Shown here one piece after another: positions 1-64,000 of a stretch of 64,000 nucleotides of DNA. The first letter of the stretch is position 1. Each line of letters starts with the position of its first letter. Source of the stretch: Guyparkeria halophila (GTDB lineage: Bacteria > Pseudomonadota > Gammaproteobacteria > Halothiobacillales > Halothiobacillaceae); NCBI RefSeq assembly GCF_034479635.1, contig NZ_CP140153.1, forward strand, positions 1,309,501 to 1,373,500, written 5' to 3'. Both the position numbers and the translations under genes were made by a program. The notes below the pieces were generated by a model, which searched no databases, was not told where the DNA came from, and saw only the letters and a program-made list of their open reading frames with translations.

Positions 1-2224
1 GGGAGGCGAGGGTGCGCGCATCCAGTCCGTTGCTTTGGCCTGGCGGGGGCTGGAAAAACAGGGCGTAGTTCGAGCCGATGGCCGCGACCAGCAGCAGACC
101 GACCAGGTGCAGCAGGGTCAGCTGTCCGCCAAACAGCGCGTGCCCGGCCACCACCAGCAGGACCGCGAGCGTGATCGGCAGCAGCGTGCGCAACGTGCGC
201 CGAGGGCTTGCCTGCACGAGCAGGAGCAACAGGACGATCGCCGCGGCGCCCGCCACGGAGACCACCAGTGTGGTGTTGAGATAGCGGGCGTAGAGCCGGT
301 TCGATTCTGCCAGCAGGTCGATCAGCACGGCGGATTCGACCGGGTCGATCGCCTCGCCCAGGGCCGCCAAGTCGCTGGGGCTGGCGGGATCGGTGTACAG
401 GGTGATGACGGCCGCCGCGTGACCCGCTTTCCCGTCGGATGGCAATTGCCCGGCGACCGCGAGCCAGAGGGGCGTGCCCTCGAGGTCCGCGAGTCCGATC
501 GCCGCCGCGTCTTTCTGGCGCGCCACGTCATCGACGAAGCCCGGCAGGCGGTCGGGTGATACCGGCAGGTCGGTGAGCGCCTGCGCAAGACGTTGCTCGA
601 GTTCCTCCCCACTCGGCAGGGCCGCCTGTCGCGCGTGCTGCGTTGCCAGCGAGGGCAGGGTTTCGGTCGGCGAGCGATAGCCGGCGAGCAGACCGTTCTC
701 GACGCGCTGATCCAGTATCGCGGTGACGCGCTCGGCGGCGCGTAGTGCCGCCTCGCGATCGTCGCCCTTCACGACAACCAAGTGGCGTGGGCTCGGGGAG
801 CCGAGTTGCTCGCGCAGGCGGGTATCGGTGGCTTCCAGGCCGGGGTCGATCGGGGCAAGCCCGGAAAGCGTGTCTCGCCAGAGGCCGTCCTGCTGGAAGA
901 CGAGCACGGCCACGGCCAGTGCGCCCAGCAACACGGCAACCGACCGCAGTCGCCGCAACCCGGCGACCGGACGCTCGAGCCGTCGACCCAGCCCGGCGAT
1001 GTCGGCGCGGGGCAGCCGTGGCCCCAGGATCGGCAGCACATAGCGGGTGACCAGCGCCGCGGTGAGCAGGCCGGTCATGGCGTAAAGGCCGATCTGCATC
1101 AAGCCCGGAAAGCCGGAGAAGAGCAGGGCGGCGAAACCGATCAGCGAGGTGATCAGGCCGAGGCGCACGGTGGGCCAGTAGTCCCGAAGCCAGGCGTGCT
1201 GCCCGGCCCGTTGCCCGGCCCTGTCCACGCGAGACTGCCGGGACTGGACAAAGTAGTAGATGCTGTAATCGATCGCCTCGCCCATCAGGGCGGTACCAAA
1301 ACCGATCGTGATGCCGTGGACCTCGTCGAAGCCCAGTCCGACCATGGCAATCCCGACGGCTACCCCACTGCCGACTGGCAGCAACCCGGCCAACAGCACG
1401 GGCAACGAGCGATAGGCGAGCAGCAGCACCAGGGTCACCAGGATCACGCTGATGGTCGTGAACAGGGTGACCTCGGCCTTGATGTGGTCCCGCGCCTCGA
1501 TGGCAAACATCGGTGAGCCGGCGATCACGAGCCGCAGGGAGGGATCGATGTCGCCGCGGATCGTGTCGAAGGCGGCCTGGATGCGTTGGGCGGCACGGGC
1601 CAGCCCGTCGGTGTCCGAGCCCGACGCACGGGCCTGCGCGACCAACAGCATGGTCGATTGATCGGAGGACGACCAGACGCCACAGCAGCGAGCCGGGCCG
1701 GCCCGGCCGGCTTGGGAATCGTGTCGGTCGAGCAGCGCCAGCATCTCCCCGGTGGGATCGCGCGGGAAGAGCTCGCGGGTGATGTCACCCAGGGGCGAGT
1801 TGAGCTCGCGTATCGACTCGCCGATCGCCCGGGTCAGCCCCTCGACCGAAAACCGCTCGGCATCGACCGCCGGGCTCAACAGATAGCGGTGCTCGAACAG
1901 GAACTGCCGGGCCTGCTCGTGGTGGGCCCGATCGCCGTTTTGCACGGCGGCGAAGGCGGGGTCATCGACCAGGTCGGCATGCAGCTGCCGGCTGGCCTTG
2001 GCCCGCTGCTCACCAGACCCGCCGTCGATTCCGACGAGGAAGGTGCGCGAGACCGCGCCGCGCTGGAGCTGATCCACCAGCAGTTGCTGCTCGGGGCTGG
2101 GCGAGGCAGGCAGGAAGGCGGACATGTCCGCCGTAAAGCGTGTCTGGGTGATCGAGTAGATGGCCAACAGCACGACCGTCAGCCACAGGCCGAGAATCAG
2201 GGCGGGATTGCGGCGTGGAGTCAT
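1..2224 (-). CDS. MMPL-family exporter of an aryl-polyene-type cluster (3' end off window)
   Basis: The reading frame is open from its ATG at 2224 down to the window edge, giving 741 codons without a stop. The N-terminus has a short charged start, then a hydrophobic segment at about residues 8-26, followed by a large soluble loop typical of RND/MMPL exporters. Near the window edge the frame reads SNYALFFQPPPGQ, which lies inside the second membrane block, so a C-terminal part is missing. The start overlaps the stop of the LolA-like gene in an ATGA arrangement. MMPL proteins (COG4258) of aryl polyene clusters are thought to move the polyene lipid across the inner membrane, with the LolA-like protein as periplasmic partner. 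That role is inferred from family and neighbours. Confidence 0.88.
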   Translation of the reverse strand, partial: MTPRRNPALILGLWLTVVLLAIYSITQTRFTADMSAFLPASPSPEQQLLVDQLQRGAVSRTFLVGIDGGSGEQRAKASRQLHADLVDDPAFAAVQNGDRAHHEQARQFLFEHRYLLSPAVDAERFSVEGLTRAIGESIRELNSPLGDITRELFPRDPTGEMLALLDRHDSQAGRAGPARCCGVWSSSDQSTMLLVAQARASGSDTDGLARAAQRIQAAFDTIRGDIDPSLRLVIAGSPMFAIEARDHIKAEVTLFTTISVILVTLVLLLAYRSLPVLLAGLLPVGSGVAVGIAMVGLGFDEVHGITIGFGTALMGEAIDYSIYYFVQSRQSRVDRAGQRAGQHAWLRDYWPTVRLGLITSLIGFAALLFSGFPGLMQIGLYAMTGLLTAALVTRYVLPILGPRLPRADIAGLGRRLERPVAGLRRLRSVAVLLGALAVAVLVFQQDGLWRDTLSGLAPIDPGLEATDTRLREQLGSPSPRHLVVVKGDDREAALRAAERVTAILDQRVENGLLAGYRSPTETLPSLATQHARQAALPSGEELEQRLAQALTDLPVSPDRLPGFVDDVARQKDAAAIGLADLEGTPLWLAVAGQLPSDGKAGHAAAVITLYTDPASPSDLAALGEAIDPVESAVLIDLLAESNRLYARYLNTTLVVSVAGAAAIVLLLLLVQASPRRTLRTLLPITLAVLLVVAGHALFGGQLTLLHLVGLLLVAAIGSNYALFFQPPPGQSNGLDARTLAS

Positions 2225-2838
2225 GGGGACCGGCGCTCGTCGTCCGGATCAGCGTTGCCATGCGGGCCCAGTCGCATCACGCTGCGATCGCCATTGGCGA
2301 ATTCCAGCGTCAACCGCTCGACGGCGGCGAGGCCCGCGTTGATCTGCCCGACCACCTCGATGCGCCGAATACGCTCGGCCAGCACCTGGCGACGCGGCAA
2401 CAGGTGCAGCCGCCAGCCATTGCCCGGGCGTTCGCTGAGCACCAGTTCGTAGTCCTCGCGCAGGGCCTCGATCCGACCATTGAGGATGCCGCGTAGGCTG
2501 TCGGCCAGGGCCGCACCCTCGGGCGAGTCGTCCAGCTGCACGACCCGCCGGCGATCCTCGGCCTCGAACGTCAGTTGGTCGCCGTCGAGGATGAGGGTGC
2601 GTGCCTCGGGGTGACGTTGTTCCTGAACCAGCCGATCGGGGGGCTCGAAGGAGAGCCGGCCGCTGGATTCCAGTGGCTCGTCGAGGATGCCCAGATAGCG
2701 CGTCTGCTGGTAGTCCGTGCTGTCCGCGCCACGCTCGGCGAGCGCGGTGGCGAGCTCCTCGATGTTCAGGGCGTAGGTCGGGAGGGGCAGTGTCAACAGG
2801 ATCAGTGCGGCGAAACGTCGGGAGAACGACAGGGTCAT
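2221..2838 (-). CDS. LolA-like outer-membrane lipoprotein carrier of the polyene cluster
   Basis: This is a 205-residue protein with a Sec signal peptide: Arg-Arg at residues 7-8, then a hydrophobic core, with likely cleavage after TYA near residue 23. The mature part is a LolA/COG2834-type single domain, with QTRYLGILDEPLESSGRL near its start resembling the LolA beta-strand pattern. The ATG at 2838 was chosen over upstream in-frame starts because it gives a proper signal peptide and overlaps the upstream stop (ATGA). It lies between the acyltransferase and the MMPL exporter, the order seen in aryl polyene operons. Housekeeping LolA is unlikely because that gene normally sits near ftsK. The probable job is carrying the polyene lipid through the periplasm (inference). 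Confidence 0.85.
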   Translation of the reverse strand: MTLSFSRRFAALILLTLPLPTYALNIEELATALAERGADSTDYQQTRYLGILDEPLESSGRLSFEPPDRLVQEQRHPEARTLILDGDQLTFEAEDRRRVVQLDDSPEGAALADSLRGILNGRIEALREDYELVLSERPGNGWRLHLLPRRQVLAERIRRIEVVGQINAGLAAVERLTLEFANGDRSVMRLGPHGNADPDDERRSP

Positions 2839-3866
2839 GGACGCTCCTCGGGTGAGTCCTGGGTGGACGAGGCCTGGGAGGTCGGGGCCTGGTTCGTTGG
2901 TGCCTGGCTTGAACCGCGGGCGGACGAGCCGGTTTGCGGCGCGTCGGTTTCCCGTGAGGGCTTGTGCTCGGCGTCTGCCCAGAAGTCGAAGAAATTGAAC
3001 CAGTTGTCGGGGTGCTCGCGCACCTGTGCCTCCAGGCATTCGACGTAGCGATCCATCGCGGCCTCGACGGCCTTCGCGCGCTCACGGCGCGACACCTGGC
3101 GAAAATCGGCCAGGGGCTCGAAATGGATTCGGTAGCGGTTGCCGCCGAGGTAGATGCCGGCCATGAACAACAGCCGTTGGCGAAGTATCGCGGCCATGCG
3201 AAACGGGCCGACGGCAAAACGCGCCGGGCGGCCGAGAAATGGCCGCGTGCCCATCGGGTCACCCTCGAGGCTGCGATCGGCAAGCATGCCGATCAGTTCC
3301 CCCTGATCGAGACGGGCGCCTGCCTCGAGCATCGAGTCGATCCGCCCGAGCGGGATGATGTCTCGGGAGCGCTCGGGCGCGATGGCGGCGAGTACGCGCT
3401 GGATCTTCCGGGCGTTTTCCGGGTACATCATCATGCTGATGGGCAGATCGCGCTCGACACGACCCATGGCCCGCAGGACGTCAAAGCTGCCGAAATGCGC
3501 CCCGACCAGGATCGCCGACTCCGGTGGCTCGAAGCATTCACCACCCACCACCTCGATCTCGAACGCATCAAAGCGACCGCTGAGGAAGAACACCCGGTCG
3601 TGGATGGTGCTGGCGAACGCATGGAAATGTCGATAGATCGCCGCCAGGCGAGGCGGTCGGCCATGAACCTGGTGCAGAAAGTCCCGGCTTGCGCGGCGGG
3701 CGGTGGGGACGAATAGCAGGAAATAGAGGCTGATGGGGGCCAGCAGCAGTCGAGTCGTCCGTCGGCCGGCCCGACGCGAGAGGAACACCATCAACCGGAT
3801 CAACGCCGGGTGTCCCCGTTCCCGGCGCGCATGCCATTGGTTGGATTCCGACTCCGGCGTGGTCAC
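2835..3866 (-). CDS. LpxL/HtrB-like lysophospholipid acyltransferase (COG4261 type)
   Basis: The protein has 343 residues. The hydrophobic N-terminal stretch LLLAPISLYFLLFV at about 41-54 fits a membrane anchor. HFGSFD at 124-129 is the HX4D catalytic motif of lipid A-type acyltransferases, and the region after it follows the HtrB/LpxL pattern. The C-terminal 50 residues are rich in Ser, Gln, Pro and Thr and look disordered. The gene overlaps the dehydratase upstream and the LolA-like gene downstream by four bases each, so translation is probably coupled. In aryl polyene clusters this enzyme is thought to link the polyene to a lipid or glycan carrier; the acceptor cannot be read from sequence. 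Homology to lipid A late acyltransferases is a possible misleading annotation. Confidence 0.85.
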   Translation of the reverse strand: MTTPESESNQWHARRERGHPALIRLMVFLSRRAGRRTTRLLLAPISLYFLLFVPTARRASRDFLHQVHGRPPRLAAIYRHFHAFASTIHDRVFFLSGRFDAFEIEVVGGECFEPPESAILVGAHFGSFDVLRAMGRVERDLPISMMMYPENARKIQRVLAAIAPERSRDIIPLGRIDSMLEAGARLDQGELIGMLADRSLEGDPMGTRPFLGRPARFAVGPFRMAAILRQRLLFMAGIYLGGNRYRIHFEPLADFRQVSRRERAKAVEAAMDRYVECLEAQVREHPDNWFNFFDFWADAEHKPSRETDAPQTGSSARGSSQAPTNQAPTSQASSTQDSPEERP

Positions 3867-4225
3867 CGACTGGCCTCCTCGGCATGCTTGCGGGGTGGCT
3901 CGAGCAGCACGTCCAGCACGAGGTAGGCCTCACCGTCGACAGGGACAGCCACGACCTGCAAACGCGTTCGCTCGCGCCGTGCGGGTTGATGTTCGACTCG
4001 GAGCGGCACCTCCGGGCGGGCCGGGGCGAGAAAGCGTGCCTGGCGGACGATACGATTCAGGACATCGCCTTGACGGGCCTGGGCCTGGGCGTGGGCGTAG
4101 GCCGAAACGGCCCAGTCGAGGAGCACGCTGCCGGGCAAGAGGGGGTTGCCCGGGAAATGCCCGGCGAATACGGGTGTTTGCGCTGGCGGCGTCCATTCGG
4201 CCAGGAAATGGCTGGAAGGTTTCAT
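3863..4225 (-). CDS. 3-hydroxyacyl-ACP dehydratase, short hotdog type
   Basis: This 120-residue protein is a single hotdog fold. AGHFPGNPLLPGSVLLDW at residues 21-38 is the FabZ/FabA active-site helix. The catalytic His is residue 23. The position 14 residues later, Glu in FabZ, is Asp37, so the dyad is the His/Asp type of FabA. The role would be removing water from 3-hydroxyacyl-ACP during polyene chain extension. It shares its start base with the AMP-ligase stop and overlaps the acyltransferase by four bases. A thioesterase is the main alternative for a short hotdog protein, but the GHFPGNP motif argues for dehydratase. Confidence 0.83.
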   Translation of the reverse strand: MKPSSHFLAEWTPPAQTPVFAGHFPGNPLLPGSVLLDWAVSAYAHAQAQARQGDVLNRIVRQARFLAPARPEVPLRVEHQPARRERTRLQVVAVPVDGEAYLVLDVLLEPPRKHAEEASR

Positions 4226-5682
4226 CAGCTCGCATCCCGTTGCTGGTGGTCGGAATCGTTGCTGTCGGTCAACAGGGTATCGAGCGCATCGCGTGTGATT
4301 TTCCCGGTGGCGTTGACCGGCATCTGGTCGACGAGCAAGAGGGGGCGGGGCAGAAAGACCGGGTCAAGTCGATCCCGCAGGGCGCGGCGAATCGCGTCGG
4401 CGGTCAGTCCCGGGCCGCGCACCACCGCGGCCAATCGCTCGGGCTGTCCGTCACTGGCACCGGCCGAGCGTGGACGAAAGAACAGACCGTCCTCCACGCC
4501 GTCGATCGCCCGCAGGGTGGCGTTCAGATACTCGATCGAACTGCGTTTCCCGGCAATGTTGACCTGATTGGCCAGTCGGCCGATCAGCCGGAAGCGGCGC
4601 GCATCCACCCGTTCGATGCAATCGGCCAGGGCTACCGGGCGTTCGACATGGCCACCCGAGGCGATTACCTCGCCACTGGCCGTCACCTCGAGATCAACGC
4701 CCTCCATCAGTCGCCAGTCGGCGCCCTGGGTGGGTTGGCGCACCGCGATCTGGCCGGTCTCGGTGGAGCCGTAGATCTCCTGGAGTGCCCCGCCCAGCGT
4801 CTGCTCGGCGCGGGCGGCAAGCCTGGGCTCCAGCGGGGCGGTGGCACAGAGCATGTGCTCGCAGGGCGGCAGGGCACAGTCCGAGGCCAGCAGATGATGC
4901 AGGTGATAGGGCGTGGTCACCAGCATGCGCGGCGAGGGCAGTGCGGCTAGCGAGGCGGCTATGTCGCCGGGGAAGAACGGTTGATCGACGGACAGGGTCG
5001 CACCGCCGCAGAGCGCGGCGAGGATCAGCGACTCGAAGCCATACATGTGTTGGGAGGGCACCGTCCCGAGCAGGTGAATGCCGACCAGTCGATCCTGGTG
5101 GGCGTTGTCCGTGCGGCGGTGGTGGACATCCAGGGCATCGGCGGCGACCCGGGTGTTCGCCACCAATCGTCCCCAGTGCTTGTCGTGGCCCCGTGGCTTG
5201 CCGGTGGTGCCCGAGGTGAATACCCGCGCGATCAGCTGGCCCCTGGGGATCCGCGGGATCTGGGGAACCTGGCGAGCGTATTCCGCCTGTGAACGTGTCT
5301 GCCGCAAGGGGGGAATGGCCACCTGGGGTGCGCAGGCCGTCAGGGTCGGTTCGAGCGGCTGGTCGCCGTCGTGGAGGATGACGGTATTCGGGTGGTCGGC
5401 GAGCAGGTCCCGGATGGCGCCCCGACTGCGGGTCGAGGGCATGAGGCTGACTTGTGCGCCGAGGATGCCGGCGACCAGCCCCACCAGGAACTGATCTCGG
5501 CGGCCGGCAAGGTTGACCAGATGCTTGACCGGGCCGGGCAGGGCACCGAGGGATTCCTGCAGCTCTTGGGCGCTGGCCAGCACGTCGGCCACCGTCCAGC
5601 GTTGGTCCCCGTCCAGCAGCACCACCCGGTCGAGGTTGCCGTCCGGGACCAGCGGGATGGAATCGGATCTGGCGTCGCTCAT
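4225..5682 (-). CDS. acyl-CoA synthetase / AMP-dependent ligase
   Basis: The protein has 485 residues of the ANL adenylate-forming family. FTSGTTGKPRGHDKHW at about 155-170 is the phosphate-binding A3 motif, and EIYGSTETGQIA later matches the A5 motif. NIAGKRSSIEYLNATL and the C-terminal NATGKITRD region, with the A10 lysine, complete the fold. A Shine-Dalgarno GGAG lies about ten bases before the ATG at 5682, which overlaps the membrane-protein stop. In aryl polyene clusters the AMP-ligase activates a 4-hydroxybenzoate-like starter acid and loads it on the carrier protein. The substrate here is inferred from that parallel only. Confidence 0.87.
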   Translation of the reverse strand: MSDARSDSIPLVPDGNLDRVVLLDGDQRWTVADVLASAQELQESLGALPGPVKHLVNLAGRRDQFLVGLVAGILGAQVSLMPSTRSRGAIRDLLADHPNTVILHDGDQPLEPTLTACAPQVAIPPLRQTRSQAEYARQVPQIPRIPRGQLIARVFTSGTTGKPRGHDKHWGRLVANTRVAADALDVHHRRTDNAHQDRLVGIHLLGTVPSQHMYGFESLILAALCGGATLSVDQPFFPGDIAASLAALPSPRMLVTTPYHLHHLLASDCALPPCEHMLCATAPLEPRLAARAEQTLGGALQEIYGSTETGQIAVRQPTQGADWRLMEGVDLEVTASGEVIASGGHVERPVALADCIERVDARRFRLIGRLANQVNIAGKRSSIEYLNATLRAIDGVEDGLFFRPRSAGASDGQPERLAAVVRGPGLTADAIRRALRDRLDPVFLPRPLLLVDQMPVNATGKITRDALDTLLTDSNDSDHQQRDAS

Positions 5683-6377
5683 GGCTGACTCCGTCGTTCG
5701 GTGGTGTCGCGAACGTGGCGGCGGTAGGCGATGACCGCACTCCAGGGGCTGGAAAGATCCTCACGTGGCAGGACTTGCCGCCGTATCAGGTATTCGAGCA
5801 CGAACATCAGGGCGACCAGCGGGAAGGTGGCGTAGACGGCGTAGTCGGCCCAGATGGCGGGGCCGGCAAGGGCCATCAGCGCCACCGAGACCCCGGTGTT
5901 GATGACAAAGAACAGCCCCCACGCCCAGGTGACCTGCCGGGTGTAGCGATTCAGCGCCGGTGACATCGAGGTGTGGACCTGTTGGGCGAAATGCGTGCAG
6001 GCAGGCACCCGGCCCGATTGCAGGCTGGTCAGGAAAAAGGCGGCCAGGGCGATGTGCACCGCCAGATGTTGCAGCAGATAAAGCAGCGAAACACGCTCGT
6101 GCAGGACGGTCGCGCTACCCAGCAAGAGCAGCGGCAGTCCGGCCAGCGCGATCAGGCCAACGATGCGGTTGAAGCGAGGGAGCGTCAGAACCAGGAGGAT
6201 GACGCCCAGCGGGCTCAAGGCCAGCGCCGCCTGGGCGAACGAGACCTGGTCTTGCCCGGCGAAGAGATGGGCGAGCACGACGTTGAGCGCCACCATGGTG
6301 CCGATTAGCCAGCCACGGAGTCGCTTGCCGGCGGCGTTGCCGCTTACTTGGTCCGGTTCTCGGCGATGAAGCGGCAT
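5679..6377 (-). CDS. COG4648-type polytopic membrane protein of aryl polyene clusters
   Basis: This 232-residue protein has about six hydrophobic segments, with short charged ends and a basic C-terminus. The family (predicted membrane protein, COG4648) is found almost only in aryl polyene-type operons and has no proven activity. The ATG at 6377 lies 34 bases inside the preceding carrier-protein gene, and no strong ribosome-binding site is visible, so a later start is possible. The four-base overlap with the AMP-ligase suggests coupled expression. A role at the membrane site of assembly is plausible but unproven. Confidence 0.8.
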   Translation of the reverse strand: MPLHRREPDQVSGNAAGKRLRGWLIGTMVALNVVLAHLFAGQDQVSFAQAALALSPLGVILLVLTLPRFNRIVGLIALAGLPLLLLGSATVLHERVSLLYLLQHLAVHIALAAFFLTSLQSGRVPACTHFAQQVHTSMSPALNRYTRQVTWAWGLFFVINTGVSVALMALAGPAIWADYAVYATFPLVALMFVLEYLIRRQVLPREDLSSPWSAVIAYRRHVRDTTERRSQP

Positions 6378-6625
6378 AGGTTGCGCAAGGAGGCGAAGAT
6401 CTGTTCGTTGCGGTCATCGTCGGAGCGCAGGTTTAACCCGTAACGGCGCGAGACGACCAGGGCGATCTCCAGCACGTCGATGGAATCAAGACCCAACCCG
6501 TCACCGAACAACGGTTCGTCGGGATCGATTTCCTCGGGCGTCTCGTCGAGGTTCAGGGCGTCCACCAGTTCGGCGGCAACCTCGGGGATCAGGGCATCGA
6601 TGCTGTTGTCTTGGCTTTCGGTCAT
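6344..6625 (-). CDS. acyl carrier protein (second of two)
   Basis: The product is 93 residues and acidic. The phosphopantetheine site is GLGLDSIDVLEI with Ser48 as the attachment residue. The ATG at 6625 was chosen because it gives a standard carrier protein; upstream in-frame codons only add an arginine-rich, unlikely N-terminus. A 52-base gap separates it from the ketosynthase. Aryl polyene systems normally carry two dedicated ACPs, and the one with Ser35 at 7936-8172 is the other. Which of the two holds the starter and which the growing chain cannot be decided here. Confidence 0.86.
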   Translation of the reverse strand: MTESQDNSIDALIPEVAAELVDALNLDETPEEIDPDEPLFGDGLGLDSIDVLEIALVVSRRYGLNLRSDDDRNEQIFASLRNLCRFIAENRTK

Positions 6626-6677
6626 CGTTTGAATCGGTCTGTCGGTGAGCTGTCGGTGAAAAAAGGGGAGCGGCCGG

Positions 6678-7943
6678 TCAACCGCCGGCGCGCTTGAAGG
6701 CCAGCACGGCATTGCTGCCGCCGAACGCGAACGAATTCGACAGCGCGGCCCGGATGTCAGGGACCTCACGTGCCTCGCCGCGGACGTGGTCGACCCCCTC
6801 GCAGGCGGAGTCGAGGTGTTCCAGATGCGCGGTGGGCGGGAGTTTACCCTGTCGCAGCGCCAGGACGGTCAGGGCCGCCTCGATTGCACCCGTCGCGCCC
6901 ATGGCGTGGCCATGGACCGCCTTGGTGGCGCTGACCGGGAGATGTTGCGCCCGGGTGTTGCCAAAGGCCTCGCGGATGGCGCGTACCTCGATCGCATCGC
7001 CCTCCGTGGTCGCGGTGCCGTGCGCGTTGATGTAGCCAATCGCATCGGCGTCAATCCCGGCATCGGTCAGTGCGGCCTGGATGGCCCGTACCTGGCCACG
7101 GTGGTCCGGGCGGACGACGTGGCTGGCATCGTTGGACGCGCCATAGCCGGCCAGTTCGGCCAGGATCGGGGCCCCGCGGCGTTGGGCGTGTTCAAGCGAT
7201 TCAAGCACCAGGCAGGCCGCGCCTTCGGCGAGCACCAGCCCATGGCGATCCGGGTGGAATGGCCGGCAGGCTCGGTGGGCACTGTCCTCGTCGCCCGGGG
7301 CGAGCATGTGCATCGCATCCCAGGCCCGCAGCACGCCGACACCGAGGGGCAGGTCCGACCCGCCGGCGACCATCAGATCCATTTCGCCGTCGCGGATGCG
7401 CTCGTAGGCCTCGCCGATGGCGATGGCGGCCGAGGCACAGGCGACGCTATGGGTCACGGACCGTCCGCCCAGCCCATAGCGGATACCGATCTGCGAGGCG
7501 GCGGCGTTGTTCATGCCCATGACCACCGACATCGGCGAGAGGCGCTTGCGCCCCTCCTTCCAGAAGGCGCGGTAGCCGTTCTCGAAGGTGTTGATCCCCC
7601 CGAGCGCGGTTCCCCAGTGGACCCCGGCGCGTGGATTGGGTTCCTCGACCGCCGGCATCAATTGCGCCTGCTGCCAGGCCTCGTCGGTGGCCAGCAGGGC
7701 CAGGCGCGCGAAGGGGTCGGTGCTGCGGCAGGTTGCCTTGCCGAGTCGCGCCTCGAAGTCGATCGGGTCGAAGTGGACGGCAGGCGTGCAGCCGCCGATC
7801 GTCTCGTCGCCGTAGGGAAACAGACGAACACTCGACTCGCCGGCCACGGCGCGCTCGAATACCGCGTTGGTATTGCCACCGAACGGGTCGAGGATGGAAA
7901 GGCCGGTCACGACCACCCGTGCCTGGCGGCGGGAGTCAGGCAT
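6678..7943 (-). CDS. beta-ketoacyl-ACP synthase (FabF-like)
   Basis: This 421-residue protein is a complete condensing enzyme. The nucleophile Cys169 lies in HSVACASAAIAIGEA, His308 in INAHGTATTEGDA and His346 in KAVHGHAMGATGA, so the Cys-His-His triad is intact and this is not a chain-length factor lacking cysteine. The C-terminal NSFAFGGSNAVLAF is also conserved. It overlaps the first ACP gene by eight bases, with the second ACP gene 52 bases downstream. FabF-type priming-independent elongation of the polyene chain is the expected role. Housekeeping fabF is unlikely because the fab cluster genes are absent. Confidence 0.88.
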   Translation of the reverse strand: MPDSRRQARVVVTGLSILDPFGGNTNAVFERAVAGESSVRLFPYGDETIGGCTPAVHFDPIDFEARLGKATCRSTDPFARLALLATDEAWQQAQLMPAVEEPNPRAGVHWGTALGGINTFENGYRAFWKEGRKRLSPMSVVMGMNNAAASQIGIRYGLGGRSVTHSVACASAAIAIGEAYERIRDGEMDLMVAGGSDLPLGVGVLRAWDAMHMLAPGDEDSAHRACRPFHPDRHGLVLAEGAACLVLESLEHAQRRGAPILAELAGYGASNDASHVVRPDHRGQVRAIQAALTDAGIDADAIGYINAHGTATTEGDAIEVRAIREAFGNTRAQHLPVSATKAVHGHAMGATGAIEAALTVLALRQGKLPPTAHLEHLDSACEGVDHVRGEAREVPDIRAALSNSFAFGGSNAVLAFKRAGG

Positions 7944-8172
7944 CGGTAGGCAAATGGGGCTGGAGGATGTCGATCAGGTCCTGGACCGTCTCCGGCGTAC
8001 CGACGTCGCTTCCCAGTTCAATTTCCATTTGTTCTTCGAGCGTAAAGATCAACTCGAGCAGCGTGAACGAATCGACGCCGAGCTCATCGAGCCGACTGGA
8101 GGGCGTCACGGTGGCCGGGTCGAGGTCCGTGTTCTCGGCAATCCCCTTGCGGATCAGTTCCAGTGCCTGCAT
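7936..8172 (-). CDS. acyl carrier protein (first gene of the polyene operon in view)
   Basis: The product is 78 residues. Ser35 in LGVDSFTLLEL is the phosphopantetheine attachment site, and the flanking helices match the carrier-protein fold. The ATG at 8172 is preceded by AGGAAG at a good spacing, whereas the longer in-frame start adds a region unlike a carrier protein. No promoter could be picked out upstream; the tRNA-Ser terminator lies only about 100 bases away, so the operon probably starts its own transcription in that gap. Confidence 0.85.
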   Translation of the reverse strand: MQALELIRKGIAENTDLDPATVTPSSRLDELGVDSFTLLELIFTLEEQMEIELGSDVGTPETVQDLIDILQPHLPTDA

Positions 8173-8268
8173 GCGTTTCTTCCTGTCTGCGCCTGGCACC
8201 GTTGTCGAGCGTGTCTCGATCCAGTCCCTGGCTCGAGAATCCACCGACGGTGGCGGCGTGGGCTAGCT

Positions 8269-8298
8269 CAAAAACAAAAAAGACACCCGGAGGTGTCT
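8269..8298 (-). terminator. intrinsic terminator of tRNA-Ser
   Basis: AGACACC and GGTGTCT (8281-8287 and 8292-8298) form a perfect seven-base stem with a four-base loop. On the minus strand it is followed by a run of mostly T. It lies 17 bases after the tRNA 3' end and should isolate the tRNA from the polyene operon that follows on the same strand. Confidence 0.8.
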
Positions 8299-8314
8299 CA
8301 TTCGTCCGATCTGG

Positions 8315-8405
8315 TGGCGGAGGGTCAGGGATTCGAACCCTGGAAGGGCTATTAACCCTTGCCGGTTTTCAAGACCGGTGCATTCAACCGCTCTGCCAAC
8401 CCTCC
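8315..8405 (-). tRNA. tRNA-Ser (anticodon UGA)
   Basis: Read on the minus strand from 8405, the sequence has the acceptor stem GGAGGGT paired with ACCCTCC, discriminator G and an encoded CCA ending at 8315. The anticodon stem CCGGT/ACCGG holds the loop CTTGAAA, giving anticodon TGA. A long variable arm (GCAAGGGTTAATAGCCCTT) is the class II hallmark of tRNA-Ser, and the T arm contains GGTTCGAATCC. The gene is 91 nt including CCA. Confidence 0.97.
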
Positions 8406-8416
8406 GAAGCCCGCGC

Positions 8417-8446
8417 ATCTTCCGCGATCGGGGCTGCTGGTGTCAA
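8417..8446 (-). promoter_or_regulatory. sigma-70-type promoter of tRNA-Ser
   Basis: On the minus strand a perfect -35 box TTGACA (8446-8441) is followed after 18 bases by GAAGAT (8422-8417). The predicted start falls a few bases before the tRNA 5' end at 8405. The -10 box is a modest match. Confidence 0.55.
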
Positions 8447-8641
8447 GCCGGTCATCCGTTGTTGCGGATATGCAACATGCCGTGTGGCGTTCGAGCAAAA
8501 AAGCCCCCGGGGCTCGGGAACCGGACTGCCGTGCGCCAGTCACAGCGCAGCAACTCGATACGGTTTTGCTGGTCGAGTGCTGTGATATTGTTTTTCTCAG
8601 TCTCGTGTTGATCAAGTATCCCAATCCAAGGAGATCGAATT

Positions 8642-9169
8642 ATGCGTTGGTCCTATCTTGCTTCTGTCGGTGCACTGGCCGTGGTTCTCTCGGCGTGTAG
8701 CTCCACGCCGGGTTCTGGGCCGGGTGCCGGTGATGGTGCCGGTGCCGACTCCGCTTCGGCCGATGGTGCCCAAAGCACCGGCATGAGGGGCGCTGGCGGA
8801 ATGAGCGAGTCCGAGTTGTACGAAGGTCAGCCGGTTGAGCGTGAGCGCGTGGTCTACTTCGGCTTCGACGAGTACTCGGTTGCCGGTCAGTACCAGGGCA
8901 TGCTGCAAGCCAATGCCGAGTTCCTGAAGGAGAACGGCAATCGCGAAGTGGTGATCGAAGGTCACACCGACGAGCGTGGCAGCCGCGAGTACAACATCGC
9001 GCTGGGTGAGAAGCGTGCCAATGCCGTTCGTGACGTGCTGCTCTCCTACGGCGTCTCCTCAAGCCAGATCGATACCGTCAGCTATGGCGAAGAGCGTCCG
9101 GCGGTTGACGGCACGGGCGAGTCCGCCTGGGCGAAGAATCGTCGTGCGGTAATCGAATACGGCCAGTAA
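8642..9169 (+). CDS. pal: peptidoglycan-associated lipoprotein (Pal/OmpA C-terminal family)
   Basis: The protein has 175 residues. The signal sequence ends in a lipobox, with VVLSAC placing the lipidated Cys at 19. A Gly/Ala/Ser-rich linker covers about residues 20-55. The OmpA-like domain follows: VYFGFDEYSVAG, then EGHTDERGSREYNIALGEKR with the Asp and Arg that hold diaminopimelate, and SYGEERPAVDG near the end. The ribosome-binding site AAGGAGAT is strong. Length and layout fit Pal. However, no tolB, tolA or ybgF is next to it, while Pal is normally the last gene but one of the tol operon. It could therefore be a second Pal-like lipoprotein. Confidence 0.85.
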   Translation: MRWSYLASVGALAVVLSACSSTPGSGPGAGDGAGADSASADGAQSTGMRGAGGMSESELYEGQPVERERVVYFGFDEYSVAGQYQGMLQANAEFLKENGNREVVIEGHTDERGSREYNIALGEKRANAVRDVLLSYGVSSSQIDTVSYGEERPAVDGTGESAWAKNRRAVIEYGQ

Positions 9170-9213
9170 GTCGCCTGATGTAGCCGGTCGGGGCAAACCC
9201 GCCCAAGAATGCG

Positions 9214-9240
9214 AAAGCCAGGCATTTGCCTGGCTTTTTT
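9214..9240 (+). terminator. intrinsic terminator after pal
   Basis: AAAGCCAGGC (9214-9223) pairs perfectly with GCCTGGCTTT (9228-9237) around an ATTT loop and runs into six Ts. It ends the pal transcript. It lies just downstream of the nadB stop on the other strand and could also slow transcription from that side. Confidence 0.85.
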
Positions 9241-9256
9241 CGTTGTGGTGGGGCGA

Positions 9257-10927
9257 TCAGTCCTGCAGCGGCGTGCCACGGTGGCGGTCGCGGACGTTCG
9301 GGTAGGGCCGTGCCGGGGGGGGGATCAGCACCGTGTTGAAGTGCTCGGCCCGGGGGTTCGTATGGGGGAAGTCCTTGCTGTAATGCAGTCCACGGCTTTC
9401 GTGGCGGGTGAGTGCCGAGCGGACGATCAGGTCGGCGACTTCCACCAGGTTGCGCAGTTCGATCAGGTTGTTGCTGACGCGGAAATGCGCGTAGTAGTCG
9501 TGGATCTCGCGGCGTAGGAGGTTGACCCGGTCACGGGCGCGGTACAGGCGCTTGGTGGTGCGCACGATGCCGACATAGCTCCACATGCTGCGGCGTAGCT
9601 CGTCCCAGTTGTGCGTGACCACCACGGCCTCGTCCGGGTCGGTGACTTGGCTTTCGTCCCAGGCCGGGATGGCCGGATGCTCGCGATCGCCCGAAGCCGG
9701 TTGGGTGGCGATGCGTTCGGCGGCGGCCTGGGCGAAGACGAGACACTCGAGCAGCGAGTTGCTGGCGAGTCGATTGGCGCCGTGCAGGCCGGTGTGGGCG
9801 GTTTCGCCGATGGCGTAGAGGTTGTCGATGTCGGTACGCCCGTGTTCGTCGACCATCACCCCGCCACAGGTGTAGTGGGCGGCGGGGACCACCGGCAGCG
9901 GTTCCTGGGTCATGTCGTAACCGAACTCCAGGCAGCGGGCGTGGATCATCGGGAAATGGGTCTCGATGAACTCGCGCCCCTTGAAGCTGATGTCCAGATA
10001 GACGCAATCGATGCCCAAACGCTTGATCTCGGCATCAATGGCGCGAGCGACGATGTCACGCGGCGCCAGTTCGGCGTCGGGGTGGTGATCGGCCATGAAT
10101 CGGGTGCCGTCCGGTCGCAGCAGCACGCCGCCTTCACCGCGCACCGCCTCGCTGATCAGGAAGGATTTGGCACGCGGTTCGTACAGGCAGGTGGGGTGGA
10201 ACTGGATGAATTCCATGTTCGAGACCCGGCAGCCGGCGCGCCAACCCATCGCGATGCCGTCGCCCGTTGCGCCATCCGGGTTAGTGGTGAACAGGTAGGC
10301 CTTGGCGGCGCCACCGGTGGCGAGCGCCGTATGACGCGCCCGCACGGTGACCACGCGGTCGTTCTTGATGTCCAGGACGTAGGCCCCCAGACAGGCGTCA
10401 CGGGTCTCCCCCAGTCGACGGGCGGTGATCAGGTCGACCGCGTTGTGGTGCTCGAGCACGGTGACGTTCTCACGCGCTCGGACGGCGCTCACCAGCGTTT
10501 CCATCAGGGAACGGCCGGTGTGATCGGCGGCATGGGCGACGCGGCGCTGGCTGTGACCTCCTTCGCGTGTCAGGTGGAGGCGTTCCGGGTCGTCGTGGTC
10601 GTGACTGAATGGCATCTCCAGCGACTTGAGCCACTCGATCTGCTCCGGGCCGGCACGCACCACTCGTTCAACCACCTCGCGCTCGGGCAGGCCGGCACCC
10701 GCCTTGACGGTGTCCTCGATGTGTTGCTCGATGTCCTCGGTGCCGCCCAGGGCCGCCGCGATCCCACCCTGGGCCCAGGGCGTGCTCCCGCCGACCAGTC
10801 CGGCCTTGCTGAGCACCAGTACCCGCAGGTTGGCAGGCAGCCGCAGGGCCATGGCGAGCCCGGCGGCCCCCGAACCAATGATCAGGATGTCGCTCTGAAG
10901 GGTGCTGCTGTCTTTCCGCTCGCTCAT
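9257..10927 (-). CDS. nadB: L-aspartate oxidase
   Basis: The 556-residue flavoprotein catalyses the first step of quinolinate and NAD synthesis, oxidising L-aspartate to iminoaspartate. The N-terminus has the FAD dinucleotide fold ILIIGSGAAGLAMAL. TREGGHSQRRVAHAADHTG and the later HGANRLASNSLLECLVF are family signatures. The ATG at 10927 is preferred to a TTG four codons upstream because GAGGA lies at a usable distance. The gene is divergent from rpoE, an arrangement common in gammaproteobacteria. It is separated from that gene by about 295 bases. Confidence 0.96.
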   Translation of the reverse strand: MSERKDSSTLQSDILIIGSGAAGLAMALRLPANLRVLVLSKAGLVGGSTPWAQGGIAAALGGTEDIEQHIEDTVKAGAGLPEREVVERVVRAGPEQIEWLKSLEMPFSHDHDDPERLHLTREGGHSQRRVAHAADHTGRSLMETLVSAVRARENVTVLEHHNAVDLITARRLGETRDACLGAYVLDIKNDRVVTVRARHTALATGGAAKAYLFTTNPDGATGDGIAMGWRAGCRVSNMEFIQFHPTCLYEPRAKSFLISEAVRGEGGVLLRPDGTRFMADHHPDAELAPRDIVARAIDAEIKRLGIDCVYLDISFKGREFIETHFPMIHARCLEFGYDMTQEPLPVVPAAHYTCGGVMVDEHGRTDIDNLYAIGETAHTGLHGANRLASNSLLECLVFAQAAAERIATQPASGDREHPAIPAWDESQVTDPDEAVVVTHNWDELRRSMWSYVGIVRTTKRLYRARDRVNLLRREIHDYYAHFRVSNNLIELRNLVEVADLIVRSALTRHESRGLHYSKDFPHTNPRAEHFNTVLIPPPARPYPNVRDRHRGTPLQD

Positions 10928-11222
10928 GAATGCTTGCAAGTCCTCGTGCCGTCGGCCGCACAGATGCGGCGGCCGGCATATGTCTCAAACGCAGGTTTTC
11001 GGTACACTGCCTTCGGGCGAGTATACGTGCTTGAGCGGCTCGGCATGGGGATCGGGCATTGCCTAGTCTCGGTGTTGATCGACAATGCGGTCCGGATTAG
11101 CTGACAAGCCAACTCGGTTATCGCCGATCCGTTGCTGTCGACCGGTGGTTGTCGATCGGGGTCGCCGCCACGTCACCTTCCTTAAATTAACGATTTGTAC
11201 GCAGGTAGGACCGGATACGGAA
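10928..11222. other. intergenic region between divergent nadB and rpoE
   Basis: No gene is visible here. The region should hold both promoters. A GTATAC core near 11021-11026 is the only -10-like element that stands out, and no -35 partner is convincing. I searched for the sigma-E type GAACTT-N16-TCTGA pattern ahead of rpoE and did not find a clear copy. A GC-rich inverted repeat near 10950-10972 lies in the nadB leader. Confidence 0.4.
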
Positions 11223-11813
11223 ATGAGCGTCGAGGAGAACGACAAGGCCCTGGTGGCCCGCGCCCGCAAGGGCGACCGGCGAGCCTTCGATCTCCTGGTC
11301 CTCAAATACCAGCACCGCGTGCAACGGTTGATCGCGCGTTACATTCGTGACCCGGAGCAAGTGTTTGACTTGGCTCAGGAAACCTTCATAAAGGCCTACC
11401 GGGCGCTGGAGCGTTTTCGGGGTGATAGCGCGTTCTATACCTGGATTTATCGCATCGCCGTCAATACCGCCAAGAACCAGCTCGCCTCGGATGCACGGGC
11501 CGGCTACATGGTGTCGTTGAACTCCGGCGGATCGGACGAGTCTGACGAACCAATGATGGAGCCCGAGGCGTTGCGCGATGGCGGAACGCCTGACGCGCTC
11601 GCAGCGACCGAGGAACTCAGGGCGGCCATTGATCGGGCGATCTCGGATCTGCCCGAGGATCTGCGCACGGCCTTGACGCTGCGAGAAATGGAAGGGTTGA
11701 GTTACGACGAGATCGCGGCGGTCATGGACTGCCCGATCGGAACCGTGCGGTCGAGGATTTTCCGCGCCCGTGAAGCCATTGAGCAGTCGATTGAACCGTT
11801 CAAAGGCGGTTAA
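11223..11813 (+). CDS. rpoE: extracytoplasmic sigma factor RpoE/AlgU
   Basis: The 196-residue protein is a group IV sigma factor that directs envelope-stress genes. Region 2 contains DLAQETFIKAYRALERFRG and FYTWIYRIAVNTAKNQL. Region 4 contains LPEDLRTALTLREMEGLSYD and GTVRSRIFRAREAI. The ATG at 11223 gives the usual length; upstream in-frame codons add 46 unlikely residues. It is followed at once by rseA, rseB, rseC and mucD, the operon order known from Pseudomonas algU-mucABCD, so its activity is expected to be controlled by those products. Confidence 0.96.
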   Translation: MSVEENDKALVARARKGDRRAFDLLVLKYQHRVQRLIARYIRDPEQVFDLAQETFIKAYRALERFRGDSAFYTWIYRIAVNTAKNQLASDARAGYMVSLNSGGSDESDEPMMEPEALRDGGTPDALAATEELRAAIDRAISDLPEDLRTALTLREMEGLSYDEIAAVMDCPIGTVRSRIFRAREAIEQSIEPFKGG

Positions 11814-11830
11814 TTTAGGTGGCAACTGTG

Positions 11831-12520
11831 ATGAAGCAACAGCAGGCAAACGAACCGACATCCCTTCGGGACACCATTTCGGACTGGTGGGACGATGAAT
11901 GGCGGGTAGATGATCGAGAAATCGACGCGCTGCTGGCCGATATCGATGGCGTTCGTTCGCATACGCGTGACTACGACCTGATTGGTGGTCGGCTGCGCGG
12001 CGAGTCGTTGGTCACACGTGATCTGCTCGATTCCATCAATACCCGCCTGGACGAGATCCCGGATGCCGAACGTCCGGGCGGCGGCAAGGTGGTGTCGCTG
12101 GCGAGTGCCCGCAATTGGCCGACTCGCCGTGTCTGGCAGGGTGCGGTGGCGGCCTCGCTGTTTGCCGCGGTCACGGCCGTTGGCCTGACCCTCTCAACCG
12201 GAGAACGTGCGACCGTCGACGGGAAGGCACCCATGCAGGCCGCGGCGCCGACCGACAACGATCGCGCCGTCATGGCGTCACTCAACGCACAGGAAGTGCC
12301 TGAGGGTGCGTCGCCGGCGGCGATCGCGGCCAAACCACAGCAAAGTCGGGTAATCCAGGCTTCCACGGCGCCGGGCAATGCCTCCCAATTGCCCGATTGG
12401 GCGACGGGACGAAGCAATTCCGGCCCGGATCCGTATGTGGTGACGCATTACCGCATGGCGTCGCCCGAGTTCGGCACCACCGGCCCCGAGGCGCGGGCCG
12501 CGACCTTTGACCGAAAGTAA
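11831..12520 (+). CDS. rseA: anti-sigma-E factor RseA/MucA
   Basis: This 229-residue, single-pass membrane protein has an N-terminal cytoplasmic part of about 100 residues, expected to bind the sigma factor. A transmembrane segment lies at about 102-121 (WQGAVAASLFAAVTAVGLTL), and a periplasmic tail of about 105 residues follows. The N-terminal pattern ISDWWDDEWRVDDREIDALL is typical of RseA. The ATG at 11831 has AGGTGG eight bases upstream and was preferred to a GTG four codons earlier. Release of the sigma factor would need regulated proteolysis by DegS- and RseP-type proteases, not seen in this window. Confidence 0.92.
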   Translation: MKQQQANEPTSLRDTISDWWDDEWRVDDREIDALLADIDGVRSHTRDYDLIGGRLRGESLVTRDLLDSINTRLDEIPDAERPGGGKVVSLASARNWPTRRVWQGAVAASLFAAVTAVGLTLSTGERATVDGKAPMQAAAPTDNDRAVMASLNAQEVPEGASPAAIAAKPQQSRVIQASTAPGNASQLPDWATGRSNSGPDPYVVTHYRMASPEFGTTGPEARAATFDRK

Positions 12521-12530
12521 GCGAGGCGTG

Positions 12531-13658
12531 ATGCAAGTAGTGCGGTTGCCTTTTAGCAAGCCATTCTCGTTGGCCACCCTCGCTTTGGCGGGGGTGGCTT
12601 TCTGTTGTGCGCCCGTCAGGGCCGAGCCGATGCTCAAGGCCCTGCCGGCGGAACCGGAAGCACCCAGCAGCCTGGAAACCCCGGCCGAAGGTCCTGCCCA
12701 GACCGACACGGAAACCCTGCGTGATCGCGTTCGCGGGATGGTCGAGGCCATGGCCAGCCGGACCTACGGTGGGCGGTTCATCCACATGCGGGGCGATCAG
12801 ATCGACCTGATGCGGGTGGTGCATCGTCGGGTGGATGGCAAGCGTGTTGAGCTGATGGTTGCCGAGAACGGCGAGGTGCGGGAGATTCGTCGACTGGGCG
12901 ACCGGTGCGCCTGTCTCTGGCCGGAACGTCGCCAGGTCATGCTGGGCGATTATCCCAACATCAACAGTCGGCTTTCCGGCGAGCGTTTCGAGTCCATCGA
13001 TCGGCTCGAGGACGACTACCGCCTGATTGACCTCGGCGCCAGTCGTGTGGCTGGGGTGAGCTGCAATCTGATGGCCGTCGTGCCGCGCGACGATTATCGT
13101 TACGGCTACAAGCTCTGCATCGGCGAGCAGGACTCGTTGCTGCTGCGCATGAGCATCTACGACGAGCGCGGTCGGCCGATCGAGCACAACCAATTTACCC
13201 AACTCGAACCGCTGGACTCGGTGGAGCTGACATTCCAGGACGAGCTGCTTGCCGGCCTGGAGACGGATTTCGAACGGATCGAGTTGGGCGGCGAGCCGGT
13301 GGAACAGGCGCCCATCCGCCAGAGTGCCTGGGTCGTTGATCCGTTGCCGGCCGGCTACGAGATCAGTTCACGCAGTTGGCGGCGCAATCCGGTGACCGGC
13401 CAGTATTTCGAGCACATGGTGATCACCGACGGGTTGGCAACGGCTTCGGTTTTCGTCGAGAAACGCGACGGCGATGCGGCGCGACAGGTGACGCGCACCG
13501 ACCAGGGGATGACGATGGCGGCGCGCAGTGTCGACAACGTGCGTATTACCGCCATAGGCGACGTTCCCTCGGCGACGGTCGAATCCCTGGTCGAAAACAC
13601 GATGCGCGTTCCGGCCGCGACGGACACGGTTCACGGCGACAGCCGCCGGGGCGAATAA
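12531..13658 (+). CDS. rseB: periplasmic sigma-E regulator RseB/MucB
   Basis: The 375-residue protein has a signal peptide with cleavage expected after VRA at residue 31. The mature protein has the two-domain RseB layout: an N-terminal LolA-like domain (YGGRFIHMRGDQIDLMRVVH near its start) and a C-terminal domain containing PAGYEISSRSWRRN and YFEHMVITDGLATASVFVE. It binds the periplasmic part of RseA and shields it from cleavage. The start at 12531 follows rseA by ten bases and ends in a TAATG overlap with rseC. Confidence 0.92.
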   Translation: MQVVRLPFSKPFSLATLALAGVAFCCAPVRAEPMLKALPAEPEAPSSLETPAEGPAQTDTETLRDRVRGMVEAMASRTYGGRFIHMRGDQIDLMRVVHRRVDGKRVELMVAENGEVREIRRLGDRCACLWPERRQVMLGDYPNINSRLSGERFESIDRLEDDYRLIDLGASRVAGVSCNLMAVVPRDDYRYGYKLCIGEQDSLLLRMSIYDERGRPIEHNQFTQLEPLDSVELTFQDELLAGLETDFERIELGGEPVEQAPIRQSAWVVDPLPAGYEISSRSWRRNPVTGQYFEHMVITDGLATASVFVEKRDGDAARQVTRTDQGMTMAARSVDNVRITAIGDVPSATVESLVENTMRVPAATDTVHGDSRRGE

Positions 13659-14164
13659 TGGAGCCGGAGCGGGCGTCGATCGACCAACCGGTGCTCGAGG
13701 CGGCGCGCGTGGTCGCCGTGGAGGCGGGAGGTGCTTGGCTCGAGTCGGAGGGGCAGAGCGGCTGTGCCAATTGCCGGGAAGGTCGCGGCTGTGGTGTCAG
13801 TGTGTTCCAGCGGCTCTTCCGTTTGCCCCGTCATCGGCTCTACCTGCCCACCGAGGAGGCCTTGTCGGTGGGCGATCACGTGGTGATCGCGCTCTCGCAA
13901 CGGGCGGTGTTGACGGCCTCGTTGTGGCTCTATCTCGCTCCGTTGGTCGGGCTCATGGCGGGCGCGCTGGTGGCCGAGACACTGATTGCGCGTGAATGGG
14001 TGACGGTCCTGGGTGCAATGGCTGGATTGGCCGGCGCCCTGTTGGTGGTGCGCGGTCGCCAACACCGTCAGGCCCGCTCCGGGGCGTTCTTCCCCGTCCT
14101 TCACGAAATCACGCTTCGCCAGGCGGGCGAGTTGTCCCACGAGTCACCGAACAAGTCGTCGTAA
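13658..14164 (+). CDS. rseC: sigma-E positive regulator RseC/MucC
   Basis: The 168-residue inner-membrane protein carries the RseC cysteine cluster in GCANCREGRGCG, with Cys at 36, 39 and 45. Two transmembrane segments lie at about 82-102 and 109-130. The family modulates sigma-E or SoxR systems; the cysteines suggest a metal or redox centre, as proposed for RsxC-linked RseC. Translation starts within the rseB stop (TAATG). Confidence 0.9.
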   Translation: MEPERASIDQPVLEAARVVAVEAGGAWLESEGQSGCANCREGRGCGVSVFQRLFRLPRHRLYLPTEEALSVGDHVVIALSQRAVLTASLWLYLAPLVGLMAGALVAETLIAREWVTVLGAMAGLAGALLVVRGRQHRQARSGAFFPVLHEITLRQAGELSHESPNKSS

Positions 14165-14276
14165 CAGATTGATTTTTCTTGACGTGGATTCGGAGTAAGC
14201 TTGCGCATGCGCCATGCCAGATAGTCGCCGCGGCGCCCCGAATCCTCGTCTTTCACGTTTCCCCGGTCGTTTCCCG

Positions 14277-15767
14277 ATGCATTCACCCCGGATGGTCTTT
14301 CCGCGCCTCGCGAGGTTCCCGCGGGCACTAATACTCGTCCTGTTGTCGACGCTGTTGATGGCGGGCTGCACGGATCCCGAGGATCAGCGTCCCGCCGAGC
14401 AGGTGACCGGTTTGCCGGACTTCACCCTGTTGGTGGAGGCCAACGCCTCGTCGGTCGTCAACATTACCGGCGTGAGCAGCCTGCCGTCCCTGTCCGCAGA
14501 GGGGCAGGGTGGAGACAGTCGTCACGACTGGATGCGCGGTTTGTTCGGCGAACGTGCGGACGAACTGCCCGGCCCGCTGCTGCCGCAGGAAAATGACGGG
14601 TCGGGCTTTATCCTCAGCGAGGATGGCTACATCGTCACCAACGCGCACGTGATCGACGGGGCGAGCAAGGTGTTCGTGCGCCTGATCGACGGACGCGAAC
14701 TGGTGGCCGACGTGGTGGGCATCGACGGCATCGGCGATATCGCGCTGCTCAAGGTGGAGGCCGACGGACTTCCCTCGGTGTCACTGGGCGATTCCGACGA
14801 GGTGCGCCCGGGCCAGTGGGCGTTGGCGATCGGTTCGCCCTACGGGTTCGACCAGACCGTGACCGCCGGCATCATCAGCGGGCTGGGGCGTCATCTCCCG
14901 GGCCAATCGAACCAGCCCTACGTGCCCTTTATCCAGAGCGACGTTGCCATCAACCCGGGCAATTCGGGTGGGCCGCTGTTCAACACGCGCGGGCAAGTGG
15001 TCGGGATCAATGCCCAGATCTTCACCGAGTCCGGTGCCTTCAACGGGATTTCCTTCGCGATCCCGATCAACTATGTCGTCGACGTGATCCGCCAGATAAA
15101 GCAGAATGGTGAGGTCAAGCGGGGCTTTCTCGGGGTCGAGGTGCGTGGCGTGAGTCGTCAGCTCGCCGACCGCCTGGGGCTGGAAGCGGCCCGTGGAGCC
15201 GAGGTGGTGAGAATTGTCGAGGGTTCGCCGGCGGCCGATTCGTCGGTCGAGGCGGGGGACATCATCCTTGCCGTCAATGACATTCCGCTCGCCGATGGCG
15301 CCGGCCTTACCGAGGCATTGGGATCGCTGCCGCCTGGTTCCCAGGCCACACTCGAGGTATGGACAGCCGGGGCGACGCACCGGGTCGAGATCACCCTGGC
15401 CGCGTTGCCCGAACCAACGGAGTCACCGTCGGACACGACCATCCCCGAGTCCCCGGAGGAGCCTGAACTGGTCGTGATCGAGACCCTCGGGATGATCCTG
15501 CGGCCAGAGGAGGGTGGCGGGGTACGCATCGGCGAGCTTGATCCGAAGGGACCGGCCACCCTGGCCGGGCTGATGCCGGGGGACCACCTGATCTCCATCG
15601 ATCGCCAGCCCGTGGACACCTTGACGGCGGCGTATCGTGAAATTGCCCGCATCGCGCACAATCGCGGCGGCAAGGGCAACGATCTGGTGCTGTTTCTGGT
15701 CGAACGTGATGGAGAACAACGCTTCTTCATGCCCGCCTTTGCCGGCAACCCGCACAAGTCACCCTGA
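14277..15767 (+). CDS. mucD: DegP/MucD-type periplasmic serine protease with lipoprotein signal
   Basis: This HtrA protease would degrade misfolded envelope proteins. Counting from the longest frame (14214), the triad is His145 (VTNAHVI), Asp175 (GIGDIALL) and Ser251 (INPGNSGGPL), followed by two PDZ domains separated by a Pro/Glu/Ser-rich linker. The signal is odd: LLSTLLMAGC ends in a lipobox with Cys at 52, so the protein should be lipidated, and the Thr after Cys predicts outer-membrane sorting. Classical MucD has a cleaved Sec signal instead. Start choice is uncertain among 14214, 14277 and 14292, and none has a strong ribosome-binding site. It is the last gene of the rpoE operon. Confidence 0.9.
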   Translation: MHSPRMVFPRLARFPRALILVLLSTLLMAGCTDPEDQRPAEQVTGLPDFTLLVEANASSVVNITGVSSLPSLSAEGQGGDSRHDWMRGLFGERADELPGPLLPQENDGSGFILSEDGYIVTNAHVIDGASKVFVRLIDGRELVADVVGIDGIGDIALLKVEADGLPSVSLGDSDEVRPGQWALAIGSPYGFDQTVTAGIISGLGRHLPGQSNQPYVPFIQSDVAINPGNSGGPLFNTRGQVVGINAQIFTESGAFNGISFAIPINYVVDVIRQIKQNGEVKRGFLGVEVRGVSRQLADRLGLEAARGAEVVRIVEGSPAADSSVEAGDIILAVNDIPLADGAGLTEALGSLPPGSQATLEVWTAGATHRVEITLAALPEPTESPSDTTIPESPEEPELVVIETLGMILRPEEGGGVRIGELDPKGPATLAGLMPGDHLISIDRQPVDTLTAAYREIARIAHNRGGKGNDLVLFLVERDGEQRFFMPAFAGNPHKSP

Positions 15768-15869
15768 CTTCGTGCAGCCCCATGCCTTGCCCTATATACT
15801 GGGCGGCTCTTCTCGCGGCGCGTTTTCGTTGACCGCGGGACTTTCCCACGAACCGAAAGTTAAACCTCT

Positions 15870-17681
<1,812 letters not shown>

Positions 17682-17737
17682 TTGTCGCTACGGGCCACCC
17701 GTTCGGGCGACCCGATTGACCCAACGCGGAGCACGTC

Positions 17738-18577
17738 GTGGATTTCGAACTTCTCTTGGTGGTTGCCACCTTCGTCAGCGGCCTGATCTGGCTGATCGAT
17801 CGATTGGCCTTCCGGCCCAGGCGCCGTGCCCGGCTGGCAGCCGAGGCGCAACAGCTGGGTGCCGAGGCGGGCATCGAGGGTGGGGCGACCAAGGACCACG
17901 AGCCACTGCTGGTCGACTACGCCAAGTCGTTCTTTCCCATCCTGCTGGCGGTGCTGGTGATCCGCTCGTTCCTGTTCGAGCCGTTCCGCATCCCGTCGGG
18001 ATCGATGATGCCCACCCTGCTGGTCGGTGATTTCATCCTGGTCAACAAGTTCACCTACGGTCTGCGCCTGCCGGTGGTCAATACCAAGATCGTGCCGATT
18101 GACGAACCGGATCGCGGCGATGTGACCGTGTTTCGTTATCCCGAACAGCCCGAGGTGGACTACATCAAGCGGATCGTCGGCTTGCCCGGGGACACGGTGC
18201 GTGTCGATGATCAGCGTCTGTGGATCAACGGCGAACCCGTGCCGCTCGAGACGACCGGTCGGTACGAGGGCGATGCCAATCTCAAGCATGCCGGCCTGAC
18301 CACGGCGATCGAAACATTGCCGGACGGCGGCCCTCACCAGATTCTCATGGACACCGACCGCCGACTGGGCGAGGGGCAGTGGACGGTACCCGAGGGGCAT
18401 TACTTCGTGATGGGCGACAACCGCAATCACAGCAACGACAGCCGCTTCTGGGGCTTCGTGCCCGAATCGAATCTGGTGGGCAAAGCGGTTATGATCTGGC
18501 TGCACTGGAACTGGCAGGACGGTGGATTCGACACCGGGCGCATCGGCCGCTCGATCGACACCGTCGATGCCGATTGA
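17738..18577 (+). CDS. lepB: signal peptidase I
   Basis: The 279-residue inner-membrane protease removes Sec signal peptides. Two transmembrane segments occur near residues 3-22 and 62-79. The catalytic Ser89 is in IPSGSMMPTLLVGDF and the general-base Lys143 is in YIKRIVGLPGD. GHYFVMGDNRNHSNDSR is the box E signature. Translation starts at a GTG (17738) with GGAG seven bases upstream. Confidence 0.97.
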   Translation: MDFELLLVVATFVSGLIWLIDRLAFRPRRRARLAAEAQQLGAEAGIEGGATKDHEPLLVDYAKSFFPILLAVLVIRSFLFEPFRIPSGSMMPTLLVGDFILVNKFTYGLRLPVVNTKIVPIDEPDRGDVTVFRYPEQPEVDYIKRIVGLPGDTVRVDDQRLWINGEPVPLETTGRYEGDANLKHAGLTTAIETLPDGGPHQILMDTDRRLGEGQWTVPEGHYFVMGDNRNHSNDSRFWGFVPESNLVGKAVMIWLHWNWQDGGFDTGRIGRSIDTVDAD

Positions 18578-18623
18578 CGTCAAACGAGGGAATGCCCCGT
18601 TCGTACCGGCGGGCAAGACGAGG

Positions 18624-19049
18624 ATGAAGGAAATGGACAACAGCGTTTCGAAGGGACAATTCCGTGGTCAGCCGATCGGCCGAGTCGTTGGCGCCAGTCG
18701 TCAGGGCGGCATGTCGCTGGTGGGATTGATCATTGCCGCGATCGTGCTGGGCTTCGCGGCCCTGGTCGTGATGCAGGTCGTGCCGCTTTACATTGCCGAC
18801 CAAAAGCTGACCACCATCTTCAAGAGCCTCGAGGAAGAGTCGGCCGGAAGCCCGGCGGAAATCCGTCGCAAGATCGACAAGCAGCTGGACATCAATGAAG
18901 CCGACGATCGCTTCGACTCCAAGGAGTTCGAGATCCGGCCGGTCACCGGCGGCTACAGCGTCACCTACAACTACGACGGACGTGCCACCCTGTTCGGCAA
19001 CCTCTCACTCGTCGCCGAGTTCAAACATCAGACCCGTGTCAGTAACTAA
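18624..19049 (+). CDS. DUF4845 single-pass membrane protein
   Basis: The protein has about 141 residues. A basic, Gly/Gln-rich start leads into RQGGMSLVGLIIAAIVLGFA, a single transmembrane segment resembling a type IV pilin N-terminus, but the Glu at position 5 of mature pilins is Gly. The rest is a soluble domain of about 90 residues. DUF4845 proteins are regularly encoded between lepB and rnc in gamma- and betaproteobacteria; function is unknown. ATGs at 18624 and 18633 are both possible. It overlaps rnc by 14 bases. Confidence 0.82.
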   Translation: MKEMDNSVSKGQFRGQPIGRVVGASRQGGMSLVGLIIAAIVLGFAALVVMQVVPLYIADQKLTTIFKSLEEESAGSPAEIRRKIDKQLDINEADDRFDSKEFEIRPVTGGYSVTYNYDGRATLFGNLSLVAEFKHQTRVSN

Positions 19050-19779
19050 AAGCAGCAATCCCCTGATCCGTGATCCGGATGCCCTGGCGCAATCGCTGGG
19101 GTTGTCTTTCGACAATGCCGACCTGCTGGCGCAGGCGCTGCGCCATCGCTCGTCCGGCAAGCTGAACAACGAACGCCTGGAGTTCCTGGGCGATTCGATC
19201 CTCAACCTCGCCATCTCGGACTACCTTTACCGCCACAAGCCGGAGGCGACCGAGGGGGCGCTTTCCCGTCTGCGTGCCTCGGTGGTACGCGAGGAAACCC
19301 TGGCTCAAGTCGCGCGCCGTATCGGGCTGGGCGATTACCTGGTCATGGGCTCCGGCGAGTTGAAGAGTGGTGGCCATCGGCGCGATTCGATCCTCGCCGA
19401 CGCACTTGAGGCGATCATCGGGGCCCTCTACCTCGACCAGGGCTTCGCGCCGGCCCACGATTGGGTCCAGTCGCTGTTCGACGACGAGTTGACCTCGCTG
19501 CCGGACGCCCAGCAGCTCAAGGATGCCAAGACGCAATTGCAGGAATACCTGCAGCGCGACCGGCAGCCATTGCCGGAATACGAGGTGCTCGAACAGACCG
19601 GTCAGGCCCACAAGCAGACCTTTGAAGTCGCCTGCCGGGTCAATTTCCGCGACGATCCGTTCGCGACCCGCGCGAGCGGATCGTCGCGCCGTCGAGCCGA
19701 ACAGACGGCCGCACGCCGGATGCTCAAGACGCTCCGCGAGCGTCACGACAACAACGCCCCATCGGAGAGCCAGACATGA
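19036..19779 (+). CDS. rnc: ribonuclease III
   Basis: The protein has 247 residues and cuts double-stranded RNA in rRNA and mRNA processing. The catalytic signature NERLEFLGDSIL is at about 45-56. A second acidic cluster is in DSILADALEAIIGALYLDQG. The C-terminal dsRNA-binding domain starts at DAKTQLQEYLQ. The start is taken as GTG at 19036, which gives the expected N-terminus and overlaps the upstream gene by 14 bases. No ATG in frame is better placed. It overlaps era by four bases. Confidence 0.96.
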   Translation: MSVTKSSNPLIRDPDALAQSLGLSFDNADLLAQALRHRSSGKLNNERLEFLGDSILNLAISDYLYRHKPEATEGALSRLRASVVREETLAQVARRIGLGDYLVMGSGELKSGGHRRDSILADALEAIIGALYLDQGFAPAHDWVQSLFDDELTSLPDAQQLKDAKTQLQEYLQRDRQPLPEYEVLEQTGQAHKQTFEVACRVNFRDDPFATRASGSSRRRAEQTAARRMLKTLRERHDNNAPSESQT

Positions 19780-20675
19780 CGGCATCGTCCCGTTTCGGTC
19801 ACGTGGCGATCGTCGGTCGTCCCAACGTCGGCAAGTCCACCCTGGTCAACCGGCTGGTGGGGCAGAAGGTCTCGATCACCGCGCCGAAGCCACAGACAAC
19901 CCGTCACCGGATCACGGGCATCATCACCGAGCCGCGCGGTCAGATCGTGTTGATCGACACGCCGGGGCTGCACGAGGGTGGTCGGGATGCCCTCAATCGC
20001 CAGCTCAATCGCACCGCGCGCAGCGCGCTCGAAGGCGTCGACCTGATCCTGTTCATGGTCCAGGCGGGGCAGTTCGGCGCCGAGGACGAGTCCGTGCTCA
20101 AGCTGCTCTCGCATGTCGAGGCGCCGGTGGTGCTGGTGGTGAACAAGGTCGATCTGGTCAACGACAAGACGGAACTGCTGCCGTTTCTGGCCAGGATCGG
20201 CGACAAGGGCGACTTCGCCGAGGTCTATCCGATGAGCGCCCGACGTCAACGCGGCCTCGACGGCCTGCTCGACCTGGTGTTCTCGTATTTGCCAGAAGGA
20301 CCGATCGGCTACGACGAGGACCAGGTGACGACCGCGCCGGTGCGTTTCATGACCGCGGAGATCATCCGCGAAAAGCTCGCTCGCTCGCTCCACGACGAGT
20401 TGCCCTACCAGACCACCGTGATGATCGAGCGCTTCGAGGAAACCGATCGCCTGGTCACGATCGGCGCGGTCATCTACGTGGCCCGCGCCGGCCAGAAGGG
20501 CATCGTGATCGGCAACAAAGGCTCACGTCTGAAGATCGTGGGGCAACAGGCGCGCGAGGCGATCGAACATTTGCTCGACAAGCGCGTCATGCTCGATCTT
20601 TGGGTCAAGGTAGCGGACGACTGGGCCGACGATGAACGCTCGGTGGCCGCGCTTGGGTACCAGCTGCCCGAATGA
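19776..20675 (+). CDS. era: GTPase Era
   Basis: The 299-residue protein binds 16S rRNA during small-subunit assembly. The G domain shows GRPNVGKST (14-22), DTPGLHEGG and NKVDLV. The KH domain in the C-terminal third includes KGIVIGNKGSRLKIVGQQAR. It overlaps rnc (ATGA) and is followed by recO, the common order rnc-era-recO. Confidence 0.98.
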   Translation: MTASSRFGHVAIVGRPNVGKSTLVNRLVGQKVSITAPKPQTTRHRITGIITEPRGQIVLIDTPGLHEGGRDALNRQLNRTARSALEGVDLILFMVQAGQFGAEDESVLKLLSHVEAPVVLVVNKVDLVNDKTELLPFLARIGDKGDFAEVYPMSARRQRGLDGLLDLVFSYLPEGPIGYDEDQVTTAPVRFMTAEIIREKLARSLHDELPYQTTVMIERFEETDRLVTIGAVIYVARAGQKGIVIGNKGSRLKIVGQQAREAIEHLLDKRVMLDLWVKVADDWADDERSVAALGYQLPE

Positions 20676-20711
20676 GGCCGACCGGGCCGGTTGGCCGAGG
20701 CGGGTGACGCC

Positions 20712-21434
20712 ATGCGCGGTTTTCTGCTCCACGCGCGGCCATTCAAGGAACACGGTCTGCTGCTCGACTGGTTGACCGACACCCGCGGCTGGGTACGGAT
20801 GCGCCAGAATGGCGGGCGCCGGGTCAAAAAACGCGGCAGTCAGCGCCCGCCCAGTTTTGTCTGCCTGGAGGTGGAGACCGCCGGGCGAGGGGGATGGCCC
20901 ATACTGACCGGGGCCGAGCCGGTCGAGGGGCTTCGCTTTCTGCACGGTCAATCGCTGGCGGCAGCCTTCTACCTGCATGAGCTGATCCTGCGGGCACTGC
21001 GTCCGGAAGAAGCGGTGCCGGGCCTGTTTCTTGATTACTGGAAAAGCCTTGCCATGCTCGATTCGCCCGAGATGCCGGTTTCGGTGGTCGTGCGACGGTT
21101 CGAGCGCCAGCTGCTGGAGCATCTCGGTGCCGGGCTTGACTGGGAACGGGCGGCCGATGGCCTGCCGATCGAGCCGGAATGGCAATATCGCGTCGGCCTG
21201 CAGGGCGGTATCGTGCCCGGTAACGGGGCGAACGCCGTGTCGGGCCGCCTGCTGCGTGCGATCGCTCGCGACGAGGCGCTGACCGATGCCGTCGACCGAC
21301 GCCGGGCGCGGGACCTGATGCAGGGCTTGCTGGCCCCGCACGTGGGCTCGGCCCCGTTCTTGTCGCGACGGTTGTGGCCCAGCACTAGGGATTCGACCCC
21401 GGGCCCCGATGCAGGCGAGCCGCGCAGGCCCTAG
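20712..21434 (+). CDS. recO: DNA repair protein RecO
   Basis: The 240-residue protein helps load RecA in the RecFOR route. The N-terminal OB fold begins RGFLLHARPFKEHGLLLDWL. An alpha-helical domain follows (AAAFYLHELILRALRPEEA). The zinc-binding cysteines of some RecO proteins are absent, as in many gammaproteobacteria. The ATG at 20712 is preferred to a TTG seven codons upstream. GAGGCGGGTGA serves as ribosome-binding site. Confidence 0.93.
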   Translation: MRGFLLHARPFKEHGLLLDWLTDTRGWVRMRQNGGRRVKKRGSQRPPSFVCLEVETAGRGGWPILTGAEPVEGLRFLHGQSLAAAFYLHELILRALRPEEAVPGLFLDYWKSLAMLDSPEMPVSVVVRRFERQLLEHLGAGLDWERAADGLPIEPEWQYRVGLQGGIVPGNGANAVSGRLLRAIARDEALTDAVDRRRARDLMQGLLAPHVGSAPFLSRRLWPSTRDSTPGPDAGEPRRP

Positions 21435-21494
21435 ACTGTTCCCCGCATTTATTGATCCGCTCAACGCCCACACGAACTCCGGAAATCGAAGACC

Positions 21495-22259
21495 ATGACC
21501 AATCGCGTCACCGCCCAATACCCCCTGCTCGGTCTGAATATCGATCACGTCGCGACCCTGCGTCAGGCGCGCGGGACGCGTTACCCCGATCCGGTGCACG
21601 CCGCCTTGCTCGCCGAGCAGTCGGGGGCCGACAGCATCACCTTGCACCTGCGGGAGGACCGTCGCCACATCCAGGATCGTGACGTGGCGACCCTGCGCGA
21701 CCTGCTGCAGACCCGCATGAATCTCGAGATGGCGGCGACCGACGAGATGATCGAACTGGCCTGCCTGCTCCGCCCGCACGATGTCTGCCTGGTGCCCGAG
21801 CGCCGCGAGGAATTGACCACCGAGGGCGGTCTGGACGTGGCCGGGCAGATCGAGCGCATCCACGCGGCCTGTGATCGCATGGGCGAGGCCGGTATTCGCG
21901 TGTCGCTGTTCGTCGATGCCGACCCGCGGCAGATCGATGCCGCGGTGGCCTGCGAGGCCCCGGTAATCGAAATCCACACCGGCCACTACGCCGATGCCAT
22001 CGACGATCATGCGGCCCAGGAGCAACTCGATCTGATTCGACAGTGTGCCCGGGATGCCGCCGACGTGGGGCTGGCCGTCAATGCCGGTCACGGGCTGCAC
22101 TACCACAACGTGGCGGCGATCGCGGCCATCGAGCAGATCGAGGAACTCAATATCGGGCACGCGATCATCGCCCAGTCGGTCTTCTCCGGTCTGCCGGCGG
22201 CCGTGCGCGAGATGAAGACGCTGATGCACGCCGCCCGCTTTGGTCGCTCTGCCGGCTGA
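21495..22259 (+). CDS. pdxJ: pyridoxine 5'-phosphate synthase
   Basis: The 254-residue TIM-barrel enzyme joins 1-deoxyxylulose-5-phosphate and 3-amino-2-oxopropyl phosphate to make pyridoxine phosphate. [20 protein letters not shown] at the N-terminus, [15 protein letters not shown] and the C-terminal [12 protein letters not shown] are family signatures with the phosphate- and substrate-binding His and Arg residues. It precedes acpS by 26 bases, the usual pairing. Confidence 0.97.
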
Positions 22260-22285
22260 CCGGGTCCCGGCCGGACACCGCTGAC

Positions 22286-22660
22286 ATGATTCTGGGTATC
22301 GGCACCGATCTGGTCGAGATTGCACGTATCGAGGCGGCGCTCGATCGCCACGGCTCGCGCCTGGTTGAGCGTGTGCTGGGCCCCGTGGAGCGCGAGCGGG
22401 TGCCGGATCGCAATCCGGCCCCCTGGATCGCCAAGCGCTTCGCGACCAAGGAGGCCGTCGCCAAGGCCCTGGGTACCGGGTTTCGGGATGGCTTGCGGTT
22501 GGTCGACATCCAGACCGGACACGACGACTACGGTCGCCCGCGCGTCCAGCTCGACGGCAAGGCGCGCGAACGGTTCGAGTCCCTGGGTGGGGTGTCGATC
22601 GAGCTTTCGGTCAGCGACGAGCGCGCCTACGCACTCGCCTTTGTCGTGATCAGCGGTTAA
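22286..22660 (+). CDS. acpS: holo-[acyl-carrier-protein] synthase
   Basis: The 124-residue enzyme transfers 4'-phosphopantetheine from CoA to carrier proteins. ILGIGTDLVEIARIEAAL with the metal-binding Asp and WIAKRFATKEAVAKALGTG with the catalytic Glu are diagnostic. It could also activate the two ACPs of the polyene cluster, although such clusters often bring their own transferase (inference). Its 3' end overlaps the convergent DUF1275 gene by 11 bases. Confidence 0.96.
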   Translation: MILGIGTDLVEIARIEAALDRHGSRLVERVLGPVERERVPDRNPAPWIAKRFATKEAVAKALGTGFRDGLRLVDIQTGHDDYGRPRVQLDGKARERFESLGGVSIELSVSDERAYALAFVVISG

Positions 22661-23342
22661 GCGCGCGGCGACGTCGCTGATACAAGGCATCGGTCACGGC
22701 GATCAGCCCGGTGGCCACGGTAGGGACCAGCAGGTTGTTGACCGTTCCGAGCGGCCCCTGGGCGAATACCGCCATGGCCCCGCCGGCCACGTAGCCGCCA
22801 AGCAGGGTGATCAGGAGCCAGCCTTGCCACGCCCAGGCGCGGCGCCGAATGAGGCGGGCGAGGTATAGGCCCAGATCCGTGGCGATGCCGGTGACGTGGG
22901 TGGTGCGGATCAACAGGCCCCGGTAGCTCGCCACCAACGCATTCTGCAGGCCGCAGGCGATCGCGGCGGCCGCCAATGCCGCGATGGCGCTTCCCAGGAT
23001 CACGCCGAGCACGGCGATTCCCAGCAATAGCGATTCGAGACCCAGGGCCCAGGCATAACGCGTGCTTTGCGGGAACGGTCGTCTCCCGATCAGCAGGCCC
23101 GAGAGCGTGGCACCGCCGATGAAACCGGCCAGGATAATCACCGCGGTGATGACCACCATCGGGCTGGCCAGCGCCATGCCCTCGCTCAGGTGGGACGCCG
23201 TGCCGGTCATCTGGCTGACGGGCAGCCCGAACGCGATCAGCATGACGCTGTTCACGTGACCGGCCAGGCCCGCCATCACGAAGGCGATCAGGAACGTCTT
23301 GCTGGAAGCGGACTCGTCGGTGGTGCGTGGCGGGTAGGGCAT
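22650..23342 (-). CDS. DUF1275 (YoaK-type) membrane protein
   Basis: The 230-residue protein has six predicted hydrophobic segments. GLAGHVNSVMLIAFGLPVSQ is the DUF1275 start and MTGTASHLSEG follows. The family has no established substrate. The gene is convergent with acpS and divergent from the rpsF operon. Its start at 23342 is about 55 bases from the rpsF promoter on the other strand. Confidence 0.86.
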   Translation of the reverse strand: MPYPPRTTDESASSKTFLIAFVMAGLAGHVNSVMLIAFGLPVSQMTGTASHLSEGMALASPMVVITAVIILAGFIGGATLSGLLIGRRPFPQSTRYAWALGLESLLLGIAVLGVILGSAIAALAAAAIACGLQNALVASYRGLLIRTTHVTGIATDLGLYLARLIRRRAWAWQGWLLITLLGGYVAGGAMAVFAQGPLGTVNNLLVPTVATGLIAVTDALYQRRRRALNR

Positions 23343-23397
23343 GGGGATGTGGTCTCAACAAGCGGATGATGCGGCGAGGATAATCGCCCGATTGCCC

Positions 23398-23426
23398 TTG
23401 CTGTAGACGGGGAATGGCCGTAAAAT
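23398..23426 (+). promoter_or_regulatory. sigma-70 promoter of the rpsF operon
   Basis: TTGCTG (23398-23403) and TAAAAT (23421-23426) are separated by exactly 17 bases. Transcription should begin near 23433, giving a leader of about 65 nt that contains the hairpin at 23442-23469. Confidence 0.65.
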
Positions 23427-23441
23427 GCGCCGCTTGTTTCT

Positions 23442-23469
23442 CCTGCCTGACCGTTCCGCATGCGGCAGG
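23442..23469 (+). promoter_or_regulatory. candidate S6:S18-binding leader hairpin of rpsF
   Basis: CCTGCC (23442-23447) pairs with GGCAGG (23464-23469), enclosing an asymmetric interior with TGACCG and GCATGC. It sits in the rpsF leader just upstream of the ribosome-binding site. Many bacteria have a leader hairpin with a CCG-containing bulge that mimics the S6:S18 site of 16S rRNA and lets the proteins repress their own mRNA. The match was judged by eye; a covariance-model search would settle it. Confidence 0.4.
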
Positions 23470-23498
23470 CTGCCTTCCATCCACAGGAGTTTTGATCC

Positions 23499-23909
23499 AT
23501 GCGTCATTACGAAATCGTCTTCATGGTCCATCCGGACCAGAGCGACCAGGTCCCCGCCATGATCGAGCGCTACCGCGGCATCATCGAAGCCGCACAGGGC
23601 ACGGTCCACCGCCTCGAGGACTGGGGTCGCCGTCAACTGGCCTACCCGATCAAGAAACTGGTCAAGGCGCACTACGTCATGCTGAACGTCGAGACCGACC
23701 AGGCTGCCCTGGCCGAGCTTGAGGAAGCGTTCAAGTTCAACGACGCCGTCCTGCGCCACATGACCATCCGTTGCGACGAGGCCTACACCGAAGCCTCCCC
23801 GATGATGCAGGAGCGCGAAGCCGAGCGCCGTCCGCGCCGTCGTGACGATGACAACAAGCGCGAAGAGCGTCGTGACGACGACAAGAAGTCCGACGACTCC
23901 AGCGAATAA
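23499..23909 (+). CDS. rpsF: 30S ribosomal protein S6
   Basis: The 136-residue protein starts [20 protein letters not shown] and includes [13 protein letters not shown], both diagnostic of S6. The C-terminal 40 residues are a highly charged tail of Arg, Asp, Lys and Glu, longer than in E. coli S6 after its modified glutamates. An AGGAG ribosome-binding site precedes it. First gene of rpsF-rpsR-rplI. Confidence 0.98.
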
Positions 23910-23928
23910 GTTTCAAGAGGTTTGATCC

Positions 23929-24153
23929 ATGGCCCGTTTTTTCCGTCGCAAGCGTTTTTGCCGTTTCACCGCCGAGGGCGTGAAGCACATCGATTACAAG
24001 GACATTGACACCCTGCGTCAGTACGTCACCGAAACCGGCAAGATCGTGCCGAGCCGCGTGACTGGTACCAACGCCCGTTATCAGCGTCAGCTGCAGACCG
24101 CCATCAAGCGTGCGCGCTTTCTGGCCCTGCTGTCGTACACCGACCGTCACTGA
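23929..24153 (+). CDS. rpsR: 30S ribosomal protein S18
   Basis: The 74-residue basic protein has the S18 core [20 protein letters not shown] and [19 protein letters not shown]. It begins [13 protein letters not shown]. It forms a heterodimer with S6 in the 30S platform. AGAGG lies before the ATG. Confidence 0.98.
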
Positions 24154-24189
24154 TCGCGTCCGTCTTGAGCGTCTAGGAGTCAATATCCC

Positions 24190-24645
24190 ATGCAAGTAAT
24201 TCTGTTGAGTAAGGTCGAGAACCTCGGCTCGCTGGGCGACGTGGTCAACGTTCGTCCGGGCTACGCCCGTAATTTCCTGATCCCGTATGCAAAGGCCAAG
24301 CCGGCGACGAAGGCCAACATGGCCGAGTTCGAAGAGCGCCGCGCCGAGCTCGAGAAGAAGGCCGCCGAAGAGCTGGCCGCCGCTCAGGCTCGAGCCGACA
24401 AGATCGGTGAAGAAGCCAGCGTCACCATCCCGGTCAAGGCCGGCGCCGAAGGCAAGCTGTTTGGCTCGGTCGGCACCGACGAGGTGGCCGCCGCCGTCAA
24501 CGAGGCATTCGGTGTCGAGATGGAGAAGCGTGAAGTGCGGATGCCGGAAGGCGCCCTGCGCGCGCTGGGCGAGTTCCCGATCCAGCTGCACCTGCACTCG
24601 GAAGTCGACGTCGAGATCAACGTCGTGGTCGTTCCGGAGCAGTAA
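24190..24645 (+). CDS. rplI: 50S ribosomal protein L9
   Basis: The 151-residue protein has the N-terminal globular domain with [20 protein letters not shown], a long charged connecting helix ([20 protein letters not shown]), and the C-terminal domain. This is the full usual length. It is the last gene of the operon and is followed by a clear terminator. Confidence 0.98.
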
Positions 24646-24705
24646 TCCGGTCGACCGGTCATTGCGGGGCCTTGGTGTCCCGTGAGCTTGGCCGACAGTG
24701 CGTAC

Positions 24706-24740
24706 AGGCCCGCCCTCGTTGAGGTGCGGGCCTTTCTTTT
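24706..24740 (+). terminator. intrinsic terminator after rplI
   Basis: AGGCCCGC (24706-24713) pairs with GCGGGCCT (24726-24733), extended inward by CCT/AGG, and is followed by TTCTTTT. It separates the ribosomal operon from dnaB. Confidence 0.82.
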
Positions 24741-24919
24741 GTTCCGCCGACACCGAAAACGTCCCGCTTTTGAATCAGGGAACCGGTCTGGATCCGCGTG
24801 GTCAACGTCCCACGCAGGGCGTATCATCCACCCTTCCATCGGGGAGTCCCAACCGGCCGTCACGACGATCGCCGTCAGACGTCCCCTTGCGCCGTCACAC
24901 CTTCTGGTACACGAGATTC

Positions 24920-26344
24920 ATGTCACTCCCGGACTACGATTCCGACAAGCCCAAACCCCGTCGCAGCGCGAATTCAGCGGTCGGCTCACCGCTGTCATTG
25001 CGGGTGCCGCCGCATTCCCAGGAGGCCGAGCAGGCCGTGCTGGGCGGGCTGATGCTCGACCCACTCGCCTTCGAGCAGGTGGGCGACAAGCTCACGGCCC
25101 CGGATTTCTATTTCCACGACCATCGACTGGTATTCCAGGTGATCGGGGAGCTGGCCGAACGCAGCCAGCCCTTCGACGCGATGGTGGTCTCCGAGCGCCT
25201 CAAGACGCTCGAGAAACTCGAGGATATCGGTGGCAACGATTACCTGGCGGCCCTGGTCGATTCGGTCCCCAGTGCGGCCAACATAGCCGCCTATGCCGAG
25301 ATCATCCGTGAGCACTCGCTGTTGCGCCAACTGATCGAGGTCGGCACCGAGATCTCCCGCAAGAGTTACCAGACCGAGGGGCAGACGGCCTACGACGTGC
25401 TGGAACTGGCGGAAAAGCAGATCTTCGCCATTGCCGACGAGGGTTCTCGGACCCGGCGCGGCTTTCAAAGCATCACGGATCTGTTGACCGTGGCCATGGA
25501 CCGGATTGCCGAGCTCTACGAGAACAAGGGCGAAGTAACCGGTATCAGCACCGGGTTCAGCGATCTCGACGAGATGACCACCGGCCTGCAGAAGGGCGAT
25601 CTGGTGATCGTCGCCGGCCGTCCGTCGATGGGCAAGACGACCTTCTCGATGAACATCGCCGAGAATGTCGCCCTGTACAGCAAGAAGGCCGTCGCGGTGT
25701 TCTCGATGGAGATGCCGGGCGATCAGCTGGCCGTGCGGATGCTGTCGTCTCTGGGGCGGATCGACCAGACCAAGGTGCGCACCGGCCGTCTGGAAGACAG
25801 CGACTGGCATCGTATTTCCGGGGCGGTAGGGCAACTGAGCCAGACCAAGATCTTTATCGACGACACCCCGGCCCTCTCGCCATCCGATCTGCGTTCGCGG
25901 GCGCGGCGGCTCGCGCGGGAAGAGGACCTTGGCCTGATCGTGGTCGACTATCTCCAGTTGATGCAGGTGCCGGGCTCCAAGGAGAACCGCACCACCGAGA
26001 TCTCCGAGATCTCGCGCTCGCTCAAGGCGGTCGCCAAGGAACTCAACGTGCCGGTGATCGCGCTCTCCCAGCTCAACCGCTCGCTCGAGCAACGCCCCAA
26101 CAAGCGTCCGGTGATGTCTGACCTGCGCGAGTCGGGTGCGATCGAGCAGGATGCCGACATCATCATGTTCATCTACCGGGAAGAGGTCTACGAGCCCGAT
26201 ACCGAGAAGAAGGGCATGGCCGAGATCATCATCGGCAAGCAGCGTAACGGCCCGGTCGGCACGGTGCCGATGACCTTCCGCGGCCAGAACACCCGGTTCG
26301 AGGACTTCATCAGCCCCGAGAGCATTCCGGAAGCCTACCGGTGA
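24920..26344 (+). CDS. dnaB: replicative DNA helicase DnaB
   Basis: The 474-residue hexameric helicase has the N-terminal primase-interacting domain ([18 protein letters not shown]) and the RecA-like motor. Walker A is GRPSMGKTT (233-241) and Walker B is [32 protein letters not shown] and the arginine-finger region near [19 protein letters not shown] are present. The ATG at 24920 gives the standard start; the longer frame would run through the rplI terminator. No intein is visible. It overlaps alr. Confidence 0.98.
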
Positions 26345-27438
26345 TGCGGCGCGCGCGTCTGCTGATCGATACCGGGGCGTTGCGCCATAATCTCGGCGTC
26401 GCGCGGGCCGCGGCGGGTAGACGGTCGATCTTCGCCGCGGTCAAGGCCGACGGCTACGGTCACGGGCTGCTCACGGCGGCGCGGGCCTTCTCGAAGGCCC
26501 AGACGGACGGCCTGGCCGTGGCGACGCCGGGGGAGGGCATCGCGCTGCGAGAGGCGGGGTTGTCCGAACGGATTCTGGTGCTGCAGGGGGCGCTGACCGC
26601 CGAGGAACTGGAGGCCGCCGCCGAGCGCTCGCTGGAGTTGGTCTTTCACGACATGGCGCAACTCGACCTGTTGGAGCGCCACGCCGCTTCTTTGCCGCCG
26701 GAACGCCTCCGCGCCTGGATCAAGGTGGACACGGGCATGCATCGCGAGGGGCTGGCACCCGAGCAGGTGCCATCGGTTCGCGAGCGGTTGTCGGCCAGTC
26801 CGGCAGTCGGGGGGACGATCGGCCTGATGACCCATTTTGCCCGAGCCGACGAGCCGGATGGTTCGGCGACCGAGCAGCAAATCCAGACGTTTGCTGCCGT
26901 GGCAGGCGACTGGTCGGGTGAGACGAGCATGTGCAATTCCGCGGCCCTGCTGGGTACGAGCGCCGCCGGTGGCGACTGGGTCCGCCCGGGCATCATGCTC
27001 TACGGCGGCAATCCGTTCATTTTCGGCGAGGCGGCCCACCATCCTCTGCAGGCTGCCATGACCCTCAAGACGGTGCTGGTTGCCGTTCGCCAGGTCCAGC
27101 GCGGGGCCTCCGTCGGCTACGGGGGGCGTTTCGTCGCCCCGGAGACGATGCCGGTGGGACTGGCATCGGTCGGCTACGGCGATGGGTATCCGCGGCATGC
27201 GCCGGATGGCACGCCGATCCTCGTCAACGGTCAGCGCAGCCAGGTGATCGGGCGGGTCTCGATGGACCTGGTGACGGTGGACCTGCGTGGCATCCACGCG
27301 CAGGTGGGTGACGAGGTGGAATGCTGGGGCAGTGGCTTGCCAATCGATCAAGTGGCGCAGGCCGCCGGCACGATCAGTTACGAGCTGATGTGCCAGGTCA
27401 GCGGGCAGTTGCGAGCCGAGGCCACGATTCTCGACTAG
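26344..27438 (+). CDS. alr: alanine racemase
   Basis: The 364-residue fold III PLP enzyme makes D-alanine for peptidoglycan. The PLP lysine is Lys34 in AAVKADGYGHG. The catalytic tyrosine lies in SVGYGGRF. WIKVDTGMHREGL and the C-terminal MDLVTVDLRG match the family. The ATG at 26344 overlaps the dnaB stop in TGATG; a GTG one codon earlier is also possible. dnaB-alr is a conserved gammaproteobacterial pair. Confidence 0.97.
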   Translation: MRRARLLIDTGALRHNLGVARAAAGRRSIFAAVKADGYGHGLLTAARAFSKAQTDGLAVATPGEGIALREAGLSERILVLQGALTAEELEAAAERSLELVFHDMAQLDLLERHAASLPPERLRAWIKVDTGMHREGLAPEQVPSVRERLSASPAVGGTIGLMTHFARADEPDGSATEQQIQTFAAVAGDWSGETSMCNSAALLGTSAAGGDWVRPGIMLYGGNPFIFGEAAHHPLQAAMTLKTVLVAVRQVQRGASVGYGGRFVAPETMPVGLASVGYGDGYPRHAPDGTPILVNGQRSQVIGRVSMDLVTVDLRGIHAQVGDEVECWGSGLPIDQVAQAAGTISYELMCQVSGQLRAEATILD

Positions 27439-27473
27439 GGAAATGCTGCACGCCGCTGCGGGGCGCCAGGTGC

Positions 27474-27493
27474 CCACCCGCGGCGGCGGGTGG
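27474..27493. terminator. perfect GC-rich stem-loop between convergent genes
   Basis: CCACCCGC pairs with GCGGGTGG around a GGCG loop. It lies between the stops of alr (plus) and the unrecognised minus-strand gene. No T-run follows on either strand, so a terminator role is only suggested by position. Confidence 0.35.
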
Positions 27494-27523
27494 ATGACAC
27501 GCTGGGCAGCACCGTTGCTGGGC

Positions 27524-28075
27524 TCAGTCCTGGTCCTGCTCCCGCAGGGCGAGTGCCGCCAGGGTGCGTCCAACCAATCCGGTCTGGGCGTTCTCGTGGC
27601 TTTCCAGGAGGGCATCCAGCCGGCGCTCTCCTTCGACGATGGCAACGAAGGCGTGCGCCGTCGAACCCTGGACGCCAGCCGCCCGGGCCGCCTCGCGCAT
27701 CTCGTTCAAGGCCGCCAGTGCATCGCGCTCCCCCCAGGTGGCGGCGAGGATCAAGGCGGCAATCTGCTCGGCCGCCTCGACTTCGGCCTGTTCGGCGACA
27801 TGCTGTAGCCACTGGGGCTCATCCGTGGCCCGCTCGATCGCCGCGAGGATCATGCGATCTTCTTCATCGAGCGTCGATGCGTCGACTGTCTTTCCCGCCA
27901 GGCGTCTCCTGAGGGCCTTGGCCAAATCGTTCCAGCCATCCTCCCGGTACCGCTCGATTGCCAGCAACGCGGCGGTGTCCGCCGTCGCGGTGGACTTGGA
28001 TGAGGCAAGAGCGGCGCCCACGGCCTCGATCAGCTCGAGGTGGACGGCGGCGACCTGACTGGAAACGTCTGTCAT
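27524..28075 (-). CDS. hypothetical alpha-helical protein
   Basis: I do not recognise this 183-residue protein. It has no signal peptide or membrane segment. It is rich in Ala, Glu and Leu and looks almost wholly helical, with AERYRED-like charged stretches and repeated Ala-Ala-Leu helices (TADTAALLAIERYRED, AEQAEVEAAEQIAALILA). The minus-strand frame is preferred over the overlapping plus-strand frame at 27564-28058 because its composition is that of a soluble acidic protein, while the other is rich in Arg and Ser like other antisense shadows here. It is convergent with alr and divergent from tas. Confidence 0.6.
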   Translation of the reverse strand: MTDVSSQVAAVHLELIEAVGAALASSKSTATADTAALLAIERYREDGWNDLAKALRRRLAGKTVDASTLDEEDRMILAAIERATDEPQWLQHVAEQAEVEAAEQIAALILAATWGERDALAALNEMREAARAAGVQGSTAHAFVAIVEGERRLDALLESHENAQTGLVGRTLAALALREQDQD

Positions 28076-28210
28076 CTCGGCTACTCTACTGGGCTAAATT
28101 CGTGTGGCTGCATGGGCCGGACCCGATGAGCCAGGCTTGCAAGGGCACGTCCTGCACCACGCGGCCGCTCACCCCGAGCGGTTTCACAGAGTAAAGCGCT
28201 TGGAGAAACG

Positions 28211-29251
28211 ATGGAATACCGACGATTGGGCAACAGTGGCCTCAAGGTGAGCGAGATCTGTCTCGGCACGATGACCTTTGGCGAGCAGAACACGGAGGGC
28301 GAGGCACACGAGCAACTCGATCACGCGATCGCTTCCGGGATCAACTTCATCGATACCGCGGAGATGTATCCGGTACCCCCACGGGCAGAGACACAGGGGC
28401 GCACGGAGTCCTACGTTGGTTCCTGGTTGCGCAAGCAGCGGCGTGACGAGCTGATCATCGCCACCAAGATCACCGGCGCGGGGCGTGCCAGCCTCAATCA
28501 TGTTCGTGGTGGTCCTCGCGTGACGCGAGAACACGTCCGGAAGGCGATCGACGATAGCCTCGGTCGTTTGCAGACCGACTACGTCGATCTCTACCAGATT
28601 CATTGGCCGGATCGGTACGTGCCCAAGTTCGGCCAGGCCTATTACGACCCCGACGAACGTTGGGAGAGCGAGTCGATCGATGAGCAGTTACGGGCACTCG
28701 GCGAACAGGTCGAGGCCGGCAAGATCCGGTATGTGGGGCTGTCGAACGAGACGCCCTTCGGGGTGATGGCCTTCGTCGAGGCGGCGCGTCGACATGGGCT
28801 GCCGGTCGTCACCTCGGTGCAGAACGCCTACCATCTGATGAACCGGACCTTCGAAACCGGGGGGCTGGCCGAGGTCTGCAATGAGCTCGATGTGGCGCTG
28901 TTGCCCTACAGTCCGCTGGCATTCGGTCATCTGACCGGCAAATACCTGGACGATCCGTCGGCCCCGGGCCGCATCACGCGCTTCCCCGATTTCGGCCAAC
29001 GTTATGAAAAGCCCAACGCCGCCGCGGCGACCCGCGCCTACGTGGATCTGGCCCGCGAGCACGGTCTGTCGCCGGCACAGATGGCGATCGCGTTCACCCT
29101 GCGTCGCCCCGAGGTGGCCGCCACCATTATCGGTGCCACCACCCTGCGCCAGCTCGAGGAAAACATTGCCGCGGCCGATGTGTCACTTTCGTCGGAACTG
29201 CTCGACGCGATCGATGCGATCGACGCCCGCTATCCGAACCCCACGGTCTGA
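28211..29251 (+). CDS. tas: aldo/keto reductase of the Tas type
   Basis: The 346-residue NADPH-dependent oxidoreductase closely resembles E. coli Tas along its length. Shared features include LGTMTFGEQN near residue 20, DTAEMYPVPPRAETQG with the catalytic Asp and Tyr, a Lys in IIATKITG, and the active-site His in YQIHWPDR. The C-terminal NADP site GATTLRQLEENI is present. A GGAG ribosome-binding site precedes the ATG. gabD follows after 19 bases, so the two probably share a transcript. The physiological substrate of Tas is not well defined. Confidence 0.9.
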   Translation: MEYRRLGNSGLKVSEICLGTMTFGEQNTEGEAHEQLDHAIASGINFIDTAEMYPVPPRAETQGRTESYVGSWLRKQRRDELIIATKITGAGRASLNHVRGGPRVTREHVRKAIDDSLGRLQTDYVDLYQIHWPDRYVPKFGQAYYDPDERWESESIDEQLRALGEQVEAGKIRYVGLSNETPFGVMAFVEAARRHGLPVVTSVQNAYHLMNRTFETGGLAEVCNELDVALLPYSPLAFGHLTGKYLDDPSAPGRITRFPDFGQRYEKPNAAAATRAYVDLAREHGLSPAQMAIAFTLRRPEVAATIIGATTLRQLEENIAAADVSLSSELLDAIDAIDARYPNPTV

Positions 29252-29270
29252 CGTCGGAAGGGAGACGACC

Positions 29271-30734
29271 ATGAGTGAAGATCTGATCGCATCGACCGCC
29301 GCCAACCCCTTGTTCCGCGAGGCATGCTTTATCGACGGGCAGTGGATTTCGCCCGAGGATGCGGAACGACAGGTGGTGACCAACCCGGCCAACGGCGCGC
29401 AGATCGGCGCGGTCCCCCGGCTGGGAGCTGAGCACACGCGGCAGGCGATCGAGGCGGCCAACCGGGCCTGGCCGGCCTGGCGGGCACAGACCGCCGAGGC
29501 GCGCGGCGCGATCTTGTACCGCTGGTACGAACTGATGCTCGAGCATGAACAGGTGCTGGCGCGGATCATGACGATCGAGCAGGGCAAGCCGCTGGCCGAA
29601 TCGGCCGGCGAGATCCGCTACGCGGCCTCGTTTCTCAAGTGGTTCGCGGAAGAGGCCCGGCGTGCCTATGGTCGGACCATCCCGCCGGCCAAAACCGGGC
29701 AGCAAATCGTGGTGATCCGCCAGCCGATCGGCGTCTGTGCGGCAATCACCCCCTGGAATTTCCCCTCCTCGATGATTACCCGCAAGGCGGCTGCCGCGCT
29801 CGCCGCCGGTTGCCCGATCGTCGTCAAACCGGCCAGCGCCACGCCGTTTTCCGCGTTGGCATTGGCGGCGCTCGCGGAACAGGCCGGGGTGCCGACGGGG
29901 GTATTCAACGTGTTGACCGGTTCGGCAAGCGAGATTGCCGGCGAGATGACGGCCAACCCGATCGTGCGCAAGATCTCGTTCACCGGTTCGACCGAGGTGG
30001 GTAGTGCGCTGATGCGCCAGGCGGCCGGGAACGTGCAGAAGATTTCCCTGGAACTGGGGGGGAACGCGCCGTTTATCGTGTTCGACGATGCCGATCTCGA
30101 GGCTGCCGTGGAAGGCGCGATCGCCGCCAAGTTCCGAAACACCGGCCAGACCTGTGTTTGCGTCAACCGCTTCTACGTTCAGGAAGGGATGTATGACGCG
30201 TTCATCGGCCGGCTGAAGGACCGCATCGAGGGCCTGGAATTGGGCGACGGGATGAACCCCGATTCCGACGTGACCCCACTGATCGACAAGGCGGCCGCGG
30301 ACAAGGTGCTGGCGCAGATCGAGGATGCGACAGCCCAGGGCGCCACGCTGGTTACCGGCGGGCGACGTGATCCCCGCGGCGAAAATTACGTGCTGCCGAC
30401 GCTGCTGACGGAAATCCGCCAATCGATGCAGGTCATGCACGAGGAGACGTTCGGCCCACTGGTGGCCGTGTCACGCTTTACCGACGAGGCGCAGGCGATC
30501 GAAATGGCGAACGACACGCCTTTCGGTCTGGCGGCCTATTTCTATAGCGAGAACGTCCACCGGGTCTGGCGGGTGGCCGAGGCGATCGAGGCGGGCATGA
30601 TCGGGATCAACACCGGACTGGTGTCCAATGCCGCGGCACCCTTCGGTGGGGTCAAGGCATCGGGCCTGGGGCGCGAGGGCGCGAGCGAGGGATTGGACGA
30701 GTACCTGGAGACCAAATACCTGCTGATGGGGTGA
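29271..30734 (+). CDS. gabD: succinate-semialdehyde dehydrogenase (NADP type)
   Basis: The 487-residue aldehyde dehydrogenase matches GabD. ITPWNFPSSMITRKAAAALA marks the cofactor site. SLELGGNAPFIVFDDADLEA holds the general-base Glu. FRNTGQTCVCVNRFYVQ holds the catalytic Cys. The enzyme oxidises succinate semialdehyde to succinate in 4-aminobutyrate breakdown. GGAAGGGAG precedes the ATG at 29271. No gabT is adjacent, so other semialdehydes are possible substrates. Confidence 0.92.
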   Translation: MSEDLIASTAANPLFREACFIDGQWISPEDAERQVVTNPANGAQIGAVPRLGAEHTRQAIEAANRAWPAWRAQTAEARGAILYRWYELMLEHEQVLARIMTIEQGKPLAESAGEIRYAASFLKWFAEEARRAYGRTIPPAKTGQQIVVIRQPIGVCAAITPWNFPSSMITRKAAAALAAGCPIVVKPASATPFSALALAALAEQAGVPTGVFNVLTGSASEIAGEMTANPIVRKISFTGSTEVGSALMRQAAGNVQKISLELGGNAPFIVFDDADLEAAVEGAIAAKFRNTGQTCVCVNRFYVQEGMYDAFIGRLKDRIEGLELGDGMNPDSDVTPLIDKAAADKVLAQIEDATAQGATLVTGGRRDPRGENYVLPTLLTEIRQSMQVMHEETFGPLVAVSRFTDEAQAIEMANDTPFGLAAYFYSENVHRVWRVAEAIEAGMIGINTGLVSNAAAPFGGVKASGLGREGASEGLDEYLETKYLLMG

Positions 30735-30791
30735 GGCCATTGGGGCCGATGCCCGTTGGTTGTTTCAGCAGGGAGGCCCGTCGCCAGCGCT

Positions 30792-31061
30792 AGGGAAACT
30801 CTGCACGAATCGATAGTGTCTCTGCGGGATCGCCAAGGATCCAGATGCAAGGCGCAGTGCGCAGTGAATGGCCGTTGCCATTCGCAAGCACCGCAACGCC
30901 GCAGATGGGCCCTTGGCGGCCCGCCCGTGCGGGGCTCGCGGGTTGGCCCGCACTCGTCGTTCCCGGCCCTCGACGGGCAGCGAGCCCGCCTTCGGCCCGG
31001 CGCCTCGATTGCGAACAAACCCGCGAGCCAGAGGCGCCATCGATTCATGCGAAGTTTCCCT
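30792..31061. mobile_element. MITE-like element with imperfect terminal inverted repeats
   Basis: The left end at 30792-30824 (AGGGAAACTCTGCACGAATC...) and the right end at 31029-31061, read inverted, match at 27 of 33 positions, and all six differences are transitions. The 270-bp unit has no convincing gene and fills the gap between gabD and the SprA gene. No clear target-site duplication is visible at the borders. An 18-base core of the left end, GGAAACTCTGCACGAATC, is repeated exactly at 33008-33025. The size, inverted ends and lack of coding sequence fit a non-autonomous transposable element. The parent transposase is not in the window. Confidence 0.65.
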
Positions 31062-31078
31062 TCGATGAAACGGCAGGC

Positions 31079-31786
31079 TCAGGCCATCGCATTGAGGTTC
31101 GAGCCGGCCATCACTTGGTTGGCCGTGCGGCGATACTGGGTGGATGCGTCGCTCGAATCTACCCCCGCGGCGGAGCGCTCATCGTCGCCTTGAAAGTCGG
31201 GGCCGGCGCGGGACTCGGCCTGGTCGCTGGCTTGGCCGGTGGACTGGGCTTCGGCCTGTGCCTCGGCCTGCGCGCGATTGCGTTCGGCCGTTGCCTGCGC
31301 CGCCACGGCCAGGTCGGTGGGTGACGGCTCGGCCGGGGCCAGGGCCGCGCGAATGACCTGTGCCATTTTATCCGCGGTCGCTCGTGGATCGTCCGGGACG
31401 GGCGTGGTATCGATCTGGACGTCGCCACCCACCGCGTAGCGTTTTCCGTCGGGTCCCTGTTGGTAGTCGTAGGAACCACCGCGCACGAGGTTGCCTCCGG
31501 CCGCACGATGGGCATTCTCATGGGCACGCACCTCGCGATCACGCGCCTTGAGGTCCGTCAGCATGCGTTGCTCCTCGATCGCCGTCGCGTCGGTCGTCAT
31601 GGGTGCCCGAACCGGGCGCGCCTCATCGCTCTCCCGGCGTTCAACTCGCGGCGTTTCCGCGGTTGCCACCGGCGCTTGTGGCTTGGTGGCCGGCCCCATG
31701 CCGGTTGGTGCCACGACCGTCGACCCGCCCGGCACGAACGGCGGGGCAGGCGGGAGGCTGGGCAATGAGGCAGCGATCGGTGTCAT
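31079..31786 (-). CDS. SprA-family putative metalloprotease (CJM1_0395 type)
   Basis: The 235-residue protein has a Pro/Ala/Thr-rich N-terminal third. The core domain holds HENAH at residues 89-93 within EVRAHENAHRAAGG, an HExxH zincin-type motif. RGGSYDYQQGPDGKRYAVGG follows. The C-terminal 70 residues are Ala/Gln/Glu-rich low complexity. These features match the SprA-related/putative metalloprotease family, for which activity is not established to my knowledge. No clear signal peptide is seen. The MITE-like element ends 17 bases after its stop. Confidence 0.72.
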   Translation of the reverse strand: MTPIAASLPSLPPAPPFVPGGSTVVAPTGMGPATKPQAPVATAETPRVERRESDEARPVRAPMTTDATAIEEQRMLTDLKARDREVRAHENAHRAAGGNLVRGGSYDYQQGPDGKRYAVGGDVQIDTTPVPDDPRATADKMAQVIRAALAPAEPSPTDLAVAAQATAERNRAQAEAQAEAQSTGQASDQAESRAGPDFQGDDERSAAGVDSSDASTQYRRTANQVMAGSNLNAMA

Positions 31787-31819
31787 TGACGGGGATGGGT
31801 CTCGATTCAGATCAATCGG

Positions 31820-31848
31820 TTATATCGTCTTTGTGCACGATCTGCAAT
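31820..31848 (-). promoter_or_regulatory. sigma-70-type promoter of the SprA-family gene
   Basis: On the minus strand TTGCAG (31848-31843) and TATAAC (31825-31820) are 17 bases apart. The start of transcription would fall about 27 bases upstream of the ATG at 31786. Confidence 0.6.
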
Positions 31849-32051
31849 ATCTGCGATAAGCGCATCCGCCGCAGACGAATCGCCCCATCCGCCGACTGCG
31901 GAGCATGACAAGTCGACGGAACCCCGTGATGATGCTGTTGTCCCCGTGACCATGAGCCAGGTGGCCCGGGCGAGGGCGGCTTGGATTCGTCCCGACCGAC
32001 GACTAGGCTCTCACCTGACAGTTAGGGTTTTTCACCAAGAGGATTCGCGAT

Positions 32052-32393
32052 ATGGCACAGGCACCACAGAAAGACAGTAACGCCGAGCTCGAAGCGGTCA
32101 AGGCCGATCTGGCGCAGTTGCGTGGCGACGTGGGCGACATGCTCAAGGCGTTCAAGGAACAGAACGAAGCCCGAGTTCGACAAGGCGCAGGGAGAGCGCG
32201 TGACGAGGTCCAGTCGGCCTTCGACGAGGGTCTCGACACCCTGAATCGCGGGTACGAGCAGGCGCGACAGTATGGCGATAAGCGCGTCGAGGAGGCCGAG
32301 CAAATGGTCGGTCGCCACCCGTTGACCTCGGTGGTCGCCGCCTTTGGCGTGGGGTTTGTCATTGCCAAGTTGATCGACGGAGGCCGACACTGA
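32052..32393 (+). CDS. DUF883 (ElaB/YqjD-type) membrane-anchored protein
   Basis: The 113-residue protein has an amphipathic charged helical body (VKADLAQLRGDVGDMLKAF and EQARQYGDKRVEEAEQM). A C-terminal transmembrane segment ends HPLTSVVAAFGVGFVIAKLI. This is the YqjD/ElaB architecture. E. coli YqjD is reported to tether ribosomes to the membrane in stationary phase. An AGAGGA ribosome-binding site precedes the ATG. It heads a three-gene set with the YqjE- and YqjK-like genes. Confidence 0.85.
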   Translation: MAQAPQKDSNAELEAVKADLAQLRGDVGDMLKAFKEQNEARVRQGAGRARDEVQSAFDEGLDTLNRGYEQARQYGDKRVEEAEQMVGRHPLTSVVAAFGVGFVIAKLIDGGRH

Positions 32394-32419
32394 AAGCGCT
32401 GACCGATTATGTCCTCGCC

Positions 32420-32665
32420 TTGACCAACCTGGTCGAGGCCGAGGGGCGGGTGCTCCGCCAACAGGTCGGCCGCGTTGCGGCCGCCGTCGTGTTGCTGGGC
32501 GTGGTCGGATTGTTGGCGGTGGTGGCCATCGGGTTGGTGCTCGCGGCGATCTACCACTGGGTCGCCCCGGTTTGGGGGGCCGCGGGTGGTTTCGCCGTGA
32601 TCGCCTCCGTGAGCTTGCTGGTTGCGGCCATGCTGGGTTTCTGGGCCTACCGATGGTTGCGGTGA
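32420..32665 (+). CDS. YqjE-type holin-superfamily membrane protein (DUF1469)
   Basis: The protein has about 81 residues from a TTG at 32420. It has a short amphipathic start (VEAEGRVLRQQVGR) and two transmembrane segments separated by a short loop. YqjE proteins usually have about ten more residues at the start. The in-frame sequence from 32390 (LKALTDYVLALTNL) fits that, but it begins with CTG, so the true start is unresolved. The gene follows DUF883 closely and overlaps the next gene by 13 bases. Confidence 0.72.
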   Translation: MTNLVEAEGRVLRQQVGRVAAAVVLLGVVGLLAVVAIGLVLAAIYHWVAPVWGAAGGFAVIASVSLLVAAMLGFWAYRWLR

Positions 32666-32997
32666 CTAGCGACGCCCGACGGCTCGAGCAGCGCGCTCGC
32701 CGGTCTCATGTCGGGGCTTTCCCGTCTGCCCGGTGCGAACCCTCTCCCTCAGAGGACCTGCAGCGGGCCAAGCTGGCCTTGCAAGACAGCAGCCAACGCC
32801 TGCAAGGCGGTGCCGAGATGCTTTGGCTCCCGGTTGCGTCTGGCACGCAGCACCACCCGTGGCGGACGCTGGGGCTGGCCGTGGCCGCGGGTACGGCCTA
32901 TGGCTGGCTGGATGATGCGACGCACGGCGCCGTTACCCGTTTCACGTGGCATGTGTTGCGAACCCGGGTGCTCCGGAACGGTCTCAGGTTGCGGTAA
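32653..32997 (+). CDS. YqjK-position small basic protein
   Basis: The 114-residue protein is translated from an ATG inside the end of the YqjE gene. It contains PSEDLQRAKLALQDSSQRLQ and a weakly hydrophobic HPWRTLGLAVAAGTAYGWLD near the C-terminus, which resembles the HP...A.GVG end of YqjD-type proteins. It takes the place of yqjK in the yqjD-yqjE-yqjK order. Sequence similarity to YqjK itself cannot be asserted by eye. Confidence 0.6.
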   Translation: MVAVTSDARRLEQRARRSHVGAFPSARCEPSPSEDLQRAKLALQDSSQRLQGGAEMLWLPVASGTQHHPWRTLGLAVAAGTAYGWLDDATHGAVTRFTWHVLRTRVLRNGLRLR

Positions 32998-33005
32998 CCA
33001 CGTTT

Positions 33006-33100
33006 AAGGAAACTCTGCACGAATCCGATGCGCGCCGGCCCAACGAGTCGTTCGTGGTCAAGGCGCGCGGGACGTTTTCGGGCTCGTGCACGGGTTCCTC
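33006..33100. repeat. dispersed repeat sharing its end with the MITE-like element
   Basis: AAGGAAACTCTGCACGAATC at 33006-33025 contains an 18-base exact copy of the left-end core at 30794-30811. The segment at 33081-33100, read inverted, matches it at 14 of 20 positions (GAGGAACCCGTGCACGAGCC), so the 95-bp interval may be a very short element with its own inverted ends. It lies between the YqjK-like gene and the ribosome-binding site of exoD, so the exoD transcript probably crosses it. Confidence 0.5.
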
Positions 33101-33114
33101 GAGGAGGAAGGGTG

Positions 33115-33750
33115 ATGCCGCAGGATGAGGATCGAGCGAAAACCGGTCAGGCATTGGTCGTCAACGAGGCGCCACGCAATCTGGGCGATCTGCTGCAACG
33201 GATCGCACAGGTCGCATCCGACCGGGACGACGTCTATCTGGCGACCATCATGGACGCGCTCGGCACGCGGTCGTTCGGCCCGGTCCTCCTTCTGATCGGT
33301 GTGATCCTCGTATCGCCCCTAAGTGGCTTGCCGGGCATGCCGACCACGATGGGAATCGGTTTGGCGTTGATCTCCCTGCAACTGGTCATGGGCCGAGAGG
33401 CATTCTGGCTGCCTCGTTGGCTGCTTGATCGTCACGTGCCCAGCGGCCGCCTCCAGAGCGCACTGCAATGGCTGGACCGGCCGGCGCGTTTTATTGATTG
33501 GTGGCTGCGGCCACGACTCTCCATACTGGCCTCCGACAGTGGCGCGGTTTTCATCGCCGCGATCTGCCTGCTGTTGGCGCTGGCCATGCCGGCGATGGAA
33601 TTGGTGCCATTCTCGGCGACGGCCGCGGGACTGGCCGTGGTGGCTTTCGGCCTGGCGCTGGTGGCCATCGACGGCCTGTTCGTGTTGCTGGGGGTGTTCT
33701 ACCTGCTGGCCGTCGCCACGTTGGCCATCACCGGACTGGTGGCGACCTGA
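33115..33750 (+). CDS. ExoD family membrane protein (first copy)
   Basis: The 211-residue protein belongs to the exopolysaccharide synthesis ExoD family. GTRSFGPVLLLIGVILVSPL and GLPGMPTTMGIGLALISLQL are the family core. FWLPRWLLDR follows, and two more transmembrane segments lie near the end. GAGGAGGAAGG is a strong ribosome-binding site. The family is named from Rhizobium exoD, needed for exopolysaccharide and alkali tolerance; its biochemical role is unknown. A second copy lies at 36415-37035. Confidence 0.85.
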   Translation: MPQDEDRAKTGQALVVNEAPRNLGDLLQRIAQVASDRDDVYLATIMDALGTRSFGPVLLLIGVILVSPLSGLPGMPTTMGIGLALISLQLVMGREAFWLPRWLLDRHVPSGRLQSALQWLDRPARFIDWWLRPRLSILASDSGAVFIAAICLLLALAMPAMELVPFSATAAGLAVVAFGLALVAIDGLFVLLGVFYLLAVATLAITGLVAT

Positions 33751-33887
33751 GGTGTTCTGACACCCGCCATCGGCCGTGACCGCCAGGAACGCTGAACGCG
33801 ATTCGATGGCACCTCCGGCTTGCGGAGTTGCCCGCCATCAAGTCGGTACGGCAGAGGCAGTGGCTGTTCGTACCGCGTTTCTCCGGG

Positions 33888-36149
33888 TCAGTCGTCGCGC
33901 ACGCAGTCGATGAAGTAGCGCAGACCCTCCTCGGTATCCTCCGCCACCAGACCGTGCACGTCGGTCTCAAACCCCGGCACCTGTTTGTTGAAGTGGCGAA
34001 CGAACGTCAGGTACTCGACGATGCGGGCATTGAAGCGTTCGCCCGGTACCAGGAGCGGAATACCCGGCGGGTAGGGTGTGACCAGTGACGCGGTGATCCG
34101 TCCCTCCAGTTCGTCGATCGGTACACGGTCGATCTGCTTTCTCGCCATCTTCGACCAGGCATCCGCCGGGCGCATCGCCGGCTGGATATCGGAGAGGTAC
34201 ATCTCGGTGGTCAGCTTGGCGACATCGTGCTCTCGGTAGACCGCGTGGAGCTTTTCGCAGAGATCACGCAGGCCCACCCGTTCGTAGCGCGGATGCTTGT
34301 TGACGAACTCGGGCATGATCCGCCACAGCGGCTGGTTGCGCTGATACTCGTCCTTGAACTGCTGCAACGCGGTCAGCAGCGTGTTCCAGCGGCCCTTGGT
34401 GATGCCGATGGTGAACATGATGAAAAAGCTGTAGAGGCCGGCCTTCTCGACCACCACGCCGTGCTCAGCCAGATAGCGGGTAACGATCGACGCCGGGATG
34501 CCCCAGTCGTGGAAATCACCGTCGACATCGAGCCCTGGCGTGATGATGGTCGCCTTGATCGGATCAAGCATGTTGAAGCCGGTCGGCACCTGGCCGAAGC
34601 CATGCCAGCGGTCGTCCTCGTGGAGCATCCAGTCGTCGCGGGTGCCGATGCCTTCCTCGGGGATCGAATCCGGGCCCCAGACCTTGAACCACCAGTCATC
34701 GCCGTATTCGGCATCCACCTTCTGCATGGCGCGGCGGAAGTCCATCGCCTCGAAGATCGACTCCTCGACCAGCGCTGTACCGCCCGGCGGTTCCATCATC
34801 GAGGCGGCCACGTCGCAGGAGGCGATGATCGCGTACTGCGGCGAGGTCGAGGAGTGCATCAGGTAGGCCTCGTTGAACACGTCCTGGTCGAAGCGTTCCT
34901 TGTTGCAGTCCTGCACCAGCACTTGGGAGGCCTGCGACAAGCCGGCCAGCAGCTTGTGGGTCGACTGCGTCGAGTAGATCACCGAGTCGTCGCAGCGGCG
35001 CCGGTCGGCACCGATGGCATGGTAGTCGCCGTAGAAGTCGTGGAAGGCCGCGTGCGGCAGCCACGCCTCGTCGAAATGCAGAACCTCGACGAAACCGTCG
35101 AGCTCGTCCTTGATCTCCTCGACGTTGTAGAGAATGCCGTCGTAGGTGGACTGGGTGATGGTCAGTATCTTGGGCTGCTGGTCCTCGGCCTTGCCGGCGA
35201 ACGGGTGCTCGGCGATCTTCTTCTTGATGTTCTCCTTGGAGAACTCCCGGCGGGGGATCGGGCCGATGATGCCGTAGTGGTTGCGCGTCGGCATCAGGAA
35301 CACCGGGATGGCGCCGGTGAGGATGATCGAGTGCAGGATCGACTTGTGGCAGTTGCGATCGACCACGACCACGTCACCCGGGGCGACATTCGAGTTCCAC
35401 ACCATCCGGTTGGAGGTCGAGGTGCCGTTGGTGACGAAGAACAGGTGGTCGGCGTTGAAGATGCGCGCGGCGTTGCGCTCCGAGGCGGCCACCGGGCCGG
35501 TATGATCGAGTAGTTGACCGAGTTCCTCGACGGCATTGCAGACATCGGCCCGCAGCAGGTTCTCGCCGAAGAACTGGTGGAACATCTGTCCGACCGGGCT
35601 CTTGAGGAAGGCGACGCCGCCGGAATGTCCCGGGCAGTGCCAGGAGTACGAGCCGTCGGCGGCGTAGCCGGTCAGCGCGCGGAAGAAGGGCGGGGCGAGC
35701 GAGTTGAGGTAGCTGCGCGCCTCGCGGATCACGTGCCGGGCGACGAACTCGGGCGTGTCCTCGAACATGTGGATGAAGCCGTGCAGCTCCTTGAGCACGT
35801 CGTTGGGCAGGTGCCGGCTGGTGCGCGTCTCCCCGTAGAGGAAGATCGGGATATCCGCGTTGCGAAAGCGGATTTCCTGGATGAAGTTGCGTAGCTGGAC
35901 GATGACCTCCAGCGACTCGTCCACTGAGGCATTGCCGCCGTGAAACTCCTCGTCATCGATGGAGATGACGAACGCGGACACCCGCGCCTGTTGTTGAGCG
36001 AAGGCGGCCAGGTCCACGTAGCTGGTGACCCCCAATACCTCCTCGCCCTCGGCACGGATCGCCTCGGCCAGCGCACGAATGCCCAGGCCGGAGACGTTTT
36101 CGGAGCGAAAGTCCTCGTCGATAATGACGATGGGGAAGCGGAAGATCAT
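33888..36149 (-). CDS. PLP-dependent arginine/lysine/ornithine decarboxylase
   Basis: The 753-residue enzyme is a fold-I basic amino acid decarboxylase of the LdcI/AdiA/SpeC superfamily. An N-terminal response-regulator-like wing domain covers about residues 1-130. SWHCPGHSGGVAFLKSPVGQ, TNGTSTSNRMVWNS and FDEAWLPHAAFHDFYG mark the core. The PLP lysine is Lys399 in YSTQSTHKLLAGLSQAS. The C-terminal PYPPGIPLLVPGERF is conserved. The sequence looks closest to the Pseudomonas-type lysine/arginine enzymes, but substrate cannot be fixed by eye. Decarboxylation consumes a proton, so acid tolerance or polyamine synthesis are both possible roles. Flanked by two ExoD genes. Confidence 0.9.
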   Translation of the reverse strand: MIFRFPIVIIDEDFRSENVSGLGIRALAEAIRAEGEEVLGVTSYVDLAAFAQQQARVSAFVISIDDEEFHGGNASVDESLEVIVQLRNFIQEIRFRNADIPIFLYGETRTSRHLPNDVLKELHGFIHMFEDTPEFVARHVIREARSYLNSLAPPFFRALTGYAADGSYSWHCPGHSGGVAFLKSPVGQMFHQFFGENLLRADVCNAVEELGQLLDHTGPVAASERNAARIFNADHLFFVTNGTSTSNRMVWNSNVAPGDVVVVDRNCHKSILHSIILTGAIPVFLMPTRNHYGIIGPIPRREFSKENIKKKIAEHPFAGKAEDQQPKILTITQSTYDGILYNVEEIKDELDGFVEVLHFDEAWLPHAAFHDFYGDYHAIGADRRRCDDSVIYSTQSTHKLLAGLSQASQVLVQDCNKERFDQDVFNEAYLMHSSTSPQYAIIASCDVAASMMEPPGGTALVEESIFEAMDFRRAMQKVDAEYGDDWWFKVWGPDSIPEEGIGTRDDWMLHEDDRWHGFGQVPTGFNMLDPIKATIITPGLDVDGDFHDWGIPASIVTRYLAEHGVVVEKAGLYSFFIMFTIGITKGRWNTLLTALQQFKDEYQRNQPLWRIMPEFVNKHPRYERVGLRDLCEKLHAVYREHDVAKLTTEMYLSDIQPAMRPADAWSKMARKQIDRVPIDELEGRITASLVTPYPPGIPLLVPGERFNARIVEYLTFVRHFNKQVPGFETDVHGLVAEDTEEGLRYFIDCVRDD

Positions 36150-36236
36150 GGATGGTCAACCTCGGGATCCGCAGGTGGCTGTCTCGGCGAAACCAATACC
36201 CGTTTGTCGGGTCGGAGAGAAAGCCGCGCCAATGGC

Positions 36237-36259
36237 AAAACCCGGGGCAGGGCCCCGGG
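36237..36259 (-). terminator. strong stem-loop plus T-run in the decarboxylase leader (possible attenuator)
   Basis: CCCGGGGC (36241-36248) and GCCCCGGG (36252-36259) form a perfect eight-base stem with a three-base loop. On the minus strand it is followed by TTTT. It lies about 88 bases upstream of the decarboxylase start with no gene before it on that strand, so it could terminate early transcripts in the leader. A possible -10 box TAAACT lies at 36281-36276 without a good -35 box. Confidence 0.45.
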
Positions 36260-36414
36260 CGAAAAGTTAGGTCCAAGTTTACAACAAATGCCCGCAGGCG
36301 CTGCGTCTCGCCGGATCGATCGGCAAGCCAGGTGGTTCAGGCTTGCAGTGCCCGGTCGACACGGATCAAGGAGCCGGGATAGATCCCGACGTGATTCAAA
36401 GGTAGGTGACAGCA

Positions 36415-37035
36415 ATGTCCAATCCATCTCAGCACGACTCTAGGGCTCCGGAAAAGGAGCCCGCGGGGCTTGTCGAGCTGCTGCAGTTGTTGGCCAATAT
36501 CCGGGAAAATGATGCCTCGATCCGGCTCGGCACCGTGCTGGACATCGTCGGTCGGCGCTCGTTCGGGCCCATGCTCCTGCTGGCCGGGCTGATCACGGTT
36601 GCGCCGTTGGTCGGCGACATTCCCGGCGTGCCGACGCTGATCGGCATCTTCGTGTTTTTGATCGCCCTGCAGCTGATGCTCAGGCGTGATCACTTCTGGT
36701 TGCCATCGTTTTTACTTGAACGCCGGATTCGACAACGCACGCTGCACAAGGCAGTCGTCTGGATGATGCCCACGGCACGATTCACGGATCGCTTCCTGCG
36801 TCCTCGATTGACGTTTCTCGTCAACGGCGGGGCGAGCTACGGCGTGGCCGTGTTGGCCATGCTGGTTTCCCTCTTGATGCCGGTGATGGAATTCATTCCG
36901 TTCTCGGCCAATGCCGCCGGACTGACGCTGACGATCTTCGGGCTCGCCTTGATCGCTCGTGACGGCGTGCTCGCCCTGGCCGGCTTTGCGCTCACCGGCG
37001 GCAGTGTCGGGGTGATCGTGTGGGCGTTGTTATGA
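36415..37035 (+). CDS. ExoD family membrane protein (second copy)
   Basis: The 206-residue paralogue of the gene at 33115 shares GRRSFGPMLLLAGLITVAPL, PGVPTLIGIFVFLIALQLML and FWLPSFLLERRI with it. Four to five hydrophobic segments are present. The ATG at 36415 has AGGTAGGTG upstream and is preferred to a GTG three codons earlier. A 14-base palindrome CGGGATAGATCCCG (36375-36388) lies just upstream. Its stop overlaps that of the convergent MFS gene by six bases. Confidence 0.85.
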   Translation: MSNPSQHDSRAPEKEPAGLVELLQLLANIRENDASIRLGTVLDIVGRRSFGPMLLLAGLITVAPLVGDIPGVPTLIGIFVFLIALQLMLRRDHFWLPSFLLERRIRQRTLHKAVVWMMPTARFTDRFLRPRLTFLVNGGASYGVAVLAMLVSLLMPVMEFIPFSANAAGLTLTIFGLALIARDGVLALAGFALTGGSVGVIVWALL

Positions 37036-38205
37036 CGATCTGGTGGTGGCAGGGGACCGTGCGCCCAGCAATGGCCGCATTGCCATCACGCCCAGCACCG
37101 CGCCGGGCAATAGCAGCCAGCTCACCTGCGCCCCGAGGTCTTGCCACAGGCTGGTGGTGAGCGGGATGGCCAACGCACTCAAGCCAAAACCGATGCTGTT
37201 CATGATCGCCAGCGCGCTGGCGACCCCATCGGGAGGAGCGTGGCGGCTGGCGAGCGCCGAGAATTGGGCCGAGTCGGCGACCACCGCGACGCCCCAGATC
37301 AACAATGCCGCGAGGGCGAGGCCGACCGAAAGTGAGGCGAGCCAGGGATAGAACAGGCAGAGCGCGCCGGAGATGGCCAAGGCGCCGACGGCAACCCGGG
37401 CGCTACCGAGGTGGCGACTGAGTCGGCCCGCCGCGATGCAGCCGAGGGCGCCGACGCCGATCACCGCAAAGGCGATCAGGGAAATCGTGGTGATGGAAGC
37501 CTGCGGATAAAGCCCGGCAACGAACAGCGGCACGAGTACCCAGAAAGCGTACAACTCCCACATGTGGCCGAAGTAACCCAATGCAGCGGCGCGAAAGCCC
37601 GGCTGGCGAAAAGCCCGGAAAACCCCGCCCCATTGCATCGTTGGCGATCGCGCCAAGTAAGGCCCGTCGTCGAGCCACGCGATCATCGCCCCGCCGGAGA
37701 TGGCGAGTAGGGAGGCAAACGTGATCACCAAGGGCCAAGACAGCCCCAGGCTCAATCCTTGCAGCAAGTGCGGTGTTGCCGTGCCCAGCGTGAGCATGCC
37801 GACCAGCCAAGCGAGCGCCTCGCCGCGACGTTCGGGTGCCCAGCTGACGATCAGTTTCATACCGACGGGATAGATTCCCGCCAGCGCAAAACCGGTCAAG
37901 AATCGGTAGATGCTTGCTGTCGCCAGGTCTTGCGCAAGCCAGGCCAGTGCCAGGTTGGCGCCGGCCCCCGTAATCGCCGAGACCAGGAATACCCGGCTGG
38001 CGGCAAAGCGGTCGGCCAGGCCGGAGACGGCAAACAACAGGGTGCCGGCGATAAAGCCCAGTTGCACGGCGGCCGTCAGCGTGCCGATATCGACCGGTGA
38101 CAGGCCCCAGTCGTGCATCAGGGCATCGCCCACGCCATTGGCGCTGAACCAGAGCGAGGTGCCGAGCAGTTGAGCCAGGACAATGAGGGGGACCGGACGC
38201 ATCAT
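37030..38205 (-). CDS. MFS transporter
   Basis: The 391-residue protein has twelve predicted transmembrane segments. LGTSLWFSANGVGDALMHDW near the start and the loop DRFAASRVFLVSA after helix 2 fit the major facilitator fold. The pattern resembles nitrate/cyanate-type or unassigned MFS members, so no substrate can be named. Start codons at 38205 and 38202 are both ATG. The longer frame to 38286 would run into the cspA terminator. Confidence 0.85.
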   Translation of the reverse strand: MMRPVPLIVLAQLLGTSLWFSANGVGDALMHDWGLSPVDIGTLTAAVQLGFIAGTLLFAVSGLADRFAASRVFLVSAITGAGANLALAWLAQDLATASIYRFLTGFALAGIYPVGMKLIVSWAPERRGEALAWLVGMLTLGTATPHLLQGLSLGLSWPLVITFASLLAISGGAMIAWLDDGPYLARSPTMQWGGVFRAFRQPGFRAAALGYFGHMWELYAFWVLVPLFVAGLYPQASITTISLIAFAVIGVGALGCIAAGRLSRHLGSARVAVGALAISGALCLFYPWLASLSVGLALAALLIWGVAVVADSAQFSALASRHAPPDGVASALAIMNSIGFGLSALAIPLTTSLWQDLGAQVSWLLLPGAVLGVMAMRPLLGARSPATTRSS

Positions 38206-38270
38206 GGCCGGTATCGTACCGGCAACCGATTCGCCACGGTGAGTGCTGTATCGAACTTTTCTCCCGGCCA

Positions 38271-38299
38271 CAAAAAAACCCCGCACGAGGCGGGGTTTT
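38271..38299 (-). terminator. intrinsic terminator of the cold-shock gene
   Basis: CCCCGC and GCGGGG flank ACGAG. On the minus strand the stem is followed by seven Ts, and on the plus strand by TTTT, so it may work in both directions. Confidence 0.85.
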
Positions 38300-38323
38300 G
38301 CTCCGTACCGGGTTAAGACCAGA

Positions 38324-38524
38324 TTAGATCTGGACGTTTACCGCGGCCGGGCCCTTCTGGCCTTGCTCGACTTCGAAGGTGACGGTTTGGCCTTCGGCCA
38401 GCGACTTGAAGCCGCCGCCCTGGATGGCGCTGTGGTGGACGAAAACGTCCTTGGAGCCGTCGGAAGGAGCGATAAAGCCAAAGCCTTTCTCGTCACTAAA
38501 CCACTTAACTGTGCCTGTAGCCAT
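38324..38524 (-). CDS. cspA: CspA-family cold-shock protein
   Basis: The 66-residue OB-fold protein has RNP1 GFGFI in [17 protein letters not shown] and RNP2 in [10 protein letters not shown]. It binds single-stranded RNA and DNA as an RNA chaperone. The family often has several members per genome, so cspA is used in the broad sense. A long AT-rich leader lies upstream and a strong terminator downstream. Confidence 0.96.
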
Positions 38525-38743
38525 GATGGATACCTCTGATGCTATGCATGTGCATAATTTTGAATGAAAAACGAGGGGTGCTGAAGGACTGCAAAAGCGT
38601 CAGAGAACTGCAAATCGTAGCGGGTCGTACAAACTGGAAAATTCAATCTGTGGTCCTGCGGGGTTCGAGCCTGGTGCAATTGAGGAGTCCTTAACTGATT
38701 CCTCTCGGGAAAGCGATCTTTCGTTTTCCCGGAACGCATTATC
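38525..38743 (-). promoter_or_regulatory. long leader and probable promoter of the cold-shock gene
   Basis: About 220 bases upstream of the start codon carry no gene. The stretch is lower in GC than its surroundings. GATAAT on the minus strand (38743-38738) is a good -10 match but lacks a convincing -35 box. Long structured 5' leaders are typical of cspA mRNAs, which are thermally regulated. Frames in it are short and not gene-like. Confidence 0.4.
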
Positions 38744-38791
38744 CCGCGTTCGTCCCAACAAACCATAGTTTTTTTGCAAAAGAGGCGACTT

Positions 38792-38902
38792 TTATTGTCC
38801 GTCAACGCTCGAGTTAATCTGCATGTGGCGATGAAGGCGACGGTTTCGCCGACGTAGCGGACGTTTTCGCCGCGTTTTTTCTGATGAAAGTTTCTGCGCC
38901 AT
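38792..38902 (-). CDS. possible small, very basic protein
   Basis: A 36-codon frame from the ATG at 38902 encodes MAQKLSSEKTRRKRPLRRR followed by further Arg and His residues, then a neutral tail. About 13 of 36 residues are Arg or Lys. GGCGG lies just upstream. It fills part of the gap between the mutarotase gene and the cold-shock leader and overlaps possible upstream elements of that leader. It may be chance, since antisense GC-rich frames often give Arg. The rest of the gap, 38903-39008, holds nothing I can assign. Confidence 0.25.
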   Translation of the reverse strand: MAQKLSSEKTRRKRPLRRRNRRLHRHMQINSSVDGQ

Positions 38903-39008
38903 ATGCCGCCAACGCAGCGGTTGCCGGCGCTCGGATCGCAACTGTTGCGGTTTTGCGGGGCAAAAAAGCGTTTCGGGCAACCTCCGGGCCAGAAATGCGC
39001 CCCTGGTT

Positions 39009-39887
39009 CTAGCGGTTGTCGGCGGTCTTCTCGGTATGAATAGTCGCGGACAAGGTATGCGACTCGCCGGGGCGAAGCGAGTAGCGGTTGTCGATGGCGT
39101 TTGCCGTTTCCACGCAGAGCATGTCGCCCCAGGCATCGTCGGGAATGTCGTCAAAGCCCCGCACCCCGTCGGGCCCCGGGTTCCAGACTACGGTGGTTCT
39201 GCTGCCGGTCTTGCCAATATGGATGCGTCGGTGCGGCTGGTGGATTACCGCTTCGCCCAGATGGTCGAAGTAAACCCGGTCAATGGGCGGGTAAACCCGC
39301 AACGCCTCCGCCTGTGTCCCACGGATGCCGCCTTGTTGCTTGTCCCAGTAGGTCAGGTTGTCCAGGCCGTCGACACGGATGCCGCGCGCATCCTCAACGC
39401 GGAAGTAGCTGTGCAGGGCCTCCGAGAGTTCCCATGCGTGTTCGCTGCGGTTTTCCGCGGTGAGTTCGAGATGGAGGCGGTCGTCCAGGACGACCGTAAG
39501 GGTCAGGCGAAAGGCGTGTGGCCAGAGGCGCCGAGTGGCGTCGTCATCGCTGATGGCGAGCACGGCTACCGCCCGGTTGTCATCGTGGCTCAGCCGTTCG
39601 ACTTGCCAGGTCATGTGCCGGACGAACCCGTGGGCACTCAGCGACGAATCGCTGGGGTGGGCACCGAACCAGGGCCAGCAGACCGGGATGCCACCGCGGA
39701 CAGGGCGACTGCCATCCAGTCGGGAGGTCGGGCTCAACCACAACACCTCGTTGTCATCGCTGTCCCGGAAATCGACCACGGTTGCCCCGAGGCAGGCAAT
39801 GGTGGCCCGGCCGTGGCGAGACACCAGTTCGATCGTATCGAGTTCGCCGAGACGGGAAGGGCGGGCAGCGGTGGAGGCGGTGTTCAT
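39009..39887 (-). CDS. yeaD: D-hexose-6-phosphate mutarotase (YeaD type)
   Basis: The 292-residue protein is an aldose 1-epimerase-family beta-sandwich. RGGIPVCWPWFGAHPSD, the active-site HGFVR, LSEALHSYFRV and FDDIPDDAWGDMLCVETANA follow YeaD closely. Catalytic His residues occur in HGFVR and ALHSYF, and the C-terminal Glu in VETAN. It would equilibrate glucose-6-phosphate anomers. The ATG at 39887 gives the usual length. Upstream in-frame codons extend into the diguanylate cyclase gene. Confidence 0.9.
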   Translation of the reverse strand: MNTASTAARPSRLGELDTIELVSRHGRATIACLGATVVDFRDSDDNEVLWLSPTSRLDGSRPVRGGIPVCWPWFGAHPSDSSLSAHGFVRHMTWQVERLSHDDNRAVAVLAISDDDATRRLWPHAFRLTLTVVLDDRLHLELTAENRSEHAWELSEALHSYFRVEDARGIRVDGLDNLTYWDKQQGGIRGTQAEALRVYPPIDRVYFDHLGEAVIHQPHRRIHIGKTGSRTTVVWNPGPDGVRGFDDIPDDAWGDMLCVETANAIDNRYSLRPGESHTLSATIHTEKTADNR

Positions 39888-39909
39888 TAAATCGGTCTCT
39901 CGCTGTCGA

Positions 39910-41181
39910 TCAGCGGTTGTCCGGGCCGACCACCCGGTCGCGCCCCTGTTGCTTGGCCGCGTAGAGTCGCTGGTCGACCAGGTGGATGGATTGTTCCGGC
40001 GTCGAACCGGGCGCCAGGCCCGCCACGCCGAAACTGGCCGTAACGTGTCCGATTTCAGGAAATTCGGTGTCATGGACCAGGCAGCGCAGTTTCTCGGCCA
40101 AGGCCATGGCGGCGCGCTCATCGGTATCGGGGGTAATCAGCATGAATTCCTCGCCGCCCCAGCGCGCAAAGCTGTCCGTCGCGCGCACGTGATCACTGAT
40201 CAGGCGGGCGAAGCGCGTCAGCACCGCATCGCCGCAGGGGTGACCGCAATGGTCGTTGATCTGCTTGAAGCGATCGATGTCGATCATGACCAGGGCGGCG
40301 GGGTGGCCATAACGCTGCACCCGTTCGTGCTCATGGTGGAGGATCTTTTCGAAATGCATCCGGTTGATCAGGCCGGTGAGCATGTCGGTGGTGGCCAGCC
40401 GCTTGAGCTCGTTCTCGGTATGGACGCGATCGGTGATGTCCTTGCCGATGGAGACGTAGCCGGTCAGCTCGCCTTCCTCGTCCCGGACCGGCGTGATGGT
40501 CTCCTCCATGTGGAGCAGCTGGCCGTTTTTCTGCTTGTCGATGAACGTGTCGCGGAATACATCGCCGCTTTTGAGGGTGTCCCAGAGGCGTTGATAGAAG
40601 CTGCGGTCATGCATGCCGGACTGGAGTATGCGGGGGTTCTTGCCGCGGACTTCCTCACGGCTAAAGCCGGTGTGTTCCTCGAAGGCGCGATTGACGTCGA
40701 GGATAGTGTTGTCTCGATCGGTGATCACCACGCTGTCACTGCTGGCGTCCAGCGCGTAGACCAGCATCTGGCGACGTTCGTGCTCACGGGTCTCCAGGCT
40801 GATGTCGCGTTGCACCGAGACGAAATGGGTCACGGTGCCGGCCTCGTCGCGCACCGGCGAAATGCTCCATTCGACATCATAGGCCGTGCCGTCTTTGCGG
40901 TAGTTGATTGTGCGTGCCGCAAAGCGCTCACCGACGGTCAACGCGGCCCGTAGCCGGTCGAGCACCGGGCGGCTGGTGGCTTCGCCCTGGAACAGGCGAG
41001 GTGTCTCGCCGAGGATCTCATCGAGCCGATAGCCTGTCATCGCCAGGAAGGCCGGATTGGCGTAGACGATCTCCGGGCCGGGGTGATCGAGCTCGGCCGT
41101 GGTGATGACCACGGCATCAAACGACTGTTCGACGGCCGCCTGAAGCAGTCTCAGGTATTGGAGATCTTGCATGATAGCCAT
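39910..41181 (-). CDS. diguanylate cyclase with two PAS domains
   Basis: The 423-residue protein has PAS/PAC units at about 12-130 and 135-255, each with the PAS core (NPAFLAMTGYRLDEILG; NRAFEEHTGFSREEVRGKNP) and PAC end (HFVSVQRDISLE; GYVSIGKDITDR). A GGDEF domain fills the rest. The active site reads FARWGGEEF, DIDRFKQINDHCGH is intact, and RATD five residues before GGEEF is an inhibitory I-site. It should make cyclic di-GMP in response to a small ligand or redox signal sensed by PAS. No transmembrane segment is present. ATGs at 41181 and 41172 are both possible. Confidence 0.92.
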   Translation of the reverse strand: MAIMQDLQYLRLLQAAVEQSFDAVVITTAELDHPGPEIVYANPAFLAMTGYRLDEILGETPRLFQGEATSRPVLDRLRAALTVGERFAARTINYRKDGTAYDVEWSISPVRDEAGTVTHFVSVQRDISLETREHERRQMLVYALDASSDSVVITDRDNTILDVNRAFEEHTGFSREEVRGKNPRILQSGMHDRSFYQRLWDTLKSGDVFRDTFIDKQKNGQLLHMEETITPVRDEEGELTGYVSIGKDITDRVHTENELKRLATTDMLTGLINRMHFEKILHHEHERVQRYGHPAALVMIDIDRFKQINDHCGHPCGDAVLTRFARLISDHVRATDSFARWGGEEFMLITPDTDERAAMALAEKLRCLVHDTEFPEIGHVTASFGVAGLAPGSTPEQSIHLVDQRLYAAKQQGRDRVVGPDNR

Positions 41182-41364
41182 TGGCTCAGCGTGTGGATGG
41201 GCAGGCGGTCGCCGGTAGTGATCGGAATTGGGGCATCAGCGGCCGCGTCACATCGGTGTCGCCGAGTCGAGAAAGCGTAGGGAACCTCGTCTCGAATTGC
41301 CAACGTCGTTGGGGGGGCTCGTCGGTCCGGCCGCCGCGAGGTTGCCGCCAACCGTACCGCGTGG

Positions 41365-41844
41365 TCAGTCGTAACGGATATCGACGATTTCCCAGGGCAA
41401 GTGGCCCTTGTCTTCCCCGGCGGGCAGTCGCACCACGTCGCCGGGGCGTCGGCCGATCAGCTTGCGGGCCACCGGGGAGTCGATGCTGATCCAGCCGCGC
41501 GAGGGATCGAGCTCGTCCGGCCCGACCAGGCGCAGGGTGCGTTCGAGTGCCTGGGACTCGCACTCCATCTCGACGAAGGCCGCGAAGTACACCTTGTCGG
41601 TGTCATCCGGGGCCCGGTCGACGACCTTCAGGTTGGGCAGGCGTTTTTGCAGGTAACGGATGCGTCGGTCGATCTCGCGCAGTCGTTTCTTGCCGTAGAT
41701 GTACTCGGCATTCTCCGAACGATCACCCAGGGCCGCGGCCTCGGAAACCGCCTGGACCGTCTCGCGGCGTTCGACGCGCCAGAGGCGGTCCAGCTCGGCC
41801 TCGAGGGCCTTGAAGCCGGACCGGGTGATGATCGGCGTGCTCAT
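41365..41844 (-). CDS. greB: transcription elongation factor GreB
   Basis: The 159-residue protein has the GreA/B coiled coil with ALGDRSENAEYIYGKKRLRE at its tip, where the Asp and Glu reach into RNA polymerase to trigger transcript cleavage. IYGKKRLREIDRRIRYLQKR favours GreB over GreA. The C-terminal FKBP-like domain includes SPVARKLIGRRPGD. The start overlaps the DHH gene stop by four bases. Confidence 0.95.
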   Translation of the reverse strand: MSTPIITRSGFKALEAELDRLWRVERRETVQAVSEAAALGDRSENAEYIYGKKRLREIDRRIRYLQKRLPNLKVVDRAPDDTDKVYFAAFVEMECESQALERTLRLVGPDELDPSRGWISIDSPVARKLIGRRPGDVVRLPAGEDKGHLPWEIVDIRYD

Positions 41845-42926
41845 CGTTCGCCGGCGGCCGGGGTTTTCTCCAGGGTCTTCTGGATGGCGCTGACCGCATG
41901 GGCCAGATCGCGCAGGCGCGTGTCCTTGAGTTCACCACCAGCGGCGCCCGGATGGCCGCCGCCACCGAAGTAGCGTGCGGAAATATCGCCGGCGTTGACG
42001 CCGGGATTGGCGCGCAGCGACAACCGGCCATTGCCCCGGATGCCCATCGCCATGTCGATCTGGCCACGCACTTCCATCATGTCCATGATCACGCCGCGCC
42101 AGACGTCGTGCGGCCAGTTGAAGAATACGCCGGTGCGCACGCCCTCGATTTCCAGGACCGGCACGAAGTCCTCGTCGAGCACCGAGGCCGACAGCATGTG
42201 GAACTTGTCGTTCAGCGGCAGGTTCTCGTCGTTGAAGATGCGCTTTTCCACCCGTCCCTTGAGGAAACCCTTGCGTGCGTCGAACAGTTGACGCTCGAAG
42301 GCCTCCAGCGATTCGCCCGATTCGTGGGAGCGGAAGAACGCCTCCATCACGTGGAAACGATAGGCGCGCTTGAGGTCCTTGAGCGGCGGGGCGAGGTGAT
42401 CGTCCTGCATCACCAGGCCGATCAGATAGATCGCCCGACGGAAATCGTCGTGGTCGCGCAGCCAGCGATCGCCGACATCAATGAACTCGGCGCGTTGACG
42501 CATCAGTTCACGCTTGGACTCATCGAGCTGATCGGCCACGGCCTCGAAGGTCAGCAGGCTTGCGCAGCGGTCGGTGTCGAGGTAGTACCAGTCAAAGGCT
42601 TCGGCACAGTCGGCGCCGGTGGCGTGGTGGTCGAGCAGTTGCAGCTCGACCGGGACCTTCATCTTGCCGATCCGCTTGTCGAGGGCCTTGGCCTGGTCGA
42701 GCGTCAGGTTGAGATCCGTGATCAACAGGCCCGCCGGTTCGCCGGCCTTGATGATGCGCGCAACGATATCGTCGATGGCGTTGTTGATGTCGCGGTAATC
42801 GGCATTGAAGAAGTGGCAGCGCTGGTCGGTCTGGTCGACCATGTACTGCGCGCCGTAGCCGTCAAGGTCGGTGTGCGACAGGTGATACAGCCAGCCTTCG
42901 GGGCGGATGATAGTCGGTGTGCTCAT
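41841..42926 (-). CDS. DHH-family phosphoesterase
   Basis: The 361-residue protein has motif I as HTDLDGYGAQ (His18, Asp20, Asp22), the DHH motif at 99-101 in LLDHHATG, and the DHHA1 Gly-rich motif GGGGHPGAAGG near residue 330. A metal-dependent phosphodiesterase acting on short oligonucleotides, cyclic dinucleotides or pAp is expected. The closest subgroup cannot be named. It overlaps greB, so the two are co-expressed. Confidence 0.87.
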   Translation of the reverse strand: MSTPTIIRPEGWLYHLSHTDLDGYGAQYMVDQTDQRCHFFNADYRDINNAIDDIVARIIKAGEPAGLLITDLNLTLDQAKALDKRIGKMKVPVELQLLDHHATGADCAEAFDWYYLDTDRCASLLTFEAVADQLDESKRELMRQRAEFIDVGDRWLRDHDDFRRAIYLIGLVMQDDHLAPPLKDLKRAYRFHVMEAFFRSHESGESLEAFERQLFDARKGFLKGRVEKRIFNDENLPLNDKFHMLSASVLDEDFVPVLEIEGVRTGVFFNWPHDVWRGVIMDMMEVRGQIDMAMGIRGNGRLSLRANPGVNAGDISARYFGGGGHPGAAGGELKDTRLRDLAHAVSAIQKTLEKTPAAGER

Positions 42927-43044
42927 GGATGCTCGCTGACAGCGGCCGCCGCAAGGGGCGACCGTGAATGAAAAGGTAGCTTCAAGCTATTGATTGATCG
43001 GGAAAATGCAAGTGGTTCCCGTCGTTTCGTTTTGGGGCGATGGC

Positions 43045-44433
43045 TTACTGGCGGCGCCAGGTGGTCCCCTGAGGACCGTCCTCGAGCGTGACGCCGTTGT
43101 CGAGCAACAGGTCGCGGATGCGATCGGATTCCTCGAAATTGCGCGACGCGCGTGCCTCGGCGCGCTGGGCGATCAACTGGTTGATGTCGGCATCGTCGAG
43201 GGTGTCCTCGCGATCGCCTTCGGCACTCCAGTGCAGGAAGGCATCCGGGTCGAGTTGACCCAGGTTGAGGATCGCGCCCATCGCGTTGATGGCGGCCGCG
43301 TGCGGGGCGGCGGATTCCTTGTCATCCTCGCCGATCTTGTGCACCAGGCTTAGCTGCTCGTGGATCAAGGCAATGGCCTTCGGGGTGTTGAAGTCGTCGT
43401 CCATGGCGTCGTGGAAGGCGTCCATGACCTCGGCATTCGGCTCGGCGTTGGCCGGCACTTTTTTCAGTGCGCTGTACCAACGCGACAGACTGGCCTGGGC
43501 GGCATCCAGGTGCTGGTCCGAGTAGTTGAGCGGGCTGCGGTAGTGGCTCGAGAGGATGAACAGTCGCACCACCTCGGGATGATAGCGCTGGGTGACCTCC
43601 TCGATGGTGAAGAAATTGCCCAGCGACTTGGACATCTTCTCGTCGTCGACCCGGACGAAGCCGTTGTGCATCCAGTAGTTGACGAAGTGGCAACCGGTGG
43701 CGCACTCGCTTTGCGCGATCTCGTTTTCGTGGTGGGGGAACATCAGGTCGTGACCGCCACCGTGGATGTCGAAGGTGGTGCCCAGGGCGTCGGTCGACAT
43801 GGCCGAGCATTCGATGTGCCAGCCGGGCCGGCCCGCGCCGAAGGGTGCGTCCCACTGCGGCTCGTCCGGCTTGGCGTGCTTCCACAGCACGAAATCGAGC
43901 GGATCGTCCTTGGCCTCGTCGACGGCCACCCGGGAGCCGGCGCGCAGGTCCTCCGGGTCGCGCCCGGAGAGCGAGCCATAGCGCTCGAAGGTCGAGACGT
44001 CGAAATAGACGTCGCCGTTGTCAGCGCGATAGGCATTGCCGCGTTCGATCAGGGTCTCGATCATCGCGACCATCTCGTCGACGTTTTCGGTCGCCCGCGG
44101 CTGGGAGGTGGGCGGCAGGCAGCCCAGCGCCTCGGCATCGCGGCGCATCAGCTTGATGAAGCGATCGGTCAGCGACTCGATGCTCTCGGCGTTCTCCGCG
44201 GCTCGCGCGATGATCTTGTCGTCGATGTCGGTGATGTTGCGGACGTAGTTGACGTCGAAACCGCGCTCCTTGAGGTAGCGCACCACCATGTCGAAGACGA
44301 CCAGCACCCGGGCATGACCGATGTGGCAACGATCGTAGACCGTCATCCCGCAGACGTAGATGCCGACATGGCCCGGTCGGATCGGGGTGAACTCGCGCTT
44401 GGCGCGGGCGGCGCTGTCATAGATTGTGAGCAT
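43045..44433 (-). CDS. cysS: cysteinyl-tRNA synthetase
   Basis: The 462-residue class I synthetase has HIGH at 37-40, zinc-binding Cys28, and [18 protein letters not shown] and [19 protein letters not shown] carry the remaining zinc ligands. Length is normal. It is divergent from ppiB across a 123-base gap, a common arrangement. Confidence 0.98.
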
Positions 44434-44556
44434 GTTGGCTACGATTCCGGGTCGAAGGTCGTTAGACTGTTCTGCATTGGAAATGGCGTATTTTCTGAAA
44501 GCCAGGCTTTCGGGAAAGGCGGTAGTTTAACGGCCCCGACAGACGAGATAAAACGC

Positions 44557-45069
44557 ATGAGTGACATCAACAGCAAGATCCGCTTCTCCACCCGACTTGG
44601 CGACATCGAGATCGGCCTGTACGACGACAAGGCCCCCAAGACGGTGGAAAACATCCTTGCCTATGTCGACTCGGGCCATTTCGCGGGCACGACCTTCCAC
44701 CGCGTGATCCCGGGCTTCGTGGTCCAGGGCGGTGGCCTGACGCCGGAGATGGAGCAAAAGCCCACCCGCGCACCGATCGAAAACGAGGCCAACAATGGCC
44801 TGAAGAACAAGCGTGGCACGCTCTCGATGGCGCGCACCCCCGATCCGAATTCGGCCACCAGTCAGTTCTTTATCAACCTCGCCGACAACGCGTTCCTCGA
44901 TTTCTCCTCGGAAACCCCGCAGGGCTGGGGCTATGCCGTGTTCGGCGAAGTGGTCAACGGCATGGACGTGGTCGACAAGATGGCCACGCTGCAGACCGGG
45001 TCCCGTCACGGCCACCAGGACGTGCCGGTCGACGACGTGCTGATCGACAAGGCCGAGCGCATCGACTGA
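44557..45069 (+). CDS. ppiB: peptidyl-prolyl cis-trans isomerase B (cyclophilin)
   Basis: The 170-residue cytoplasmic cyclophilin has no signal peptide. [26 protein letters not shown] and [17 protein letters not shown] hold the active-site Arg, Gln and Phe residues. The ATG at 44557 is the usual start; the upstream in-frame codons run antisense through cysS. Followed by lpxH after 65 bases. Confidence 0.96.
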
Positions 45070-45134
45070 CGGTTTCACTCGCCTGACACCCCCTCTGACG
45101 ACCCGATTGACCTCCCTGGGAGACGTGCCCGGTC

Positions 45135-45893
45135 ATGGCCGAAACACTGATCATCGCTGACCTGCATCTGGCGAAGCCCGAGCCACGCACGCTGGCGTTG
45201 CTCGACACCTTTCTCGAACGCGCCGAGCACGCCGAGGCGGTCTACCTGCTCGGTGATCTGTTCGATTACTGGATCGGTGACGATCAGCCCATTGATCCGG
45301 CGATTGCCGAGCGGCTCGAGCGCTTTGCTGCTTTGACGGCCCCCGTGACGTTCCAGCCGGGCAACCGGGACTTTCTGGTCGGTCGCCAGTTGCTTGAGCG
45401 CCTCGGTGCCAGGCAACTCCCCGATCAGACTGTCCTCGAGCATGGCGGGCGCCGCTGGTTGCTCACCCACGGCGACGAGCTCTGCACCGACGATGCCGCC
45501 TACCAGGCCATGCGCGCCCAGCTGCGTGATCCGGCCTTCGTCCGCGATTTCCTCTCCCGGTCATTGCCCGAGCGCATCGCGATTGCCGAGGACCTGCGCA
45601 ACAAGAGCCGCACGGCGTCCTCGAGCAAGCCCGAGGACATCATGGACGTCAACGCCGCGGCGGTCGACGAGATCCTCGAGCGGACCGGCGCCGACGGGCT
45701 AATCCACGGCCACACCCATCGTCCCGCGATCCACCGTCTTGCCGGCGGTCGCCCCAGGGTGGTGACCGGGGACTGGGGCGAGGCCGGCTGGCTGGTCTCG
45801 CTTGAGGGTGACGGCCTGACCCTGGAGCGATTCACGCCGGAATCGAGCGAGGTCATCGCGACCTGGCCACCGCGTCAGGAGGCGATCGCATGA
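45135..45893 (+). CDS. lpxH: UDP-2,3-diacylglucosamine hydrolase
   Basis: The 252-residue calcineurin-like phosphoesterase makes lipid X in lipid A synthesis. Metal ligands lie in IADLHL, YLLGDLFDYWIGDD, PGNRDFL, THGDELC and HGHTHRPAI. GGGAGA precedes the ATG. Its presence, with the LolA-like and acyltransferase genes, confirms a Gram-negative envelope. Overlaps pgsA by four bases. Confidence 0.96.
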   Translation: MAETLIIADLHLAKPEPRTLALLDTFLERAEHAEAVYLLGDLFDYWIGDDQPIDPAIAERLERFAALTAPVTFQPGNRDFLVGRQLLERLGARQLPDQTVLEHGGRRWLLTHGDELCTDDAAYQAMRAQLRDPAFVRDFLSRSLPERIAIAEDLRNKSRTASSSKPEDIMDVNAAAVDEILERTGADGLIHGHTHRPAIHRLAGGRPRVVTGDWGEAGWLVSLEGDGLTLERFTPESSEVIATWPPRQEAIA

Positions 45894-46468
45894 CTCTACC
45901 CATGACGCTCACCTGGCTGCGCATCGCGGCCATTCCGCTGATGGTGGTGGTATTCCTGTTCACCCCGGCCGAATTCGCGCGCCCGGCGGCCGCCTGGATC
46001 TTCGGTCTGGCCTCGTTGACGGACTTTCTGGATGGCTATCTCGCGCGTCGCTGGAACCAGCAATCGGCCTTCGGCGCGTTTCTCGATCCGGTGGCGGACA
46101 AACTGATCGTGACCGTGGCGCTGGTCCTGCTGGTGTTCAGTGACGGCGACCTGCCGATCGTGATCGCCACGGCCGTGATCATCGGCCGCGAGGTGTTCGT
46201 TTCCGCCCTGCGCGAATGGATGGCGAGTCGCGGCATCAGTGCAGCGGTCAAGGTGTCGTCCCTGGGCAAGCTCAAGACGACGGCACAGATGTTCGCCATC
46301 CTGTTTCTGCTCTACTACTTCCCCCTGTTCGGCGTGATCGACGTCTACCTGATCGGCTACTGGCTGCTGATGATCGCCGCACTCCTAACCTTTGTTTCCG
46401 GCGCGCAGTACGCGCGGGCCGCCGTCGTGGCCGTTGCCCGGGCCGAAGCCGACGCGCGGGGGCACTGA
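45890..46468 (+). CDS. pgsA: CDP-diacylglycerol-glycerol-3-phosphate 3-phosphatidyltransferase
   Basis: The 192-residue integral membrane enzyme makes phosphatidylglycerophosphate. The CDP-alcohol transferase motif DGYLARRWNQQSAFGAFLDP with the following VADKL has all catalytic Asp residues. It has four to five transmembrane segments, and its start overlaps lpxH (ATGA). PssA is an alternative within the superfamily, but the sequence pattern favours PgsA. Confidence 0.92.
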   Translation: MTLPMTLTWLRIAAIPLMVVVFLFTPAEFARPAAAWIFGLASLTDFLDGYLARRWNQQSAFGAFLDPVADKLIVTVALVLLVFSDGDLPIVIATAVIIGREVFVSALREWMASRGISAAVKVSSLGKLKTTAQMFAILFLLYYFPLFGVIDVYLIGYWLLMIAALLTFVSGAQYARAAVVAVARAEADARGH

Positions 46469-46475
46469 CGTCGGC

Positions 46476-47231
46476 ATGATTCGCGCCGTGCGTGGATTGA
46501 GTCGTGGTCTGCGCCTGGCGTGCTACTTCGTGGCGGGGCTCTGGCGGACCCGGCGCTTTGATCGGCTGGACGAAGCGGTCCGTCTCGAACAGGCAAGGGC
46601 CTGGCTGGATGGGGCAAGTCGTGTGCTCGGGGTGCGGGTGCGCGTGCAGGGCCTCGACCGATTGGCCGACCTGCCACCCGGGGGGAGTTTGTGGCTCCCC
46701 AACCACGTCAGCTGGCTGGATATTCCCTTGCTGGGCGGGCTCTGCGAGGGAACGGTCTTTCTCGCCAAGAGCGAGATTCGTCGTTGGCCGGTGATCGGTC
46801 GGCTGGCAAGGCTCAGCGGCACGGAATTCATCGAGCGCGGCCGGGGGAGCGAAGCGGCGAGTGAAGCGGTGGCAAGCGGCCTTGCGCATGGCCGGCAGAT
46901 CGTGGTGTTTGCCGAAGGCACGACTACCGATGGTCACATGGTGCGCCGATTTCACGCCCGCTTGCTGGGTCCCGCCGTGCAGATGGAACGTCCGGTGGTG
47001 CCGATCGCCCTGCGTTATTACGACGCCCGGGGGAAGCGGACGGCGGCGCCGGCTTTCATCGACAACGAAAGCCTCTGGCCCTCGTTGTGGCGGGTGCTTT
47101 CCTCCCCCGGCATCGAGGCGCGTATCGACGTGCTCGAGCCGATCTATCCGGAGTCGGGCGAGACCCGCAGCGAGATAGCGCGGCGCGCCCACCACGCGGT
47201 GGCTGCCCGGGTCGCTGCCACGGCGGACTGA
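46476..47231 (+). CDS. 1-acyl-sn-glycerol-3-phosphate acyltransferase (PlsC family)
   Basis: The 251-residue protein has NHVSWLDIPLLGG with the HX4D motif and VFAEGTTTDGHMVRRF with the second PlsC box. Two short hydrophobic segments lie before residue 60. It follows pgsA by seven bases, consistent with a phospholipid synthesis unit. Its role could be phosphatidate synthesis or lyso-lipid acylation. Confidence 0.9.
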   Translation: MIRAVRGLSRGLRLACYFVAGLWRTRRFDRLDEAVRLEQARAWLDGASRVLGVRVRVQGLDRLADLPPGGSLWLPNHVSWLDIPLLGGLCEGTVFLAKSEIRRWPVIGRLARLSGTEFIERGRGSEAASEAVASGLAHGRQIVVFAEGTTTDGHMVRRFHARLLGPAVQMERPVVPIALRYYDARGKRTAAPAFIDNESLWPSLWRVLSSPGIEARIDVLEPIYPESGETRSEIARRAHHAVAARVAATAD

Positions 47232-47250
47232 ACCGCGGCGACGCCGCGGT
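47232..47250. terminator. perfect stem-loop between convergent genes
   Basis: ACCGCGGC pairs with GCCGCGGT around GAC in the 19 bases separating two stop codons. No T-run follows on either strand. Position suggests transcription termination from both sides. Confidence 0.35.
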
Positions 47251-47990
47251 CAGTTCCCCATCACCCCGCGCATCAGCTGCTGCAGATCGATCGGCTTGCT
47301 TGGCATGGCGAAGCGCTCATCGGGCTGGGAGTCGCCGGAGATCGATTCGAGACGGAAATCCTCGCCAAACCGCAGCACCGCCAGTCCACGTCGTTCGAGC
47401 TCCCGTTGGGCTGCCTCGTGACCCCTGGTGCCGGTGCCGCGGGCAATGGCGCGCGTCATCCCGCCCAGCAGGGCGTCCTGCATTTCCACCACCAGCGGGT
47501 CGTCGGTCAGCACCGCCTCGTCGATGCGGGCCCGGCCTTCGCTGTCGATCCAGCTCACCCGGTAGCGTTCGCCGGTCACACCGGCGATCGTCTCCGTCTG
47601 GCCGGTCGGCTCCAGCGCCGTGATCTGGCTGGGTACGACCGCGTCCGGGCCCAGGCGCGCCAGGGCGGTCGGTTGCCCGAGCAACGCGGCGAGCTGGTCA
47701 AGGTCCATGGCGACCGGATGTCCGGCGACCCTCGCCACGCCCCAGGCCTTGCCTTCGACGGCGATCACGTGTGCGGTCTCGTTGGGGGTATCGAGCCGGC
47801 TGCGCTCGGGCGTTTGCCAGCTGAAGGTCAGCGCGGGCATCGAGCGGTCCGCGGTCTGAAAGCGGGCCATGCCATCGGCGAGGGCGGTGGAGATGATGGT
47901 CGTGCCCAGGCCGAGGCTCAGGCTCAGCAACAGGCCGGCACGCCCTATCGTGCGGATCAATGGTTTCAAACGTGGCTCCCGGTTGGTCAT
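47250..47990 (-). CDS. secreted protein of unknown function
   Basis: I do not recognise this 246-residue protein. A signal peptide is clear: Arg-rich start, hydrophobic core LLLSLSLGLG, cleavage after ALA near residue 38. The mature part contains FSWQTPERSRLDTPNETAHV, SQITALEPTGQTETIAGVTG and ERYRVSWIDSEGRARIDEAV, alternating polar strands that suggest a beta-rich periplasmic domain resembling DUF4412-like or lipid-binding folds. The C-terminus is helical with Gln-Gln-Leu-Met. The ATG at 47990 was chosen for the signal peptide. It lies 62 bases downstream of the SBF transporter on the same strand and may be its last co-transcribed gene. Confidence 0.7.
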   Translation of the reverse strand: MTNREPRLKPLIRTIGRAGLLLSLSLGLGTTIISTALADGMARFQTADRSMPALTFSWQTPERSRLDTPNETAHVIAVEGKAWGVARVAGHPVAMDLDQLAALLGQPTALARLGPDAVVPSQITALEPTGQTETIAGVTGERYRVSWIDSEGRARIDEAVLTDDPLVVEMQDALLGGMTRAIARGTGTRGHEAAQRELERRGLAVLRFGEDFRLESISGDSQPDERFAMPSKPIDLQQLMRGVMGN

Positions 47991-48052
47991 GTGCCGGTTC
48001 GACCGTCCCCGGGAGCCGGAATTCCCCAGCCCTCCCCAGCCCGTTCCGATGG

Positions 48053-49027
48053 CTACCGAATCCATACCGGGATCAGCCGCGTGTAGGCAATCAGGCCGAA
48101 GAGCTCGATCAGGGATTGCAGGATGATCACGGCCACGACCGGTTGCAGTCCCGCCGGCAGGGCCAGGGCGATGGGCAGGACCATGAACGAGTTGCGGCTG
48201 CCGGCACTGAAGGCGACCGTGCGCCGGGCGGCCACGTCCAGCCCACCCAGATGCCCGGCGGCTGCGGCGACCCAGGGTGCCATCAGGACATAGAGGAGGA
48301 AGACGATCGCGACGGGCCACAGTCCCGCGACGTCGCCGATCACCCGCGGGGCATGGCTGAGCATGATGGTGAAGAGCACGGCGGCAAGCAGCGGGACCGG
48401 CAGCCACGCCATCGCCTGCGTGCCTCGTCGCAGTAGCGGGTGTCGCCGGCCGCCGACATCGGTGAACCAGGCCGCCAGCAGGGGGACCAGGATGACCAAG
48501 ACGAAGGCGCCGAGCATGGCGGCGACCGGCAACTCGGCCCGGATATCGCTTGCGGTGAACAACCACAGGTAGATCGGCAGCAACAGGATCTGTCCGAGCA
48601 GCAGCACGGGTGCCGCGGCGATCGCGCGCGGCACGTCCGCCCGGCCCAGTTGCGAGAAACTGATGAACCAGTCGGTGCAGGGCACCAGCAGCACCAGGAA
48701 CACCCCAAGTGCCAGCACGGGGTCGTCGATGAGCAGCCGTGTCAGCCCCCAGACCAGGATTGGCACCAGCAGGAAATTGACCACCAGCATGACGGCAAGG
48801 AAGCGTCGATCGCCCAGCGCCCGCCCGATGGTGCCCAGGTGGGTCTGGGTGAAGGTCACGTACAGCAGCGCGGCCAGCAGCGGCCAGATCAGCCACTCGG
48901 GTGCCGCGCCGGAGGGTGGGGCGCTAAGCCCGATACCCAGCCCGGCGGCCACGGCGACCAGGTAGACGACCACCTGGTATTTCTCGAGCGCCAGGCGCGC
49001 GGCCTCGGCTGAGTACGCCGGAAACAC
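48053..49027 (-). CDS. SBF/ACR3-type membrane transporter
   Basis: The protein has about 324 residues with ten predicted transmembrane segments. LVPCTDWFISFSQLGRAD is the conserved Pro-Cys region of the ACR3 and bile-acid:sodium symporter superfamily. FSAGSRNSFMVLPIALALP matches the second conserved box. Annotations of this group include arsenic resistance protein, but the true substrate is unknown. The start is taken as GTG at 49027, one base after the znuB stop, which gives normal length. ATG at 49099 would need a 71-base overlap. Position suggests co-transcription with znuACB. Confidence 0.8.
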   Translation of the reverse strand: MFPAYSAEAARLALEKYQVVVYLVAVAAGLGIGLSAPPSGAAPEWLIWPLLAALLYVTFTQTHLGTIGRALGDRRFLAVMLVVNFLLVPILVWGLTRLLIDDPVLALGVFLVLLVPCTDWFISFSQLGRADVPRAIAAAPVLLLGQILLLPIYLWLFTASDIRAELPVAAMLGAFVLVILVPLLAAWFTDVGGRRHPLLRRGTQAMAWLPVPLLAAVLFTIMLSHAPRVIGDVAGLWPVAIVFLLYVLMAPWVAAAAGHLGGLDVAARRTVAFSAGSRNSFMVLPIALALPAGLQPVVAVIILQSLIELFGLIAYTRLIPVWIR

Positions 49028-49028
49028 C

Positions 49029-49850
49029 TTAGCGACGGGACGCCAGCGCGAGGCGTTCGAACCCCACCACGACCAGATAGATCGCGCAGGCCGTGGCAAT
49101 GATCGCCGGTCCCGAGCCGATATCGAACCAGTAACTCGCGTACAGACCGGCCAGGCAGAACAGCAGGCTGAAGGTGCCCGACAGGAGCATCATCCCGCCC
49201 AGGGTGCGCGTGTAGCGCTGGGCGAGGTAGGGCGGCAGGGTAAGCAGCGCGATCACCAGTAGCAGGCCGACCACCTGGATCATCATCACCACTGTCTGGG
49301 CGACCAGCAGCAGCAACATGAAGTAGAGCCCGGTGACCGGGATGCCGCGGGTGCGTGCATAGACCGGGTCGAAGGAGAACGACAGCAGGTCACGGTAGTA
49401 GTAGAGCGCCAGTCCCAGGATCACGGCATCGATCCCGGCCATCAACCAGAGATCGACGGTGGCGACGGTGAGGATCGACCCGAACAGGTAGGTCATCAGC
49501 CCGGCCTGGTAGCCAGGCGTGAGCTCGACCAGGATCAGGCCCAGGGCCATGCCGGCCGCCCAGATCACCCCGATCAGCGTGTCGGTGCGTTCGCGACGGC
49601 GGCGGGTGAGTGCCCCGAGCAGCACGGCCGCCGCCGCGGTGAACACCCCGGTGACCGGCAGCACCGGCAGGCCGAAGAAGATGGCGGTGCCCACGCCGCC
49701 ATAGGCGGTATGGGCGATACCGCCGGTCATGAACACCAGCCGGTTGACCACTACTAGTGCGCCGACGATGCCGGCGGCAATGCTGACCAGGAACGCGGCA
49801 GTCAGCGCGTGCTGGACGAAGCCTTGTCCAAGCAGTTCCATCAGGCTCAT
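49029..49850 (-). CDS. znuB: zinc ABC transporter permease
   Basis: The 273-residue inner-membrane permease of the ABC-3 family has about eight transmembrane segments. FMTGGIAHTAYGGVGTAIFF and TYLFGSILTVATVDLW are conserved regions of ZnuB and MntB. The ATG at 49850 overlaps the znuC stop (ATGA), and AAGGGA lies upstream. Zinc rather than manganese is indicated by the His-rich ZnuA partner and the Zur-like site. Confidence 0.92.
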   Translation of the reverse strand: MSLMELLGQGFVQHALTAAFLVSIAAGIVGALVVVNRLVFMTGGIAHTAYGGVGTAIFFGLPVLPVTGVFTAAAAVLLGALTRRRRERTDTLIGVIWAAGMALGLILVELTPGYQAGLMTYLFGSILTVATVDLWLMAGIDAVILGLALYYYRDLLSFSFDPVYARTRGIPVTGLYFMLLLLVAQTVVMMIQVVGLLLVIALLTLPPYLAQRYTRTLGGMMLLSGTFSLLFCLAGLYASYWFDIGSGPAIIATACAIYLVVVGFERLALASRR

Positions 49851-50653
49851 GGCGCGTCCCTTCCTTGACTGGCGGACGCCGCCTGGGAGGGCAGGTGGGC
49901 GTTCAGGGCGACGTGCCCCATCGGGCAATCCGCGCCATGCTGGCCGTACATCAGTGCCAGCATCTCCTCGGTGATGCTCGGCCCCTCGCCGCTGACCAGC
50001 CACCGGTTGACCGCGAGCACCTGCGAGACGGCCTGCCGGGTAATGCCGAGATCATGGCTGACCATCACCCGGGTGAGCGTGCCGCCGAGGTCTTCGAGGG
50101 TCTCGTGGATGCAGGCGCGCCCGTAGGGGTCGATATTGGAAAATGGTTCGTCGAGCAGTAACAGTTCCGGTTCGGTAATCAGCGCGCGGGCGATCAGTAC
50201 GCGCTGGCGCTGGCCGCCGGAGAGCGAACCAAAGGGACGTTGTGCCAGCTCCAGGATGCCGGTGCGATCCAGGGCCTGCCGTGCGCGCTCGCGTTCGTCG
50301 ACGTGAAAACCGGGCCCGTGGCGTCGGCCGTGCGGCAGTCCCATCAGGACGACCTGTTCCACGGTGGCCGGGAATCCCGGCGCCAGATTGCCGTGCTGCG
50401 GCACGTAGCCGATGCGCTCCGGGTGCCGGCCGGGCTTGTCGCCGAAAACCCGTACCGAACCCGCATTGGGGTGGTAAAGGCCGAGGATCAAATGAAGCAG
50501 GGTCGTCTTGCCGCCTCCGTTGGGCCCCACGATCACGGTGAATGCCCCGGGTGGGATCACCAGATCGATCGCCTCGAGGATGGGCTCGCGATCGAAACGG
50601 AAACTCACGTTTTCCAGGACGATCGCAGCAGAATCAGAATCGGATGCCGTCAT
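49847..50653 (-). CDS. znuC: zinc ABC transporter ATPase
   Basis: The 268-residue ATPase has Walker A GPNGGGKTT, signature LSGGQRQRVLIARAL, Walker B LLLLDEPF and switch His in VMVSHDLG. The C-terminal CPMGHVALNAH is a ZnuC-type Cys/His tail. It follows znuA by nine bases. Confidence 0.95.
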   Translation of the reverse strand: MTASDSDSAAIVLENVSFRFDREPILEAIDLVIPPGAFTVIVGPNGGGKTTLLHLILGLYHPNAGSVRVFGDKPGRHPERIGYVPQHGNLAPGFPATVEQVVLMGLPHGRRHGPGFHVDERERARQALDRTGILELAQRPFGSLSGGQRQRVLIARALITEPELLLLDEPFSNIDPYGRACIHETLEDLGGTLTRVMVSHDLGITRQAVSQVLAVNRWLVSGEGPSITEEMLALMYGQHGADCPMGHVALNAHLPSQAASASQGRDAP

Positions 50654-50661
50654 GGAGTGGA

Positions 50662-51633
50662 TCAGTGCTCCTGGCCTTCGTGGGTGGTATCGGTTGCCGG
50701 CGTGGTCTGCTCGAGGGCCTCGGCCAGCGTGGCGGCAATCGCGCGCATGCCGGCGGGCCAGTCCTGCGCGAGGGGGTCGAGAGTCAACACCTCGCCGTCG
50801 ATCTCCCGTGCAATGGTACGGGCGGCACCCTGGGCGAACTGGGGTTCGATGAAGATTACCCGAATCTGATGCTCGCGCGCCTGCTGGATGATGCGGGCCA
50901 GTTCCCGCGGGCCGGGTTCCTTGCCCTCGACCTCGATGGGCATCTGCTCGAGTCCGTAGGTTGCGCCGAAGTAGCCGAAGGCCGGGTGGAACACCAGGAA
51001 CCGTCGCGCGTCCGGGTCAATGCCGCTCAGGGCGTCGAGAATGGCGTTGTCCAGTGTATTGATCTGTTCGGCAAGCCGGCGAAAGCCACGATGGAAGTCG
51101 GCCGCCCGTTCGGGGGCGGCCTCGATCAAGGCATCGCGAATCGTCTCGGCTTGCAGGCGAACCAGGGGGGGAGACAGCCAGACGTGCGGGTCACGGGCCG
51201 TCTCATCTGGGGCCGCATCGTGATCATGCCCGTCGTGATCGTGGCCCTGGTGGGCGACCATCGCCCGTCGCTGAATGGTTGCGACGGTGTCGATGACGGC
51301 CATCTCGGGGTTGGCGGAACGAAATCGCGGCAACCAGCCCTTCTCGAAGGGCACGCCGATGGAAAAGTACAGCTCGGCCTGGGAGAGGGCGGCCATCTGT
51401 CGAGGCGTCGGCTCGTAGGTGACCGGCTCGGCGTTGGCCGGCACCATGACCTGCACGTCGACATGCTCACCGCCGATGGTCTCGACGAAATACGCCTGTG
51501 GCGGAATCGAGACGGCCACGGTCAGGGCGGCCGCCTGGGCGCTCAGGGCCACGAACGCGCCAACGAAGGCGAGACCGGTGGCGACGAGGCGTGGCGCAAA
51601 CCGGCGGGGCAGCGGGAAACGGTCGACAATCAT
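50662..51633 (-). CDS. znuA: zinc ABC transporter substrate-binding protein
   Basis: The 323-residue periplasmic protein has a Sec signal with cleavage near residue 35. A His/Asp-rich loop lies at about 128-138 (AHQGHDHDGHDHDA), the zinc-capturing loop of ZnuA. DPHVWLSPP supplies His150 and FHPAFGYFG another ligand. The first usual ligand is missing: where most family members have Pro-His-Thr-Tyr-Glu, this protein reads EPVTYEPTP with Val. The start at 51633 has a GGGAG ribosome-binding site. Confidence 0.94.
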   Translation of the reverse strand: MIVDRFPLPRRFAPRLVATGLAFVGAFVALSAQAAALTVAVSIPPQAYFVETIGGEHVDVQVMVPANAEPVTYEPTPRQMAALSQAELYFSIGVPFEKGWLPRFRSANPEMAVIDTVATIQRRAMVAHQGHDHDGHDHDAAPDETARDPHVWLSPPLVRLQAETIRDALIEAAPERAADFHRGFRRLAEQINTLDNAILDALSGIDPDARRFLVFHPAFGYFGATYGLEQMPIEVEGKEPGPRELARIIQQAREHQIRVIFIEPQFAQGAARTIAREIDGEVLTLDPLAQDWPAGMRAIAATLAEALEQTTPATDTTHEGQEH

Positions 51634-51672
51634 GGGGCGGCTCTCCCGTGGGATTCAGTGCCAGGGCAAAAC

Positions 51673-51685
51673 GTTATTGTATAAC
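51673..51685. promoter_or_regulatory. Zur-like operator upstream of znuA
   Basis: GTTAT-TGT-ATAAC is a perfect inverted repeat 40-52 bases upstream of the znuA start. It matches the core GTTATANTATAAC of gammaproteobacterial Zur boxes. On the minus strand it overlaps TACAAT, a likely -10 box, so zinc-loaded Zur would block transcription. No zur gene is in the window. Confidence 0.7.
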
Positions 51686-51809
51686 ACTAACGCCGGGCCA
51701 AGGGTTAGATCCAGCGGGCCGCCGGGGTCGGCCGGGGGTCAGTCGGGGGTAATACAGGGATTAACCCCATGGCTGCGCCGGACCGGTCGCCGGCTCGGCC
51801 CGAGGGCTT

Positions 51810-53798
51810 TCATGATCGCCGCCGTTTCCAACGGCTGCGCCAAAACAGTCGTCGGTGCAGGTTGGCCAGTCGTGATGTCAGCAAGGCCGACTGGCGCCGA
51901 CTCGGCGAGCGCGCGTAACGGGTCGCTTCCAGCAATTGACCGACTCGACGCAGATCCTCGGCGGCGAAGGGCAGGGTGGTTGCCGCCCGGCGCAGCAGCG
52001 CGCGCTCGGATTCCGGGTTGCCTCGATGGATGCCCAAGCGTGCCAGATCATCCTGAAGCCGAGTCCAGAGGTATTCGACCTCACTGCCGGCCTGCCGTCG
52101 ACGCTCCCGGCGGCCAAGCAGTACGAGCAGCCCCCACCACGCCGTTATCGCAAGCGCCAGTGCCCACAGCGCCGGCCAGACGGGATGATTCATGGCCAGG
52201 CCCAGCTTGCCGAGCCATTCCTGTTGCAGTCGCCCGTCGTAACCGAGCACGTACTGGTTCCAGCGGTTGTCCATCTGCTCGACCAGCAATCGCATCTGTC
52301 GACTAAGGGAACCCTCCTCACGCCGAACGGTGGCCGGCAGGCTGGCATCGCCGGCCATCGAGCGGGCGATGCCCTCTTCGATGCGTTCGGGCGCCACCGC
52401 GGCGGTGGGGTCGACGCGCTGCCAGCCGCGATCCGCGGTCCACACTTCAGCCCAGGCATGCGCATCCGACTGGCGCACCACCAGGTAGTCGCCGTTGAGC
52501 TCACCGCCCTGGTAGCCGGTGACCACCCGGGCCGGTACGTCGGCCGCGCGCATCAGGCGCACGAACGCATCGGCGTAGTCCGCGCAGTAACCGCGTCGCG
52601 TTTCGAACAGGAAGGTGTCGGCCCGATCCGCGCCGTCGCGTCGTCCGGGGGAGCGGGTGTACGCGAATGGCTGGTCGCGGAAATAGGCCAGGGCCAGTTC
52701 GATGCGCGCGGCGGGCGGTTGATCGCGCCAGTCATCGGCGAGGTCCGTCAGCAAGGGGTTCAGGCCGCCGAGCGCGAGGTATTGCTGACGGCGAAAGCGC
52801 GGCAGGCTGCCGACGTCGAGCCGGTAATCCAGTGCCGAGGTCAGTCGATACCGCAGACGATCGTCGACCGGTCGTTCGCGATGGACCACCAGATTGCCGT
52901 CAAGCCGGCTTCTGGGCGGTGTTTCGATGGCAGCGGCGAGGCTGGGCAGTTGACGGGCGCCGGTCGGCTCCAGGGTGACCTGATAGGCCACGCGCGATTC
53001 GTCGATTGTCTCCACGCGCGGCGAGCCCATGGCTGGGTCGGCGATCCAGCTCTCCGGGTCGTCCTCGGCAAAACCGCTCATCACGAACACGCGCCAGTAG
53101 CGCTGCTCGGGCGCAACGGGCGTACCGTCGAACCGCACCCGGAACGCGGGGCTGGGATCCTCGGCGAGCTGATCGAATTGCCCCGGGCGCATCTGCTCGG
53201 AGAGCCCGGTCTGCGCCTGACCACCGGGCTGCTGAACGCCCCACAGGGCACCCGGCGGGCGGGGAAACAGGGCAAAGAGGATCAGGGTGAACGGCAGGCC
53301 GATCAGCAGCAGGCGCCCGGATTCACGCAAGCGCTGGCCGAGATGGTGTCCCGTCGGGCCGGCCGGCTGGCTGATCCCCATCCAGGCGCCCACCAACAGC
53401 CAGAACAGGGCCATCACCAGGGCGAAAATCACGATCGCCTGATCGAACAACAGCACGCTGATCAGCAGGAAGAAGGCCAGCAGCAATACGCCGTACTGGT
53501 CGCGGGCCTCGTGGGTTTCCAGCAACTTGAGACCGGCGGCCACCACCAGCAGGGCCACCCCGGCATCCCGGCCCCACAGGGCGTGGAAATGCAGGACCAC
53601 CACGGCCGTGCTCGCCGCGGCAAGGAGCAGCAACATCCAGCGCGGCGGCAAGGGCAGGCCGCCCACTTCATGCACCCGCCGCCAGGCGAACGCCACGATG
53701 ACGATCGGGAGCACTGTCCAGGGCAGATGGGGCAAGAGCAGCCCAACCGAGCCGACCAGGACCAGCCAGAGCAACGGGTCGAGTCGTGCCAGCGCCAT
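51810..53798 (-). CDS. TgpA-type transglutaminase-like membrane protein
   Basis: The 662-residue protein has five to six N-terminal transmembrane segments up to about residue 180. A periplasmic transglutaminase-like domain follows, with Cys405 (RRGYCADYADAF), His447 (SDAHAWAEVW) and Asp463 (RVDPTAAV) as triad. Another transmembrane segment near 545-562 and a basic C-terminal tail complete the TgpA layout. Pseudomonas TgpA is essential, with unproven substrate. The start overlaps the DUF58 stop (TGATG). Confidence 0.9.
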   Translation of the reverse strand: MALARLDPLLWLVLVGSVGLLLPHLPWTVLPIVIVAFAWRRVHEVGGLPLPPRWMLLLLAAASTAVVVLHFHALWGRDAGVALLVVAAGLKLLETHEARDQYGVLLLAFFLLISVLLFDQAIVIFALVMALFWLLVGAWMGISQPAGPTGHHLGQRLRESGRLLLIGLPFTLILFALFPRPPGALWGVQQPGGQAQTGLSEQMRPGQFDQLAEDPSPAFRVRFDGTPVAPEQRYWRVFVMSGFAEDDPESWIADPAMGSPRVETIDESRVAYQVTLEPTGARQLPSLAAAIETPPRSRLDGNLVVHRERPVDDRLRYRLTSALDYRLDVGSLPRFRRQQYLALGGLNPLLTDLADDWRDQPPAARIELALAYFRDQPFAYTRSPGRRDGADRADTFLFETRRGYCADYADAFVRLMRAADVPARVVTGYQGGELNGDYLVVRQSDAHAWAEVWTADRGWQRVDPTAAVAPERIEEGIARSMAGDASLPATVRREEGSLSRQMRLLVEQMDNRWNQYVLGYDGRLQQEWLGKLGLAMNHPVWPALWALALAITAWWGLLVLLGRRERRRQAGSEVEYLWTRLQDDLARLGIHRGNPESERALLRRAATTLPFAAEDLRRVGQLLEATRYARSPSRRQSALLTSRLANLHRRLFWRSRWKRRRS

Positions 53799-54736
53799 CA
53801 GACCGTCTCCCCGGGGGCGGGGTGGTCGAAGCCCTGGGCATCGCGTTCACGACCAAAACGCGCCAATCGCTGCAGTGCCGTTTGGTATCGCTGGGCGAGG
53901 TTCGCGCTCGCCGAGGCGGTCAGATCGCCCTCCCCGGGCAGGCGCAGCACCCAGGGCCGTTGAGCCCGGTTGAGGGCCATCAGGCGCTCGGTCATGGCCG
54001 ACAGCCGTGTCTCGCGAGGCCCGGCGAATGCCGCGTAATCGATGAGTTCGGGGTCGGGCCGCTCGCTGTCCGCCTCCGGGTGACGGGTCAGCAGGTGGCC
54101 CGTCTTCGCGTAGTGCCGGAACACGACATGCCGGATCGGGTCACCGGGATGGTAGCTGCGCAGGCGCGTCGGATCGCCCTCCAGGCTTGCCTGGTCACCC
54201 GAGTCGTCACTTTCTGTCCGTTGGCCCCGGTCGATCCCCTCGACCGGGGCGGGATGAACCCATTGGCCGATTGTCGGGGAAAGGCTGCGTCGGATGGTCC
54301 ACAGCCCGAGCGGATATGGTGTCGCGAGGGTGATGTCCGGCAGCGGCAAATAGCCGCGCGGCTCACCCGGGAGGGTCATTGCAACGGTGGTGGCACCCGC
54401 CGGGGAAAAGTCGGTATGCACGGCGGTTTCCTCGAGTCCGGCGTCGATCTGCAGTGGCGGCAGGGTCGCGCGGCTGGTCAGTTCGAGGGAAACGGTACCG
54501 GGCTCGCCGGCGGCACGCATGCCAGGCGGGATGACGCGGGGTTGCACCGCGGACAGCGCGCGCCAGCCCTGCCAGGCACTGTTGATGATCAGGGCGATCA
54601 TCATGAAGGCGATCAGGAAGATCAGGTTGTTGCCGTAGTTGATCGCCGCGAGCAGCATGGCCGTCGTGATGATCGCCAGGCCCAGGCCGAATCGACGCGG
54701 TCGGATCTGCAGGGGTGAAAGCGTTTGCTGGGTCAC
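53798..54736 (-). CDS. DUF58 protein of the MoxR-DUF58-TgpA set
   Basis: The 312-residue protein has two N-terminal transmembrane segments at about 18-52. The DUF58 core is LRSYHPGDPIRHVVFRHYAK with the conserved Gly-Asp and Arg. DUF58 resembles a von Willebrand-type fold, and partner MoxR ATPases are thought to act on it. Translation starts at GTG 54736. It follows moxR by 23 bases. Confidence 0.88.
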   Translation of the reverse strand: MTQQTLSPLQIRPRRFGLGLAIITTAMLLAAINYGNNLIFLIAFMMIALIINSAWQGWRALSAVQPRVIPPGMRAAGEPGTVSLELTSRATLPPLQIDAGLEETAVHTDFSPAGATTVAMTLPGEPRGYLPLPDITLATPYPLGLWTIRRSLSPTIGQWVHPAPVEGIDRGQRTESDDSGDQASLEGDPTRLRSYHPGDPIRHVVFRHYAKTGHLLTRHPEADSERPDPELIDYAAFAGPRETRLSAMTERLMALNRAQRPWVLRLPGEGDLTASASANLAQRYQTALQRLARFGRERDAQGFDHPAPGETV

Positions 54737-54759
54737 GAATGGCTCGGCGCGACGAACGG

Positions 54760-55680
54760 CTACGGGGTCGGCACGCGTTCCAGCAGCAGATCGGCGGCAT
54801 CGCGGCCGTCATGCCCGTCCATGCCGACGCGGTGATTGACCAGATCCGGCAACACCGCCTGGACATCGTCGGGAAGGACGTGATCACGCTGGTCAATCAA
54901 GGCCCAGGCACGGGCGAGGTTCAGGAGCATCAGCCCCGCCCGTGGCGAGAGCCCGACGCGGAACTCCGGCGCCTCGCGGCTGGCCGCCAGCAGCGACTGC
55001 ACGTAGCCGGCAATCCGTGTCGCGACATGCACGCGAGCCGCCTGTGCCCGCAAGCCTTGCAGCCCCTCGGCATCGACGATCGGTTCGACCTCGGCCAGGT
55101 GCGCGCGCCCGCCGCCGGAAAGCAGCATCTCCCGCTCGGTCTCCGCATCGGGGTAGCCCAGACGGATCACCATCGCGAAACGATCCAGCTGCGATTCGGG
55201 CAGGGGGTAGGTGCCCGCCTGGTCGAGCGGGTTTTGCGTGGCAATGACGAAGAAGACCGCCGGCAACGGGTAGCGCTTGCCATCCACCGAGACCTGCCGC
55301 TCTTCCATGGCCTCGAGCAGGGCACTCTGCACCTTGGGTGGGGCGCGGTTGATCTCGTCGGCCAGCAGCATCTGGGTGAAGACCGGGCCGGGCATGAAGC
55401 GAAAACCCGATGGGGCCGAGGCACCACCGGGTTGGAAGATCGAGCTGCCCACCACGTCCGCCGGCAGCATGTCGGCGGTGAATTGCAGTCGCTTGAACGA
55501 CAGGCCGAGCACCTGGGCGAGGGTGTGGGCGAGGGTGGTCTTGCCCAGGCCGGGCAGATCCTCGATCAAGAGGTGACCACCGGCCAGGATGCAGGTCAAT
55601 GCCTTGCGAATCGCCGGGCGCTGGCCGACCACGACCGAGCCGGTGCGATCGATGATGCTAGGGCAGATTGTGGCATCCAT
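54760..55680 (-). CDS. MoxR-family AAA+ ATPase
   Basis: The 306-residue ATPase has Walker A EDLPGLGKTT, Walker B LLADEINRAPPKVQSALLEA, and a sensor in VIATQNPLDQAGTYPLPES. FRVGLSPRAGLMLLNLARA is the typical C-terminal region. The ATG at 55680 gives the family length and has GGAG upstream. MoxR proteins are chaperones for von Willebrand-type partners, here probably DUF58. Confidence 0.93.
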   Translation of the reverse strand: MDATICPSIIDRTGSVVVGQRPAIRKALTCILAGGHLLIEDLPGLGKTTLAHTLAQVLGLSFKRLQFTADMLPADVVGSSIFQPGGASAPSGFRFMPGPVFTQMLLADEINRAPPKVQSALLEAMEERQVSVDGKRYPLPAVFFVIATQNPLDQAGTYPLPESQLDRFAMVIRLGYPDAETEREMLLSGGGRAHLAEVEPIVDAEGLQGLRAQAARVHVATRIAGYVQSLLAASREAPEFRVGLSPRAGLMLLNLARAWALIDQRDHVLPDDVQAVLPDLVNHRVGMDGHDGRDAADLLLERVPTP

Positions 55681-55700
55681 GCGCGTCCAGTGCTCCTTGC

Positions 55701-57494
55701 TCAGTTGCTTCGATCCAGTTTTGCCTGATAGGCGCGCCGGTAGGCCTCGATCAGTGCCGCGTGGCGGGGTTCGTTGCGAAAACCCGGCTCCAGCGCCGTT
55801 AGGGGATGATAGCCCCATTGCCCGGCGAGGACCTGTCCCGCCTCCTTGACCAGGTCACCCGGGAACAGGGCGGCGAGCGACTGCCGGGTCGCTTGCGCCG
55901 TCAGTCCCGCCTCCTGTTGCAGTTGCCACAGCACCTGGGCGGCCCGGTAGCGCTGCTGTCGTTGTTCGGGCAGCGGCGGGACACTGGCCAGCCAATCGAT
56001 ATCCATGCCGATTTCCTCGGGCTCCCGTGGGTTGATTGCCTCGGCATGCAGGCGGGCAAGCACCTCGATCTCGCCGATGCGCGTGCCGGCCCAGACCGAT
56101 TCCGGCCCGGCGCACAGCCCGATGACGTCGGTCACCGGGGTCAACGGATCGAGGGCGAGGTCGGCGATGGCCTCGGCAAATGCCCCGCTTTCCTCGGGGG
56201 TGAGTCGGTCGAGCCGCTGGAAGTAGGGCAACAGCCGAAGGCCCTGGTTGTTGTTGCGCTCGATCAATTCCTCGACCGGGTAGATTTCGGAGACATCCGG
56301 CACCAGGATCCGGCAGGCCGGCAGGCCCAGGTGCTCGAAATCGGCGATGTAGACGTCGTGGCCGAGTTCGTGGAACGTGGCGATCAGCGCCTTTTCGTAT
56401 TCGACGTTCTGCTCGTGGCGGGTCATGTCGGCGACGTCCGCGGCATCCATGCCCCAGGGCGTGAACGGATAGTCCGGCTCGTCGCGCAGCATCTGCCAGG
56501 GCAGGATGCCGGAGGAGTCGATGAAATGGAGCTCGATGTTGTCGGGATCGGCGGCCAGATCCTGGTCGGCCGTCGGCGCCGGGAAGGCGTGCAGGTCGTC
56601 GAGATCGCGGCCCTGGACCAGTTCGGTGAGCGTGCGCTCGAGTGCCACGTCGAAGCGCGGATGGGCGCCGAATGAGGCGAACACGCCGCCGGTCTGCGGG
56701 TCGTAGAGCAGCACGCAGATCACCGGGAAGCGTCCGCCCAACGAGGCGTCGAAGGCCCGCGCCGCGAAACCGGACTCGTTCAGTGCCTCCAGGGAGGCGA
56801 GGCTGGCCGGGAAGCGCTCCATGATCTCCGTGGGGATCTCCGGCAGCGCGATGCCCTCGGTGATGATCTGCTCCTTGACCGAGCGCTCGAACACCTCCGA
56901 CAGCCCCTGGGTGTGGGTTTCGGCCAGCGTGTTGCCGGCCGACAGTCCATTGGAGACGTAGAGATTGCCGACGACATTGACCGGGAAGTAGATGGTGGCC
57001 CCGTCGCGCTGGCGCACGAACGGCAAGGCGCAGAGCCGATCACTCTCGCCACTGTTGAGATCGGCCCAGTCGGCGGTGGTTTCGAGCGTGTCGCCACCGT
57101 AGAAGCTCCACAGACGGTCGTCGAGCAATCCATCGGGACGCTCCCCCGGGCGTTCCAGGGTGAACCAGCGCTCGGCCGGGTCGTGCAGTGTGCCGCCATC
57201 GACGCTTGCCAACTCGCGGTGCCAGTGGAAGTCGGCAAAGAAGTATTGCGAGGCCAGTCGTTCGACGAACTCACCCAGCGCGGAGGCCAGTGCCGCCTCG
57301 CGGGTCGCCCCCTTGCCGTTGGTGAACAGGGCCGGGCAGCCTCGATCCTTGATGTGGACCGACCAACAGTTGGGGAGCGGGTTGCGCCACAGGCTGGGCT
57401 CGATCTCGAAGCCGAGTTCGGTCAGGCGATGCTGGACGCGGGCGATGGTGTCCTCGAGCGGCGCTTCCTTGCCGGGGATCAGGGTTTCAGTCAT
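55701..57494 (-). CDS. ycaO: YcaO protein, E. coli YcaO type
   Basis: The 597-residue protein matches E. coli YcaO along its length, starting with TETLIPGKEAPLEDTIARVQ, then GKGATREAALASALGEFVER, NVVGNLYVSNGLSAGNT and FGAHPRFDVALERTLTELVQ. The ATP-binding Glu residues of the YcaO core lie in these motifs. E. coli YcaO assists RimO in beta-methylthiolation of ribosomal protein S12. The C-terminal tetratricopeptide-like region is present. No azoline peptide precursor or partner is nearby, so a natural-product role is unlikely. It precedes moxR by 20 bases. Confidence 0.93.
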   Translation of the reverse strand: MTETLIPGKEAPLEDTIARVQHRLTELGFEIEPSLWRNPLPNCWSVHIKDRGCPALFTNGKGATREAALASALGEFVERLASQYFFADFHWHRELASVDGGTLHDPAERWFTLERPGERPDGLLDDRLWSFYGGDTLETTADWADLNSGESDRLCALPFVRQRDGATIYFPVNVVGNLYVSNGLSAGNTLAETHTQGLSEVFERSVKEQIITEGIALPEIPTEIMERFPASLASLEALNESGFAARAFDASLGGRFPVICVLLYDPQTGGVFASFGAHPRFDVALERTLTELVQGRDLDDLHAFPAPTADQDLAADPDNIELHFIDSSGILPWQMLRDEPDYPFTPWGMDAADVADMTRHEQNVEYEKALIATFHELGHDVYIADFEHLGLPACRILVPDVSEIYPVEELIERNNNQGLRLLPYFQRLDRLTPEESGAFAEAIADLALDPLTPVTDVIGLCAGPESVWAGTRIGEIEVLARLHAEAINPREPEEIGMDIDWLASVPPLPEQRQQRYRAAQVLWQLQQEAGLTAQATRQSLAALFPGDLVKEAGQVLAGQWGYHPLTALEPGFRNEPRHAALIEAYRRAYQAKLDRSN

Positions 57495-57539
57495 TCGGGA
57501 ATCTTGTCCAGCCAGAATTTGTAAAGGAATCAGGGGAAA

Positions 57540-57908
57540 TCAGAACAGCACCAGCAGGCTCACCCGGCGCAGCTCGGAGGCGAGCACGGTATAGGTGCGC
57601 AGCGCTGCCGCCGTGTCCATGTATTCGATGCCCACGCCTCGGCGCATCAGGGTCGCCGACAGGGCAGCCGGGCCCATGCGGGTGCGACTGCCGGTGCCGA
57701 TGATGATCACTTCGGGGTCGTCGCGCAGCAGCAGCGATTCACCCTCGGTGGCTAGCGCGTCGAGGTCGTCGACCGACACCTCTGCCTCGAGGTTCTCCGG
57801 GGTGAGGAGAAAACTCTGCTCGAGCTGCCGGTCGTTGACCGTCACGTGAGACTCGGAAAAGCTGCGGATCACGAAATTGAGGCCGCGATCATCCTGGGTC
57901 AAGCGCAT
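57540..57908 (-). CDS. DUF498/Mth938-like protein
   Basis: The 122-residue protein has FLLTPENLEAEVSVDDL, PEVIIIGTGSRTRMGPAALS and GIEYMDTAAALRTYTVLASE, the DUF498 signature order. The family includes NDUFAF3 homologues linked to complex I assembly in mitochondria; bacterial function is unproven. It lies upstream of ycaO by 45 bases on the same strand. Confidence 0.88.
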   Translation of the reverse strand: MRLTQDDRGLNFVIRSFSESHVTVNDRQLEQSFLLTPENLEAEVSVDDLDALATEGESLLLRDDPEVIIIGTGSRTRMGPAALSATLMRRGVGIEYMDTAAALRTYTVLASELRRVSLLVLF

Positions 57909-57961
57909 GGCGTCTGTCCGTCGGCGTGGATGTGGGGCAAGGGGAAGCCTAGCCTAATGGC

Positions 57962-60196
57962 TCAATCGTTCTTGCGCCACTCGATCTCGTCGCTGTTGGC
58001 GTCGATCAGACGAGACATCAGCCGTCGCCGCAGGTTGCCCGAGCGACGGGTCACGCTGCTCACCGCGCTTTGCAGCACCGCCGTCGCCTGCTGCTGGGGG
58101 GCATCCCCCGATCGGACGGGCGAGACGAGGGTGAAGCGCTGCTTGGCACGGGTGATGGCCGTGTAGAGCAGCTCGCGAGTCAGGATCGGGTTGCTGCGCT
58201 CGGGCATGACCATGGCCACCCGGGTGAATTCCGATCCCTGCGACTTGTGAACAGTCAGCGCGAATGCCGTCGCGACTTCGGACAGGCGTGCCGGGCTGAT
58301 CCAGTGAAAATGCGATCCGGGTCGCCCGGGCTGGTCAGGTTGCCCGGCGTCGGACGGGGCCGGGAACACCACGCGCAGGCCGACGTCACCATTTTCCAAA
58401 CGGGTCGGCAGCGTCAGTCCCATGTCGCCATTGGCGAGACCCAGTTGGGCATCGTTGCGGGTCACGATCACCGGACGCCCGGAGTACCAGGCAGTTGAAC
58501 GCCCGATCCGATCGGTGGCGGGCAGCAGCCCCTCGCGTGCCAGCCAGTCCTGGACGCGGGCATTGAGCCCCTCGACCCCGGACGGCCCCCGCCGCAGGGC
58601 GCAAAGGAGCTGGAATGCGTTGTGGCGACGGAACAGCTCGACCACCGTGGCCTGGTGCTCGGGCGATTCCGGGTCGAAGCCGTCCGGCTGCGCGTGGATC
58701 ATCGACAGCCAGGGGCGCAATCCGTCGACCACCCGAGCAGCGAATCGGTCGGCGTGTGCCGCGCCGGGGCAGTCGAGCAACCAGTCGACCTCGCCGGGGG
58801 GCTGATCGTCATCGGCGGGCTCGAGCACCTCGAGCGCTCCCGAGAGATCGCCCCGATTCACGGCTCGCGCCAATGCACCGATGGCGCTGTCCTCGCCGAA
58901 GCGATGCGAGACGCGCAGCGTGGCGATACGCGCGGCAACCGGGTCGTCCCGGTCCCCTGGCGACGCCTCGCCGGCGGGGTGATCGATGGTGTGGCCGGTG
59001 CTGTGATTCGGGACCGGCTGACCGCTGGCCGCCTGCAGGTAGTCGCGTAGTGCCTCGGGGTAATCCCCGCTCTCGGCGTGGCGACAAAGCTCACCCAGTA
59101 CGGCGCCGGCCTCGACCGAGGCGAGCTGGTCCTTGTCGCCCAGCATCACCAGGCGACACCGCGCGGGCAGGGCATCGACCAGCTGGCCCATCAACTCCAT
59201 GCCGACCATCGAGGCCTCGTCGACCACGACAATGTCGAGATCGAGCGGGTTGTCCCGGTGATGCCGGGGCTTTTCCGCCAGCGGACGGGTGCCGATCAGG
59301 CGGTGGATGGTCTGCACCTCGTCGGGGAGGTGCGCGGCCACGGCCGGCCAGTGCGCGGCGTCAAAGCCGCCAGCGCGGATCGCAGCGATTTCGCCCACCT
59401 TCTCGCCAATGGATTCGGCCAACCGCGCGGCGGCCTTGCCGGTCGGTGCGCACAGGGCAATCCGCGGCAGGCAAGCGCCGTTTTCACGGTGCAGGTGCAG
59501 CGAGGTCAGCGCGGCCAGCAAGCGGACCACCGTGGTGGTCTTGCCGGTGCCCGGACCGCCGGTGATGATCGAGAACGGCTGGTGTGCCGCCAACGCACAG
59601 GCAACCTTCTGCCAGTCGGTCGCCTCGGTGTCGTTGCTGCCGGGATAGAGGGCGTCGAGTACCGGGCGTATTTGGTGAGCCGACGGCCGGTCCACCGCGC
59701 GACGGTTGGCAAGGCCATCGGCCACGCGGCCCTCGACGCGCCAGTACCGACGCAAGTAGAACTGCGGCCGATCGGTGTCCACCAATACCAACGGCCTGCC
59801 GTCGTGATCCTCTTGATCGTTCTGCCAGCGCCGGGTGGACACCGCCGGATGATCGGCCAATGCCCGTCGCCAATCGGCCAGGTCGATGCCGGCGAGGACA
59901 GCGCTGGGTGTGTCGGCTTCCCGGCCGGCTCCCCCGGTGGGTTCGGCCGGTGGCATGCGCAGGGTGAAGTCGGGGTTTTCCCGCACCGCCGCCAGATCCA
60001 GACAGACATGGCCGCTGCCACCCTGGTGGCTGGCAAGCACGGCGGCCAGCTGCGCCAGCGGCGCGGCCTCGGGCGCGCGGTGAGCGAGGAAACCGGCAAC
60101 CGCGCGGTCGATCGGTCGCAACCAGCCGGCAGCGACCCAGCGATCGAGCAGGGCACGCAATGCGACGTGATCGGTCAGGGCAGGATGTTGGGTCAT
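57962..60196 (-). CDS. recD: exodeoxyribonuclease V alpha subunit
   Basis: The 744-residue protein is the 5'-3' helicase subunit of RecBCD. Walker A is IITGGPGTGKTTT (213-220), motif II is DIVVVDEASMVG, and VHKSQGSEFTRVAMVMP near the C-terminus is motif V. The N-terminal RecB-interacting region is present. It is larger than E. coli RecD (about 608 residues) through insertions in the middle, including the stretch near residues 385-420 with Asp/Gly-rich composition. It overlaps recB by four bases. Confidence 0.95.
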   Translation of the reverse strand: MTQHPALTDHVALRALLDRWVAAGWLRPIDRAVAGFLAHRAPEAAPLAQLAAVLASHQGGSGHVCLDLAAVRENPDFTLRMPPAEPTGGAGREADTPSAVLAGIDLADWRRALADHPAVSTRRWQNDQEDHDGRPLVLVDTDRPQFYLRRYWRVEGRVADGLANRRAVDRPSAHQIRPVLDALYPGSNDTEATDWQKVACALAAHQPFSIITGGPGTGKTTTVVRLLAALTSLHLHRENGACLPRIALCAPTGKAAARLAESIGEKVGEIAAIRAGGFDAAHWPAVAAHLPDEVQTIHRLIGTRPLAEKPRHHRDNPLDLDIVVVDEASMVGMELMGQLVDALPARCRLVMLGDKDQLASVEAGAVLGELCRHAESGDYPEALRDYLQAASGQPVPNHSTGHTIDHPAGEASPGDRDDPVAARIATLRVSHRFGEDSAIGALARAVNRGDLSGALEVLEPADDDQPPGEVDWLLDCPGAAHADRFAARVVDGLRPWLSMIHAQPDGFDPESPEHQATVVELFRRHNAFQLLCALRRGPSGVEGLNARVQDWLAREGLLPATDRIGRSTAWYSGRPVIVTRNDAQLGLANGDMGLTLPTRLENGDVGLRVVFPAPSDAGQPDQPGRPGSHFHWISPARLSEVATAFALTVHKSQGSEFTRVAMVMPERSNPILTRELLYTAITRAKQRFTLVSPVRSGDAPQQQATAVLQSAVSSVTRRSGNLRRRLMSRLIDANSDEIEWRKND

Positions 60197-63100
60197 GCCA
60201 CGGCCTCCTCGTCACCGGAAAACAGCCGATCGAGCGCCTCGATCAGATCCTGGGACGGTCGACAGGTGTAGATGCCGGCATTGTCCGGCGTGTCGGAGGC
60301 CGAGCGGATGCCCCGAAGGAACACGTAGGCGGCGCCACCGACGTGCTGATCGTAGTCGTAGTCTGGCAAGCGGTCGGACAAATGCCGATGCAGGGCAACC
60401 AGATACAGCACGAACTGCAAGTCGTAGCGCGACGCGAGGATGGCCTGTTCCAGTGCCTCGGGGGTATAGGCCGCTTGATCCGGCCCCAGCCAGTTGGATT
60501 TCCAGTCGATCAGGTAATAGCGCCCCTGATGCTCGACGGTCAGGTCGATAAAGCCCTTGAGCATGCCGTTGATCGCCTGGCCGGAAAGCGAGGGCCGTTC
60601 CCGGCCCGGGGCGACGTGTTCGCGCACCAGGCGGTCGAGTCGGCCGAGATCGGCCCCGTCCACCGCAAACCAGAACTCCATTTCCGCCTGGTAATGCGAC
60701 TGCTCGGCGAGGGCGAGTTGATCGCGGTCGCCGGGCATTTGCCATCGGCTGGCCAGCAGGGTGTCGAGCAGCGCGGCGACGGTCTCGATCTGGTCGTCCC
60801 CGAGCTCTCGCAGGCCGGGATGGGGCGTGCGGGACAGCAATCGGCGGACTTTTTCGGGCTGCCCGCCAAACTCGCTGAAGCCCTGGTCGGCGATTGCCTC
60901 GATCAGATCATGCAACAGGGTGCCGATCTGCGCGCCGCGGGGCAGGGCGTGAATGCCCACCGGCGTGGGCGTGGGCTGGGAGTCGGCCGCCGTGTTTTCA
61001 GGCGCATTCTGCGTCTCGAGGCGGACTTCGTCGCGGGCGGCCTCCGGGGCGGGCAGAGGGGTGGCGTGTCCGATCGAGGCAGTGAGCGCGGAGAAGCTCG
61101 AGATCCACCATGGCTCGAAGGCGCCGAAATGGGGGTGCCGCGGCCCGTGGAGTTGGGGCTCCGGTGGCGGAGTGAAACGATGGACGCCGGGATCGCGCGG
61201 TTCGGGCACGGCCTCGATCTCGATGGCCGGGTGGTCGGCCCATCGGGCCAGCCGATCGAGATAGTCGGGACGTTCACAGGTCTCATCGGCCTCAAAGCCG
61301 AGAAACTGACCGAAGGCACTCTTGCCGGGATTGAAGCGTTTGGCGTTGCCGACCTTGACCGGCCCGGCCCCGAGCAAGCAGGCATATTCGGCCCGGGTCA
61401 TCGCGACGTAGAACAGGCGGATGTATTCGGCAATCGATTCCTGCGTCGCGCGCTCGGTCGCCTCCTTGTCGGGCGCCATGTCCCAGACGGCTCCATCGTC
61501 TCGATGTCGACGCGTGGGCTCATCGGACTTGGCCTTTTCGGTACCCAGCAGGGCGATGAACGGCAGGAACACCACCGGATACTGGAGCCCCTTGGAGCCA
61601 TGGATGGTCACGATCCGCACCATGGCGCTGTCCTGCTCCAGGCGAATTTCCTGCTCGGCGGCGCCCTCGGTCACGGCCAGGTGCAGTCGATGGATCAGGG
61701 CGGTCTCGCCGTCGACGTCCTGATCGGTCTGTTGCAGCCATTCGGCCAGGTGCAGCAGATTGGTCAGGCGGCGCTCCCCGCGGTGATTCTGGCGTTCGTC
61801 CGCCTCCAGCAGTCGGGCCGGGATGGCGAAGTGATGCAACAGCGCCATGACCGCGGCGAGCACCCCCTGTGATTGCCAGGTGTGGTGCCACTCGTGAAAT
61901 TGTTGGCAGATGGCATCAAAGCGCGTCTCGTCACGCAGTCGTGCTTCCAGTTCGTCCAGCGGCAAGCCCATGCTGGCCGTGGCGACCGCCTGGCGGATGC
62001 GATCGCTGCGGGATGGCTCGGCCAGTGCCTCGAGCCAGATCAGCATGTCGGCGGCCTCGGTCGAGTCGAATATCGACGAGCGTTCCGACAGGAACACCGC
62101 CGGCACCCCGAAATCCGCCAGCACGCGGCGCATCAGTTTGCCTTCCTCCTGCTTGCGCACCAGGACGGCGATATCGCGTGGCTCGATGCCTTGCCGTTGC
62201 CCGTCGTCGGTTTCGAAACCGTAGGTGCCCGCCTGACCGGCATTGAGCATTGCGGCGATCTCGCCGGCCGCGCGGACCGCCAGCTGCTCGCGGAACACAC
62301 CGCTGGTCCATTGCTCTTCCGGCGGCGACGTCCATAGCGTCAGGGCGGGCACCGTGCCCTCACGCCGATCGTCGACCAGGCGGCTGTCACGTCCCTTGGC
62401 CTGGACAGGTTCGAAGGGTAACGGGGATTGAGCCCCATCGGCCGCGAAGCGAAAGGCGCCGTCGGGGTGTTGGTCGGCGATGGTGAACAGGTGGTTGACC
62501 GCGCCGACCAACGGCTTGGTCGAGCGGAAGTTGCGGGGCAGGCTGGCGTGCCGTCCCTCGGTGGCCTTCCGGGCGGAGAGGTAGCTGTGGATGTCGGCGC
62601 CGCGAAAGCTGTAGATCGCCTGCTTGGGATCGCCTATCAGCACGATGGCGTGTTCGTCCGACTCCGGTGGCGCCTCACCTAGGGGGTAGATGGCCGAGAA
62701 AATGGCGTACTGCAGCGGGTCGGTATCCTGGAACTCGTCGATCAGGGCCACCGGGTACTGGGTGCGAACCGCCTCGATCATCCCTCGGGCATTCGGATTG
62801 CGCGTTGTATCCACCGCCTCGCGCATCTGGATCAGCATGTCATCAAAGCCCATGCCCCGTCGGACGGCGAGCAGATGGGCGACGCGTTCGCGGATCCACA
62901 GGGCGGCGAACCCCTCGATCATGGGTTTGATTTCCTTCGCTTGCCGATCGAGTCCTTCCAGCGCCTTCTTCCAGTCGGCGATCGCATCCAGCGCGGGGTG
63001 CACCGGCGGCTCGTGGCCCTTTTTCGTCTTCGACGCGGCGAGCTTCCGCCGATCGGTGTCGGTGAGCGTTCCCTCGCCGGCGGCCCAGGCATCGATGTGC

Positions 63101-63972
63101 TCTAGCCACGTCTGAAGAGCCTCGGCCGTTTCCTGCTCCGGATGGCTCGTCTTGTTCAAGCCCTCGCGCACCGCATGCCAGAGCGCGTGGACCGCCCCGG
63201 CATCGGCCAGCCAGGCCTGGCGGGCGCGGCCCTCGGCCGTCTCGGCTCGTTTCTGATCGTCTGCCAGGCGGTCGAGCAACTCGGCCGGGGCCGGCAGATC
63301 ACGGCTGGACGCGGCCGTCACCGCACCGATCGCAAGCGGGCTGCCGTCGCGCTTGATCAGGTCCCTGATCCGACCCTTGAGCTTGCCCGGCGTGTCTACC
63401 AGCCGTGCAAACTGCTGGGCAAGGCGATCGTCGGTTTGTGCCAGCGGGTAGCCGTGGGTGCGCCAGAAGTCGCGGACGGCGTCACCGATCACCGGGTCGA
63501 GATCGGTAAGCAGTTCCTGTTCGAACAGGGCGCCGCTGTGGAAGGCATGCTCGCGCAGCATGCGCTGGCAGAAACCGTGGATGGTGAAGATGGCCGCCTC
63601 GTCCATCCATTCCGCGGCACGTTGCAGCAGAAAGGCGCCCTGAGCCCGTTCCGTCTCGGTGAATTCCTCGTACAGATGGCGCAGTGGCGGGTCGACCTGC
63701 GCTGGGGTCTGGGTGCCGGCAAACAGCCACGCGGCTTGCTGCAGGCGGCTGCGGATCCGGTCGCGCAGTTCGGCAACCGCCGCCTCGGTGAACGTGCTGA
63801 CCAGGATCTCCGGTGGGGTGAGCGGTCGGGCATTGCGCTGCTCGGGGGCGCGATGGCCCAAAACCAGCCGCAGGTAGAGCAGCGAGATGGTGAAGGTCTT
63901 GCCGGTGCCGGCGCTGGCCTCGATCAGGCGGCTGCCCTCCAGGGGAAAGGTGATCGGGTCGAGTTGGTTCAT
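60193..63972 (-). CDS. recB: exodeoxyribonuclease V beta subunit
   Basis: The 1259-residue 3'-5' helicase-nuclease has Walker A EASAGTGKTFTIS (18-30), UvrD-type motif II VALIDEFQDTDPLQY, VRIVTIHGSKGLQYPVVFLP (motif V) and VAMTRAEYACLLGAG (motif VI). The C-terminal RecB nuclease domain carries IDLTVEHQGRYYLIDWKSNW with the catalytic Asp, Asp and Lys. Length is normal for the family. With recD it forms an overlapping pair, and the recC end lies just upstream. Confidence 0.97.
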   Translation of the reverse strand: MNQLDPITFPLEGSRLIEASAGTGKTFTISLLYLRLVLGHRAPEQRNARPLTPPEILVSTFTEAAVAELRDRIRSRLQQAAWLFAGTQTPAQVDPPLRHLYEEFTETERAQGAFLLQRAAEWMDEAAIFTIHGFCQRMLREHAFHSGALFEQELLTDLDPVIGDAVRDFWRTHGYPLAQTDDRLAQQFARLVDTPGKLKGRIRDLIKRDGSPLAIGAVTAASSRDLPAPAELLDRLADDQKRAETAEGRARQAWLADAGAVHALWHAVREGLNKTSHPEQETAEALQTWLEHIDAWAAGEGTLTDTDRRKLAASKTKKGHEPPVHPALDAIADWKKALEGLDRQAKEIKPMIEGFAALWIRERVAHLLAVRRGMGFDDMLIQMREAVDTTRNPNARGMIEAVRTQYPVALIDEFQDTDPLQYAIFSAIYPLGEAPPESDEHAIVLIGDPKQAIYSFRGADIHSYLSARKATEGRHASLPRNFRSTKPLVGAVNHLFTIADQHPDGAFRFAADGAQSPLPFEPVQAKGRDSRLVDDRREGTVPALTLWTSPPEEQWTSGVFREQLAVRAAGEIAAMLNAGQAGTYGFETDDGQRQGIEPRDIAVLVRKQEEGKLMRRVLADFGVPAVFLSERSSIFDSTEAADMLIWLEALAEPSRSDRIRQAVATASMGLPLDELEARLRDETRFDAICQQFHEWHHTWQSQGVLAAVMALLHHFAIPARLLEADERQNHRGERRLTNLLHLAEWLQQTDQDVDGETALIHRLHLAVTEGAAEQEIRLEQDSAMVRIVTIHGSKGLQYPVVFLPFIALLGTEKAKSDEPTRRHRDDGAVWDMAPDKEATERATQESIAEYIRLFYVAMTRAEYACLLGAGPVKVGNAKRFNPGKSAFGQFLGFEADETCERPDYLDRLARWADHPAIEIEAVPEPRDPGVHRFTPPPEPQLHGPRHPHFGAFEPWWISSFSALTASIGHATPLPAPEAARDEVRLETQNAPENTAADSQPTPTPVGIHALPRGAQIGTLLHDLIEAIADQGFSEFGGQPEKVRRLLSRTPHPGLRELGDDQIETVAALLDTLLASRWQMPGDRDQLALAEQSHYQAEMEFWFAVDGADLGRLDRLVREHVAPGRERPSLSGQAINGMLKGFIDLTVEHQGRYYLIDWKSNWLGPDQAAYTPEALEQAILASRYDLQFVLYLVALHRHLSDRLPDYDYDQHVGGAAYVFLRGIRSASDTPDNAGIYTCRPSQDLIEALDRLFSGDEEAVA

Positions 63973-64000
63973 GCCTCTCCCTCGGTCAGCAGGGCTTTCT
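63969..64000 (-). CDS. recC: probable recC, last codons only
   Basis: The frame ending at TGA 63969-63971 encodes KALLTEGEA and is cut by the window edge. It overlaps the recB start (ATGA), the usual coupling of recC and recB. Ten codons cannot identify the gene; the call rests on position. Confidence 0.45.
   Translation of the reverse strand, partial: KALLTEGEA

Follow-up and report, generated by a model that had tools for sequence, protein, structure and literature searches.

The window, a 64,000-nt stretch of Guyparkeria halophila (C1:1309501-1373500 of a single-contig 2.45-Mb genome), contains a gene gap between an aldehyde dehydrogenase gene (29004-30734, + strand) and a SprA-related gene (31079-31786, - strand), as the original prediction had it. 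That prediction placed in this gap a 270-bp MITE-like element with a noncoding, GC-rich interior and 33-nt inverted ends matching at 27 positions. The inverted ends are real: all six mismatches are transitions, and when the 270 bases were shuffled 60 times, the best inverted repeat of this length, wherever it lay, matched at 21 of 33 positions. The size has to be corrected to 266 bp (30794-31059), as the outer AG and CT belong to CTAG and CTTC in the flanks. Codon-usage gene calls leave 30735-31078 gene-free, with overlapping open reading frames (ORFs) appearing only in a mechanical list, and the description as GC-rich is weak (66.9%, versus 65.3% for the window). The main feature had been overlooked, namely, that the interior is a conserved, covarying fold found far beyond the genus. 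The features are listed below; R1 is a covariance model of arm A (20 sequences, 104 positions), and its match to arm A of the window (E value of 3.9e-20) involves a sequence with which the model was built.

30790-30793, no strand: left target repeat CTAG, assigned by the family rule of a 4-bp direct repeat, imperfect in this copy
30794-31059, + strand: complete 266-bp element with GGAA..TTCC ends, delimited by flank comparison of 98 insertions and by other copies
30794-30821, + strand: left terminal repeat, forming the 5' side of the closing stem (helix 1; 27 pairs, with pairing in 95.8% of cells across 58 copies)
30822-30926, + strand: arm A, a hairpin of about 100 nt with conserved loop letters CAAGGCG and CAACGC (R1 match, covariation)
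30925-30932, + strand: tentative mini-hairpin between the arms (helix 4), with 97.4% of cells paired and zero compensatory changes
30933-31029, + strand: arm B, a second hairpin inverted relative to arm A (helices 5 to 8); in other genomes, R1 matches the second arm when read on the opposite strand
31032-31059, + strand: right terminal repeat, forming the 3' side of the closing stem (helix 1; consensus fold, covariation)
31060-31063, no strand: right target repeat CTTC, assigned by the same rule, with 2 of 4 bases as in CTAG
33008-33098, + strand: second family copy of 91 bp, internally deleted or decayed (end-pattern pair, sequence)

The 91-bp derivative overlaps the start of a mechanically called ExoD ORF (33028-33750), whose true start probably lies downstream of the derivative, near an AGGAGG at about 33100. 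The only Rfam matches in the window lie outside the element and are a cspA thermoregulator (38271-38652, - strand) and a tRNA (8318-8405, - strand).

Copies, target sites, and empty sites

The element is a MITE: it is multicopy, has terminal inverted repeats and a 4-bp target duplication, and is missing from its site in congeners. BLAST returned 45 matches in the genome, and the sequence was neither single-copy nor seen at the same locus in distant relatives. The 17-base end pattern, with at most one mismatch, occurs at 101 places in the genome, versus 0 for the reversed pattern. Among 100 listed places, 35 adjacent +/- pairs were found, 22 of them spanning 262 to 272 bp and the rest 42 to 257 or 332 bp. 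Of 103 candidate full-length pairs, 96 were retained after removal of seven (three from other genera, three mispaired, and one of 257 bp); these 96 copies are 264 to 278 bp long, and 79 are exactly 265 or 266 bp, while non-redundant copies diverge as far as 53% identity. The 278-bp variants L164, L172, and L182 have a common 12-nt insert in the arm B loop and possibly form a sub-lineage. Short palindromic derivatives of 35 to 59 bp, which kept both ends and lost the arms, are present in L090 (777-831), L092 (1200-1241 and 5464-5498), L075 (3285-3343), and L086 (1705-1759 and 5160-5199) and could reveal whether the core is needed for movement.

An exact 4-nt direct repeat lies immediately outside the ends in 28 of 98 insertions with different flanks (a set in which an insertion may be counted twice if the flanks of its orthologous copies have mutated), compared with a mean of 8.2 and a maximum of 18 in 2,000 re-pairings of the flanks, whereas a 5-nt repeat was found in 0 of 98. 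The commonest flank is CTAG (28 left, 21 right), and the 28 exact repeats comprise 13 CTAG, three each of CTAA, ATAA, and CTTG, two each of TAAA and CAAG, and one each of CTGG and TTAG. The target rule of IS5 is YTAR, and the repeats of the family follow it, though some of the 28 do not fit. Eight of the 28 (CTTG, CAAG, TAAA, and CTGG) are identical repeats without a central TA and do not conform to a TA-dinucleotide duplication of the ERIC/Correia/RUP type, though of the 14 TA-sharing sites other than CTAG/CTAG in the end class of the window, 7 have only TA in common. At L002, L033, L034, L050, and L185, the insertion flanks match other places in the same loci at 70 to 95% identity, and a second repeat family seems to adjoin the element there.

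The window locus is empty in 6 of 10 congeners, that is, in all those in which both flanks were found; four of these calls rest on alignment (G001, G002, G007, and G003) and two on the distance between flank matches (G005 and G008), and in the remaining four congeners no right-flank match was among the matches listed. Further empty sites are consistent with a 4-bp duplication, with CTAG on both sides in one comparison (L168 versus L167) and CTTG on both sides in another (L177 versus L005). In named genomes, the two-ended pattern was found in 53 stretches, mostly from Guyparkeria and from metagenome bins assigned to Halothiobacillus or Halothiobacillaceae. Of 369 genomes of the class, 9 contain the exact end pattern, and five of these have a single, partnerless match. 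Copies at L131 (G172) and L174 (Halothiobacillus sp. KhW_metabat.21) are 96.6% identical to each other and of the 85% class relative to the window element; as this likeness involves a genome placed in another family, it is a matter of either horizontal transfer or taxonomy.

A conserved fold with two inverted arms

The interior is a conserved fold of two inverted hairpin arms of about 100 nt, closed by the paired ends. In the consensus fold of 58 non-redundant copies, the ends pair into a closing stem of 27 pairs, within which lie arm A, the mini-hairpin, and arm B. Compensatory double changes that keep pairing occur at 55 of its 85 pairs; 95.5% of cells are paired (78.9% when shuffled), double-change cells number 850 (326 when shuffled), and the covariation score is 0.445, versus 0.161 for shuffled alignments and at most 0.096 when the structure is slid. 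The CAAGGC motif is invariant in all 58 copies. The single strand of the window element is also far more stable than its shuffles, with z scores of -5.62 as DNA and of -9.05 and -9.45 as RNA of the two strands. At gathering score, Rfam returned no match for either the window element or 18 superfamily loci, with only weak sub-threshold matches, and a known RNA family was rejected on this basis.

Relatedness among copies inflates such covariation counts, and each copy was therefore also paired with its closest relative. In 41 pairs called non-orthologous (some of which may be orthologous, since the flanks of L033 and L034 match with an offset, and the last of which is only 65% identical), double changes comprised 100 compensated and 31 uncompensated cases, compared with 23 of any kind expected under independence; among single changes, 182 either destroyed or re-created a pair, whereas pairing was retained in 127. 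Seven orthologous sister pairs had 29 pair-breaking changes versus 4 compensated ones, and the fold may thus not be kept after insertion; the divergence of these copies is low, so this excess cannot tell the models apart.

Alternatively, mutation instead of selection could keep the arms of an ordinary MITE matched, through quasi-palindrome correction, with one arm serving as the template for the other when the DNA is replicated. In single copies such as L066, L079, L091, and L009, unusual letters at one end have their match at the other, which points in this direction, as does the excess of doubles in orthologous pairs too (4, versus 0.8 expected). Such copying should erase fixed unpaired letters, yet CAAGGC in the family, and CAAGG and GCAAC in the arms of other genomes, persist beside covarying stems, and the fold is common to very divergent genomes. 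We regard correction as an unlikely explanation of the compensatory changes, though it is the strongest of the alternatives.

R1 matched 55 of 229 sampled gammaproteobacterial genomes, representing 47 of 195 genera, with more than one match in 38 genomes and a single match in 17, in a survey based on rough E values with stricter filters applied, up to 17 candidates scored per genome, and no negative-control genome. Further matches were found in Thiomicrorhabdus chilensis (E value of 2.7e-11), in Nitrosomonas europaea (4.4e-7), and on an Azotobacter chroococcum plasmid (1.6e-10, one arm). A + arm followed by a - arm occurs in 48 of 62 loci picked for an R1 match (56) or an element or end match (6), with L260, which is cut by a contig end, left out of the 48; the gap between the arms is 3 nt in 39 loci, 4 nt in 5, and 19 to 29 nt in 4. 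By this arrangement, the unit is two back-to-back inverted hairpins, like two transposon ends with nothing between them. Arms A and B of one element have a median identity of 63%, and their duplication therefore looks old. Covariation extends outside the genus: in 43 non-redundant arms from 17 genomes, double changes occur at 31 of 32 pairs, 91.8% of cells are paired (60.7% when shuffled and at most 44.3% with slid structures), double cells number 420 (131 when shuffled, with a maximum of 153 in 300 shuffles), and CAAGG and GCAAC are conserved. A search of open-licence PubMed Central found no description of the family.

Terminal repeats and the search for a transposase

The original prediction also implied a mobilizing transposase in the genome, and this is not supported. 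Profile searches of the genome with PF01609 and PF13358, which cover these two families, gave zero matches, whereas the same searches were positive in 9 and 3 of 14 control genomes, and no adjacent +/- pair 400 to 4,000 bp apart, such as a longer element with the family ends would give, exists among the 100 listed end places. A mobilizer in the same genome is usual for MITEs and yet is not required, and mobilizers are often lost. PF01609 is present in 9 of 27 genomes of the bacterial family and yet in only 1 of 10 congeners (G002), and the element of the latter was rejected as the mobilizer, as its ends are unrelated to the family ends. PF01609 was not found in T. chilensis (G393), G172, or G041, and scanning of 17 PF01609 loci of N. 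europaea for the end pattern gave no pair; a transposase with the exact family ends was thus found in none of the genomes and loci covered by the PF01609/PF13358 searches and end-pattern scans.

Related ends are found on IS5-group elements of the sister genus. L101 is a 1,211-bp element with GGAAGGTCTGATCAAT at both ends, TTAA on both sides, and a transpos_IS5_4 match (E value of 6.7e-89). L105, also from the sister genus, has one visible end, GGAACCTCTGATTGAATCC, which is identical at 16 of 19 positions to the family end GGAACCTCTGCACGAATCC even though the genus is another one, and matches transpos_IS5_4 as well (9.2e-85). R1 has no match at an E value of ≤1 in either element, and thus no autonomous element is known to include the arm. 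A 227-bp element of the sister genus (L109, 1105-1331) has IS5-matching ends of the L105 type, is flanked by CTAA on each side, and contains a CAAGGC motif; it is not matched by R1, contains a run of N, and adjoins another IS5-type end. We infer that an IS5-group enzyme, since lost, moved the window family. BLAST searches of plasmids (three queries), phages (one), and Escherichia coli (one) gave a single partial plasmid match, and viral contigs, scanned twice with exact patterns, yielded no match; spread via plasmids or phages was rejected on these results.

The arms are enclosed by a stem of about 30 bp that differs in sequence from genome to genome. Its end types include GGAACCTCTGATCAATTATG (G083), TGTACTGCTTCACTCTTGG (G110 and G233), TACTCYKTCAAGGTRATAA (G237, G222, and G090), TGTCCCTTAACAGAAGTTCG with TGTCCTGTCTCCGAAGTTCG (G051), TGGGCCAAGTGG (G041), and TTAAGGGCACCTCTATTAATAG (G157). 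Some ends resemble those of identified insertion sequences. An insertion sequence on a Halomonas plasmid (L326, transpos_IS5_3, E value of 5.9e-84) has CTA|GGGCCTGTTGACGTTT at both ends, matching the Azotobacter end, CTA|GGGTCTGTTGACGTTT; the linking BLAST match was weak by itself (E value of 3). The Azotobacter end is also present without the core, i.e., without an R1 match, at four other plasmid loci. The G157 end resembles an insertion sequence in G083 (L318, transpos_IS5_4, 6.3e-72), with mismatches at 4 of 22 positions at one end and 6 at the other, and the G051 end shows a less close likeness to an IS630 element of G105 (L313, 2.5e-79). For the G110, G237, and G051 ends, no same-ended element was found at the PF01609/PF13358 loci examined, partial resemblance aside. 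An assignment of the TA-type ends to IS630 was dropped once the Azotobacter end had matched an IS5_3 element with CTA flanks, and L314 was rejected as an insertion sequence with class-3 ends, as such an end merely adjoins a broken IS630-like gene there. L313 and L315 are IS630-family elements with perfect inverted ends starting with CTAGT, in genomes that also hold superfamily elements.

The target repeats may differ between end classes too: outside the class of the window, only TA is common to both flanks at 12 of 15 informative sites, although these ends were anchored on TAG/CTA, which favors TA, and two of three non-CTAG identical repeats (GTAC) look misplaced.

Elements with different ends coexist in G083, G041, and G157, which gives room for recombination within one genome. 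A shared core could hence have arisen without capture of ends, either by convergence of MITE families or by gene conversion of cores between unrelated elements. Convergence is made improbable by the conserved loop letters, their order, the inverted arrangement, and the 3- to 4-nt gap in 44 of 48 two-arm loci, while recombination between elements would itself be a way of swapping ends. This explanation is, in our judgment, quite improbable.

Interpretation and comparison with known elements

With moderate confidence, we interpret the element as a trans-mobilized MITE with a conserved fold, whose core, ancient in our reading, sits in other ends elsewhere and whose fold would favor mobilization as a single strand. 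An IS5-group DDE transposase, absent from the genome now or only visiting, would recognize the outer ~17 bp and move the element, and in other lineages the same core would be moved by transposases recognizing other ends. The least certain steps are that the fold might form in single-stranded DNA, e.g., on the lagging-strand template; that the folded strand might pair both ends into one duplex and thus favor mobilization; and that selection on the single-stranded state might keep the arms complementary. That the role of the fold is mobilization is our guess. More tentatively, the heritable unit could be the folded core rather than the ends, a unit that would be ancient, would have spread by taking the ends of local DDE transposons, and would be selected as a single strand. 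If so, its hosts would possibly comprise gammaproteobacteria and at least one betaproteobacterium, its ends would be of IS5_4, IS5_3, and possibly IS630 type, and the fold would parasitize several transposase groups.

A host-useful RNA (a terminator, mRNA stabilizer, or regulatory RNA) that transposition has spread and whose transcript is the reason for its retention would agree with the very stable RNA fold and has precedent in ERIC and NEMIS, as described in PMC2229807, and in the Coxiella elements of PMC5896051. The two inverted arms make the strands equivalent and therefore suit DNA (transposon) ends better than an RNA gene. The 45 copies lie between tandem (22), divergent (9), and convergent (8) genes, with 5 undetermined and 1 in an ORF, close to the baseline of 17, 8, and 7 from home-made gene calls in window gaps of at least 20 bp; a terminator role was rejected, as there is no orientation bias and no excess at convergent genes. 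Together with the empty window site in 6 of 10 congeners and the absence of an Rfam family at gathering score, this makes a host RNA very unlikely. Large conserved hairpins with fixed unpaired letters might suggest that the element is moved in folded, single-stranded form, with a Y1 (IS200/REP-type) transposase or else an integron integrase taking the place of a DDE enzyme; this is hardly credible given the terminal inverted repeats, the 4-bp target duplication, and the ends like those of DDE insertion sequences.

MITEs are usually viewed as decayed transposons whose interior is of no importance. In the window family, the terminal repeats differ, whereas the interior stays recognizable and compensatory changes preserve its fold across great distances; of the parts of the element, the fold seems to be the one that lasts. 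If the reading as a trans-mobilized folded MITE is true, a noncoding fold can be a selfish unit, one can test directly whether single-stranded structure helps DDE transposition, and about one-quarter of the gammaproteobacterial genomes sampled contain a family for which Rfam gave no match. Covariance screens could also take such folds for host RNA genes.

Several known repeats are comparable in part. Compared by description only, QMITE1 and QMITE2 of Coxiella burnetii are similar in having about 50 copies per genome and in giving small RNAs but differ in size (300 to 400 and 150 to 190 bp) and in their direct repeats of 2 to 3 or 7 to 11 nt, according to PMC5896051. ERIC, Correia/NEMIS, and RUP, in passages of PMC2229807, are likewise small and mobile, have ends that pair, and give transcripts with stable hairpins, and for RUP, trans mobilization by an IS630 transposase has been proposed there; they are about 100 to 200 bp long with TA at their ends, whereas the window element has 266 bp and 4-bp repeats, and those passages hold no counterpart of a two-arm core with interchangeable ends. 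The CIR repeats of Caulobacter and Brucella, again compared by description only, are intergenic and have a strand drawn as two long arms with a linker, but without a stem of paired ends, in the same passages (PMC2229807); a GANTC motif also characterizes them. The IS5 family (NCBIfam transpos_IS5_4) and its derived MITEs differ from the window element, which is without a transposase gene and has the two-arm fold missing in L101 and L105, and the inner end letters differ as well; they share with it the outer end GGAANNTCTG, as in L101 and L105, and the 4-bp repeats like CTAG and TTAA.
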